IMG/VR virus record: IMGVR_UViG_3300037189_001796
Span: 1-41,193 of that record
Source: a virus
DNA length: 41,193 bases
Reading direction: 5' to 3' (one strand)
Shown one piece after another: positions 1 through 41,193 of the stretch. How positions within the stretch are numbered: the first letter of the stretch is position 1; every line of letters starts with the position of its first letter. A program made the position numbers and the translations under genes. The notes under the pieces are model-generated. The model made no database searches, was not told the origin of the DNA, and saw only the letters and a program-made list of their open reading frames with translations.

Positions 1-729
1 AAACGGTTACAGTCTGGTTATTACGATCTTTCTAAACCAAACTCAGATCGTAGGGCAAATTTAACCCGTGCTCTTGGTTCTGATCCCGGTACTGCTGCTT
101 GGAATCCTTTTAAAAGTAAGCCCAATCCTAGCGATCCTAAGCCAGGTACCGTAGGTCCCCCTACCCCTAAGAACAATCTTGCAACAAGCGTAAAAGGTCG
201 CCCTGTAGGACAGCAAGCTGTTAAGGGTGGTAAAGCTGTTGCATGGGATGGTTACAAATGGACCCTGTCCAAGAGTGTCGGACAAAGTGCTGTAGCTAAA
301 GCTCCTTCTGCTCCCAAACTCCCAGCTGCAACTTCTACTGCATCTGCTAACACTGCAAGTTCTACCCGCAGAACGGGCAGCGCTTCCATGCGTTCCCCTG
401 TGCGTTCCTCTTCTCCTTCTAAGCCTGCGACTCCAGAAGTCAAGCAGTCCAAGGATATGAATGAGAACTACCGGATCTGGGCTGCAGCTAACAGCAAGTT
501 GGCTGACAAAGTCAAAAAAGGACAAGCCGGTTACAACGCTATCAGCAAAGATGCTGTAGCTGGCATGGGTCCTGTCCGTGACTCTGCTTCCTACAAGCCC
601 AGTGTCTCTAGCTCTGATACTGCTAGCACTCCTAACAAAGACGCCCTCAAGACACAGTCTGGAACTGCTAAGAACTTCCGTACTGATGTTGCTCTCCTAG
701 ATAAAAAGAAGAAGAAAGTAAATGGCTAA
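1..729 (+). CDS. 5'-truncated Pro/Ser/Thr-rich phage protein
   Basis: Frame 1 is open from the first base to TAA at 727-729, giving 242 residues with no convincing start, so the gene begins upstream of the window. An internal ATG at 388 exists, but the preceding 129 codons look equally coding. The protein is rich in Ala, Ser, Thr, Pro and Lys, looks disordered, carries one aromatic patch (WDGYKWTLSKS, about residues 82-92) and ends in a lysine run (LLDKKKKKVNG). It overlaps the next gene by 8 nt and lies two genes before the large terminase, where T7 keeps its holin and small terminase; no resemblance to either is visible. Function unknown; a structural or packaging accessory role is only an inference. 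Confidence 0.7.
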   Translation, partial: KRLQSGYYDLSKPNSDRRANLTRALGSDPGTAAWNPFKSKPNPSDPKPGTVGPPTPKNNLATSVKGRPVGQQAVKGGKAVAWDGYKWTLSKSVGQSAVAKAPSAPKLPAATSTASANTASSTRRTGSASMRSPVRSSSPSKPATPEVKQSKDMNENYRIWAAANSKLADKVKKGQAGYNAISKDAVAGMGPVRDSASYKPSVSSSDTASTPNKDALKTQSGTAKNFRTDVALLDKKKKKVNG

Positions 730-1393
730 CAAGAAACCGCTAACACTGGGTAAAGGTACTCCCAATACTCCTGCCCCTCAACGTAATCCTAACGGTCGTA
801 GACCCAGCAGCACAAAACCTAGCCAATCTGGCCTAGTCCGCTCAGCACAAAAAACCACGTCTAGTGGGATTACTGAGCGTCCTGATGGCCGCGCTCAAAG
901 TGAAGGTCGCAGTGGTCGTCAATCCATCTCCAAAGCCACCGTCTCTAACAGTGGCCAAGGTGTGACTCCTGGATCTGCCGGTGGTCGTGTCACCACTGGT
1001 CAAGGTCGGCAACGGGTTGTCCTTCCCCCCGTACCTCCCAAGCCCAAACCTACCTACACGGGTACCACCAACACCATTCGTGCCACTGGTGGTAACAGCA
1101 GAGACGCCAAGATCAACCGTCTGTCTGCTCAGACGGCACCAATGACAGGCAACAGCCCTCTTGGTCCTCAACCTAAACCCAAACCTACGGCTGCTAGCAA
1201 CCTAGCTAAGTCCCAACAGATGCTCCGGAATCAAATGGGACCTGTTGCCTCTGCATTGGGTGGAATTAAGAGCCTGGGTATGCAAGCTATTGCTGAATCC
1301 GTTGCTCCACGTCCTACGGCTAACCAAGATGTGGCCTATAACCAAAAGAAAGTAGCTGACGTTCTCAAGATGAAGAAGAAGCGTACAGCTTAA
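722..1393 (+). CDS. Basic, disordered Pro/Gly/Ser-rich protein
   Basis: A 223-residue protein starting at ATG 722, inside the last codons of the previous gene, and ending at TAA 1391-1393 just before a strong terminator. It has many Arg/Lys, Pro, Gly and Thr residues (for example PPVPPKPKPTYTGTTN), little predicted order and a basic tail (KMKKKRTA). The two adjacent genes share this composition and overlap by 8 nt, so they are probably co-translated. The location upstream of the large terminase fits a packaging or virion accessory protein, but no domain is recognisable. A small terminase subunit is possible by position only; the sequence does not show the expected helical DNA-binding domain. 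Confidence 0.75.
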   Translation: MANKKPLTLGKGTPNTPAPQRNPNGRRPSSTKPSQSGLVRSAQKTTSSGITERPDGRAQSEGRSGRQSISKATVSNSGQGVTPGSAGGRVTTGQGRQRVVLPPVPPKPKPTYTGTTNTIRATGGNSRDAKINRLSAQTAPMTGNSPLGPQPKPKPTAASNLAKSQQMLRNQMGPVASALGGIKSLGMQAIAESVAPRPTANQDVAYNQKKVADVLKMKKKRTA

Positions 1394-1405
1394 CGTTCTC
1401 TAATT

Positions 1406-1446
1406 GACCCCTAGGAGCCCCTACAAGAGGCCTCTGGGGGTCTTTC
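1406..1446 (+). terminator. Intrinsic terminator before terL
   Basis: A near-perfect 14-bp stem (1406-1419 with 1429-1442, one mismatch and two wobble pairs) with a 9-nt loop, followed by the U-rich tract TCTTTCTATA. It separates the disordered-protein genes from the terminase gene, which starts 14 nt later. It could attenuate late transcription or act as an RNA-processing hairpin. Confidence 0.75.
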
Positions 1447-1459
1447 TATATATTCCCCT

Positions 1460-3193
1460 ATGAGCGATACTTTACAGGCCTTAAAGGACGATTTTAAGCT
1501 ATTCCTTCAAGCCCTTTGGAATCAACTGGAGCTACCTTCCCCCACCCGTGCTCAGTATTCCATCGCAGACTACCTTCAACACGGTCCTAAACGCTTACAG
1601 ATCCAAGCATTCCGTGGTGTTGGTAAGTCCTGGATTACAGGAGCCTTTGTTCTCTGGACTCTTTTCAATAATAATGAAAAGAAGATCATGATTATCTCAG
1701 CCTCGAAGGAACGGGCAGACAACATGTCCATCTTCCTGCAAAAGCTGATCATTGAGACCCCTTGGCTCTGTCACATGAGACCCAAAGATGACTCCTCAAG
1801 GTGGTCACGGATCTCGTTTGACATTAACTGTCCCCCTCACCAGGCACCATCCGTCAAAAGTGTGGGTATTACCGGTCAGCTTACCGGTAGCCGGGCAGAC
1901 CTCATGATTCTGGATGACATCGAAGTTCCTGGTAACTCCATGACTGAGATGATGCGTGAGAAGCTCCTTCAACTCTGTACAGAAGCTGAATCAATTCTCA
2001 CCCCCAAGAAAGACTCCAGGATCATGTACCTGGGGACTCCACAGACCACCTTTACCATCTATCGCAAACTAGCTGAACGGAACTACCGTCCCTTTGTCTG
2101 GCCTGCACGGTATCCCCGTGATTTGGCTAACTATGAAGGGCTTATCGCTCCCCAGCTCCAATCAGACATCGACAACGGTGCAGAGAAGTGGGAAGTTACC
2201 GATCCAGACCGCTTCTCCGGTGATGATCTGCTGGAACGGGAAGCAGCCATGGGTCGTAGCAACTTCATGCTTCAGTTCATGCTGGATACCAGCCTGTCTG
2301 ACGCTGAGAAGTTCCCCCTTAAGTTCTCTGATCTGGTTATTACAAGTGTTAACCCGACTCAAGCGCCAGATGCTGTGGTGTGGTGCTCTGATCCTCGTAA
2401 TGTGCTCAAAGATTTGCCTACGGTGGGCCTCCCAGGTGATTACTTCTATTCACCAATGCAACTCCAAGGTGAATGGACCCCCTACACGGAAAGTATCTGC
2501 TTTGTAGACCCCTCTGGACGCGGTACAGACGAGACAGCAGCTACCTATATGATGCAAAAGAATGGCTTCCTTTACGTCCCAGAGATACGGGCCTACAAAG
2601 ATGGCTATTCAGACACCACTCTCCTTGACATCCTTCGTGGTTGTAAGAAGTTTAACGTTACCAAACTGATCATTGAGTCTAACTTTGGTGACGGTATCGT
2701 CATGGAACTGTTCAAGAAACACCTCCAACAGACCAAACAAGCCATCGACGTCGAAGAAGTCCGTGCCAACGTCCGTAAAGAAGACCGCATCATTGACTCC
2801 CTAGAGCCTGTCATGAACCAACACCGCCTCATCATTGATCGACAGGTGGTGGAATGGGACTACAAATCCAACCCGGATGCAGCCCCAGAAGAACGCATCC
2901 TCTACATGCTCTTCTACCAGATGTCTCGCATGTGCAGAGAGAAGGGTGCCGTTAAACACGACGACAGATTGGACTCCCTAGCAGGTGCTGTTAAATACTT
3001 TACTGATGCCCTCTCCATCTCAGCCTATGAAACCGTCAAACTCCGTAAGCAGGAAGACTGGCAAGACATCCTCGATACCTGGCTAGATGACCCCCAACAG
3101 GCTGCTAACCATATGGTCTTAGGGTTTGACCTAGGCCAACGTCAGAAGGCTCGTGGAGGCTCCCAAAGACACAAGATTCCTACCTGGAACTAA
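1460..3193 (+). CDS. terL: Terminase large subunit (T7 gp19-like)
   Basis: The motor and nuclease that packages phage DNA into the procapsid through the portal. The 577-residue length matches T7 gp19 (586). The N-terminal ATPase has a Walker A motif FRGVGKSW at about residues 51-58 and a Walker B motif LMILDDIE at about 148-155. The C-terminal RNase H-like nuclease shows FVDPSGRGTDETA near residue 347 and a late acidic motif DSLAGAVKYF near 500. Start is ATG 1460 directly after the terminator; no strong Shine-Dalgarno is visible. In T7-type maps this gene sits next to the right genome end, and here it is followed by a promoter-like site and inverted repeats. Confidence 0.97.
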   Translation: MSDTLQALKDDFKLFLQALWNQLELPSPTRAQYSIADYLQHGPKRLQIQAFRGVGKSWITGAFVLWTLFNNNEKKIMIISASKERADNMSIFLQKLIIETPWLCHMRPKDDSSRWSRISFDINCPPHQAPSVKSVGITGQLTGSRADLMILDDIEVPGNSMTEMMREKLLQLCTEAESILTPKKDSRIMYLGTPQTTFTIYRKLAERNYRPFVWPARYPRDLANYEGLIAPQLQSDIDNGAEKWEVTDPDRFSGDDLLEREAAMGRSNFMLQFMLDTSLSDAEKFPLKFSDLVITSVNPTQAPDAVVWCSDPRNVLKDLPTVGLPGDYFYSPMQLQGEWTPYTESICFVDPSGRGTDETAATYMMQKNGFLYVPEIRAYKDGYSDTTLLDILRGCKKFNVTKLIIESNFGDGIVMELFKKHLQQTKQAIDVEEVRANVRKEDRIIDSLEPVMNQHRLIIDRQVVEWDYKSNPDAAPEERILYMLFYQMSRMCREKGAVKHDDRLDSLAGAVKYFTDALSISAYETVKLRKQEDWQDILDTWLDDPQQAANHMVLGFDLGQRQKARGGSQRHKIPTWN

Positions 3194-3238
3194 TCTAACG
3201 TGATCGTTGAAACCTGTTCCAGGAGAATGGGTTTGAGT

Positions 3239-3257
3239 AAGTGGGGTGTATACAGGG
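3239..3257 (+). promoter_or_regulatory. Candidate phage-RNAP promoter, copy 1
   Basis: The 19-mer AAGTGGGGTGTATACAGGG occurs here, 46 nt after terL, and again exactly at 9721-9739. The layout (palindromic TGTATACA, then GGG and a purine-rich stretch GAAGGAAAGG) resembles T7-family promoters, where an A/T-rich element ends in A immediately before +1 GGG. By position it would correspond to T7 phiOR, the promoter near the right end used in replication and packaging. This is inference; only two copies were seen by eye. Confidence 0.5.
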
Positions 3258-3275
3258 GAAGGAAAGGCCCATAGG

Positions 3276-3360
3276 GGGGAAGACACTCTCATTGACTGGC
3301 GTCAATAAGACCAATCTTCCCCTTTACTGATGTCCTAAGCGAAGCGTGTGAAGGGACATC
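3276..3360 (+). other. Two strong inverted repeats after terL
   Basis: The first hairpin pairs GGGGAAGA (3276-3283) with TCTTCCCC (3315-3322) and contains an inner perfect stem ATTGAC/GTCAAT (3291-3296, 3301-3306) with a 4-nt loop. A short T run follows, so weak termination is possible. The second pairs GATGTCC (3329-3335) with GGACATC (3354-3360). The location between terL and the early region is where a T7-type genome end or concatemer-processing site would lie. The remainder of 3194-3436 holds no supportable gene. Confidence 0.55.
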
Positions 3361-3436
3361 CCTCATAAAGACACAATTTCCAACTCCCTCTTAACTCAAC
3401 AGGGTTCTAACCAGTACTGGATCCCGTGAAACCCAA

Positions 3437-3832
3437 TTGAACCGCCAAGGCCAACACGGAGCGACACGTAGTGGAGCGGAGTCTGAACAATCCTATTACT
3501 ACTTATCCTACTGTATGGAGTACAAGTATGAAGGTAATACTAATGATACCTACATTAGTTATTTCCGTAACAGAGAAGGTCCTAATGGTATCCTAGTCTA
3601 TTACAAGAATGTAAGTAGATTCGTTACCACCAGTAAAGGACTTAGAGATGTCTTTGGTCCTGCACGGTACACCGACAGTGTCAAGCTGGCATCGAAATGG
3701 TGTGATGACATGATTGAAAAGTATGACTCAGTAGCAGCTGAGGTTACCCATGATCAGATTGTTAAAGACGGCTTTGGTCCAGAAGCTCATCAGGATGTAG
3801 ACCCCACAGCTAATACAAGAATGGTTGTCTGA
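3437..3832 (+). CDS. Hypothetical protein, 131 aa
   Basis: An open frame of 131 codons from TTG 3437 to TGA 3830-3832. The first 26 codons (from TTG) look compositionally odd and repeat-like, so ATG 3515, giving 105 residues starting MEYKYEG, is an equally good or better start. The protein is rich in Tyr, Asp and Asn, including YFRNREGPNGILVYYKN, with no recognisable domain. It overlaps the next gene by one base (TGATG), which suggests coupled translation. Placed just inside the probable genome end, it may be an early, host-directed protein, but nothing in the sequence proves that. Confidence 0.6.
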   Translation: MNRQGQHGATRSGAESEQSYYYLSYCMEYKYEGNTNDTYISYFRNREGPNGILVYYKNVSRFVTTSKGLRDVFGPARYTDSVKLASKWCDDMIEKYDSVAAEVTHDQIVKDGFGPEAHQDVDPTANTRMVV

Positions 3833-4143
3833 TGGTTACCCTTAAACTTAATACCTTTAAAGAACTCTATAAACTCCTTAAGTCCAAGAACTCTGGGTTT
3901 AATAAAGGTCTACTTGTTATCCTTATTCTCATTGAATCCTGGTATGTTGGTCAGACTAAGTCCAATCCGGTTGATGAGAAGGTCATTGAATTCCAGACTA
4001 AAGAAGCTGTTGATGCAGCTATCAGTGAGTATGAGGCTCAAGAGGACTTACCTGATAATGCACCCATTTACTCTGAATCCTTGGGTGGTGAGATGAGGTT
4101 GACTGCACCTTGGTACCAGGAAAAAAATGACAAAAATGTCTGA
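3832..4143 (+). CDS. Hypothetical protein with hydrophobic segment, 103 aa
   Basis: Starts at ATG 3832 on the stop of the previous gene and ends at TGA 4141-4143. The N-terminal part is basic, followed by a short hydrophobic stretch (GLLVILILIESWYVG, about residues 26-40), then an acidic half with EYEAQEDLPDNAP. The hydrophobic stretch contains a Glu, so a transmembrane segment is uncertain. No known family is recognised. It forms a two-gene unit with its upstream neighbour and is followed by a long structured non-coding region. Confidence 0.6.
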   Translation: MVTLKLNTFKELYKLLKSKNSGFNKGLLVILILIESWYVGQTKSNPVDEKVIEFQTKEAVDAAISEYEAQEDLPDNAPIYSESLGGEMRLTAPWYQEKNDKNV

Positions 4144-4144
4144 A

Positions 4145-4460
4145 GTCCCTTATCGTATGCCCAGGGACGCAGCTACCCCCGGTAGGGTGTACTTAGTGGG
4201 CCTATATGTCGCCCCTAAGTAACAATTAGGCCACGCTAGATGTACAGTCTTATCGTCCAAGCTGGGTTGCTGCACTATGCAGTGTTCTCCAGCATTCTCA
4301 ATTACTATTGCTATTGAGAGTCATTCTCAAATGATCTGTCTGGGCTTCGGATTGTTTGCATATATAGATCGCGCGCGGTTCCTTTATTCTGTGCACCAGT
4401 GGGAATTGTGTTCATTTGTAAACACAGTGTGCGGATGGCTGCACTGTGCCCACTAAGCGT
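4145..4460 (+). other. Highly structured non-coding region
   Basis: Most of a 555-nt stretch without a gene (4144-4698). Hairpins visible by eye: GTCCCT/AGGGAC (4145-4168); CTACC/GGTAG (about 4173-4185); TACTTAG plus GGGC with GCCC plus CTAAGTA (4190-4221, about 11 bp with one bulge); nested GCTGG/CCAGC and CTGCA/TGCAG (4261-4293); TCTCAAT/ATTGAGA (4296-4319); TGTGTT/AACACA (4407-4426); CACAGTG/CACTGTG (4423-4448). None is followed by a good T run. Candidates are an untranslated RNA, a genome-end region or a leader with regulatory folds. No convincing host-type -35/-10 pair was found. Confidence 0.5.
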
Positions 4461-4613
4461 GGTAGTGTTGCTGCACAAGCGAAGGGGAGCTGGAACGACA
4501 CCAGCCAAACCCTCGCTTCAGGCCTAGGCTTAAAGCCAACCGCCGCACGCTTTGAACCTTGACAACTGAATAAAAACCTTGTTCACTTGGCTTTATAGCT
4601 ACGACAACTAAAC

Positions 4614-4663
4614 GGTAGGCATCACTTATAGCGCGATGCTTGGGTTCAAAACCCTTGCCTACC
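4614..4663 (+). other. 50-nt tRNA-like three-way fold
   Basis: GGTAGGC (4614-4620) pairs perfectly with GCCTACC (4657-4663). Inside are GCATC/GATGC (4619-4623, 4635-4639) and a T-arm-like hairpin GGG-TTCAAAA-CCC (4642-4654). A closing 7-bp stem plus a TTCAAAA loop mimics tRNA acceptor and T arms, but 50 nt is too short for a tRNA, and no D arm or anticodon arm of normal size is present. It could be a leader fold for the gene at 4699 or a decayed tRNA. Confidence 0.4.
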
Positions 4664-4667
4664 TATT

Positions 4668-4693
4668 GCTTCCTAATGAGGGAAGCATTCTTT
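4668..4693 (+). terminator. Hairpin with T-rich tail before 4699
   Basis: GCTTCC (4668-4673) pairs with GGAAGC (4681-4686) around the 7-nt loop TAATGAG and is followed by ATTCTTT. It lies 5 nt after the tRNA-like fold and 12 nt before an ATG, so it may attenuate transcription into the first gene of the small-gene block. Confidence 0.45.
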
Positions 4694-4698
4694 AAACC

Positions 4699-4941
4699 AT
4701 GGCCACGCTTTACATTCCTGAGACTGTAAGCCTACGGTTTACATTGTCTGAAGAATGCCCCATTGAAGAATATTTAATGGATGGCATAGTTAGTGAGTAC
4801 TTTCCACAAGATGACGGCACTAATCAAGTAATTATCAAGGACGTAGATTTAGCGTTACTTGATAATCTAAACCCTGACGAGTTAGCTGAATTCTTTGGAC
4901 TCGATACCGAGTTTATCGAAGCGGTTGAATGTTTATCTTAA
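4699..4941 (+). CDS. Acidic hypothetical protein, 80 aa
   Basis: ATG 4699 to TAA 4939-4941. The protein is strongly acidic, with many Asp and Glu, including DVDLALLDNLNPDELAEFFG and a Glu-rich C-terminus. No domain is recognised. Small acidic proteins encoded early by T7-like phages often act as DNA mimics or inhibitors of host enzymes; that is only a suggestion from composition and position. It is preceded by the hairpin and tRNA-like leader at 4614-4693 and has no clear Shine-Dalgarno. Confidence 0.65.
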   Translation: MATLYIPETVSLRFTLSEECPIEEYLMDGIVSEYFPQDDGTNQVIIKDVDLALLDNLNPDELAEFFGLDTEFIEAVECLS

Positions 4942-4978
4942 TTGACTATCTCTTCACAATCACCAAAGGAGTCAACCA

Positions 4979-5734
4979 ATGGCTAAGTCTAAGCTCACTG
5001 TTTCAGCTAAACCCAGAGTTAAAGCTAAAGCTAAACACAAGGGGTATGTAATCGACAGAGGATTCAGTCCCATTGATAACAAACCTTACGTTGCCATTGC
5101 TACAGTTAATTGCTCTAATCGCAAGACTGGCAATATGGTCCAGGTTTGGATCATGCGGGAAGATATCAACCCAGTGGAAGCAATTGCTACGGGTGATGAT
5201 GTCAGCATTTGTGGCACCTGTCCACATAGAAAGAATGCTAAGGGTGAACGGTCTTGCTACGTTAACGTAGGCCAGGCTCCCAATAGTGTTTGGAAGACCT
5301 ATAAGCGTGGCGGTTATTCTACAGACCACAGCTACAACGACCTAGCAGCTATTTTTAAGGGACGTAAGATTCGCTGGGGAGCATATGGTGACCCTGCGAT
5401 TATTGATCCCGGTGTTGTTATTACCTTGAATAAGTATGCAGCTGGGCATACTGGCTACACTCACATGTGGTCTTTAGATCATGCTCAAGAATTCAAGGGT
5501 TTGTATCAAGCAAGCTGTGATTCTCTCAAAGATTATATCGAAGCCTCAAGTATGGGCTGGAAAACATTCCAAGTAACTAGCAAGAATGCTACGTTAAAGA
5601 ATGCGATTCTTTGCCCAGCTACAAGAGAAAATAGCAAAACACAATGCATAACTTGCACCCTATGTGATGGCAACACTAAGGACGTGTATGTGCAAGCTCA
5701 TGGATCTGGGGCAAAGTATGTAGCCTATGCCTAG
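4979..5734 (+). CDS. Conserved phage protein with Cys clusters (DUF7227-like)
   Basis: A 251-residue protein with a basic N-terminus and a sequence I recall as a widespread phage family of unknown function. Conserved-looking stretches are REDINPVEAI, SICGTCPHRK, RSCYVNVGQAPNSVWK, GAYGDPAII, HTGYTHMW and, near the C-terminus, a second Cys group (ILCPATRE and CITCTLCDG). Paired CxxC-type clusters suggest metal or Fe-S binding, which the sequence does not prove. A strong AAAGGAG lies 7-13 nt before ATG 4979, within the leader motif shared by several genes here. A hairpin terminator follows. The DUF number is from memory; the family resemblance is the firmer claim. Confidence 0.85.
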   Translation: MAKSKLTVSAKPRVKAKAKHKGYVIDRGFSPIDNKPYVAIATVNCSNRKTGNMVQVWIMREDINPVEAIATGDDVSICGTCPHRKNAKGERSCYVNVGQAPNSVWKTYKRGGYSTDHSYNDLAAIFKGRKIRWGAYGDPAIIDPGVVITLNKYAAGHTGYTHMWSLDHAQEFKGLYQASCDSLKDYIEASSMGWKTFQVTSKNATLKNAILCPATRENSKTQCITCTLCDGNTKDVYVQAHGSGAKYVAYA

Positions 5735-5748
5735 CTTATACACTAAGC

Positions 5749-5783
5749 AAGGATCATCGCCTTTGATGGTCCTTCTCTTTTTT
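5749..5783 (+). terminator. Intrinsic terminator after the 251-aa gene
   Basis: AAGGATCATC (5749-5758) pairs with GATGGTCCTT (5765-5774), a 10-bp stem with one wobble pair and a 6-nt loop, followed by CTCTTTTTT. It is a classic Rho-independent terminator, directly followed by the CACAAGGA leader of the next gene. Confidence 0.85.
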
Positions 5784-5819
5784 ATTCTTTCACCATCACC
5801 ACAAGGACGTACCCATTGT

Positions 5820-5936
5820 ATGAAACTCAACGCCATCATCTTAACAGCTAGCTTATCTCTTTTTGTCTTGGGATTCTTTATCTCACCCAGTGCTAGCAAA
5901 GTCAATCAAGCAACGTGTTCAACACAAGTTAACTAA
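5820..5936 (+). CDS. Small single-span membrane or secreted protein, 38 aa
   Basis: ATG 5820 is preceded by the leader ATCACCACAAGGAC that recurs before other genes of this block, which decides this start over an upstream in-frame codon at 5727. The peptide MKLNAIILTASLSLFVLGFF is a basic start plus a hydrophobic helix, followed by a short polar tail with one Cys. It could be a tiny inner-membrane protein or a signal peptide remnant. A holin role cannot be excluded but is not indicated by position. No family recognised. Confidence 0.5.
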   Translation: MKLNAIILTASLSLFVLGFFISPSASKVNQATCSTQVN

Positions 5937-5950
5937 CCAAGGATTCAATC

Positions 5951-6121
5951 ATGCCTGCTAAAAAGTTTGGTTTTGTTAAACCAGTTAGGATAACAATCAC
6001 GGTGCCTAATCGTGTCTTCGATATGTTAGAGAAACAAAGTTACATTCAGGGACGCAGTATGTCTAACTTGGCTGCTGTTAGTCTTGAAAAACAATTGCTT
6101 AGTGATTATGTCAACGCTTGA
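5951..6121 (+). CDS. Ribbon-helix-helix DNA-binding protein, 56 aa
   Basis: A 56-residue gene, ATG 5951 to TGA 6119-6121. After a basic start comes a beta strand VRITITVPNRVFDMLE, then helix one, a turn (QGRSMSN) and helix two (LAAVSLEKQLL): the pattern of CopG/Arc-type ribbon-helix-helix repressors, which bind operator DNA as dimers through the strand. The length is typical for the fold. CCAAGGATTC upstream can serve as ribosome binding site. The 3' end overlaps the next gene by 14 nt. It may regulate the surrounding early genes or the lysogeny decision; targets are unknown. Confidence 0.75.
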   Translation: MPAKKFGFVKPVRITITVPNRVFDMLEKQSYIQGRSMSNLAAVSLEKQLLSDYVNA

Positions 6122-6263
6122 TTCTTACTTTTGGAAAATGCTTGATGCTTACTTGGAGGACTATTTTGTTGACCATGAAAACACTAACGAAGGACTCACT
6201 GAGGAGGAAATCCAAGATCTAATGGAGAATCCTAATTGGACAGGATCGAGGTGTCACTACTGA
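6108..6263 (+). CDS. Small acidic protein, 51 aa
   Basis: ATG 6108 lies within the end of the ribbon-helix-helix gene, and the stop TGA 6261-6263 overlaps the next ATG (TGATG). The protein begins MSTLDSYFWKMLDAYLEDYF and continues acidic with LTEEEIQDLMENP. No family is recognised. The overlapping start and stop on both sides support translation as part of one unit 5951-6487. Confidence 0.5.
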   Translation: MSTLDSYFWKMLDAYLEDYFVDHENTNEGLTEEEIQDLMENPNWTGSRCHY

Positions 6264-6487
6264 TGAGCTTTAATGCAAACACTTTGTACAAGGCTGTGAA
6301 TCTAGATGATTTAGCAAATGAATGCATGGACGCAATCACTAAAAATAAAGTCTATGCAATCACTGATACTTGGGGGCATCTCCATAGCATCTACAATTCA
6401 CGGCAGGATGCACAAGCTAAAGTCCAAGAGTTTAACAAAGGTGACCCTGATGGGTATTGGACTATTGAAGAACACGGGTTGCGGTAA
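6263..6487 (+). CDS. Hypothetical protein, 74 aa
   Basis: ATG 6263 overlaps the preceding stop and is preferred to the in-frame TTG at 6236. The protein runs MSFNANTLYKAVNLDDLANE and ends DPDGYWTIEEHGLR. The segment KVYAITDTWGHLHSIYNSRQDAQAKVQEF looks like a small alpha/beta fold. No known domain. Its last codons are the left arm of the following terminator, so the unit 5951-6487 ends here. Confidence 0.6.
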   Translation: MSFNANTLYKAVNLDDLANECMDAITKNKVYAITDTWGHLHSIYNSRQDAQAKVQEFNKGDPDGYWTIEEHGLR

Positions 6488-6503
6488 TTCGCAGCCCTTT
6501 TTT
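6476..6503 (+). terminator. Intrinsic terminator overlapping a stop codon
   Basis: GGGTTGCG (6476-6483) pairs with CGCAGCCC (6490-6497), with one wobble pair and loop GTAATT, followed by six T. The stop codon of the 74-aa gene is in the hairpin. Confidence 0.85.
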
Positions 6504-6544
6504 ATTGCCCACAACCTTTCACAATCGTCACAAGGACTCACCTA

Positions 6545-6706
6545 ATGCTAACAACGTTTGAGGCTCAGTTCTTAACGCCTGAAAATAAGACAAGGACGTG
6601 GGTGATTCGTTCACAAACCTATGCTCAAGCGATTCTGGCTGCTAGGGGCTTGTCTGACCTAGAGGACGGCACGTTAATTCGCGTATTTAAGGAGTTAGAG
6701 TGGTAA
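6545..6706 (+). CDS. Small hypothetical protein, 53 aa
   Basis: ATG 6545 follows the leader TTCACAATCGTCACAAGGACTCACC, broken here as TTCACAATC, a 3-nt gap and CACAAGGAC, which is shared with genes at 4979 and 5820. The peptide MLTTFEAQFLTPENKTRTWV continues with IRSQTYAQAILAARGLSD and LEDGTLIRVFKELEW, a plausible small beta-alpha fold. The stop overlaps the next start (TAATG). No family recognised; the shared leader and coupling are the main support. Confidence 0.55.
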   Translation: MLTTFEAQFLTPENKTRTWVIRSQTYAQAILAARGLSDLEDGTLIRVFKELEW

Positions 6707-7005
6707 TGAGTAAAAAGTATTTCCCTAATAACTGGCAAGAGTTTAAGGACGAACCGGATGATTCATTCATTCCACATACATTCCAAGAGTTAATGGAGTG
6801 GAAGGTAGGTGAATGGGAGATCCCTTCCAGCATTTACTGCATCCTGAGGTGCATGAATCTTAAGACTGGCAAGGTTAAAGAACATGTGTACCAAAGCCAA
6901 GGAGCTGCCTTCAGGAAGCTTGAAACCTTGGCCAAAGACCCCGAAATGGAGGTCACGATCTGCACCAACGAATTCATTGGACAAACACTCGCCACCCATG
7001 ATTAA
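6706..7005 (+). CDS. Hypothetical protein, 99 aa
   Basis: ATG 6706 overlaps the previous stop by one base and is preferred to the GTG at 6700. The protein has an aromatic N-terminal half (WQEFKDEPDDSFIPHTFQEL) and a part resembling the gene just upstream in layout (CILRCMNLKTGKVKEHVYQS, then helix and strand), which could be a distant paralogue. No known domain. It overlaps the following small gene by 8 nt. Confidence 0.65.
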   Translation: MSKKYFPNNWQEFKDEPDDSFIPHTFQELMEWKVGEWEIPSSIYCILRCMNLKTGKVKEHVYQSQGAAFRKLETLAKDPEMEVTICTNEFIGQTLATHD

Positions 7006-7126
7006 CCAACTGACTGACGACAAGTTTCATTGTCTTATTGAAGCCATTATGCAACATCCGCATAGTGAGGAGCTTCAAGTATTGCTGGAACAACAGATGG
7101 AGGATGACACTTATGTGATCCTGTAA
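6998..7126 (+). CDS. Small hypothetical protein, 42 aa
   Basis: ATG 6998 to TAA 7124-7126. The peptide MINQLTDDKFHCLIEAIMQH continues PHSEELQVLLEQQMEDDTYV and looks like two helices with an acidic end. It is last in a coupled three-gene unit 6545-7126 and is followed by a GC hairpin. Function unknown; the overlap with its neighbour and codon use support it moderately. Confidence 0.45.
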   Translation: MINQLTDDKFHCLIEAIMQHPHSEELQVLLEQQMEDDTYVIL

Positions 7127-7145
7127 CACCAAGAACGCAGCAGAC

Positions 7146-7171
7146 CCGCCCAAGGCGGCTAGAGTATTTTT
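7146..7171 (+). terminator. Weak hairpin terminator
   Basis: CCGCC (7146-7150) pairs with GGCGG (7154-7158) over a 3-nt loop, and a T run (TATTTTT) follows after eight bases. It closes the unit 6545-7126, and the CACAAGGAC leader motif occurs again shortly after, near 7181. Confidence 0.45.
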
Positions 7172-7215
7172 GTACTAACCCACAAGGACAGAGCCGATCT
7201 AGGTATTGAAGATTT

Positions 7216-7383
7216 ATGACGTTAGTTTCAATTGGTCCCGTCTATGTCGGTTTGCAACAGGATCCTTTATGGTACGTATGCAGCTCATCTGCTGCGCTTT
7301 CTATCCACCTAGGTAGGGTGTTGATAGAATTAGATAGACCCAAACAAAGGTTTCGTGGATCCACTCAAGCGGACGCTCACTGA
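7216..7383 (+). CDS. Possible small protein, 55 aa
   Basis: ATG 7216 to TGA 7381-7383. It encodes MTLVSIGPVYVGLQQDPLWY followed by a mixed Ser/Ala stretch and a basic end. It overlaps the GTG of the MarR-like gene by 29 nt. No domain and no good Shine-Dalgarno next to the ATG; the CACAAGGA motif sits about 30 nt upstream, too far for direct use. It may instead be leader sequence of the regulator gene. Confidence 0.3.
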   Translation: MTLVSIGPVYVGLQQDPLWYVCSSSAALSIHLGRVLIELDRPKQRFRGSTQADAH

Positions 7384-7711
7384 TCGCTCCATGGCTCAGG
7401 TGCTTAAGGCATTTGAGCTGTTGCGATTGATGGATCGGGAGATTCCAGGTCAACTGGTGAGTGCTTTTTTATACATTGCATCTCACAATCCCTGCCATAA
7501 ACAGGCAATGGAAGAAGATCTGGACTTTACGACATCATCAGCTAGTCGTTTAACTGATTGGCTCTCCGAATACCACCGTTTGGGTAAGCCTGGATTGGGC
7601 CTGATCACCAAGACCAAGGACCCAACTGATTTCAGGCGCATCCTGATCACGTTAACACCCAAGGGCGAATCACTTGCCCGTCAAATGAAGGAGCATCTTT
7701 ATGGAGACTAG
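7355..7711 (+). CDS. MarR-like winged-helix regulator
   Basis: A 118-residue protein whose middle reads as a MarR-type winged helix: helices around VLKAFELLRLMDREIPGQLV, a recognition region DFTTSSASRLTDWLSE, then the wing with ITKTKDPTDFRRILITLTPK and GESLARQM. Such proteins bind operator DNA as dimers. GTG 7355 has AAAGG six bases before it; ATG 7391 is an alternative. The gene overlaps the integrase start by 11 nt, so both are probably translated together. By position it is a candidate for control of integration or of lysogeny; the target operator is not identified. Confidence 0.8.
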   Translation: MDPLKRTLTDRSMAQVLKAFELLRLMDREIPGQLVSAFLYIASHNPCHKQAMEEDLDFTTSSASRLTDWLSEYHRLGKPGLGLITKTKDPTDFRRILITLTPKGESLARQMKEHLYGD

Positions 7712-8564
7712 CGTCAAGACCTGGGGACAGGCCTTGGACTATACCTTTCAAACACGCCACACATGGCGTCACGGTGCAGGAGCTAAGCCTGCAGCCATTA
7801 ACTGCGGGCACTTCACCCGTCTTCGGGGGCGGAGCCTACCGGTTGCCAAGATCGCCCCTGCGTTGATGTCACAGGTGTGCATTGAATTGGAGGAGGAGGG
7901 TAAGAGTGATGCGACGATTAATCGTGTCGTTAGTGCCGTCTCTACGGTCCTCAATCATTGTGCCTTTGATGAACTCATTCCGACGCCCTCTCGATTTAGA
8001 CGTCGTAAGGAAGGCTCCCATCGCTTGACTTGGTTCAGCCAAGATGAGGTGGAGCAGTTTGTCTATGTGTCACTCAACACGTTCGACCGCCAGGACCTGG
8101 CAGACATTTCACTAACAGCAGCCTATACGGGAATGCGGGTCAGTGAGTTGTTCAAGCTGAAAGCTCAAGACGTTGACCTTGGACAAGGTTCAATCTTCGT
8201 GGGTGGACGGCCAGGCTTTGGTACCAAGAACATGGACTACCGGGTGTTGCCCATTCATGAGCGCATCAAGGAGATTCTCTGTTCCCGAATGGAGAACGTT
8301 GGCGCGAACACCGCCATCTTTGGTGATGAGTGGAATGACAAGGACCAATTACTCAGGGCTTTTAAGAAGTCCAGGAGTCTGATTGGTAAGGATGAAACCT
8401 ATGTGTTTCACTCCTTTCGTCACAGCTTTGGGACTTGGTTAGCAGAGAAGAATGTAGCCATTCGCACGATCATGGACCTGATGGGCCATAAGCGTGTGGA
8501 GACCACATTGCGCTATGCAAAATGTACCGATCAAGCAAGGACTGCAGCCATTGACTTGATTTGA
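7701..8564 (+). CDS. int: Tyrosine-family integrase
   Basis: A 287-residue site-specific recombinase. The C-terminal catalytic domain shows Arg146 in TGMRVSELFKLK, the HxxR box as HSFRHSFGTW (His237, Arg240), His263 in MGHKRVETTLRYAK and the nucleophile Tyr272. The N-terminal half is a core-binding SAM-like domain with NRVVSAVSTVLNHC. Start is ATG 7701 inside the regulator gene. The tRNA-Leu-like attP lies 183 nt downstream, the arrangement known from integrase-bearing marine cyanopodoviruses such as P-SSP7. All catalytic residues are present, so an active enzyme is likely. Confidence 0.96.
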   Translation: METSVKTWGQALDYTFQTRHTWRHGAGAKPAAINCGHFTRLRGRSLPVAKIAPALMSQVCIELEEEGKSDATINRVVSAVSTVLNHCAFDELIPTPSRFRRRKEGSHRLTWFSQDEVEQFVYVSLNTFDRQDLADISLTAAYTGMRVSELFKLKAQDVDLGQGSIFVGGRPGFGTKNMDYRVLPIHERIKEILCSRMENVGANTAIFGDEWNDKDQLLRAFKKSRSLIGKDETYVFHSFRHSFGTWLAEKNVAIRTIMDLMGHKRVETTLRYAKCTDQARTAAIDLI

Positions 8565-8747
8565 GGTTGGGCTTCACCATCGTCAAATCGGGGTGCTGAG
8601 CCCGGTCTAGGCGCGACTACTGGTCGCCCATCTGCTACGATTTCACCAGCAAACGGCTCCAGTCTCTGTGAGTCTCGGTTTGCGAATCACAGGGAAAACC
8701 CGCAAAAAATCCTCGAGATCGACTGCGCTGGTTGGCTTGTGACAGTT

Positions 8748-8788
8748 GCGGATGTGGCGGAATTGGTAGACGCGCTAGTTTCAGGTTC
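8748..8788 (+). other. attP: Candidate attP: 5' half of tRNA-Leu(CAG)
   Basis: Starts GCGGATGTGGCGGAATTGG and continues TAGACGCGCTAGTTTCAGGTTC. This is the acceptor 5' strand, D arm and anticodon loop TTCAGGT of a bacterial tRNA-Leu with anticodon CAG; the match ends after about 41 nt and no 3' half follows. A partial tRNA downstream of a tyrosine integrase is the standard attachment core, and about 42 nt of tRNA-Leu is the reported site in P-SSP7. The rest of the 339-nt gap 8565-8903 has small inverted repeats and a terminator but no gene. Confidence 0.85.
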
Positions 8789-8817
8789 GGTTGCGTCTTT
8801 GTCCCATTAGTGCACAG

Positions 8818-8846
8818 GCCAGTCCACAAGGGCTGGCTTTCCTTTT
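8818..8846 (+). terminator. Intrinsic terminator before RNAP gene
   Basis: GCCAGTCC (8818-8825) pairs with GGGCTGGC (8830-8837), with one wobble pair and loop ACAA, followed by TTTCCTTTT. It lies between attP and the RNA polymerase gene, so in an integrated state it could stop host tRNA-promoter transcription from entering the phage genes. Confidence 0.75.
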
Positions 8847-8903
8847 GCCGCAACGTATCCACTCAGCAAGCAATCTTTTATACGGTTCTAACTCGCGAGT
8901 CTT

Positions 8904-11246
8904 ATGCCCACACCAGCTCAAATTGATGCCCAGGTTGAATTGGAGAGGGAGGCCATCAGGCAGGGAATCAAAAAGCTGCAGGACAACACCACCCAGCTAG
9001 AGCAGCGCAGCTATGCCAGCGCCAGCATCTACGGGATCAGCTCCATCGACCAGTTGATGGGGCCGTTGGTGGATCTCATCAAGGAGAGCACCCGCACCCG
9101 CGTACAAGAGGCCAGGAGTGGCGTGAGTCAGTTTGCTGCTGTCAAGGTCTACATAGCTGAGCTGGAGCCCCTAGCAGCTGCTGCCATCGCTCTGAAGCTG
9201 ACGTTCGACAAGGTCTTTGGCTACCGGGACAAATCAAACCAATTGATCACGGTGGTGGAGGCCATCGGTTCAGCCATCGAGGATGAATGCCAGATGCGCT
9301 TCTACGAGCGTGAGGCTCCAGGGCTGCTCCATGTCTTAAAGGAGAACTACTGGCACCGCAGTTGTGGCACCACACAGAAGCTGCGCTCCGTCCAGACCCT
9401 GATGAACCGGCATGACATTTGCTGGAAGCCTTGGGGCAGGGCCAACCGCATCAAGTTGGGGACCTGGCTACTGGACTGCATCATGAACGTCAGTGGTTGG
9501 TTTGAGAAGGACAAACGCCGTGAGGGAGCCCGGTGGGTCAACTACGTCGTTCCTACTCCTGAATACCTTGCCATCAAAGAACAAGTGATGGCCACGGCTG
9601 AGTTGTTTGCTCCCTTGGCCTGGCCGATGCTGATTGAGCCCAACGATTGGGGTGAGAACCGTTCCGGTGGCTACCTTCTTAACGAAGTGATGCGTGGCCA
9701 TGACATGGTGCGCCGGGGGAAAGTGGGGTGTATACAGGGAGAACAGATCTACCTCTTTCTCAACCACCTTCAGAAGGTTGCTTACCGCATCAATCCATTT
9801 GTCTATGGAGTGGCCAAGCAGCTAATGGAGAGGCGAGTAAGGGTAGGTAAGTTTCTTCCTATTGTGGAGATGCCCTTACCGGTCAAACCCTTTGACATTG
9901 CTGAGAACTACGATGCCCGAAAGGACTATCGAAGGAAAGCAGCAGAGGTAAGGAACACCAACGCCCATGCGTTCAAGGCTTCCTGCCGCACACGCATGAC
10001 TATGGAGACGGCTGACCGGTTCATTGACCAAGAACGTTTCTTCCTTCCTTGGTCGTTGGATTACAGGGGCCGGGCTTACCCCATCCCTGCGTTCTTAACA
10101 CCACAGGATACCGACTTTGGTAAGAGCCTGCTGCGCTTTGCTGATGAGGCCTACATGACCCCTGAAGCAGAGGATTGGTTGGCGTTCCAAGTGGCTACCA
10201 CGTATGGCCTAGACAAGGCACCCATGGCTGAGAGGCTGGAGTGGACTAAAAATCACCATCACCTCATTGAGGCGGTGGCTACTGATCCACTAGGCATGAT
10301 CAGTGAGTGGGAAGCCGCTGAAGAGCCTTGGCAGTTCCTTGCAGCCTGTGAGGAGTACCACCATTGTGTGATTGCTTGCACTAGGCAATTCACAGGTCTC
10401 ATGGTGGCTACAGATGCCACCTGTAGTGGTCTCCAGATCTTGGCTGGATTAGCACGGGATAAAACTTGTGCCAAGCTTGTCAATGTCCTACCTAGTGACA
10501 GACCTCAGGATGCCTACAAGGTTGTCGCTCAAGTAGCCACACCTAGCTGCCCTGAGTCTATACAGCCTTACATGGACCGCAAGGTCACCAAACGGGTTGT
10601 GATGACCATTCCCTACAACGCTAAACCTTTCTCAAACCGAAGCTACATCCGTGAAGCTTTGAAAGATAAGGAGGTTGAGATCAGTAAAGAAGATCTAACT
10701 CAGACAGTTAATGCTGTACGAGCTGCAATGTGGGAGGTTGTCCCTGGTCCTATGGCTGTCATGGATTGGATCGAAAAGGAGATCACTGCTCTGATCCATA
10801 GGGGTGTGACAGAAGTTTCTTGGACAACACCTTCTGGGTTTGTTGTCACACAGAAGCTGATGAAGCGAAAAGTTGAACGCTTAAAGCTGCAGCTCTTAGG
10901 AGACTGTGAGCTTTACGTTGCCACTGGTGACACCGATGAGGTGGACATCAACCGCCATAAAGCTGCAACTGCACCCAACCTGATCCATTCGCTTGACTCT
11001 TCGCTGTTACATTTAGCCTTCACAAGGTTCAGCGCACCGTTCAGTGTCATTCATGATTCTGTCCTGTGTCGTGCAACAGATATGTCCCAACTATCGGCAG
11101 TAGTTAGGGAGACCTATATGCACCTGTTTGCTGAACAAGATTACCTTTCCGATTGGGCAAAACAAATCGGAGCCCTTTACCCACCGCCGATCATTGGGGA
11201 CTTAGAACCCGAATCAGTGATCGAATCCACCTATTTTTTCTGTTAA
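8904..11246 (+). CDS. T7-like single-subunit RNA polymerase
   Basis: DNA-directed RNA polymerase of 780 residues (T7 gp1: 883) that transcribes the phage genes after the early phase. Visible motifs match T7 gp1: LDYRGRAYPIP near residue 384; motif A DATCSGLQ near 503 (first catalytic Asp); motif B KRVVMTIPYNAK near 560 with the Lys and Tyr that select NTPs; APNLIHSLDSS; and motif C VIHDSVLC near 714 (second catalytic Asp). The N-terminal promoter-recognition domain is shorter and diverged. ATG 8904 has no strong Shine-Dalgarno. A promoter-like 19-mer sits inside the gene at 9721. The stop is followed 12 nt later by the SSB gene. Confidence 0.97.
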   Translation: MPTPAQIDAQVELEREAIRQGIKKLQDNTTQLEQRSYASASIYGISSIDQLMGPLVDLIKESTRTRVQEARSGVSQFAAVKVYIAELEPLAAAAIALKLTFDKVFGYRDKSNQLITVVEAIGSAIEDECQMRFYEREAPGLLHVLKENYWHRSCGTTQKLRSVQTLMNRHDICWKPWGRANRIKLGTWLLDCIMNVSGWFEKDKRREGARWVNYVVPTPEYLAIKEQVMATAELFAPLAWPMLIEPNDWGENRSGGYLLNEVMRGHDMVRRGKVGCIQGEQIYLFLNHLQKVAYRINPFVYGVAKQLMERRVRVGKFLPIVEMPLPVKPFDIAENYDARKDYRRKAAEVRNTNAHAFKASCRTRMTMETADRFIDQERFFLPWSLDYRGRAYPIPAFLTPQDTDFGKSLLRFADEAYMTPEAEDWLAFQVATTYGLDKAPMAERLEWTKNHHHLIEAVATDPLGMISEWEAAEEPWQFLAACEEYHHCVIACTRQFTGLMVATDATCSGLQILAGLARDKTCAKLVNVLPSDRPQDAYKVVAQVATPSCPESIQPYMDRKVTKRVVMTIPYNAKPFSNRSYIREALKDKEVEISKEDLTQTVNAVRAAMWEVVPGPMAVMDWIEKEITALIHRGVTEVSWTTPSGFVVTQKLMKRKVERLKLQLLGDCELYVATGDTDEVDINRHKAATAPNLIHSLDSSLLHLAFTRFSAPFSVIHDSVLCRATDMSQLSAVVRETYMHLFAEQDYLSDWAKQIGALYPPPIIGDLEPESVIESTYFFC
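9721..9739 (+). promoter_or_regulatory. Candidate phage-RNAP promoter, copy 2
   Basis: An exact second copy of AAGTGGGGTGTATACAGGG, here within the RNA polymerase coding sequence and followed by AGAACAG, so the string after the A/T element reads GGGAGA as in T7 class III promoters. If it is a promoter it would drive the rest of the polymerase gene and the replication genes downstream. The alternative is chance plus coding constraint, although an exact 19-mer repeat in 41 kb is unlikely by chance. Confidence 0.45.
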
Positions 11247-11258
11247 AAACCTGTCCAC

Positions 11259-11828
11259 ATGGCACAATCTATTCACGTAACCAAACAGCCTGTAACCCTT
11301 GAAGGTTATCAAGCTGTGATGAAGCCCAGTAAGTTTGGCTTTTCACTATCGGCATTGGTCGGCAGTGATCTGATTGAAACCCTTGAAGAGGATCGCGCTG
11401 ATGCCTTGAAATGGAGTGAATCAAAACTGAAGAACCCTAAGCGCAGTGTCTTGAAGCCTGAGCCTTGGGAAGAAGTCAGTGAAGGTCAGTACAAAGTCAA
11501 GTTCAGTTGGAATGAAGAGACCAAACCTTCTGTGGTTGATACGGAAGGTACACTGATCACTGATGAGACCACACCTATTTACAGTGGGTCTCAAGTAAAG
11601 CTAGCTTTTCGTCAGAAGCCCTATGTCCTTAAGGATGGGGTTACCTACGGCACTTCCCTAAAGCTTGTTGGCGTCCAGGTCGTTGCACTGAGTGGCTCAG
11701 CTGGTGTTGATCGTGGAGATCTTAGTGATACGGAAGTCGCTGAATTGTTTGGCACTACCCGTGGTTTTAAGACTCAAGACCCTAACGTCACCCCGCCTGA
11801 GGAAATTGCAGTGGATGACGACTTCTAG
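11259..11828 (+). CDS. Single-stranded DNA-binding protein (T7 gp2.5-like)
   Basis: A 189-residue protein in the gp2.5 position between RNA polymerase and endonuclease I. The central region is beta-rich as expected for an OB fold (YKVKFSWNEETKPSV, VKLAFRQKPYVLKDG, LKLVGVQVVAL). The C-terminus is acidic and ends in an aromatic residue (EEIAVDDDF), the signature tail with which gp2.5 contacts DNA polymerase and primase-helicase. It coats ssDNA during replication and recombination. The stop codon overlaps the GTG start of the next gene. Confidence 0.88.
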   Translation: MAQSIHVTKQPVTLEGYQAVMKPSKFGFSLSALVGSDLIETLEEDRADALKWSESKLKNPKRSVLKPEPWEEVSEGQYKVKFSWNEETKPSVVDTEGTLITDETTPIYSGSQVKLAFRQKPYVLKDGVTYGTSLKLVGVQVVALSGSAGVDRGDLSDTEVAELFGTTRGFKTQDPNVTPPEEIAVDDDF

Positions 11829-12181
11829 TGGCCTTTCGCTCAGGGCTTGAAAAGAAAGTTGCTCAACTTCTTGAAGGGTTGGGCATTTCTTTTGAGTATG
11901 AGTCTACCAAGGTACCGTACATACTTCAATGTAACTATACCCCAGACTTCCTACTCCCAAATGGTATCTACTTAGAAACCAAAGGGCTGTTCTCACCTGA
12001 GGATCGCCGCAAGATGGTTGCCGTCAAAAAGGACAACCCTGATTTGGATATCAGGATGGTCTTTCAGGCACCGTACAACAAAATTGAGAAAAGGTCTAAA
12101 ACCACCTACGCCCAATGGTGCGAAAAGAACGGTTTCAAATGGTGTTCATTCACTTCCATCCCAATTGACTGGTTGACATGA
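11828..12181 (+). CDS. Endonuclease I / Holliday junction resolvase (T7 gp3-like)
   Basis: A 117-residue junction-resolving endonuclease closely resembling T7 gp3: FRSGLEKKV, FEYESTKVPY, YTPDFLLPNGIYLETKGL and DIRMVF are all in place. Catalytic residues correspond to Glu8, Asp40, Glu50 and Lys52 (T7 Glu20, Asp55, Glu65, Lys67). It trims branched replication intermediates and helps degrade host DNA. The start is GTG 11828, overlapping the SSB stop, and the stop overlaps the next ATG by 4 nt, indicating coupled translation through the operon. Confidence 0.95.
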   Translation: MAFRSGLEKKVAQLLEGLGISFEYESTKVPYILQCNYTPDFLLPNGIYLETKGLFSPEDRRKMVAVKKDNPDLDIRMVFQAPYNKIEKRSKTTYAQWCEKNGFKWCSFTSIPIDWLT

Positions 12182-12399
12182 CTATCGACAAAAAACCTGC
12201 TTACACGCAGATTGTTGAATACTTCTCTGACACCTTGGCTGATGCGGAGGATGCAGTAAAGAACGGGGTGCTAACTCCTGATGATGTTGTGGATGCCTTT
12301 GTAGAGGCTATCGACGACTGGCATTCTTATTTCATTGATTCTGCTGCTACCTATGCGTCCATTGCAAAAGCAGTGCGAGAGCGAGTTTCTCAGGCATGA
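12178..12399 (+). CDS. Hypothetical protein between endonuclease and primase, 73 aa
   Basis: ATG 12178 overlaps the previous stop (ACATGAC). The protein is acidic and helical (YTQIVEYFSDTLADAEDAV, then LTPDDVVDAFVEAIDDWHSY). I recall similar small proteins in this position of cyanopodoviruses, without known function. T7 has its lysozyme gene gp3.5 here, but no amidase residues are seen. The 3' end overlaps the primase-helicase start by 47 nt. Confidence 0.75.
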   Translation: MTIDKKPAYTQIVEYFSDTLADAEDAVKNGVLTPDDVVDAFVEAIDDWHSYFIDSAATYASIAKAVRERVSQA

Positions 12400-13948
12400 G
12401 CCCTGTGTGAACTGCGGCAGTAGTGATGCCAATAGCTTATATAGCGACGGGCATTCCTACTGCTTTTCTTGCACTACATACACTCACCCCACTGGTGAGT
12501 CTTATTCACCATCATCACGCATGTCAAATGTTCAACTCCAAGGTTCAGCCCAAAGGCTGCAAAAACGAGGGTTGTCAGAAAAAGTCTGTGACAAGTACAA
12601 AATCTTCAGAGATGGAGACCTACTGCGCTTCTACTACTTCAGTAGTGACGGCATCCTCAAGGGATGCAAAGTAAAAACTAAGGACAAAGATTTCAGATAT
12701 GAAGGAGAGACAGATGGCACCTTCTTTGGACAACACTTATTTCCTACCACTGGAAAACGAGTCGTCATTACAGAAGGTGAACTCGATGCAGCTTCATGTC
12801 AAGAAGCTATGCCGGGGTGGCCGATGGTTTCTTTACCTAGCGGTGCCGCATCGGCAAGAAAGGCGATCCAAAGGAATCTCGAATGGTTACAGGGCTATGA
12901 AAGCGTTGTCTTGTTCTACGACAACGACGCAGCTGGCCGTGAGGCGGCGGAGAAATCGGCTGCGGTCTTACCACCTGGCAAGGTCAAGATCGCTCGCATA
13001 CGCGAACCGTATAAAGACGCAAGCGATGCGCTACAAGCCAATGACACTGATGCAATTAGCCGCGCTATTTGGGATGCCACCCCGTACAGGCCAGACGGCA
13101 TCGTTGAGGGCAGGTCTCTTTTAGAACTAGTTACAACGCCTAATTCACCACATGATTACGAATACCCGTTCAAAGGGTTACAAGAAAAGCTCCATGGGAT
13201 CCACAAAGGTGAACTCATCTCGATCACCGCAGGATCTGGAATCGGCAAGAGTTCCTTCTGCCGGGAGCTTGCAACTCACTTACTCAACAACGGGGAACGA
13301 GTTGGATACCTGGCTCTGGAGGAGTCCAACCGACGCACAGCCTTAGGGCTGATGTCTGCTGCTGTAGGTAAGTCACTTCACATAGGCGAACATGATCGAG
13401 CTACGTTGGTTGAAGCTTATGAGGCTTCACTAGCCAACTGGAACCTCTACCTATTTGATGGTTTCGGGAGTTATGACCCCGACATTATATACAATAGGAT
13501 TGAGTACCTAGCTACTGGTCTAGATACCAAGATTGTCTTCCTTGATCACCTATCAATCCTATTGAGTGGGTTGGATGGGGACGAGCGCAGGATCATTGAT
13601 CAGACCATGACGAAGCTCCGATCCCTTGTAGAGCGCACAGGAATCACGTTGTTCCTTGTGTCGCACCTGAGGCGTACCTCTGGTGATCAGAACCACGAAG
13701 AGGGGGCACGGGTCACGCTTGGCCAGTTGAGAGGCTCTGCAGCTATTGCTCAGCTAAGCGATTCCGTTATTGCATTGGAGCGTAATCAACAGGCTGCTAA
13801 TGGTGGCAGCTCCACCGTTGTACGTGTCCTGAAGAATCGTTTTAGTGGTGAAGTAGGCGTTGCTTGTCATCTTGATTACGACCTATCCACTTGTAAATTT
13901 ATAGAAACTAAAGTAGATGAAGAGTTCGACGCAACTTCCGATTTCTAA
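12353..13948 (+). CDS. Primase-helicase (T7 gp4-like)
   Basis: A bifunctional replication enzyme of 531 residues (T7 gp4A: 566). ATG 12353 is chosen because the zinc domain CVNCGSSDANSLYSDGHSYC then begins at the same distance from the start as in T7. The four zinc Cys are at 18, 21, 37 and 40. Next is a TOPRIM primase (ITEGELDA near 140, YDNDAAG near 190). The hexameric helicase has Walker A AGSGIGKSS near 293, Walker B IVFLDHLSIL and motif QLRGSAAIAQLSDSVI. The acidic tail ends DATSDF, as in T7, where it binds polymerase. An internal ATG at 12521 (MSNVQLQG) sits where T7 starts the short form gp4B, but has no Shine-Dalgarno. Confidence 0.96.
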   Translation: MRPLQKQCESEFLRHEPCVNCGSSDANSLYSDGHSYCFSCTTYTHPTGESYSPSSRMSNVQLQGSAQRLQKRGLSEKVCDKYKIFRDGDLLRFYYFSSDGILKGCKVKTKDKDFRYEGETDGTFFGQHLFPTTGKRVVITEGELDAASCQEAMPGWPMVSLPSGAASARKAIQRNLEWLQGYESVVLFYDNDAAGREAAEKSAAVLPPGKVKIARIREPYKDASDALQANDTDAISRAIWDATPYRPDGIVEGRSLLELVTTPNSPHDYEYPFKGLQEKLHGIHKGELISITAGSGIGKSSFCRELATHLLNNGERVGYLALEESNRRTALGLMSAAVGKSLHIGEHDRATLVEAYEASLANWNLYLFDGFGSYDPDIIYNRIEYLATGLDTKIVFLDHLSILLSGLDGDERRIIDQTMTKLRSLVERTGITLFLVSHLRRTSGDQNHEEGARVTLGQLRGSAAIAQLSDSVIALERNQQAANGGSSTVVRVLKNRFSGEVGVACHLDYDLSTCKFIETKVDEEFDATSDF

Positions 13949-14024
13949 GCCTAAACCGCCCACGCCTGAAGCCATTAAAAAAGCTCAGTTTGTAGATAAA
14001 ACCTATAAGTGGGCTGCTAAATGA
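13917..14024 (+). CDS. Small Lys/Pro-rich protein, 35 aa
   Basis: ATG 13917 lies in the last codons of the primase-helicase gene, and the TGA 14022-14024 overlaps the next start as ATGA. The peptide MKSSTQLPISKPKPPTPEAI ends in KKAQFVDKTYKWAAK. The frame fills an otherwise 72-nt gap and couples both neighbours, which supports it. No function is recognised. Confidence 0.5.
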   Translation: MKSSTQLPISKPKPPTPEAIKKAQFVDKTYKWAAK

Positions 14025-14248
14025 CTAACCTCTCCCCCGCCGCGCAGGCAGTGCTGGATGCAGCAACAGCAGGTTTTTGGAAGTCGCCTTTTGACTCCGA
14101 AGGAAAGGGTGCTGCCGCCGCCCTTCGCGCCTTAGCTGAGTACCGCACCCCACATTGGGACGGAACTGGCCCAGCCTGTCACTGGCACCCAACTCCTTAC
14201 GTGCGTCGTGAACTCATCGCCATTGCCGCCGAGCTGGAGAACCAATGA
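14021..14248 (+). CDS. Hypothetical protein, 75 aa, GC-rich
   Basis: ATG 14021 overlaps the previous stop; TGA 14246-14248 overlaps the polymerase ATG. The pattern LSPAAQAVLDAATAG, AAALRALAEY and a final LIAIAAELENQ is one I recall from many small ORFs in cyanophages and cyanobacteria, of unknown function. Its base composition is visibly more GC-rich than the genes on either side, consistent with recent acquisition. A moron-type insertion between helicase and polymerase is a reasonable reading. Confidence 0.7.
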   Translation: MTNLSPAAQAVLDAATAGFWKSPFDSEGKGAAAALRALAEYRTPHWDGTGPACHWHPTPYVRRELIAIAAELENQ

Positions 14249-14814
14249 ACCTAATCTTTGACCTAGAAACTGACGGTCTTTACGATGATGTTACCTGTAT
14301 CCACTGTATCTGCATCCATGACCTTGATGCTAAACAAACCATTGTCTTTAATGATACTGGTAGTGAGCAGCCTGTGGTTAAGGGTGTCCAGATGTTGGAA
14401 GATGCCAGTCATTTGATTGGTCATAACATCATCAGTTACGACATTCCTGTAGTACGTAAACTATTTCCTTGGTTCAATACAGATGCAACTCTTCTAGACA
14501 CCCTAGTCCTGTCACGTATCTATCACGCTGACCGGCTGGCTGAAGACCATCTACATAAACCAAAGAAGTGGCCCAATCTTCCATTGCAATTATTTGGCAG
14601 GCATTCACTTGAATCCTATGGCTACCGCCTAGGTGAATACAAGGGTTCCTTTGGTAAGACTACCGATTGGAAAGAGTGGAGCCAAGAGATGGAGGATTAC
14701 TGCTTGCAAGATGTGCAAGTTACAACAAAGTTATGGTACCACTTTCTTACAAAGATAAACTTAGAAAATCAAAAGAGCGGAACAAGAAAAACTTTGACGC
14801 CAACAAGTTGTTAG
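14245..14814 (+). CDS. DNA polymerase, 3'-5' exonuclease part (T7 gp5-like, split)
   Basis: 189 residues corresponding to the proofreading domain of T7 DNA polymerase. FDLETDG holds the metal-binding Asp6 and Glu8; LIGHNIISYDIPVVRK is the exo II-like segment; and DYCLQDVQVTTKLW carries the exo III Asp near 156. Homology ends at about YHFLTKI; the last 20 or so residues (LENQKSGTRKTL and beyond) are read from the inserted DNA. The polymerase domain resumes as a separate ORF at 15016 in the same frame. The HNH ORF overlaps this gene from 14733. The product probably assembles with the downstream subunit, or an unseen processing event joins them. Confidence 0.9.
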   Translation: MNLIFDLETDGLYDDVTCIHCICIHDLDAKQTIVFNDTGSEQPVVKGVQMLEDASHLIGHNIISYDIPVVRKLFPWFNTDATLLDTLVLSRIYHADRLAEDHLHKPKKWPNLPLQLFGRHSLESYGYRLGEYKGSFGKTTDWKEWSQEMEDYCLQDVQVTTKLWYHFLTKINLENQKSGTRKTLTPTSC

Positions 14815-15056
14815 TTGACGCGTTTAAGCTTGAGAAAGGTTGCGCCAAGTGTGGGTATAAGGATCACCCATCAGCATTAGATTTTAACCATTTAAATCCT
14901 GAGGATAAGTCAGCAGATGTTTCCACTCGTCTCCAACAGTGGTGCTGGGCTCGCTTAAAGCAGGAAATTGATAAATGTGAAATCTTGTGTGCCAACTGCC
15001 ACCGAATCTACAGCTATGAAAATCACTATACCCGATTGGGTACAACTGGAACATGA
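14733..15056 (+). CDS. HNH endonuclease inserted in the DNA polymerase gene
   Basis: A 107-residue protein in a third frame, starting at ATG 14733 within the exonuclease ORF and ending at TGA 15054-15056 within the polymerase ORF. It has a basic N-terminus (YKDKLRKSKERNKK), then an HNH domain with CAKCGYKDHPSALDFNHLNP and, further on, CEILCANCHRIYSYENH; two CxxC pairs bind structural zinc and the central His residues form the active site. Its small size fits phage homing endonucleases. The foreign segment between the homologous polymerase parts is only about 260 bp, too short for a group I intron with its own core. Confidence 0.88.
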   Translation: MVPLSYKDKLRKSKERNKKNFDANKLLVDAFKLEKGCAKCGYKDHPSALDFNHLNPEDKSADVSTRLQQWCWARLKQEIDKCEILCANCHRIYSYENHYTRLGTTGT

Positions 15057-16278
15057 CGTTGCAACCATTCTAACTGACCAAGAACTATATGGATGGAGCT
15101 TTGATGAAAGAGCTGCATGGGAACTTGAATCAACTCTCCGAAGAGAGCTTGAAACACTTACTCAATTACTTCGCGGAAGGCATCCTTACGTTGCAGGGTC
15201 ATCGTTTAATCCAAAGCGACCTAACAAGACACAGGGGTACTTCACAGGGTGTGAGTCAACACGGCTGAAGGAATTAAACCCTTCATCCCGCGATCACATC
15301 GCCTGGATCTTTCAAACATTTTATGACTGGACACCCACTGAATTCACAGACAAAGGCAAAGCATCAATCGACGAAACAGTCCTCAAGGAAATTGGAACCC
15401 CAATTGCCCTTCAGTTCTTCAGGGTACTTGAACTCACGAAACAGCTTGGACTCCTCAGTGAAGGTATCAATGGCTGGCTCAAACTTGTACGCGATGGTCG
15501 GATCCACCACAACTGTAGTGTCGCCACTGCCACGCACAGATGTGCCCACCGTAAGCCCAACCTTGCCCAAGTTCCAGCAGAACAAGAGTTCCGAAAGCTA
15601 TTCACCGCATCACCAGGACGACAAATGGTCGGGGCTGACCTTGCTGGGATTGAGCTGCGGATGCTTGCTCACTACTTGGCTCGTTTTGATGGGGGTCGTT
15701 ATGCCGACATCCTTCTCAACGACGACATCCACCAAGTCAATGCAGACAAGATTGGCATCTCCCGTAGGGCCGTAAAGACTGTTACTTATGCATTTCTGTA
15801 TGGAGCTGGTGATGAAAAGATTGGGTTATCCTTCGATCCCTTGCTTCCCAAGAACAAGGCAAGAAAAAGGGGTAAGGAGATTCGTCAAGCGTTTATGGAT
15901 GCTATCGACGGTCTGGAGACCCTAGTTACCAAGGTAAAAGAGAAGGCAGCTGGTGGGTACATCAATGCTATTGATGGTCGAAAGATCAGCGTAGATGGTA
16001 CCCATAAGGCTCTGAACTACTTACTGCAATCCAGTGCTGGTGTTATTGCCAAGCGTTGGATGGTAGAGGCTCACGAGACTATCCATTCAACAAAGATTAA
16101 TGCACGACAACTAGCATTCGTGCATGACGAATTGCAGTTTGAAACTAAATCTGAATATGTAGATGACCTTAAATTCGCATTGCTTCATGCAGCTAAGTCT
16201 GCTGGAGAGTATTACCAATGTAGGATCCCAATCGAAGCAGACGCTAAGTCTGGGATCAATTGGGCAGAAGTGCATTAA
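15016..16278 (+). CDS. DNA polymerase, polymerase part (family A, T7 gp5-like, split)
   Basis: 420 residues with the complete family A polymerase domain. Motif A is GADLAGIELRMLAHYLARFD near residue 207; motif B is RAVKTVTYAFLYGAGDEKIG near 250; motif C is FVHDELQFE near 370; and the C-terminus SGINWAEVH matches the T7 end. The chosen start is ATG 15016, directly at the point where similarity to the polymerase returns (IPDWVQLEHDVATIL). No other ATG in frame precedes the conserved region. With the 14245 ORF it makes about 600 residues against 704 in T7. The start lies inside the HNH ORF, so its translation probably depends on re-initiation. Confidence 0.93.
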   Translation: MKITIPDWVQLEHDVATILTDQELYGWSFDERAAWELESTLRRELETLTQLLRGRHPYVAGSSFNPKRPNKTQGYFTGCESTRLKELNPSSRDHIAWIFQTFYDWTPTEFTDKGKASIDETVLKEIGTPIALQFFRVLELTKQLGLLSEGINGWLKLVRDGRIHHNCSVATATHRCAHRKPNLAQVPAEQEFRKLFTASPGRQMVGADLAGIELRMLAHYLARFDGGRYADILLNDDIHQVNADKIGISRRAVKTVTYAFLYGAGDEKIGLSFDPLLPKNKARKRGKEIRQAFMDAIDGLETLVTKVKEKAAGGYINAIDGRKISVDGTHKALNYLLQSSAGVIAKRWMVEAHETIHSTKINARQLAFVHDELQFETKSEYVDDLKFALLHAAKSAGEYYQCRIPIEADAKSGINWAEVH

Positions 16279-16591
16279 GTGTTCAGAGGTCAAGCCTATC
16301 ACTTGTTTTGATCTTTACCAAACAGGTGGAGGTTTAAGAAATACATGCCGAATATGTCGTTCGGAAATGAGTAGATTACGCCATAGGCTACGTAAACTTA
16401 ACCCACCACCACTGGCTAGCTCTTGTCCAATCTGCCAAAAGCATACTGAGGTCTGGATCTTGGATCACTGCCACACAACTGATTCATTTCGTGGTTACAT
16501 CTGCGATAGATGCAACCGTGGCCTGGGATGCTTTGGTGATGATTACACAACACTTGAAAAAGCACTACACTATCTATCCACTAAACACTAA
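16187..16591 (+). CDS. Endonuclease VII-like HNH nuclease
   Basis: The C-terminal half shows the recombination endonuclease VII signature: CPICQKHTEVWILDHCHTTD then RGYICDRCNRGLGCFGDD, with two CxxC pairs and a DHCH catalytic centre. The N-terminal part has a further zinc-like cluster (CIKCSEVKP, then CRICR). The start is uncertain: ATG 16187 overlaps the polymerase by 92 nt; ATG 16163 gives 142 residues; the recognisable protein begins only at about 16260, with no good start codon there. T4 endo VII cleaves branched DNA; many phage relatives are homing enzymes, and this one abuts the polymerase gene. The stop overlaps the next ATG. Confidence 0.82.
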   Translation: MQLSLLESITNVGSQSKQTLSLGSIGQKCIKCSEVKPITCFDLYQTGGGLRNTCRICRSEMSRLRHRLRKLNPPPLASSCPICQKHTEVWILDHCHTTDSFRGYICDRCNRGLGCFGDDYTTLEKALHYLSTKH

Positions 16592-16725
16592 TGCCGGTCA
16601 AGTCTAAAACATCTCTAGGTCGGAAACCTTTCGAGTCTAAGGCCAAATACAAAACAACTAAACAGGGTAACGGTCTACGTTCCAAACCCTCACATGGTCG
16701 CAAACTAAAGCGGGGTCAAGGATGA
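16591..16725 (+). CDS. Small very basic protein, 44 aa
   Basis: ATG 16591 overlaps the preceding stop (TAATG), and TGA 16723-16725 overlaps the exonuclease start (ATGA). The peptide MPVKSKTSLGRKPFESKAKY continues with KQGNGLRSKPSHGRKLKRG and is almost entirely Lys, Arg, Ser, Gly. It probably binds nucleic acid, judged from charge only. Coupling at both ends and exact filling of the gap support it as real. Confidence 0.6.
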   Translation: MPVKSKTSLGRKPFESKAKYKTTKQGNGLRSKPSHGRKLKRGQG

Positions 16726-17492
16726 GCTTGCTTATAGATGCAGACTTCATTGTCTACAAATGCTGCGCTTCAACTGAAACAGAGATTGACTACGGAGAGG
16801 ACCTAATTGTCGTCACTTCAAGCTTCACAGACGCCTACGACTTTGTGCAACGAGAGTTGTTCAAGATCGCACGTGACGTTGGAGTTTACGATGATACTAT
16901 TCTTTTCTTTAGCGATAGCGTTAACTTCAGGAAGGATATTGACCCTGATTACAAAGGCCATAGGAATCGTAAGAAACCTTGCGGCTATAAAAGGGTCATC
17001 AATGCGTTAAAAGCTGACTATCCAGTGCAGCAAATGCCGACTCTTGAGGCTGATGATGCGATGGGTATCTGGGCTACTAAAGAGTCTGGTCATATCATCT
17101 GCTCCCCTGATAAGGATATGAGACAGATCCCTGGTGACTTGTATGACATGTCTACGGGGGTTGTCACAATCACCAATCAGGAAGGCTTCAACTGGCACCT
17201 AATCCAAACAATGGCAGGTGACCAGACAGATGGTTATGCCGGTGTACCTGGTATTGGTATCAAGAGAGCCGTAGCACTGCTTGACGCTGAAGGCTATACG
17301 TGGAACACAGTCCTTCAAGCCTTTCTTGATAAGGGTCTTACTGAAGAAGATGCTCTTCGGAATGCCCGACTAGCAAAAATTCTTCAGAACGATGACTATG
17401 ACCACGAACTACAGCAACCAAAGCTTTGGACCCCCACCGCCTCCAGTGTTGGAGTTGACGGTGGAACAACAGTTCAAGCTCAGACAGATTGA
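16722..17492 (+). CDS. 5'-3' exonuclease (T7 gp6-like)
   Basis: A 256-residue FEN/gp6-type exonuclease that removes RNA primers and degrades host DNA. Visible features are the N-terminal Asp motif LLIDADFIVYK, HRNRKKPCGYKR, the acidic cluster LEADDAMG near residue 107, SPDKDMRQIPG near 130 and the helix-hairpin region GDQTDGYAGVPGIGIKRA near 168. Length and order after the polymerase match T7 gp6. The start is ATG 16722 overlapping the small basic gene. The last 100 nt overlap the next ORF. Confidence 0.94.
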   Translation: MSLLIDADFIVYKCCASTETEIDYGEDLIVVTSSFTDAYDFVQRELFKIARDVGVYDDTILFFSDSVNFRKDIDPDYKGHRNRKKPCGYKRVINALKADYPVQQMPTLEADDAMGIWATKESGHIICSPDKDMRQIPGDLYDMSTGVVTITNQEGFNWHLIQTMAGDQTDGYAGVPGIGIKRAVALLDAEGYTWNTVLQAFLDKGLTEEDALRNARLAKILQNDDYDHELQQPKLWTPTASSVGVDGGTTVQAQTD

Positions 17493-17688
17493 AGACGCAC
17501 TACGTAACCCTGCAAGCAAAAAGGAAGACATCATCACTGTCTTCCTAGCGCTACAACGCCAGTCTTATGTACTGGGAAATAACATGAGCAATCTTATTAA
17601 ACAATGGCCGCTACCAACATTACGGGACCAAGCTACTACAAGCGTGGACAAATCCAAGTTTGGGATTTCATCAGAGACCAAGGGTTGA
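17392..17688 (+). CDS. Hypothetical protein overlapping exonuclease, 98 aa
   Basis: ATG 17392 (or 17398) begins MTMTTNYSNQSFGPPPPP, followed by a conserved-looking helical part (EQQFKLRQIEDALRNPASKK, EDIITVFLALQRQSYVLGNN). I recall related sequences in cyanophages at the same place, of unknown function. It overlaps the exonuclease by 101 nt and the next gene by 85 nt; residues after about 70 look less protein-like and may be read through by chance. Such deep overlaps on both sides are unusual even in this compact genome. Confidence 0.65.
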   Translation: MTMTTNYSNQSFGPPPPPVLELTVEQQFKLRQIEDALRNPASKKEDIITVFLALQRQSYVLGNNMSNLIKQWPLPTLRDQATTSVDKSKFGISSETKG

Positions 17689-17921
17689 ACTTCCACCTTG
17701 GTAATGCCATCAAGTATGTCTGCCGTGCTGGCTACAAAGAAGATCGCATTGCTGATCTAACCAAAGCAATTCATTACCTACAGAATGAACTCGAACATGA
17801 AATCCTCTTCAAAAAGCAAGTCGAAACTGAGCGAACAAGCCCAGGAGTTCAGGACCGCTTTCCGGGTGAGCAACAGTACAACGCCAGCTTCACGGACTAC
17901 GCAACGGACCTTGATCGTTGA
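17604..17921 (+). CDS. DUF3310 protein (T7 gp1.7-like domain)
   Basis: 105 residues. The first 60 show the DUF3310 pattern: GPSYYKRGQIQVWDFIRDQG, then NFHLGNAIKYVCRAG and DLTKAIHYLQNELEH. In T7 this domain occurs in gp1.7, a nucleotide kinase, so a nucleotide-metabolism role is plausible and fits the MazG and reductase genes that follow; the enzyme activity is not visible in the sequence. The C-terminal 45 residues overlap the MazG-like frame and look weakly constrained. Confidence 0.8.
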   Translation: MAATNITGPSYYKRGQIQVWDFIRDQGLNFHLGNAIKYVCRAGYKEDRIADLTKAIHYLQNELEHEILFKKQVETERTSPGVQDRFPGEQQYNASFTDYATDLDR

Positions 17922-18192
17922 GGAGTTTAAGGAGTTCCTAGAGGCTGAAAACTTTCTATTTCGTAATGGGAAGGTATTTCACGAAGAAGCCTTGAAGGAG
18001 TTGGCTGACCTTGTATATGTCTGCTATCAATACGCTACCAATCTTGGTTGGGACTTGGATGAGGCACTGGACCGTGTACATAAATCCAATATGTCCAAAC
18101 TTGATGAAGATGGTAAACCTATCTATCGAGCTGATGGCAAGGTCCTGAAGGGCCCCAATTACAAACCACCTACACTTTCTGACCTAGTTTAA
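17785..18192 (+). CDS. mazG: MazG-like nucleotide pyrophosphohydrolase
   Basis: 135 residues of the all-alpha NTP pyrophosphohydrolase superfamily. The metal site is formed by EEFKEFLEAE and, one helix later, EALKELADLVYV (the ExxE and ExxD pattern). The end (KSNMSKLDEDGKPIYRADGK and GPNYKPPTLSDL) is typical of the phage MazG-like group. It hydrolyses nucleoside triphosphates; in cyanophages a role in ppGpp or dNTP pool control has been proposed. ATG 17785 overlaps the DUF3310 gene by 137 nt; the conserved part starts only at about SEQAQEF. The stop overlaps the reductase ATG by one base. Confidence 0.87.
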   Translation: MNSNMKSSSKSKSKLSEQAQEFRTAFRVSNSTTPASRTTQRTLIVEEFKEFLEAENFLFRNGKVFHEEALKELADLVYVCYQYATNLGWDLDEALDRVHKSNMSKLDEDGKPIYRADGKVLKGPNYKPPTLSDLV

Positions 18193-19583
18193 TGTCTGCA
18201 CCACAAAAACAACTTATTGCCCGTACCGGTCGGGTTCAATCTTGGATTGATGATCCCACTTCACGTCTCCCGGTCTCCTGCACAGTGTTTGTTGTGGAAG
18301 ATGAGATGGAAGGGCCTAATGGTATTGAGGCCAGCTGGCGGTTTGCTAGTCACGCCTTACGTTTTGGTGCTGGCTGTGCCATTCACCTATCCAAGCTTCG
18401 TGCAAAGGGTCTTGAAAATGGTAAGGGTCTTGTGGCTTCCGGTCCTGTCTCCTTTGCCAAGATCTACTCAACACTAAATGAGATCCTCCGTCGTGGGGGA
18501 CACTACAAGAATGGAGCTATTGTATGTCATCTCGATATCAATCATCCTGATATTATTGAGTTTGTCAATGCTAACCGTGCTGATCTGCCTTGGGTTAAAC
18601 GCTGCGTCAATCTTACGACTCATAAGTGGCGTGAAGCTACCAACCAAGTAAAAACGGCAGTCCTTGCCGCAATTGCAAGGGGGGACGTATGGCTAAACAA
18701 ATCAAAGGTAGACAAAGATGGAAACCGAATCTACGGAAACGTATGCCTTGAAGTATACCTGCCCTCACGAGGCACTTGCTTGCTTCAACACGTCAATCTT
18801 GGTGCCTGTGACATCGAAGACATCGAACCAGCTTTTGTTGCTGGTATGTCCGAGTTGTGTGTACTCCATACGAAAACAGGTGTCGGTGAATCGGGGGAGT
18901 ACCTAAGCCCTGAGGTTGACCGCCAGGTTGGTCTGGGGATGCTTGGTCTTGCCAACCTATTGGCACGGCATGGTGTGACCTATGAAGCCTTTGGAGAAGC
19001 CCTTGAGGATCTCCGGGGCAATGAACCGTATGAACAAACCGGAGCCCATATCATTGCTCTTAAACTACAACGTGGAATTGAAGCTGCTGCACAGGTGGCT
19101 TCTTATAACGGGATGGTACGTGCATTTGCAATCGCTCCTACCGCTTCATGTTCGTACCGCTATACCGACGCACTGGGCTTCACAACAACACCAGAAATTG
19201 CTCCCCCGATCTCTAGGCAAGTGGACCGCGATAGCGCCACTTTTGGGGTACAGTCTTTCGACTACGGCAATGTGGAGATTTCCAGTAAGGTAGGTTGGAA
19301 AAACTATAAGAGGGTTGCTGATGGCATCCTTCGTCTGCTGGACAGCACTGGGCTGCTCCACGGTTACAGCTTTAATAGTTGGTCCGATGTGGTCACCTAT
19401 GACGAAGCGTTTATTGAAGAATGGCTTGCTTCACCGCAGACCAGTCTTTACTATTCTCTCCAAGTTATGGGTGATACTCAGGATAAATCAGACGCTTATG
19501 CTGCGCTGAGGGATGCTGATATTGACTCGTACTTGGAGGACATCTTGAATGAATCTCCAATTACTTGTGATTGCGGCGAATGA
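18192..19583 (+). CDS. nrdA-like: Ribonucleotide reductase large (alpha) subunit
   Basis: Converts ribonucleotides to deoxyribonucleotides. The 463-residue protein is compact. The active site is visible: Cys30 in LPVSCTVFV, the N-x-C-x-E loop as NVCLEVYLPSRGTCLLQHVN with the thiyl-radical Cys, the conserved Asn and Glu and the second redox Cys, then NLGACDIEDIEP. The C-terminus ends CDCGE, a swinging CxC pair. No N-terminal ATP cone is present. Cyanopodovirus enzymes of this kind were once listed as class II and later reassigned to class I; the R2-like gene at 20014 supports class I here. It is translated right after mazG (1-nt overlap). Confidence 0.92.
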   Translation: MSAPQKQLIARTGRVQSWIDDPTSRLPVSCTVFVVEDEMEGPNGIEASWRFASHALRFGAGCAIHLSKLRAKGLENGKGLVASGPVSFAKIYSTLNEILRRGGHYKNGAIVCHLDINHPDIIEFVNANRADLPWVKRCVNLTTHKWREATNQVKTAVLAAIARGDVWLNKSKVDKDGNRIYGNVCLEVYLPSRGTCLLQHVNLGACDIEDIEPAFVAGMSELCVLHTKTGVGESGEYLSPEVDRQVGLGMLGLANLLARHGVTYEAFGEALEDLRGNEPYEQTGAHIIALKLQRGIEAAAQVASYNGMVRAFAIAPTASCSYRYTDALGFTTTPEIAPPISRQVDRDSATFGVQSFDYGNVEISSKVGWKNYKRVADGILRLLDSTGLLHGYSFNSWSDVVTYDEAFIEEWLASPQTSLYYSLQVMGDTQDKSDAYAALRDADIDSYLEDILNESPITCDCGE

Positions 19584-20017
19584 ACCCCCTAAGGAAACTC
19601 CTTAATGCGCTAAAAATAGAAAAAAAGCCTAAACCTCTTGATTACTATGGTCCTGGTTACTCCAGTGAACCTCAACCGTCGTTACCTGGCTACCCAGCTG
19701 GGCTTCAACCGGTTGTCCCTGGCAATCTAAAACTGATTGGTAGACCAAAAGTTTCTGATGGTAACAAGACAGCCACAGTACGTTCAAGCGGTAGGTTTGA
19801 TGATCGTGACGGCTTAGAGACAGTATTCCCCACCGTTGTAGGTGGAAAGTTAGTAAGTGAAGAGCAGGGTTGGAAACATTATCTGAAGACTGGAGAGCAT
19901 ATGGGCAAGTATGCCAACTGGCAAATAGGTCAGCAGGCTGGTCAACAAATCCATCTGGAAGAAGAACGTCGCCTCAACCAAGATATCAAAAAGAAACTCA
20001 AGTCTTCAGGAAAATGA
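19580..20017 (+). CDS. Phage protein with PGNL/TGxHLGxF-type domain, 145 aa
   Basis: ATG 19580 overlaps the reductase stop (ATGA). After a basic Pro-rich start comes a domain I know from many phage virion-associated proteins: VPGNLKLIGRPKVSDGN, TATVRSSGRF, LETVFPTVVGGKLVSEEQGW and HYLKTGEHMGKY. Its biochemical role is unknown. The end is charged and helical. Its placement between the two reductase subunits is odd, since similar domains are usually in structural genes. The stop overlaps the R2-like gene. Confidence 0.75.
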   Translation: MNPLRKLLNALKIEKKPKPLDYYGPGYSSEPQPSLPGYPAGLQPVVPGNLKLIGRPKVSDGNKTATVRSSGRFDDRDGLETVFPTVVGGKLVSEEQGWKHYLKTGEHMGKYANWQIGQQAGQQIHLEEERRLNQDIKKKLKSSGK

Positions 20018-20724
20018 ACCCTTATCAAAAACTACAAAATAGAAAGCGTAAATGGACTCCTGTGCAAACCACAGCAGGTCCTGTGGTTGAGGGTGCAGAG
20101 GAGACAATCTTCCGTGCCCTGGCCATGCGTCATATGGAACTCCCAGTGGGTGACTTTATCAAAGACTCATTAGATGAAATTCCAGACCTATCGCGGGACC
20201 TACTGCGATCCAATATCAAAGACGAAGAAAACCACGATGTGGCTCTCACTTACATCACCAACGCTCTTGGGGTGGATGAAAAGGCTGAGGCCGAAGGGCT
20301 CCGACTTAGGGATGCTTGGACGGCGCATCCAGATCACACTGTCCTCAAAGCCATGGTTGCTGAAAGGGCAATCTTCTTTGTACTATTGCCCTTCTTCAGA
20401 TTTAATGGTGACGCTGGTCTACGAACGGTAAGTGCTGATATTAGTCGTGATGAACAAATCCACGTTGCCGCTAATTCTTTGGTCTGCCGTGAGTTGGGCC
20501 TTGTGGTCTCTCCAAGTCTTGACAAACTAAGGAAAGCAACAATCAATTGGGTGATGCAACCATTGGGTAAGTCATCTAACAAATATCTTGATAAAAAATT
20601 TTGGCTGGATACCAGTGATTCGTTGATGTATTCAGGAAAAGCCGAAGGGCTTCTTGAGACACAGCGAGCACGTATGCCAGCATTCTTTGAACATGCAAAC
20701 CCCAATCTCCCTCAGTACGCTTAA
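20014..20724 (+). CDS. nrdB-like: Ribonucleotide reductase small (beta, R2-like) subunit, divergent
   Basis: A ferritin-like helical protein of 236 residues, shorter than usual R2 (about 320-375). ATG 20014 overlaps the previous stop (ATGA) and is preferred to a longer frame. Metal ligands can be placed: Glu71 and His74 in KDEENHDVAL, Glu117 in AERAIFFVLLPFF, Glu147 and His150 in ISRDEQIHVAAN; the first carboxylate is probably Glu30 or Glu42. The position of the radical Tyr, four residues after His74, holds Leu78; Tyr80 is two residues further. A tyrosine-independent metal cofactor, as in other Tyr-lacking class I subunits, is therefore likely. It probably partners the alpha subunit at 18192. 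Confidence 0.85.
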   Translation: MNPYQKLQNRKRKWTPVQTTAGPVVEGAEETIFRALAMRHMELPVGDFIKDSLDEIPDLSRDLLRSNIKDEENHDVALTYITNALGVDEKAEAEGLRLRDAWTAHPDHTVLKAMVAERAIFFVLLPFFRFNGDAGLRTVSADISRDEQIHVAANSLVCRELGLVVSPSLDKLRKATINWVMQPLGKSSNKYLDKKFWLDTSDSLMYSGKAEGLLETQRARMPAFFEHANPNLPQYA

Positions 20725-20881
20725 GCTTCATGCAGAGCGTGTTGAGGAGTTAGTTAAAGAGTTGGATGACTTGTTCCCAGCTTTTGTAGCTACACCTCAT
20801 GACGCTTATGAAACGATCATGTTTCGTTCGGGTCAACGCTCCGTAGTGGAGTGGATAAAACAACGTATCAGTGAAGACTAA
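20693..20881 (+). CDS. Conserved cyanophage-type small protein, 62 aa
   Basis: ATG 20693 overlaps the R2-like gene by 32 nt; TAA 20879-20881 overlaps the next ATG by one base. The sequence LKLHAERVEELVKELDDLFP followed by DAYETIMFRSGQRSVVEWI is well-formed helical protein and resembles small ORFs I recall after the reductase in cyanopodoviruses. No function known. ATG 20654 in frame is a longer but less likely start. Confidence 0.7.
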   Translation: MQTPISLSTLKLHAERVEELVKELDDLFPAFVATPHDAYETIMFRSGQRSVVEWIKQRISED

Positions 20882-21120
20882 TGTGTTTCAATAGCCCCAA
20901 AGCTCCACCCCCGCCTCCTCCTCTTACGCCTGCACCTCCTGCACCTCCTAAGCCTGACGCTCCTGCCCCAGCACCTGCACCTTTGCAACCTGTTGGTGCT
21001 GAGCCCACACTGAAGACTAAGCAGAGCAAGCGTGAGCAACAAGGCAGCCTAAGTAAAGGTGCCTCACAATTAAAGATTGGTCTTAATACAGGTACCTCCG
21101 GTGGAGGTCTGAACCTGTGA
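20881..21120 (+). CDS. Proline-rich virion-type protein, 79 aa
   Basis: First gene of the head module, ending at the portal start. MCFNSPKAPPPPPPLTPAPP begins a long proline tract; the C-terminus SQLKIGLNTGTSGGGLNL resembles the short Gly-rich ends of small proteins encoded next to portals in T7-like phages (T7 gp7.3 position, a virion protein needed for adsorption). A role as virion or tail-assembly component is inferred from position and composition only. The stop overlaps the GTG start of the portal gene. Confidence 0.7.
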   Translation: MCFNSPKAPPPPPPLTPAPPAPPKPDAPAPAPAPLQPVGAEPTLKTKQSKREQQGSLSKGASQLKIGLNTGTSGGGLNL

Positions 21121-22718
21121 CAGCCAAGAGTAGATATGACGCCCTAGCGTCTACACGTAATCAGTTCTTGGATGCTGCGGTTGAATGTAGTCGGTTGACT
21201 CTTCCATATCTTATTTCAGATGAGGTTAAGCCGACTACACGGTCCATGTTGTTTACACCATGGCAAAGTGTTGGTGCTAAGGGGGTGGTAACGCTTGCAT
21301 CTAAATTGATGCTTGCTTTGCTGCCTCCTCAGACTACCTTCTTTAAGCTTCAAGTTCGTGATGACAAGCTAGGAACTGAGATTCCTGCAGAGATCAGGTC
21401 TGAACTGGACCTCAGCTTCTCAAAGCTAGAACGCATGGTGATGGATTCCATCTCTGCTTCTAGTGATCGAGTAACTGTCCACCAAGCTATCAAGCACTTG
21501 GTAGTGGGTGGCAACGCTCTGGTCTTTATGGGCAAAGATGGTCTTAAGCATTTCCCCCTTAACCGTTACGTAGTGAATCGTGATGGCAATGGGAATGTAC
21601 TTGAGATAGTCACCAAAGAGCTGATTGATCGGGATCAACTTGAGATCCCAGACGTTATCCCTAATGCACCAGGAGATGACGGACTAAAGACTGGTGCAGT
21701 GGACAATGATGTTGAGGTGTACACCCACGTCAAGCTGGAGAATGGTCGTTGGGTTTGGTATCAAGAAGTGTTTGGAAAGATCATTCCTAACACTCGTTCT
21801 ACCGCCCCTAAATCAAACTCCCCCTGGCTTGTCCTCAGATTTAACACCGTAGATGGTGAGGATTATGGCCGTGGAAGGGTCGAGGAATTCCTTGGTGACC
21901 TACGAGCCCTTGAGGCACTTTCACAGGCCCTGGTGGAGGGCACAGCAGCTGCTGCGAAGGTTATCTTCACAGTGTCTCCTAGCTCTACTACCAAACCTCA
22001 AACTATTGCCAATGCTGGTAATGGAGCAATCGTTCAGGGCAGACCTGATGACATAGCTGTAATCCAGGTAGGTAAAACTGCTGATTTCCGTACAGCACAA
22101 GAGATGGTTCAGATGCTGACCCAAAGGATCAGTGAAGCATTCCTTGTCCTGAACGTCCGTAACTCTGAACGCACTACTGCTGAAGAAGTACGGATGACTC
22201 AGATGGAACTGGAACAGCAATTGGGTGGTCTCTTCAGTCTACTTACTGTTGAGTTTCTTGTTCCCTACCTGAATCGTAAGTTGATGGTCCTTCAACGGGA
22301 CGGTGAACTACCCAAGATTCCCAAAGACTTGGTCAAGCCAACCATCGTTGCTGGTATCAATGCCCTTGGTCGTGGCCAGGATCGTGAGTCTTTGACTACC
22401 TTCCTAGGCACCATTGCTCAGACGATGGGTCCTCAGGCTTTGGCGCAGTACATCAACCCTGATGAAGCGATTAAACGCTTAGCTGCTGCTCAAGGTATTG
22501 ACATCTTGAACTTGGTTAAGTCCATGGATGATCTACAGAATGATAAGCAACAGCAACAACAACTGGCTGTTCAACAGTCTTTGGTTGATCAAGCTGGTCA
22601 ATTGGCAGGTACCCCAATGATGGACCCGTCTAAAAACCCACAAGCAATGGAGATGTTATCCGGTGCAAACGCACAAACCAGTCCGCCCACCCAAGAGCAA
22701 GCTCCCCCCGGTCAGTAA
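21117..22718 (+). CDS. Portal / head-tail connector (T7 gp8-like)
   Basis: 533 residues (T7 gp8: 536), forming the dodecameric DNA channel between head and tail. The start GTG 21117 gives TAKSRYDALASTRNQFLDAA, matching the beginning of T7-type portals. Other recognisable parts are MLALLPPQTTFFKL, VHQAIKHLVVGGNALVFM, a central YGRGRVEEFLGDLRALEALS and ERTTAEEVRMTQMELEQQLG. The Gln-rich end (NDKQQQQQLAVQQS) is the expected barrel/crown tail. It is followed by a small overlapping gene and the scaffold. Confidence 0.96.
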   Translation: MTAKSRYDALASTRNQFLDAAVECSRLTLPYLISDEVKPTTRSMLFTPWQSVGAKGVVTLASKLMLALLPPQTTFFKLQVRDDKLGTEIPAEIRSELDLSFSKLERMVMDSISASSDRVTVHQAIKHLVVGGNALVFMGKDGLKHFPLNRYVVNRDGNGNVLEIVTKELIDRDQLEIPDVIPNAPGDDGLKTGAVDNDVEVYTHVKLENGRWVWYQEVFGKIIPNTRSTAPKSNSPWLVLRFNTVDGEDYGRGRVEEFLGDLRALEALSQALVEGTAAAAKVIFTVSPSSTTKPQTIANAGNGAIVQGRPDDIAVIQVGKTADFRTAQEMVQMLTQRISEAFLVLNVRNSERTTAEEVRMTQMELEQQLGGLFSLLTVEFLVPYLNRKLMVLQRDGELPKIPKDLVKPTIVAGINALGRGQDRESLTTFLGTIAQTMGPQALAQYINPDEAIKRLAAAQGIDILNLVKSMDDLQNDKQQQQQLAVQQSLVDQAGQLAGTPMMDPSKNPQAMEMLSGANAQTSPPTQEQAPPGQ

Positions 22719-22866
22719 ACCTGACGTATCTGGAGCTGAAGAAGTTAAAAACAAGTATGCCCGTAAACGCCTAATTGGTCCACCTAAAACGAAAGACGTT
22801 GTGGACACCATTGGGCTGGGTAATTTAAAAGTAGAAACAACTTATGGCAAATCAACTGACGTATGA
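22663..22866 (+). CDS. Small protein between portal and scaffold, 67 aa
   Basis: The GTG 22663 start overlaps the portal end by 56 nt, and the stop overlaps the scaffold by 23 nt. It is basic and Pro/Lys-rich (PPKSKLPPVSKPDV), then KNKYARKRLIGPPKTKDVVD and TIGLGNLKVETTYG, which reads like real protein. The true start may be further in. Without this frame there would be 125 nt between portal and scaffold. No function recognised. Confidence 0.5.
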   Translation: MQTHKPVRPPKSKLPPVSKPDVSGAEEVKNKYARKRLIGPPKTKDVVDTIGLGNLKVETTYGKSTDV

Positions 22867-23638
22867 TCCAACTGAATACAACGAACCAGAGTTCACTGAA
22901 GAAGAACTGGATTCGTTGAAGGTTGGTGAAGAGCTTGTAGCAGAACAAGAAGAACTCTTAGCTGGCAAGTACCGCGATGCACAGGAACTAGAGCAAGCAT
23001 ACCTTGAGCTTCAACGTAAGCTTGGTGAACGCAATGCTGATGATCCTGAAGAATATCCTGAAGACTCAGAAGATGAGGAACAGGAAGAGTATGAAGTATC
23101 CCCAGGAGTTAATCTTATCCAAGAGGCTTCTGCTGAATACTATGAAAATGGTGGCCAGCTTACTGAAGAGACACTAGCCAGATTTGGTGAGATGTCTAGT
23201 CAAGAGTTGGTTGCTGCCTACCTTGAAATCCAAGCTAACGCACCTCAACAAGAACAGTATGAAGCAACTCCTGATCTCACAGATAGGGAAGTCAACTTCA
23301 TCCAGAACAGTGTTGGCGGTGAACAAGCGTACTCAAGCCTCATCAACTGGGCTTCCGAGAACCTCAACCCCGAATATGTTCAGGCCTTCGATAACGTGGT
23401 GGAGTCTGGCAATGTTCAGGCTATCCAGCTTGCTGTCGCTGGTCTCAGGAGTGAGTACGAACAAGCTGTTGGATATGAGGGACGGATGCTTTCAGGCAAA
23501 GCAGCTAATACTGCAGTTGATGCCTTCCGTTCCCAGGCTGAAGTAGTGCGGGCAATGAGTGATCCACGCTATGACAATGATCCTGCATATCGTCAGGATA
23601 TCTTTGACAAGCTTGATCGTTCCAACATCGAGTTCTAA
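22844..23638 (+). CDS. Scaffold / capsid assembly protein (T7 gp9-like)
   Basis: A 264-residue, strongly acidic, helical protein between portal and capsid, the place and character of T7 gp9, which directs procapsid assembly and then leaves. The N-terminal half has runs such as PEEYPEDSEDEEQEEYEVS; a later part, QAVGYEGRMLSGKAANTAVD followed by FRSQAEVVRAMSDPRYDNDP, is the conserved C-terminal coat-binding region seen in this family. The stop TAA overlaps the hli ATG by one base. Confidence 0.93.
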   Translation: MANQLTYDPTEYNEPEFTEEELDSLKVGEELVAEQEELLAGKYRDAQELEQAYLELQRKLGERNADDPEEYPEDSEDEEQEEYEVSPGVNLIQEASAEYYENGGQLTEETLARFGEMSSQELVAAYLEIQANAPQQEQYEATPDLTDREVNFIQNSVGGEQAYSSLINWASENLNPEYVQAFDNVVESGNVQAIQLAVAGLRSEYEQAVGYEGRMLSGKAANTAVDAFRSQAEVVRAMSDPRYDNDPAYRQDIFDKLDRSNIEF

Positions 23639-23811
23639 TGACAGACAATCTCTGGGCTAAAGAACCCCCTATTATTATGACAGATCATCCTTATGGTGTT
23701 CCCCATAATGAGCGTGCTGAACTCATTAATGGACGCCTTGCCATGCTTGGTGTTGTGGCAGCAATCGGCGCTTACATTACTACTGGGCAGCTGATTCCTG
23801 GTATCTTCTAG
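23638..23811 (+). CDS. hli: High-light-inducible protein (Hli)
   Basis: A 57-residue one-helix protein of the chlorophyll a/b-binding superfamily. The helix ERAELINGRLAMLGVVAAIG holds the chlorophyll-ligand pattern ExxNGRxAMxG, followed by AYITTGQLIPGIF. In cyanobacteria Hli proteins sit in thylakoid membranes and protect photosystem II; cyanophages carry them to keep photosynthesis running during infection. ATG 23638 overlaps the scaffold stop, and TAG is at 23809-23811. Its location between scaffold and capsid is the usual one in marine cyanopodoviruses, where psbA commonly follows. It is the best single marker of the host type here. Confidence 0.96.
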   Translation: MTDNLWAKEPPIIMTDHPYGVPHNERAELINGRLAMLGVVAAIGAYITTGQLIPGIF

Positions 23812-23820
23812 GTATTGGTA

Positions 23821-23853
23821 AATCCGTCAATACTGCGCGTGTATTGGCGGATT
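23821..23853 (+). other. 13-bp inverted repeat after hli
   Basis: AATCCGTCAATAC (23821-23833) pairs with GTATTGGCGGATT (23841-23853), 13 bp with one wobble pair and a 7-nt loop. No T run follows directly, so RNA processing or stabilisation, like RNase III sites between T7 genes, is more likely than termination. Confidence 0.6.
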
Positions 23854-23862
23854 ATGAAGCGT

Positions 23863-23891
23863 AAGCAATATAAAAGTTCTTTGCTTTTTTA
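23863..23891 (+). terminator. Terminator upstream of RlpA-like gene
   Basis: AAGCAA (23863-23868) pairs with TTGCTT (23881-23886) and continues into TTTTA. The stem is short and AU-rich with a 12-nt loop, so it is weaker than the others. It ends immediately before the ATG at 23894. Confidence 0.5.
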
Positions 23892-23893
23892 TT

Positions 23894-24190
23894 ATGCTAC
23901 CTCTGCTAACTACTCTGTCCGTCATTAGTTCTTGGTATGGTCCTGGTTTTAATGGGGCCCGTACTGCTAATGGTGAACGATTTAATCAACAAGCTCTTAC
24001 TGCTGCACATAAGACACTTCCGTTTGGAACCAAGTTAAAGGTTTGCTTTCAACGTTGTGCCGTGGTGCGTGTTAATGATCGAGGACCTTACATTCGTGGG
24101 AGGTCATTAGATCTCAGTAAAGGCGCGGCTGATGCTATCGGTCTTGCTGGCTCTGGAGTTGGTCGAGTCTCTATTACGCGACTCAGTTAA
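23894..24190 (+). CDS. RlpA-like double-psi beta-barrel protein
   Basis: 98 residues with a short hydrophobic start (MLPLLTTLSVISS, a possible signal peptide), then a complete RlpA-type barrel: SSWYGPGFNGARTANGERFN, AAHKTLPFGTKLKV, VVRVNDRGPYIRGRSLDLSK, GVGRVSI. RlpA proteins act on peptidoglycan in the periplasm; in Pseudomonas RlpA is a lytic transglycosylase, and the conserved His and Asp of such barrels are present here. It could serve host lysis or wall remodelling. It occupies the psbA position between hli and the capsid gene, flanked by hairpins and a structured leader, so it may be transcribed separately. Confidence 0.88.
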   Translation: MLPLLTTLSVISSWYGPGFNGARTANGERFNQQALTAAHKTLPFGTKLKVCFQRCAVVRVNDRGPYIRGRSLDLSKGAADAIGLAGSGVGRVSITRLS

Positions 24191-24341
24191 CACTTAAATG
24201 GATTGGAGGCACCTCAGAGTAGGACCTCCATTCTCTTGCCCGTGTCCGTGGCTTTGTAACGGCGAAACTGTAAACCCCTCCCAAAGGGGGACAGGTATGG
24301 ATCTCTGTTTTCACCTTGCTGCTGTTAGCGCAGGGTTATCT

Positions 24342-24410
24342 GCCAACTTGGTCTTAAGTATGACGCTGGGCACATAGCCCAGAAATGATGGTTCGATTCC
24401 ATCAGTTGGT
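24342..24410 (+). tRNA. tRNA-like fold with CAU in the anticodon position
   Basis: A 69-nt cloverleaf can be drawn. Acceptor GCCAACT/AGTTGGT (7 bp, one wobble); D stem GTC/GAC with loop TTAAGTAT; anticodon stem CTGGG/CCCAG with loop CACATAG; 4-nt variable loop AAAT; T stem GATGG/CCATC with loop TTCGATT. The triplet in positions 34-36 is CAU (Met, or Ile after modification). Against a normal tRNA: position 33 is A rather than the invariant U, the D loop lacks the GG pair, and no CCA is encoded. It could be a decayed or specialised tRNA, or a tRNA-mimicking processing signal in the capsid leader. Confidence 0.45.
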
Positions 24411-24506
24411 TTTGGCTTAGGCCCGCTAAGGCGGACACCCTTTGCCATTGACAGTTCGGAGAGACGAACACCTTGAAATTTAAAAGCGCAAAATTTTCCA
24501 ACGTTG

Positions 24507-24532
24507 GAGAGAAACTGTTTAACCATTCTCTC
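24507..24532 (+). other. Hairpin just upstream of capsid start
   Basis: GAGAGAA (24507-24513) pairs with TTCTCTC (24526-24532) around a 12-nt loop, followed by TTTTACTATTA and the capsid ATG. It looks like a terminator but lies directly before a gene that must be expressed strongly, so an mRNA-stabilising or RNase-processing role is more likely. Confidence 0.45.
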
Positions 24533-24543
24533 TTTTACTATTA

Positions 24544-25560
24544 ATGGCTAACTCCATTCAATCACCTATTGGTGTAATTAATAAGGCAGTAGCAGATACT
24601 AATAAGACCCGTGCTTATGATACTAAGTACGGCACCTATCTGAAACTGTTCAGCGGCGAACTGTTCAAAGCTTATGAAGCTGCTTGTATTGCTAAAGGTA
24701 CCGTTCAGAACCGTACCCTGAAGAATGGCAAGAGCCTCCAGTTCATCTTCACCGGTCGCATGACCGCTGATTACCATACCGTTGGTACCCCTATCCTTGG
24801 TAGTGGTGATCCCCCGGTGGCGGAAAAGACCATCGTCTGTGACGACCTGCTGATCTCCAGCGCCTTCGTCTATGACCTTGATGAGACCCTGGCTCATTAC
24901 AGCCTCCGCTCTGAGATTGCCGCCAAGATCGGCTACGCTCTGGCTGAAGCTTATGACAAGAAGATCTTCCGCACCATTGCCAAAGCTGCACGTGAGGCAC
25001 ATCCCATCACTGCTGCTCCTGGTCCTGAGCCCGGTGGTTCGATCATTCAACTTGGTGCTAACAAAGAGTACGACGCCCAAGCAATTGTGGATTCGTTCTT
25101 TGAAGCTGCTTCCATCCTGGATGAGAAGAACCTGCCTAAGACTGGTCGCACCGCTGTTCTCAGCCCCCGCCAGTATTATGCTCTGATCTCTCAAGTTGAC
25201 ACCAACATCCTCTACCGTGAATTCGGTAACAACCAAGGTTCTATGAACTCTGGTGAGGGTCTGATGCAGATCGCCGGTATTGATATCCGTCGTTCCAACA
25301 ACCTGCCTTTCCTGGCTGGTAACGTTGCTGCTGTCTCTGGTGAGAACAACAACTACTCTGGTGACTTCTCCAACCACTGTGGCCTCATCTATCAGAAAGA
25401 TGCTGCTGGTGTTGTGGAAGCTATTGGACCCCAAGTGCAGACCACCTCTGGTGATGTGTCTGTGCTGTATCAGGGTGACGTGATCGTTGGCCGTCTGGCC
25501 ATGGGTTGTGGCACGTTGAACCCTGCTGCTGCTATTGAGCTGCAGTCGGCTCGCTCCTGA
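24544..25560 (+). CDS. Major capsid protein (T7 gp10-like)
   Basis: The 338-residue HK97-fold shell protein (T7 gp10A: 345). Recognisable parts are the start VINKAVADTNKTRAYDTKYG, LFSGELFKAYEAA, the middle ITAAPGPEPGG, and the conserved PRQYYALISQ with the preceding GRTAVLS. The sequence uses many frequent codons and is more GC-rich than nearby genes, as expected for the most abundant protein. It is preceded by a 353-nt structured leader and followed by two small genes and a strong terminator. No slippery site with an in-frame minor form could be identified near the end. Confidence 0.95.
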   Translation: MANSIQSPIGVINKAVADTNKTRAYDTKYGTYLKLFSGELFKAYEAACIAKGTVQNRTLKNGKSLQFIFTGRMTADYHTVGTPILGSGDPPVAEKTIVCDDLLISSAFVYDLDETLAHYSLRSEIAAKIGYALAEAYDKKIFRTIAKAAREAHPITAAPGPEPGGSIIQLGANKEYDAQAIVDSFFEAASILDEKNLPKTGRTAVLSPRQYYALISQVDTNILYREFGNNQGSMNSGEGLMQIAGIDIRRSNNLPFLAGNVAAVSGENNNYSGDFSNHCGLIYQKDAAGVVEAIGPQVQTTSGDVSVLYQGDVIVGRLAMGCGTLNPAAAIELQSARS

Positions 25561-25577
25561 TTAGGAGGTAACAACCA

Positions 25578-25913
25578 ATGGCACGTCAACTTAATGACGG
25601 TGTGGGCGTTACTACTAGCGAGACCTACTACCCCAACCCTCCTGTTGAATACGGACGTAGCGGTGGCACTGTTGCTTCCGTGGTTCGTGTTAGTGGAGGT
25701 ACTGGATACTCTGCTGGTACGCTGGCTACTACTGATGACAATGTCAACGGTAGTGGTTGTACTTTGACCGTTACCGTTACCGGTGGAGTTGTTAACTCCT
25801 CCGTCACTGTTGCCACTGGTGGCGATGGTTACCGTGTTGGTGATCATCTGACCGTTACCGGTGGCGGTGGCAATGCAACATTCCGTGTTGCAACCTTGAA
25901 CTATACTAACTGA
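25578..25913 (+). CDS. Gly/Thr/Val-rich head-region protein, 111 aa
   Basis: ATG 25578 follows a strong Shine-Dalgarno (TTAGGAGGTAAC). The protein is predicted all beta with repeated GG turns: VVRVSGGTGYSAGTLATT and VATGGDGYRVGDHLTVTGGG look like two copies of one motif that recurs in phage structural proteins. Its place right after the capsid gene suggests a decoration or head-completion protein. The N-terminal part (SETYYPNPPVEYGRSGG) may anchor it. No named family is claimed. Confidence 0.8.
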   Translation: MARQLNDGVGVTTSETYYPNPPVEYGRSGGTVASVVRVSGGTGYSAGTLATTDDNVNGSGCTLTVTVTGGVVNSSVTVATGGDGYRVGDHLTVTGGGGNATFRVATLNYTN

Positions 25914-25924
25914 GGTAACAAGCA

Positions 25925-26095
25925 ATGGCTGTTTCTAACTCTATTGGTGTATGCACAACTGATGCTGAGCGTCTCTCTGTGGCCAAGACCCGTCGTGGTT
26001 TTGGATCTGCTGTGGCTGACTCTGCAGTCAAGTCGGTGACCAAGGGCCTTCGCCTTGCTTACCCGGCTGTTGAGTGCAATATCACCAACGTCTGA
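25925..26095 (+). CDS. Small protein after capsid, 56 aa
   Basis: ATG 25925 with GAGGTAAC upstream, the same ribosome-binding layout as the gene before it; TGA 26093-26095. The protein MAVSNSIGVCTTDAERLSVA continues KTRRGFGSAVADSAVKSVTK and GLRLAYPAVECNITNV. It lies within the capsid transcription unit just before the main terminator, so a minor virion or assembly role is plausible. No family recognised. Confidence 0.7.
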   Translation: MAVSNSIGVCTTDAERLSVAKTRRGFGSAVADSAVKSVTKGLRLAYPAVECNITNV

Positions 26096-26106
26096 TCATT
26101 ACTCTT

Positions 26107-26133
26107 GGGAGTCCTGCGGGGCTCCCTTTTTTT
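26107..26133 (+). terminator. Main late terminator (T7 Tphi equivalent)
   Basis: GGGAGTCC (26107-26114) pairs with GGGCTCCC (26119-26126), with one wobble pair and loop TGCG, then seven T. T7 has its terminator Tphi at the same place, after the capsid gene and before gp11, which allows capsid mRNA to exceed tail mRNA. Confidence 0.92.
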
Positions 26134-26144
26134 ATACCTATACC

Positions 26145-26753
26145 ATGTCCTCCATTACCTTTGACACTGAGACAGAACTCCACGCGGTCAACTCGATCCT
26201 GGGGGCCATTGGTCAATCTTCTGTCACCACCCTCAACTTTGAAAACCCAGAGGTTGCACTGATCTATCGCACCCTTAATGAGGTTAGCGTTCAGGTTCAA
26301 TCCGAAGGTTGGTCTTTCAATACTGAATATCATTATCCGCTAACACCTGATGAAGGTGGGGAGATTGTCTACCCAGATAATGTCATTCAGATGGATCTAT
26401 GTGATACAGAGGATCCCAGCATTGATACCGTACGTAGAAATGGCAAGCTATATGACAAGTATAACCACACCTTTGTCTTTGAAGCTCCAATCTATTTTGA
26501 TATGGTTTGGAAGTTTGACTTTGAAGACCTCCCTTCGCCTTTCAAACAGTACATCACTTACCGTGCTTCAAGGATTGTTGCTGCAAAGCTTGTAGGTGAC
26601 AAGGAGATCTATGCACTCCTGCAAGATCAAGAGAATGTAGCCCGTGTGATCTGCATGGAATACGAATGTAATCAGGGTGACTATAACTACCTTGGTTATC
26701 CACGTGGCACTACAGGGTATCCATACCGTCCTTATCAGGCACTGATTCGCTAA
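26145..26753 (+). CDS. Tail tubular protein A / adaptor (T7 gp11-like)
   Basis: A 202-residue adaptor (T7 gp11: 196) that links portal and nozzle. ATG 26145 follows the terminator; a longer in-frame start inside it is rejected. Typical gp11 features: ELHAVNSILGAIGQSSVTTL, EVSVQVQSEGWSFNTEYHYP, and the helix YITYRASRIVAAKLVGDKEI. The end (GYPRGTTGYPYRPYQALIR) is the usual Tyr/Pro-rich tail. The stop overlaps the gp12-like start by one base, so both tail proteins are made from one message. Confidence 0.95.
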   Translation: MSSITFDTETELHAVNSILGAIGQSSVTTLNFENPEVALIYRTLNEVSVQVQSEGWSFNTEYHYPLTPDEGGEIVYPDNVIQMDLCDTEDPSIDTVRRNGKLYDKYNHTFVFEAPIYFDMVWKFDFEDLPSPFKQYITYRASRIVAAKLVGDKEIYALLQDQENVARVICMEYECNQGDYNYLGYPRGTTGYPYRPYQALIR

Positions 26754-29700
26754 TGCCAAATATCACTCAAAAAATTTCAAGCTATGTACATGGCATCTCT
26801 CAACAACCTGATCACCTAAAGAAAGCGGGCCAGGTTAATGATGCTTTGAATGTGATACCTGATGTAACACTTGGTCTTGTTAAGCGTCCAGGTTCGGAGC
26901 TGATCAGCACATTGAACACTACCAAAGAAGGTAAGTGGTTTAATATCTTCCGCGATACTACGGAGAAGTATATTGGCCAATACCTTAATGGGAGTCTAAG
27001 AATCTGGTCTTTGATTGATGGATCACCAAGGGTTATTCGTTATAACAGTACACCAGACCTTGTTAATCCTGATGATGGGGGTGTTGGCCTCCCAGCAGAC
27101 TTTGGTGCTGGCACTGATCCAGCAGCAACGTTGAAGGTAGCGCCTGTACGTCCTGCAGGGTGTGATCCAGCATTGATGAAGGCCAAGCTGGATATCTACC
27201 TAGCTCAGAAAAGCGTCTATGATGCACAGGTAGCAGTCATTACTGCAGCCAACACTGACTATGAGTACAAACAGGCTAACGTTAATTACTATTCTCTGTA
27301 CAGTAGTCCAGTTTTTAATGGTGGTACCTATAGGTTTTCTGGTGGTATCTGGGTAAATCATGGTGGAACTCCAACTGCTCAACCTGGCTATGCTGTTGGT
27401 CCTAAACGATATGATAATGTTGGTGGCCAAACAGGGAGGTTTGCGTCTCCTGGTAGGGATGGTTATGACCTTCTGAAGCTTAGTGGCTTGTTCACTCAAG
27501 CTCAAGTTGATACGGCAAAGGCTGTTGCTGATGCTGCTCAAACGGCTTTGATTCCCATTGAAGCTGACCTAGTTGTTAAGCGTAAGGCATACGAAGTTGA
27601 AGCAGTTAAGTGTGCTGTAGCTGAGACTGCTGGCACCACAACTCCTCCTACTCCTGTTCAGACTGTTCCTTATTTGCAGGGCGCTGAACCTGATGATGTA
27701 GAGATCCTTACTGTTAATGACTACACCTTCTTCACTAATAAGAAAAGGATTGTTAGCATGGGTAACACCACAGCTAACTCCCGTCCATATGAAGCATTCA
27801 TTAACCTTAAGACCTTAGAGTACAACACAGAGTATTCGATATCCTTCTCCAAGCCAGGCAGTACTGCAGATGTTCTTGTCCCCTATGCCACTGCTCTGAC
27901 CATTGATCCTGGTGACTGGGATGAAGCTGATGGCACCTGTCCTTTCACTCAGACAGCCACCTATGACAAGGCAAGTGGTAGCAAGGTCAACATGCGCTAC
28001 CAGATTGAGACACGTGGTCAAGCAGTCCCTGTCAATAACTCTGACCCGTACTCAGGGTACAAGTGCCGTTATAAGACCTATGTAACCCTAGTTAACGGTG
28101 GTCAAGGGTGGGTCACTGGAGACAGTTGGACACAGACTATGAATGGTAAGACCTACACCATTCGTGTGTCTTCTCATGCCTATAGGACAACCTATCCAAC
28201 GCTCATCAATACGACACCTAAGCTTCTACCTAAGGATGCTGCTACGGGTACCATTACTTATGAGTCTATCCTTACTTACTTTAAGGGTCAGATTGAAGCA
28301 AACACTAATTGGTTTGCTACGGTCATCGGTACTGGCCTTTATGTAGTTGGTCCTACTGAGTTCCAAGTCAATGCTAAGGGTGGTCGTACAGATGATGCAA
28401 TTGTCTCAATGACCAATAAGGTGAATAACATCAGCCGCCTTCCGCTTCAATGTAAGGATGGTTATGTAGTTAAGATCTTAAATACTGGTGAAAGCAATGA
28501 TGACTACTATGTCAAGTTTGTTGGCACAACTCCTGGCATTGATGGTCCTGGTGCATGGGAAGAGACGATCAAACCTGGCATTCTAGTTAACTTTAACTAT
28601 GCCACGATGCCTCACCAACTGGTACGTATGCCAGATGGTACGTTCATGTTTAGCCCTGTTGACTGGGAAGACCGTTTGGTTGGTGATGATGAAACTAACC
28701 TCCAACCTACGTTCGTCAGGAGCACCATCAACAAGATGTTCTTTTACCGTAATAGGTTGGGAATGTTGAGTGGTGAGAACCTAATCCTTAGTAGGGCTGG
28801 TGACTTCTTTAACTTCTGGAGTAAGACTGCAATTACCATCAGTGATGTAGATCCTATTGATCTAGCTGCTAGTTCTACCACCCCCTGCACTCTATTCAGT
28901 GCTGTAGGTATGAAGGTGGGACTGCTGGTGTTTAGCAAGGATAAGCAATTCTTATTTGGTACCAGCCAGGACCTCCTTACACCACAGACTGCCAAGATCG
29001 AAACTCTTAGTACCTACACCTATAACACCAATTCACAGTTGGTTGATATGGGCACTACGGTTGGGTTCCTTTCAGAGAGTGGTAAGTGGTCTAGATACTT
29101 TGAGATGACTGGCATCAGCTCCACCAATACCCCAGAGATCATTGAGCAATCAAAGATCATTGTGGAGTTAATACCCGTAGGAGCAACTGAGATTGCACAG
29201 TCAAAGGAGAACACGTTCATTGCAATGGCAGAACGGGACACTCCTGATCTCTATATTTATAAGTTCTTTAATGACGGTGAGAAGCGAATCCTGACTTCCT
29301 GGGTTCGATGGAGGTTGGATGGAAATGTCATCCATCATACTGTAGACAAGGATATCTACTATGCAGTTACTAGCTATGGCAGTGAGGTCAACCTAGTCAA
29401 GGTGAACCTTACTATTAACTCTGGTGACTTGGTCGTTAACAATACTGATGTGACCTATGGTCCTAGGCTTGATAACCGTAGGACTGTACTGAGTAGTGCT
29501 GTAACCTTTAACTCTGGAACTTTCACTAGCTCCTTTACTCTTCCCTATAAGTATCGCATTGCTGATGCGGTTGCTTTTGGCATTGGTAACACTGAGTTCC
29601 AAGGCAGGGTAGATAACTTCCAATCAATTACCACAAACACTGACGGCATCTCTACCTATACATTGTATGGTGATTGGTCTGATACCAGCATTGCTGTTGG

Positions 29701-30076
29701 CTACCCATTTGATATGACCGTTGAAATACCAACGATCTACTGGACCAAAGCTGGCACTGATGCAACCAAATCAGACACTAGGTCTTACCTGAACGTACAT
29801 CGTTGTAAGTTCCAGTTTGGTGATATTGGTATGTTCGACACCACGGTAACTCACCTTGGTAAGGACGACTATACCGATGTGTGGGAGCAAAGCCCTGCTG
29901 ATAACTATAAGGCTGATACACATGAAGTGATTCCGACTTCAATCCATACAGTTCCTGTCTATGACAAGAACACTAATGCTTCGATCACTCTTCATAGTAA
30001 GCATCCAACCCCAACGGTTCTGTTGAGTATGGAGTGGGAAGGGAAGCTATCAACTAAACACTATACGAGTGTCTAA
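26753..30076 (+). CDS. Tail tubular protein B / nozzle (T7 gp12-like), enlarged
   Basis: 1107 residues (T7 gp12: 794), forming the hexameric tail nozzle. The N-terminus matches the family: SSYVHGISQQPDHLKKAGQV and NVIPDVTLGLVKRPGSEL. Central and later parts (YRNRLGMLSGENLILSRAGD, DPIDLAASSTTPCTLF, ESGKWSRYFEMT) are also typical. The extra length comes partly from an insertion at about residues 120-305: two long helices (ALMKAKLDIYLAQKSVYDAQ and TQAQVDTAKAVADAAQTAL) frame a small Gly/Tyr-rich domain (FNGGTYRFSGGIWVNHGG). That domain could project from the tail and touch the host or the fibres; this is inference. Confidence 0.94.
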   Translation: MPNITQKISSYVHGISQQPDHLKKAGQVNDALNVIPDVTLGLVKRPGSELISTLNTTKEGKWFNIFRDTTEKYIGQYLNGSLRIWSLIDGSPRVIRYNSTPDLVNPDDGGVGLPADFGAGTDPAATLKVAPVRPAGCDPALMKAKLDIYLAQKSVYDAQVAVITAANTDYEYKQANVNYYSLYSSPVFNGGTYRFSGGIWVNHGGTPTAQPGYAVGPKRYDNVGGQTGRFASPGRDGYDLLKLSGLFTQAQVDTAKAVADAAQTALIPIEADLVVKRKAYEVEAVKCAVAETAGTTTPPTPVQTVPYLQGAEPDDVEILTVNDYTFFTNKKRIVSMGNTTANSRPYEAFINLKTLEYNTEYSISFSKPGSTADVLVPYATALTIDPGDWDEADGTCPFTQTATYDKASGSKVNMRYQIETRGQAVPVNNSDPYSGYKCRYKTYVTLVNGGQGWVTGDSWTQTMNGKTYTIRVSSHAYRTTYPTLINTTPKLLPKDAATGTITYESILTYFKGQIEANTNWFATVIGTGLYVVGPTEFQVNAKGGRTDDAIVSMTNKVNNISRLPLQCKDGYVVKILNTGESNDDYYVKFVGTTPGIDGPGAWEETIKPGILVNFNYATMPHQLVRMPDGTFMFSPVDWEDRLVGDDETNLQPTFVRSTINKMFFYRNRLGMLSGENLILSRAGDFFNFWSKTAITISDVDPIDLAASSTTPCTLFSAVGMKVGLLVFSKDKQFLFGTSQDLLTPQTAKIETLSTYTYNTNSQLVDMGTTVGFLSESGKWSRYFEMTGISSTNTPEIIEQSKIIVELIPVGATEIAQSKENTFIAMAERDTPDLYIYKFFNDGEKRILTSWVRWRLDGNVIHHTVDKDIYYAVTSYGSEVNLVKVNLTINSGDLVVNNTDVTYGPRLDNRRTVLSSAVTFNSGTFTSSFTLPYKYRIADAVAFGIGNTEFQGRVDNFQSITTNTDGISTYTLYGDWSDTSIAVGYPFDMTVEIPTIYWTKAGTDATKSDTRSYLNVHRCKFQFGDIGMFDTTVTHLGKDDYTDVWEQSPADNYKADTHEVIPTSIHTVPVYDKNTNASITLHSKHPTPTVLLSMEWEGKLSTKHYTSV

Positions 30077-30530
30077 ATACATTCAACCTTGTACGTTGGA
30101 GGCTGCTTATGAAGTGGCCTCTAACTTACGCGACGATGACCTGAGAGAGGTGGTAGAGGGTCACGGGCATGATCCCAAGGTATCCCTCCCTATCAACTCT
30201 CTGCAGGGCACCTGCGTGTCATTCACAGTGCCTAACGGCAAGACTGCCGGAGTGGCAGGAATAGTAGGAGATAACTGCATCTGGATGCTCACTACTCCTG
30301 CTATCCATGAATACCCTATTACATTTGCAAGGGAGGCTAAACGCTTTATTGAAAGCCGCCCTGAACCCTACCTATGGAACATCGTTGATAAGCGGAACAC
30401 TGTTCACTTAAAGCTTCTTCAGTTCCTTGGTTTTAAGTTTCTCCGTGAGGTTACTTACGGTCCTAATAACCTAACCTTTATCGAGTTTATCCGTGTGCGA
30501 CGCAACAGCAGCTATAGGAGGAGGGCTTAG
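30069..30530 (+). CDS. Internal virion protein A (T7 gp13-like, GNAT-like fold)
   Basis: 153 residues at the T7 gp13 position. GTG 30069 overlaps the nozzle gene by 8 nt. The middle and end follow gp13 and acetyltransferase-like folds: GKTAGVAGIVGDNCIWMLTT, PYLWNIVDKRNTVHLKLLQF, LGFKFLREV. T7 gp13 is needed for assembly of the internal core, although it is not essential in the mature particle. Enzymatic acetylation is not implied. The end overlaps the next gene by 38 nt. Confidence 0.82.
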   Translation: MSKYIQPCTLEAAYEVASNLRDDDLREVVEGHGHDPKVSLPINSLQGTCVSFTVPNGKTAGVAGIVGDNCIWMLTTPAIHEYPITFAREAKRFIESRPEPYLWNIVDKRNTVHLKLLQFLGFKFLREVTYGPNNLTFIEFIRVRRNSSYRRRA

Positions 30531-31233
30531 CGCAATCAGCAGCATTGCTGGTGGCATGTCTTCTACTAGGGCTCAGAACAAAGCCATGATGGCTGACTAT
30601 AAATACAACGTAGCCAAACGTGATGCTGATTGGAAACAGGTCCTTAGTTCCTGGGGTAACCAGCGCGTTGACTACCAAAATACTATTGACTCTAATTATG
30701 AAGCAGCTGGTCGTGCCTATACGGCAGAGCAGTCACGTATGAATGAAGCCTTTATGCAGGCTGCATTTGAAAAGCAAGACCTACTTACTCAGCTCATTGG
30801 AGCACAAGGTCAGCTTGGTGCAAGTGAAACCTATGGCAACTCTGCACGCAAAATGAATCAAGCCATGCTTGCAGCTTTTGGACGCAACAATGAAATCATG
30901 TCTGAGAACCTAGCAAGTAACCGTTCTGCTTCGATGCAGAGGAATTACGACACCTGGCGTCAACTGGCCAGTGCTAATAACCAATCCTGGTCACAGGTTG
31001 CACAAGCTCCTACAGAGACGTTTGCACCCCAGGCCCCACAGATGCAGAAGTTTGATCCGACTGCAGCAATTCTGGGTGCAGCTGGGTCTGCTGTGGCTGG
31101 TATGAAGAAAGCTCCAGGTGCTGGTGATCTAGGCGGTAAATCTAGTGGAGGTACTAGTAAGGGCTTTGGTAATAACATCGCTTTTAATCCAAAGGCATTT
31201 ACTTCAAACTTTAACATCTTTGGTAATCAATGA
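30493..31233 (+). CDS. Internal virion protein B (T7 gp14-like)
   Basis: 246 residues (T7 gp14: 196). GTG 30493 starts MCDATAAIGGGLSAISSIAG, the usual short hydrophobic N-terminus of gp14 proteins, followed by long amphipathic helices (AEQSRMNEAFMQAAFEKQDL, SARKMNQAMLAAFGRNNE) and a Gly/Ser-rich end. In T7, gp14 leaves the head first and forms a pore in the outer membrane for DNA entry. The stop overlaps the next gene (ATGA). Confidence 0.87.
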   Translation: MCDATAAIGGGLSAISSIAGGMSSTRAQNKAMMADYKYNVAKRDADWKQVLSSWGNQRVDYQNTIDSNYEAAGRAYTAEQSRMNEAFMQAAFEKQDLLTQLIGAQGQLGASETYGNSARKMNQAMLAAFGRNNEIMSENLASNRSASMQRNYDTWRQLASANNQSWSQVAQAPTETFAPQAPQMQKFDPTAAILGAAGSAVAGMKKAPGAGDLGGKSSGGTSKGFGNNIAFNPKAFTSNFNIFGNQ

Positions 31234-33851
31234 AGCAACCTGATCAAATACAATTCCAAGGTTCTGCTGAGTCAAAAGGATTTAATCCCATAGCTCCGGC
31301 TTCACCTACTAGGGCTATAGAGGCTGATGCTAATAGGCTTTCTCAAAGTTGGGAAGAGGCTGCAGGTAAGACTCTTGCTCAGGAACAGCGTCTAATCAAT
31401 TTTAATGATCAGCAGACCAAATATTATGTTGAAGCACTTGCTGGTTTCTCACAGACACTAGGAAAGCGTTTGGAAGAGGAACGTGATGCAAGGAATCAAG
31501 CCCTTGCTGAAGAGGGCATGGCACTTGCTTATGAACAGGGTGTGCCTCCTGAGGAGCAGTTTGCCCATGATGCTCAAGAGCAGCAACTCATGGCTGCTAA
31601 AGAAGGCGTCAATATTTATGCAGATAGCGTTGCCAAAGCAGGTGCTCAACCAGAGACCGTTGAAGCAGTACGCAACTTAAGTGGATGGAAGAAATATGGA
31701 TATGCTGTTGGCCTAGCAAAAATGGCAGCCGGTGGTTACTCTTCTTGGATTCAAGAGAGATTCTTCACTGACAATGAAACTGTTATCAATGTCAACGGTG
31801 AAGCACCATTTACGCCAGCCACTGCTGACACACCTACTAAAAAGGCAGCTGCTCTGGCAGCATTACGTACTCAGTACTTTCGTCAGTCTGGAATCCTTGG
31901 CTTAAATAAAGCACTACTTAATAAGTATGCTTGGGATGATATGCGTGAGGTTGATCAGCGATTTATGGATCAGGCCCACACTGCTTACCGCAAAGGTATT
32001 CAGGAAGAAGGTCAGAGCACTGCACTGTCAGATCTTGCTACTAACATTGCTCAATCTCCAGATTCTTATGGCACGGCTGTTAAAGAGTTGATGCGGTATG
32101 GCGTAAGTGCTAAAGAAGCTAGGGCATTAGCTACCAAGACTATCTTGGAAATGCAATCAACGGCAGAGATTAATGCTGCTCAAGTTACAGCTGCTGAGAA
32201 TTCTCTTTCTTTTGACGGTAAGAACACTTGGGGAAAGCTCTTCAAGAACGAGTGGACTAGTGCGAAGCTTGAGATGCGTAAAAACCAACAAGCTTTGTAC
32301 CAGATGGATAAAGCCGAAGAGGATCGTATCTTTACTCAAAAGAATGATCAACTTATGGAGGAACTCTATAAGAATCCTGGTCAGTATGATGCTAAGGATA
32401 TTCAAGGCCTTATTGATAAATCCCGTATTGATAACGGCGGTAAAGTCGACCCTCGCCTGACTGACTACCTTGAGAATCAGACTCTTCAAGCTCGTACTAA
32501 TAAGCAACAAACACAAACGCTTGATGCTCTGTTTGACAGTGGTAGGCTAACTACTGATGAGCTACGTAGCGGAAAGTATTCTCCAGAGGTAGTCTCTAAG
32601 TTTCAGGAGAAGGCTAAATCGCAGGATGCCATCAGGGCAACTCCTGCTGCTAAGGCTTCACAAGCTGCAGCCAAAGATGCAGTTAAAAATGCCATTCAAA
32701 CAAAGCTTCAAATTTCTGGTGCTGGACAGACACGCAACTACACTGCACCTCTGGCAGAGGCAGCTGCTATCTCACAGATTGATCGCCTTGCTAATCAGCT
32801 AATCATTACAGGTGTTCCTGCAGACAGGGCATACTCTGAAGCTGCCGCATCAGTGTCTAAAATGATTACTGACGGTACTGGTATCTACGCTACTAATGGA
32901 AAGGTTGGGCCTGAACTAGGTTTTAAATCATTCATGGGTACTGGGGTTGATATTGGAAAAGCAAATCAACGTATTAAGAGTATTGAATCTCAGGTCAAGG
33001 GTGGAGGTTCTGCTGTTGTCCAACAACGTAAATTGCTTTCCGAAGCAGAAGCACGTCAAGCTTTAAATCCTAATAATCCTATCCCAGGTATTGTCAGTCT
33101 TATTGCTGATAGAACAAATGGCAAGCTTAGCGAATTCGATGTCATTGATGCTCAGCTAAAGCTTTATGGGCTTCCTCCCCGTCTTAGGCCCTATGCTCAA
33201 ATTCAGGCAGACAAACTTCCGCCTAACCTCCAACAACTTCTGAACTCAAAACCCAGTCCTAATAGAACTGCACGTGCATTCTACGAAGCTGGTGACTACC
33301 CTGTACAAGTTCGTAAGGATAATCAGGGTGCAAAGGACATCGTACAACTGGCGATAGCTGGTGGTATGCCTCCTGCTATTGCTCCACTTGCTGCAGCCCA
33401 ATGGGCATTAGAAAGCGGTTGGGGGCAATATCAATCTGGTAAGAACAATCATTTTGGAATTAAAGGTCCTGGTACTACGGTATCAACTCAGGAAGATGGG
33501 CCCGGTGGTATGTACACAACACGTGCTTCATTCCGTGACTATAACTCTCCTGTTGACTCTGCTAAAGATTATGTCAAGTTGATTAGCGGCGGACGTTATG
33601 CTGCAGTATTTAAAGCGCGTACTCCCCGTGAAGCTGCCCAAGCAGTGAAGGATGCGGGTTATGCTACAGATCGTAATTACGTTGCCAAGCTTGTTTCTGT
33701 TATGAAGCAAGCAGGCTTTAATCCTGATCAGCCATTTAATCAAGCACCTTTGATCCCAGGTGGTTCCAATTACCGCACACAGGCGTCTATGTCTCCTGCG
33801 GCAGTCAAGCAACTTGCTAAGTATCTTGCAAGCCAAAAAGGGGCAAAATAA
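31230..33851 (+). CDS. Internal virion protein C (T7 gp15-like) with glucosaminidase domain
   Basis: 873 residues (T7 gp15: 747). Most is long helical core protein, for example QEQRLINFNDQQTKYYVEAL and KARALATKTI-like stretches, as in gp15, which spans the periplasm during DNA ejection. The C-terminal part, about residues 700-850, is a glucosaminidase-type (FlgJ/GH73-like) domain: QWALESGWGQYQSGKNNHFG with the catalytic Glu in ALESGWGQ, then FRDYNSPVDSAKDYVKLISG, ARTPREAAQAVKDAGYATD and NYVAKLVSVMKQAG. In T7 the wall-cutting domain is instead a transglycosylase in gp16. It would open peptidoglycan during entry. Confidence 0.88.
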   Translation: MKQPDQIQFQGSAESKGFNPIAPASPTRAIEADANRLSQSWEEAAGKTLAQEQRLINFNDQQTKYYVEALAGFSQTLGKRLEEERDARNQALAEEGMALAYEQGVPPEEQFAHDAQEQQLMAAKEGVNIYADSVAKAGAQPETVEAVRNLSGWKKYGYAVGLAKMAAGGYSSWIQERFFTDNETVINVNGEAPFTPATADTPTKKAAALAALRTQYFRQSGILGLNKALLNKYAWDDMREVDQRFMDQAHTAYRKGIQEEGQSTALSDLATNIAQSPDSYGTAVKELMRYGVSAKEARALATKTILEMQSTAEINAAQVTAAENSLSFDGKNTWGKLFKNEWTSAKLEMRKNQQALYQMDKAEEDRIFTQKNDQLMEELYKNPGQYDAKDIQGLIDKSRIDNGGKVDPRLTDYLENQTLQARTNKQQTQTLDALFDSGRLTTDELRSGKYSPEVVSKFQEKAKSQDAIRATPAAKASQAAAKDAVKNAIQTKLQISGAGQTRNYTAPLAEAAAISQIDRLANQLIITGVPADRAYSEAAASVSKMITDGTGIYATNGKVGPELGFKSFMGTGVDIGKANQRIKSIESQVKGGGSAVVQQRKLLSEAEARQALNPNNPIPGIVSLIADRTNGKLSEFDVIDAQLKLYGLPPRLRPYAQIQADKLPPNLQQLLNSKPSPNRTARAFYEAGDYPVQVRKDNQGAKDIVQLAIAGGMPPAIAPLAAAQWALESGWGQYQSGKNNHFGIKGPGTTVSTQEDGPGGMYTTRASFRDYNSPVDSAKDYVKLISGGRYAAVFKARTPREAAQAVKDAGYATDRNYVAKLVSVMKQAGFNPDQPFNQAPLIPGGSNYRTQASMSPAAVKQLAKYLASQKGAK

Positions 33852-33857
33852 TTAACT

Positions 33858-36800
33858 ATGGAACTATCTCCTATTCAACAGCTGGAACTTGATGATCGTA
33901 ATAAACAACGTAATATTGCTGCTCAAGAACTTGATGCTCAGAACACCTTTGAAAAGCAACGTGAAGAAGAGTTAGCAAAGCAGCAACAGCTTGAACAACA
34001 GCAGGCTGCCCAAGCACTTAAAACTAAGACTGACCCTAACAAGTCAGTTGGTGGTATTGCTGGTGAAGTTGGCACAGCTGCTGTTGGTGGTGTTATTGAC
34101 GCTGTAGAAGGTGTGGGCGCTACTGCAGAGATGGCAGTTAAAGGTCAGGGTATGAATTCTGACTTCAAGCCAACTTGGCTACAGATGGATGATTCAAAAG
34201 AACCTATGAACCGGACTGCATGGGGCAATGTCCTACGTGGTGTGGTCGAATTTGGTACATTATTTGCAGCTACTAGAGGTGCAGGTAAGGCTGTCTCAAT
34301 GACTAAGCTCCCTGGCCTTTCTCAAGTAGGTCAGTTTGCATCACGTGCACCTACAACTCTTAAAGGGAAGCTTGTACAAGGTGCCGCAGTAGGAGCTGCT
34401 GTTGACTTCACTAGCTCCTTTTCCACTGGTGACACCCTCAGCACAGAGCTTCATAAAATGATGCCCTGGATGCCTGATGCACTTGTAACAAGTAAAGATG
34501 ATGCTCCCTTGGTTCGCAAAGCCAAGAATGTCATGGAAGGCATTGGTCTTGGAATGGCTGCTGATGTTCTTTTAGGTCTCAGGGCGGGTAAAAAAGCAGC
34601 GCAAATTGCTAAGGATTCAAAGGCTGTTCAACCTGTAGAACCTACTACTGCAATGGAGCTAGCTGCTGCAGAAAGCAAGGCCATGCGTGAAGCTGATATC
34701 AATGCAACCATTAAGCGTGATATTGAGCGTGATCCAGTTGGAGCAAATGGTCCTACGCCACACGTCAATCCAGACTTCTTTGACATACCAAACAAGGCAG
34801 CTACTGGAGTGGGTGGTCAAGAGTCCCTTTATCACAATCTTCTTGATGCGTATCGAGGAGCAGACAACCCTAATTCAAGACGTGTTAAGGTTTTTACTGA
34901 GGCTGCGTTAAATGACCGTCTCACTCAACTTGATCCTGAAAGGCGTAAGATCCTCAAGAACCTTGAAAAGGAGATTGATGCTAGTGATGCTTTAACTTCC
35001 GAAGTTAATGGTGTCCAAGTTACAGGTGATCAATTACGTAAGCTTTCTGCCGCTAGATACATTGATCTTGTTGATGCTGCAGGAGACCCAGAAGGTTTAG
35101 AGCAGCTTCAAAAGATGCTGTATGAGAACTCTTTTAAACGGGTAGATCAGTCAACAGGACAGGAAATTCAGCTTCTTAATACTGAAAACTTTCGAGCAGC
35201 TGAGATGCTGATTCACACCACTGCTGGTGAGTTGTCTGATATTGCTGTTGGCACCAAGACCATCATGGACACCATGGATACCAGCACTCAAAAGGACATG
35301 ATGATGAACCGCCTTGAGTTTCTTTTAATGGAAACTGGAAAGGCAAAGTATTTCCGTGGTCTTGATCTGAACCAACTGAAAAACGGCATTGCACCATCTC
35401 CTTCTGTTAGGGCTGCAAAGCTTGCTGAGAAAGAAGCCCAGGTTAAAGAGTTTACTAAGGCACTAAATGAAATCTGGGACAAGGATCCTCAGATGACACA
35501 AGCCTTTGTGGACGCCTTTGCATTTAGCAATGGAGATGTTAAGAGCATTGACCAACTCTACCATTACGCCAAAGATAAAGTTTTCAATTGGAAATCAGTC
35601 ATTGGACAGGAAGGTAAAAAGTCAGCACTTGTTGACGGTGTGCTTACAAACATGTACAACAGTGTTCTAAGTGCTCCAAAGACTATTGCTAGAGCTTTGC
35701 TTGGGACTAACCTTGTAACCCTAATGCGGCCTGTACAGATTGCCCTGGGTGGTGTGCTCACTGGAGAATCCAAGCTTGTACATCTTGGCATGGCACAGGG
35801 TCATTCAATCATCGAAGGTTTTGGCGAAGCTTGGAGGCTAGCAAAGCGTACTCAAGATGCAATGGTGCATAATCTAGATGATGTGCCTTATGCAGGTGAG
35901 TCGTTTATTCCAATCATGACCGAGACTCCCAATTGGCAAAGTCTTGGTGCTGTCATTGAGACTCAAGGAAACTTAGGTGATAAGGCCGCTTATCGCATCA
36001 CTTCAATGATCAGTGACTTTAATAGTCATCCTTGGGTGAGGTATCCTACTAATACCATGGCTTCGATTGACGGGTTTACTAAGACCATTATTGGTCGTAT
36101 GGAACTTAAGTCAAAGGCGTTTGAAGAAGCTTGGAACAAGACTGGTGGTACTGTTAATGGTCAACTAGTTCGTGAGTACGAAGCCAAGCTTCGCTCTAAG
36201 GTGTTCAATGAGAATGGTGAAGCTATTAATGAGTTTGCAAAGCTTGCTGGTTCTGAAGCTTCTCTTACACGGCCCCTAACGGGTAACCTTGGCCAATTTG
36301 ATACCCTCCTACAAAAGGCACCAATCATCCGCCCTTTCTTCATGTTTATGAAGACGGGTATTAATGCACTACAGCTTGTTCAAAAGCATACCCCACTGCT
36401 AGCACGATTCAACGATGAAGTAGGCGCTGTACTACGTGCCACTCCTGATGATCTTAGCGGTGTTATGGCATATGGCATTGACTCACCAGCAAAGCTGATG
36501 GAGCAAAAGGCTCTTATTAAGGGTCGTGTTGCTATGGGAAACATGACAGTAGCAGCAGCGGCTGGTTTATACACCACCGGTAGTTTGACAGGTAACGGCC
36601 CTATGGATGTCCAGCAGCGTAATGCTTGGACCCAGGCAGGATGGAAACCCAGGTCTATCAAGATCGGTGATCGTTGGGTCAGCTATGACGGACTTGAACC
36701 ATTTGCTTCCTTCCTTGCTGTTGTTGCTGATGTTGGAGACAACTCTCAAAACCTAGGCTCTGCTTGGTCTGAAGATGCGTTCCAGAAGCTTGGGTACGTC

Positions 36801-37571
36801 ATCTCTATGAACCTCACCAACAAGTCTTTCCTTGCTGGGCTAAGTCCTTTTGTTGAGGTCCTCAATGGCAATCCCAATAGAGTTGCCACTACTTCTGGTA
36901 ATATCATAAATAATTTTATACCGTTTGGTGGAGCCAGAAACGAATTAGCTAATATGTTTAACCCTGGAATGCGGGAAGTTGAAAAGGACATTTGGTCTAC
37001 TATCAAGAACCGTAATCCTGGTCTCAGAGGTACACTACCTTTTAAATATGATGTCTTGGATGGTTCAATCCTCAGGGACTATGACTTTCCAACACGGCTA
37101 GCAAATTCAATATCCCCTATCCAGCTCAACACAAAAGATACACCAACGCGTAGGATGCTGCGCGAAAGTGGTTTTGATATTAATTATACACTAAGCACGG
37201 ATACTAAGGGAACCAAGCTTAATGCAGATCAACGTTCACAGATGCAGAACTTGGTTGGTAAGCAAAACATTGAATCACAGCTAAAGGAGCTATTTGCAAA
37301 TCCACAGATTCAGCGTGAACTTGCACAATACAAGAAGCTCCGTGACCTAGGTATTCCTGATCACGCTGCAGAAGATTCAATGCCCATCAAGGATAGCTTG
37401 GTCTATAACCAAATTGAAGGTATCTTCTACCGTGCCAAACAGAATGCGGAAGCTCAGCTTCGTGTTGATAATCCTTCACTGCTTAGCGGTGGTTATGCCA
37501 AGCAAGCTGTTAAATCTGCTCAACAAGCAGGAAAGCCAGACTTAGGTCTTCTTCAATTACAGAACAAGTAA
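33858..37571 (+). CDS. Internal virion protein D (T7 gp16-like)
   Basis: 1237 residues (T7 gp16: 1318), following the gp15-like gene after 6 nt. The N-terminus is a charged, Gln-rich helix (EEELAKQQQLEQQQAAQALK), then a Gly/Ala-rich membrane-active region (VGGIAGEVGTAAVGGVIDAV, LFAATRGAGKAVSM). The later half, with TIARALLGTNLVTLMRPVQI, TPNWQSLGAVIETQGN, PIIRPFFMFMKTGINALQLV and FNPGMREVEKDIW, is typical of gp16-type ejection proteins. No transglycosylase domain is visible at the N-terminus. It works with the two preceding proteins in forming the ejection channel across the inner membrane. Confidence 0.9.
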   Translation: MELSPIQQLELDDRNKQRNIAAQELDAQNTFEKQREEELAKQQQLEQQQAAQALKTKTDPNKSVGGIAGEVGTAAVGGVIDAVEGVGATAEMAVKGQGMNSDFKPTWLQMDDSKEPMNRTAWGNVLRGVVEFGTLFAATRGAGKAVSMTKLPGLSQVGQFASRAPTTLKGKLVQGAAVGAAVDFTSSFSTGDTLSTELHKMMPWMPDALVTSKDDAPLVRKAKNVMEGIGLGMAADVLLGLRAGKKAAQIAKDSKAVQPVEPTTAMELAAAESKAMREADINATIKRDIERDPVGANGPTPHVNPDFFDIPNKAATGVGGQESLYHNLLDAYRGADNPNSRRVKVFTEAALNDRLTQLDPERRKILKNLEKEIDASDALTSEVNGVQVTGDQLRKLSAARYIDLVDAAGDPEGLEQLQKMLYENSFKRVDQSTGQEIQLLNTENFRAAEMLIHTTAGELSDIAVGTKTIMDTMDTSTQKDMMMNRLEFLLMETGKAKYFRGLDLNQLKNGIAPSPSVRAAKLAEKEAQVKEFTKALNEIWDKDPQMTQAFVDAFAFSNGDVKSIDQLYHYAKDKVFNWKSVIGQEGKKSALVDGVLTNMYNSVLSAPKTIARALLGTNLVTLMRPVQIALGGVLTGESKLVHLGMAQGHSIIEGFGEAWRLAKRTQDAMVHNLDDVPYAGESFIPIMTETPNWQSLGAVIETQGNLGDKAAYRITSMISDFNSHPWVRYPTNTMASIDGFTKTIIGRMELKSKAFEEAWNKTGGTVNGQLVREYEAKLRSKVFNENGEAINEFAKLAGSEASLTRPLTGNLGQFDTLLQKAPIIRPFFMFMKTGINALQLVQKHTPLLARFNDEVGAVLRATPDDLSGVMAYGIDSPAKLMEQKALIKGRVAMGNMTVAAAAGLYTTGSLTGNGPMDVQQRNAWTQAGWKPRSIKIGDRWVSYDGLEPFASFLAVVADVGDNSQNLGSAWSEDAFQKLGYVISMNLTNKSFLAGLSPFVEVLNGNPNRVATTSGNIINNFIPFGGARNELANMFNPGMREVEKDIWSTIKNRNPGLRGTLPFKYDVLDGSILRDYDFPTRLANSISPIQLNTKDTPTRRMLRESGFDINYTLSTDTKGTKLNADQRSQMQNLVGKQNIESQLKELFANPQIQRELAQYKKLRDLGIPDHAAEDSMPIKDSLVYNQIEGIFYRAKQNAEAQLRVDNPSLLSGGYAKQAVKSAQQAGKPDLGLLQLQNK

Positions 37572-39158
37572 ATGGCAACAACCTCAAATAGCTACACAGG
37601 GAACGGTTCAACCGTTCTCTTTTCTTTTACCTTCCCATATTTAGACACAACGGACATTAAGGTAAGTCTTAATGGAGTTGATACAACTGCATACACGCTA
37701 GATAACGCTACTACAATCAGATTAAACACTGCACCTGCCAGTGGTGTAGCTATTAAGATTTATAGGGTAACCGGCTCTGATCAAACGGAAGCTGAGTTTT
37801 ATCCTGGTTCTGCCATCAGGTCTACGGATCTGAATAGGAACTTCCTGCAGACACTTTATGTAACGCAGGAGACACAGGAAGTTGTTGCTAGCTCAAGTTC
37901 TGCTGGCCTTCAGACACAGATTACCGCTGCTAATAACACGGCTAACACCGCTATTGCAACAGCTAATAGTGCTAGTGCTACAGCTAATGGTATTGCTGGC
38001 ACGGCAAATACTGCACTTGCTAACTCATCAAGTGCGGTAACAACAGCTGGGACTGCTCTGTCTACAGCAAACGCTGCCTCAGCTACGGCTAATGCAATTT
38101 CTTCCGTTGCAACGTCTGCCCAAACCACCGCAAATACGGCGGTCACAAACGCGGCAACTGCCCAAGCAACTGCCAACGCTGCCCTACCGCTTACTGGTGG
38201 AACTCTTACTGGTAACCTCACGGTTCCTAGTCTTAATGGCGGTCAGCTTGCGGGAACGCGCAATCGCATCATCAATGGTGACATGCTGATTAGCCAAAGA
38301 TACCCGTCATCTTCGCCAACCTTTGGCGTCGGCAATGCGTATGTCCTTGACCGCTGGCTAGGTGCTGCATCCAGCGCTAGCAACATGCGTGTTGGCCTTT
38401 CGACAGATGTTCCAACTGGTGCAGGTTTTATAAGCTCTCAAAAGGCTGATGCTGTTAACGGAACAACGTTGGTAGCTGCCAGCAATCATACTATTGCACA
38501 ACGAATCGAAGGCTATAACGTTTCAGATCTTGGCTTTGGTACGGCTAGCGCAGCTACTGTAACAGTATCCTTTTGGGTCAAATCATCCATTACTGGAACA
38601 CACTCCGGTTCGCTGCGGAATAGTGGCTTTACTAGATCCTATCCTTTTGCTTATTCAATTAGCGCTGCCAATACTTGGGAGAAGAAATCAATCACGATTG
38701 CAGGGGACACAACTGGCACATGGTTGAAAGACAGTGGTATCGGGCTAGAACTTATTTTTGATCTTGGCACCGGCTCTACCTTTCGTGGCACAGCAGGCGC
38801 ATGGGCAGCTACTAACTACGTTGGGGTAACCGGCGCCGCATCCGTCATGGCAACAGCAGGCGCCACTTGGTTTATCACTGGCGTTCAACTTGAACCCGGC
38901 ACTGTTGCGACACCATATGAGCGACTGGAGGCTTCTTTGTCAGCCCTTCGCGTCTTTAGATATTATTTAACTGCCGCCAATACTGGCTTTGTAATAATGG
39001 CTAACACATTTAATTCGGCTCAATTTCCAGTGGCAATGAGGGCTGTCCCAACTGTCACTGTAACTGTGGGGACTATAAATAGTGTTTCAACTCTTGGCTT
39101 TATTGCCAGTCACACTGCTGCCGCCGCTGTTGGGTACACTGCTGACGCGGAGCTGTAA
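37572..39158 (+). CDS. Tail fibre (T7 gp17-like N-terminus)
   Basis: 528 residues. The first 110 match the T7 tail-fibre N-terminal domain that attaches to the tail: SYTGNGSTVLFSFTFPYLDT, DIKVSLNGVDTTAYTLDNAT, PGSAIRSTDLNRNFLQTLYV. Residues about 116-207 are a low-complexity Ala/Thr/Asn region with TAN repeats, likely a long shaft. The C-terminal part starting RNRIINGDMLISQRYPSS, with AYVLDRWLGA, VTVSFWVKSS and GVQLEPGTVATPYERL, is a widespread phage beta-sandwich module thought to bind glycans. It begins one base after the previous stop. Receptor binding is the expected role. Confidence 0.93.
   Translation: MATTSNSYTGNGSTVLFSFTFPYLDTTDIKVSLNGVDTTAYTLDNATTIRLNTAPASGVAIKIYRVTGSDQTEAEFYPGSAIRSTDLNRNFLQTLYVTQETQEVVASSSSAGLQTQITAANNTANTAIATANSASATANGIAGTANTALANSSSAVTTAGTALSTANAASATANAISSVATSAQTTANTAVTNAATAQATANAALPLTGGTLTGNLTVPSLNGGQLAGTRNRIINGDMLISQRYPSSSPTFGVGNAYVLDRWLGAASSASNMRVGLSTDVPTGAGFISSQKADAVNGTTLVAASNHTIAQRIEGYNVSDLGFGTASAATVTVSFWVKSSITGTHSGSLRNSGFTRSYPFAYSISAANTWEKKSITIAGDTTGTWLKDSGIGLELIFDLGTGSTFRGTAGAWAATNYVGVTGAASVMATAGATWFITGVQLEPGTVATPYERLEASLSALRVFRYYLTAANTGFVIMANTFNSAQFPVAMRAVPTVTVTVGTINSVSTLGFIASHTAAAAVGYTADAEL
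37917..38190 (+). repeat. Coding repeat of TAN/SATAN units in the fibre shaft
   Basis: The fibre gene here encodes a run of near-repeats such as NTANTAIATANSASATAN and NAASATANAISS. DNA copies are diverged (GCTAATAGTGCT, GCAAACGCTGCC), so the protein pattern is selected rather than a recent tandem duplication. It probably forms a trimeric coiled or helical shaft. Confidence 0.6.
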
Positions 39159-39164
39159 CTAACC

Positions 39165-39398
39165 ATGACCTACCAACTTACTGCCACCGACTTGATCCTC
39201 CGCCTTGCGGACAATACCTTTATTCCGCCCGATCCGGGCAACCGCGACTACGCCGCCTATCTGGAATGGGTCGAAGCTGGCAACACCCCAGAGCCTGCAC
39301 CCGAGCCTCCAGTGCCGGTTGAGCTAACTCCTGCCGAGAAACTTGCGGCTAGTGGCCTCACCGTAGAAGAACTTAAAACCCTATTAGGACTTAACTAA
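39165..39398 (+). CDS. Small fibre-associated protein, 77 aa
   Basis: ATG 39165 to TAA 39396-39398. The sequence TFIPPDPGNRDYAAYLEWVE followed by AGNTPEPAPEPPVPVELTPA is a pattern I recall in small proteins next to tail-fibre genes of many phages (the I-P-x-D-P-x-N-x-D-Y-x-x-Y motif), where a chaperone or capping role is suspected. The C-terminal LAASGLTVEELKTLLGLN is a short helix. Codon use is more GC-rich than in the tail genes before it. Confidence 0.75.
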   Translation: MTYQLTATDLILRLADNTFIPPDPGNRDYAAYLEWVEAGNTPEPAPEPPVPVELTPAEKLAASGLTVEELKTLLGLN

Positions 39399-39400
39399 TC

Positions 39401-39616
39401 ATGACCACTACAACTATTAAGCCAGGTCGGTATTCGGCTGATGCTGTCACCTCCAACCTGTCCATTCCTGAACATGACTACGTGTCCTGTTCTTATACCG
39501 GCTCTAACCTGACCGGTGTTGTCTTCAAGTTTGGTGGAGCAAGTGGCATCACTGTTGCTACTCTTGTTCTTACCTATGACGGGTCTAATAATCTGCTTAC
39601 CGTTACCAAGAGCTAA
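39401..39616 (+). CDS. Hypothetical protein, 71 aa
   Basis: ATG 39401 lies two bases after the previous stop. The protein is beta-rich (TSNLSIPEHDYVSCSYTGSN, LTGVVFKFGGASGITVATLV, LTYDGSNNLLTVTKS) and resembles small beta proteins set among phage fibre genes; a role in the fibre or baseplate is guessed from position only. No named family. Confidence 0.65.
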   Translation: MTTTTIKPGRYSADAVTSNLSIPEHDYVSCSYTGSNLTGVVFKFGGASGITVATLVLTYDGSNNLLTVTKS

Positions 39617-39621
39617 GTCAA

Positions 39622-41046
39622 ATGGCATATAAGTATAACCCGTTTACGGGAACTCTTGATGAGGTAGGAGCTGGCGGTGGTGGTGGCACCCCAGGCGGCT
39701 CTACCACGCAGGTGCAGTTCAACGACGGTGGCGCGTTCGGCGGTGACGCAGACCTGACGTGGAACAAGACCACGAACGTCCTAGGGGTCACGGGGGACGT
39801 AAACCTCAGCGATGGCGGCACCTATACCACCACGCTCCAGACGATCACCCCAACGGCTAACCGCACCATCAGCCTGCCTGACGCCACTGGCACGGTTGCG
39901 TTAGTTGCGGGGTCTAGCGGACAGTTTGTCTACAACAACGCTGGGGCATACGCAGGCGTCAGCACCATGACGTTTAGCGGCAATAATGTCACCCTGGCTG
40001 GTCGTTTGATCAATAGCTACACCAGCGTGGCTGATAGCCCTGCCAAGGTCTTTACGGGCACCTGGTTCACAGGTGGCACAGCAACCACCACCAAGCCTCA
40101 CCTGCTGATTGAACCCACAGGTACTAGCTCTGGTGCCTGGTCCCCCAGTGGCACTGGTCTTGGTGTTAATGCTGCGAGTACGTTCAGCGGGAACCTGCTG
40201 GATTTGCAGCTTAATGGGACAAGTCGGTTTGCTGTGACTTCAACCCAAGTTAATCTTGGGGCCGGTGGGATCCAATTTGTCACTAACGCAACTGACAACG
40301 GATCACTTACCTACAACTTGGCTGGCGGGACAAGACTTCGCCTCGACTCTGGCGGGATTCGGCTGCAGCCGACTGGGCAATTACGCTGGAATCCTCTTAG
40401 CAATCTTGCGGACAATGACGATTTAATACTCTCACGCGACGCCGCAGGCACCCTTGCCCAGCGCAATGGCACCAACGCCCAAACCTTCCGCGTCTATAAC
40501 ACCTATACCGACGCGAGTAACTATCAACGCACGTCTCTAACGGATAGCAGCACTGGTCTGGTTATTGACCAACAGTTTGCAGGTACAGGCGTAGTCAGGA
40601 CCAACCTGCTGGATCTTCAGGTGAATGGGACGAGTCGGGTCAAGGTGACCAGCGGCGGAAACATTTATATGGGTGCTCAAAATACGGGTCTTGAGTATTA
40701 CAACAATGGCTTGTTGCTTATGGCAAATAATTCATATCCTATTTTTGTTGAAGCTACTAGAACACGATTTGCCCCTACTCATGAAATTGCTTGGGCAGCA
40801 TCTGGCGGGACTTCGTATGGAATTGCTGCTGATATTGGGCTGGTTCGGTCTGGCACAAATACTGTCAAGGTAACCAACGGTTCCTCCGGTGACGGCACAA
40901 TCTCTGGTCAGCTTCGCTCCGTTGGTACAGCCCCAGCCACCGCATCATCTACCGGCACTGCTGGCGACATCCGCTACGACGCTTCTTTTGTTTACATCTG
41001 CACCGCTACCAACACCTGGAAGCGGGCAGCCATCACTACCTGGTAA
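39622..41046 (+). CDS. Fibre-like structural protein, 474 aa
   Basis: MAYKYNPFTGTLDEVGAGGG opens a Gly linker followed by TTQVQFNDGGAFGGDADLTW and NKTTNVLGVTGDV, a module common in phage fibre and baseplate-associated proteins. Then come TISLPDATGTVALVAG and many short beta repeats. One repeat is clear: NLLDLQLNGTSRFAVTS (about residue 191) and NLLDLQVNGTSRVKVTS (about 328). The end (TASSTGTAGDIRYDASFVYI and CTATNTWKRAAITTW) is the usual C-terminal cap seen on such proteins. Probably a second fibre or tail-decoration protein. The gene is GC-rich, suggesting modular exchange. Confidence 0.82.
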   Translation: MAYKYNPFTGTLDEVGAGGGGGTPGGSTTQVQFNDGGAFGGDADLTWNKTTNVLGVTGDVNLSDGGTYTTTLQTITPTANRTISLPDATGTVALVAGSSGQFVYNNAGAYAGVSTMTFSGNNVTLAGRLINSYTSVADSPAKVFTGTWFTGGTATTTKPHLLIEPTGTSSGAWSPSGTGLGVNAASTFSGNLLDLQLNGTSRFAVTSTQVNLGAGGIQFVTNATDNGSLTYNLAGGTRLRLDSGGIRLQPTGQLRWNPLSNLADNDDLILSRDAAGTLAQRNGTNAQTFRVYNTYTDASNYQRTSLTDSSTGLVIDQQFAGTGVVRTNLLDLQVNGTSRVKVTSGGNIYMGAQNTGLEYYNNGLLLMANNSYPIFVEATRTRFAPTHEIAWAASGGTSYGIAADIGLVRSGTNTVKVTNGSSGDGTISGQLRSVGTAPATASSTGTAGDIRYDASFVYICTATNTWKRAAITTW

Positions 41047-41052
41047 CTACTT

Positions 41053-41193
41053 ATGGCTTCTTTCAACATTTCAATCGACGACACGCTCGTTCCTGGCATC
41101 ATCGCAACCGCCACGCTTGAGGGTAAGACCCCTGAGGCTGTGGTGAATGAATATGCCGCTGCCCTGGCTAATAAGACCTGTCAGGACCTTAAG
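41053..41193 (+). CDS. 3'-truncated protein, fibre-adjacent
   Basis: ATG 41053 runs open for 47 codons to the last base. The peptide begins MASFNISIDDTLVPGIIATA and continues with EGKTPEAVVNEYAAALANK, a short beta part then helix. No stop before the window end. Its frame would continue into the open frame at position 1 if the two window ends were joined (see findings). Function unknown. Confidence 0.6.
   Translation, partial: MASFNISIDDTLVPGIIATATLEGKTPEAVVNEYAAALANKTCQDLK

Follow-up and report, generated by a model that had tools for sequence, protein, structure and literature searches.

A homing-type HNH gene at the seam of an already split, T7-like DNA polymerase in cyanophages

The window analysed here is a stretch of 41,193 nucleotides of viral DNA (IMG/VR record IMGVR_UViG_3300037189_001796). 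Its DNA polymerase locus consists of three open reading frames (ORFs), all on the plus strand. The first (ATG 14245 to TAG 14814, 189 aa, frame 1) encodes the 3'-5' exonuclease subunit of a T7-like family A DNA polymerase and the last (ATG 15016 to TAA 16278, 420 aa, frame 1) encodes the polymerase subunit. An HNH endonuclease ORF of the homing type (ATG 14733 to TGA 15056, 107 aa, frame 0) lies between them. An earlier note on this DNA had given exactly these coordinates and had described a homing-type HNH gene between two polymerase parts that share frame 1 but are separated by stops. This description holds, and four in-frame stops, at 14812, 14878, 14893 and 14956, separate the exonuclease and polymerase ORFs. 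Alignment to L010, a relative that has an empty seam and a polymerase 92% identical to that of the window, places the inserted DNA at 14747 to 15023, with ends good to a few bases. The net insertion is 277 bp, and the note's figure of about 260 bp of foreign DNA was therefore right in rough size only. The locus is not the misassembly that the note had considered, as L009, from a different metagenome, is arranged in the same way.

Both subunits are recognised by homology. The exonuclease matches phrog_17 (E 3e-28) and RNase_H_2 (E 3e-8), and the polymerase matches DNA_pol_A (E 1e-39) and phrog_15971 (E 2e-135). By alignment, the seam is positioned between the exonuclease and polymerase domains, because exonuclease residues 3-164 align with residues 2-182 of T7 DNA polymerase and polymerase residues 72-420 align with T7 311-698 (residues 9-50 align weakly with T7 208-250). 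The T7-type catalytic motifs are present in both translations: DLE, the D in ISYD and QDV in the exonuclease, and the D in GADLAG, the O-helix R/K/Y and HDE in the polymerase. Domain homology and catalytic motifs thus place the enzyme among the T7-like family A polymerases, but it is encoded by two ORFs and not as one continuous polypeptide. The thioredoxin-binding loop of the thumb was not found in the polymerase subunit, where residues 50-72 span T7 250-311 (about 20 residues vs about 60), a stretch that we take to hold most of this loop.

The HNH ORF is a real gene: it matches phrog_3106 (E 4e-27) and has a dN/dS of about 0.13-0.15 against its homologues, with few changes in one pair and saturated dS in the other. 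The match to Pfam HNH (E 4e-4) is just below the Pfam cut-off. CxxC, DFNH and CANCH are kept in all five seam HNH proteins that were aligned. The protein is short, with no clear separate DNA-binding domain, and its predicted structure is of low confidence (pLDDT 56). The HNH profile found no credible relative in the PDB, and NCBIfam gave no name for the exonuclease or for the HNH. A scan of IMG/VR proteins for HNH relatives found only that of L009 to be close; the others were distant and came from contigs with no recognised exonuclease/polymerase pair.

The HNH ORF starts at the old start codon of the polymerase gene. This ancestral ATG (14733 to 14735, plus strand), within AAGTTATGG, is now codon 1 of the HNH ORF, and the insertion follows about 14 nt after it, in frame. 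The polymerase ORF begins at a new ATG (15016 to 15018, plus strand, T-ATG-AA) that lies across the HNH Tyr-Glu codons (TAT GAA). The last residues of the HNH are polymerase DNA read in another frame, and the C-terminal 20 or so codons of the exonuclease are read from the DNA of the insert. The N-terminus of the polymerase is nearly kept (MKITIPDW in the window vs MELFPTIPDW in L010). The exonuclease and polymerase share a frame because the old start gives the HNH the -1 frame and the new ATG stands at +1 relative to the HNH frame. As read from these frames, the shared frame of the halves results from the positions of the two start codons and is not the trace of a once continuous ORF in this phage. 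A Shine-Dalgarno sequence was not found before the new polymerase ATG, so translation from this codon is presumed.

Three polymerase scans of IMG/VR and phage records gave 175 distinct seams, from T7-like cyanophages of the P-SSP7/S-TIP37/S-CBP3 group and from IMG/VR contigs. All of the distinct HNH-free relatives (167/167) have two overlapping ORFs, and in each the polymerase frame is -1 to that of the exonuclease. The exonuclease-to-polymerase offset in these empty seams is -10 in 157, -7 in 8 and +29 in 2, and the overlap is 40 nt in 146 of the 167. Two empty seams (L064:2974-3007 and L084:2974-3007) have a linker that is 39 nt longer and keep the -1 frame relation. Overlapping exonuclease and polymerase ORFs are annotated in P-SSP7, S-TIP37, DSL-LC07 and S-SRP01, and the GenBank notes for P-SSP7 (PSSP7_017A/017B) and S-TIP37 (17A/17B) describe a split variant or a programmed frameshift. 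A 2012 paper states that proteomics confirmed a "putative frameshift or split variant" for this gene (PMC3350473). In the sister clade (Syn5, P60, S-CBP2, SS120-1 and S-TIP28) the polymerase gene is a single ORF. Two amplicon records with a continuous ORF, EF535233 (L004, from S-CBP3) and EF535232 (L266, from S-CBP1), were not accepted as showing a fused gene, as each has one C more than the genome record of the same phage; EF535233 is the one further record among the 175 seams. The extra C at the seam probably arose in sequencing or editing and masks the split.

The HNH is present at the seam in seven sequences (the window, L009, L047, L090, L046, L091 and L095). Six contigs were returned by DNA patterns written for the HNH/polymerase junction, and relaxing the pattern added none; the junction was not found in bacterial or archaeal genome contigs. 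The seven occupied sites belong to five clades and stand against 167 empty ones, which is a presence/absence polymorphism at one precise site. In all seven the old ATG now opens the HNH ORF, and the new one falls at Tyr-Glu codons in six and at Tyr-Asp codons in L095. L091 and L095 retain the original C-terminus and stop of the exonuclease. In L046 the HNH (L046:2733-3026) is frameshifted, with a zinc-finger-like N-terminus of 38 aa read from the old start and the HNH part following in a different frame, and the polymerase ORF is intact. About 1.2 kb downstream of its polymerase, L091 has a second, free-standing member of this HNH family whose N-terminus is zinc-finger-like (L091:7882-8217, minus strand), and L185 has an HNH similar to it (4548-4793).

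A polymerase tree from which the 30 residues that follow the seam were left out separates the HNH-bearing sequences. Well supported branches force five changes of the HNH label, gain and loss not being told apart, and an origin of the HNH-bearing sequences in one clade is rejected (AU p 2e-5). The window and L009 group with the empty L010, L047 with the empty L088 (97% identical polymerase), L095 with the empty L102 (90%) and L046 with the empty L076 and L230. The nearest relatives of L091 are also empty but more distant, so that near empty relatives are found in four of the five clades. Over 60 nt on either side of the seam, three close pairs of HNH-bearing and empty sequences, two of which share L010, differ by 22-32%, vs about 6-8% (maximum 15%) in 194 empty/empty pairs of like distance. 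This raised divergence, in three close pairs with L010 used twice, looks like the co-conversion that accompanies homing. Exchange between lineages is suggested by L009 and L047, because the first 30 nt of their HNH ORFs are identical although the next 30 nt have 6 mismatches and the flanks have 14 in 60 on each side. What looks like a mosaic segment lies further upstream in the exonuclease (14530-14600, 150-210 nt before the seam), where the window differs strongly from L009 and L010 and both sides are similar.

The earlier note had held that the HNH did the splitting. By that account the insertion divided a continuous polymerase gene, which would make this a case of genes in pieces as known from Aeh1 (nrdA/mobE). 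Two complete halves do flank the HNH, and there are precedents (PMC2988022), but a gene in pieces is continuous in its empty-site relatives, and here every HNH-free relative, including L010 and L088, has the -1 split at this seam already. A split made by the HNH is refuted for this lineage, unless all of the empty sites are scars of older insertions, and we regard it as very improbable. It is less probable still, to the point of being hardly credible, that the insert is a removable group I intron or an intein whose excision restores one polymerase. The polymerase gene of Pf-WMP3 does contain a group IA2 intron with an HNH (PMC3428280), but that intron sits elsewhere, in the fingers subdomain. 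Rfam gave no match in the window at gathering scores and nothing credible in 14600-15200 at E up to 10 with lax filters. The 277-bp insert is entirely HNH coding, which supports the note's view that a group I intron core has no room beside it, and neither a core RNA nor an excision that restores the frame was found; removal of the insert gives the empty-site layout, which is itself a -1 split. An intein requires one open frame fused to both host parts, and the HNH is in frame 0 with its own stop while the host parts are in frame 1. Decay of the locus, with the polymerase inactivated or another polymerase used, is likewise very doubtful. Some cyanopodoviruses are reported to have no recognisable DNA polymerase gene (PMC9860041), but both subunits here are full length with T7-type catalytic motifs and the layout recurs in five clades with intact polymerase ORFs.

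A programmed -1 frameshift that fuses the polymerase across the clade, with the HNH-bearing phages as exceptions or broken, is unlikely for other reasons. The GenBank notes for P-SSP7 and S-TIP37 and the 2012 paper (PMC3350473) allow it, and the -1 frame relation is strictly kept, but a strict frame is equally expected from an internal start. A canonical -1 slippery heptamer (X XXY YYZ) was found in the overlap of none of the 167 empty-site relatives; non-canonical slippage falls outside this search. A start codon, by contrast, is kept at one spot: a single fixed position is ATG (101) or TTG (66) in all 167 empty seams. This start shares bases with a conserved Leu codon in the exonuclease ORF, and that codon has A or T as its third base in all 162 sequences compared, vs 45-66% in eight other conserved Leu columns where all four bases are used; the sequences are related and the counts are not independent, and the contrast is drawn within the same sequences. 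In the occupied seams the exonuclease-to-polymerase offsets include 267, 279 and 396, all divisible by 3. Because most offsets are of this kind and stops intervene, a -1 slip has no way of joining the two halves in these phages. In five clades, phages with the HNH retain an intact polymerase ORF in the same layout although fusion is barred, which argues for two polypeptides, and not a fusion, in the whole group. The working two-piece polymerase of the earlier note is upheld in so far as it means two separate polypeptides, but not in its likeness to enzymes that were split by a homing endonuclease.

The reading that we favour, with a probability of roughly 0.85, is that a homing HNH gene entered the seam of an already split polymerase, took over the old start codon and supplied a new one, and that the subunits are separate and associate. 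The polymerase of this group, as the sequences show, has long been encoded as two overlapping genes: the exonuclease gene comes first, and the polymerase follows in the -1 frame from an internal start codon, ATG or TTG, shortly before the exonuclease gene ends. The HNH gene inserted in frame just past this start and took it over, and the polymerase start moved to the ATG inside the conserved C-terminal Tyr-Glu codons of the HNH. Most probably the HNH cleaves empty alleles at their seam and is then copied into them together with short tracts of flanking DNA. Translation would proceed from the two starts, and the exonuclease and polymerase proteins would then assemble.

Several known systems resemble parts of this arrangement. 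The split polymerase of P-SSP7 and S-TIP37 involves the same gene, the same exonuclease/polymerase seam and the same 40-nt overlap in -1, but there the two ORFs are in different frames with no seam HNH, whereas the window has an HNH and a shared frame. In Aeromonas phage 25 (43A/seg43/43B) a homing endonuclease is likewise associated with a split replicative polymerase gene, and it has been proposed that the endonuclease may have invaded an already split gene (PMC2988022). That polymerase is of B type, in a T4-like phage, with a GIY-YIG endonuclease (seg), while the window has a family A polymerase, a T7-like phage and an HNH. A prior split is unsettled for phage 25, but it is clear here from the many empty-site relatives, and here the start codon is taken over as well. 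The 43A and 43B proteins co-purify and are active (PMC2988022), and phage 25 gene 43 thus shows that assembly of separately made subunits is possible. In Aeh1 (nrdA-a/mobE/nrdA-b) an HNH-type homing endonuclease lies between the pieces of ribonucleotide reductase (PMC2988022). As in the window, an HNH-type gene separates two pieces of an essential enzyme, but in Aeh1 the insertion made the split and in the window the split is older. Pf-WMP3 also has an HNH homing endonuclease in the DNA polymerase gene of a T7-like cyanophage. This enzyme, I-PfoP3I, is a 161-aa HNH in a 672-bp self-splicing group IA2 intron at Pro363/Asn364 (PMC3428280), in contrast to the window, which has no intron and a different site.

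The hosts of clade B cyanopodoviruses are among the most abundant photosynthetic cells on Earth. GenBank notes and the literature have left it undecided whether the polymerase of these viruses is made by frameshifting or as two proteins. The phages with an HNH provide a natural experiment on this question, as their halves are intact though a -1 slip cannot fuse them; this speaks for two proteins and opens the question to testing. The same phages illustrate how a homing gene may find its way into an essential gene cluster, by borrowing one start codon and supplying another. No homing gene that swaps the start codon of its host gene repeatedly at one site was found in the open-licence literature. 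A broader proposal, to which we give slightly less than an even chance, is that this HNH family recurrently invades just after the start of an essential gene and swaps in its own Tyr-Glu ATG, that the pre-split seam is a safe landing site used repeatedly, and that the -1 split may be the scar of an earlier invader. If this is true, a host gene invaded by start-codon swap loses neither its frame nor its N-terminus.

The 3' end of the polymerase gene is, judging from the ORFs found there, a second nuclease spot around this gene. In the window an Endonuclease VII-like ORF (16163-16591, Pfam PF02945, E 4e-12) overlaps the polymerase 3' end by at most 116 nt. L010 has a PDDEXK_5-like ORF instead at the same place (L010:4139-4552), and endonucleases are likewise found at the polymerase 3' end in SS120-1 and NATL2A-133.
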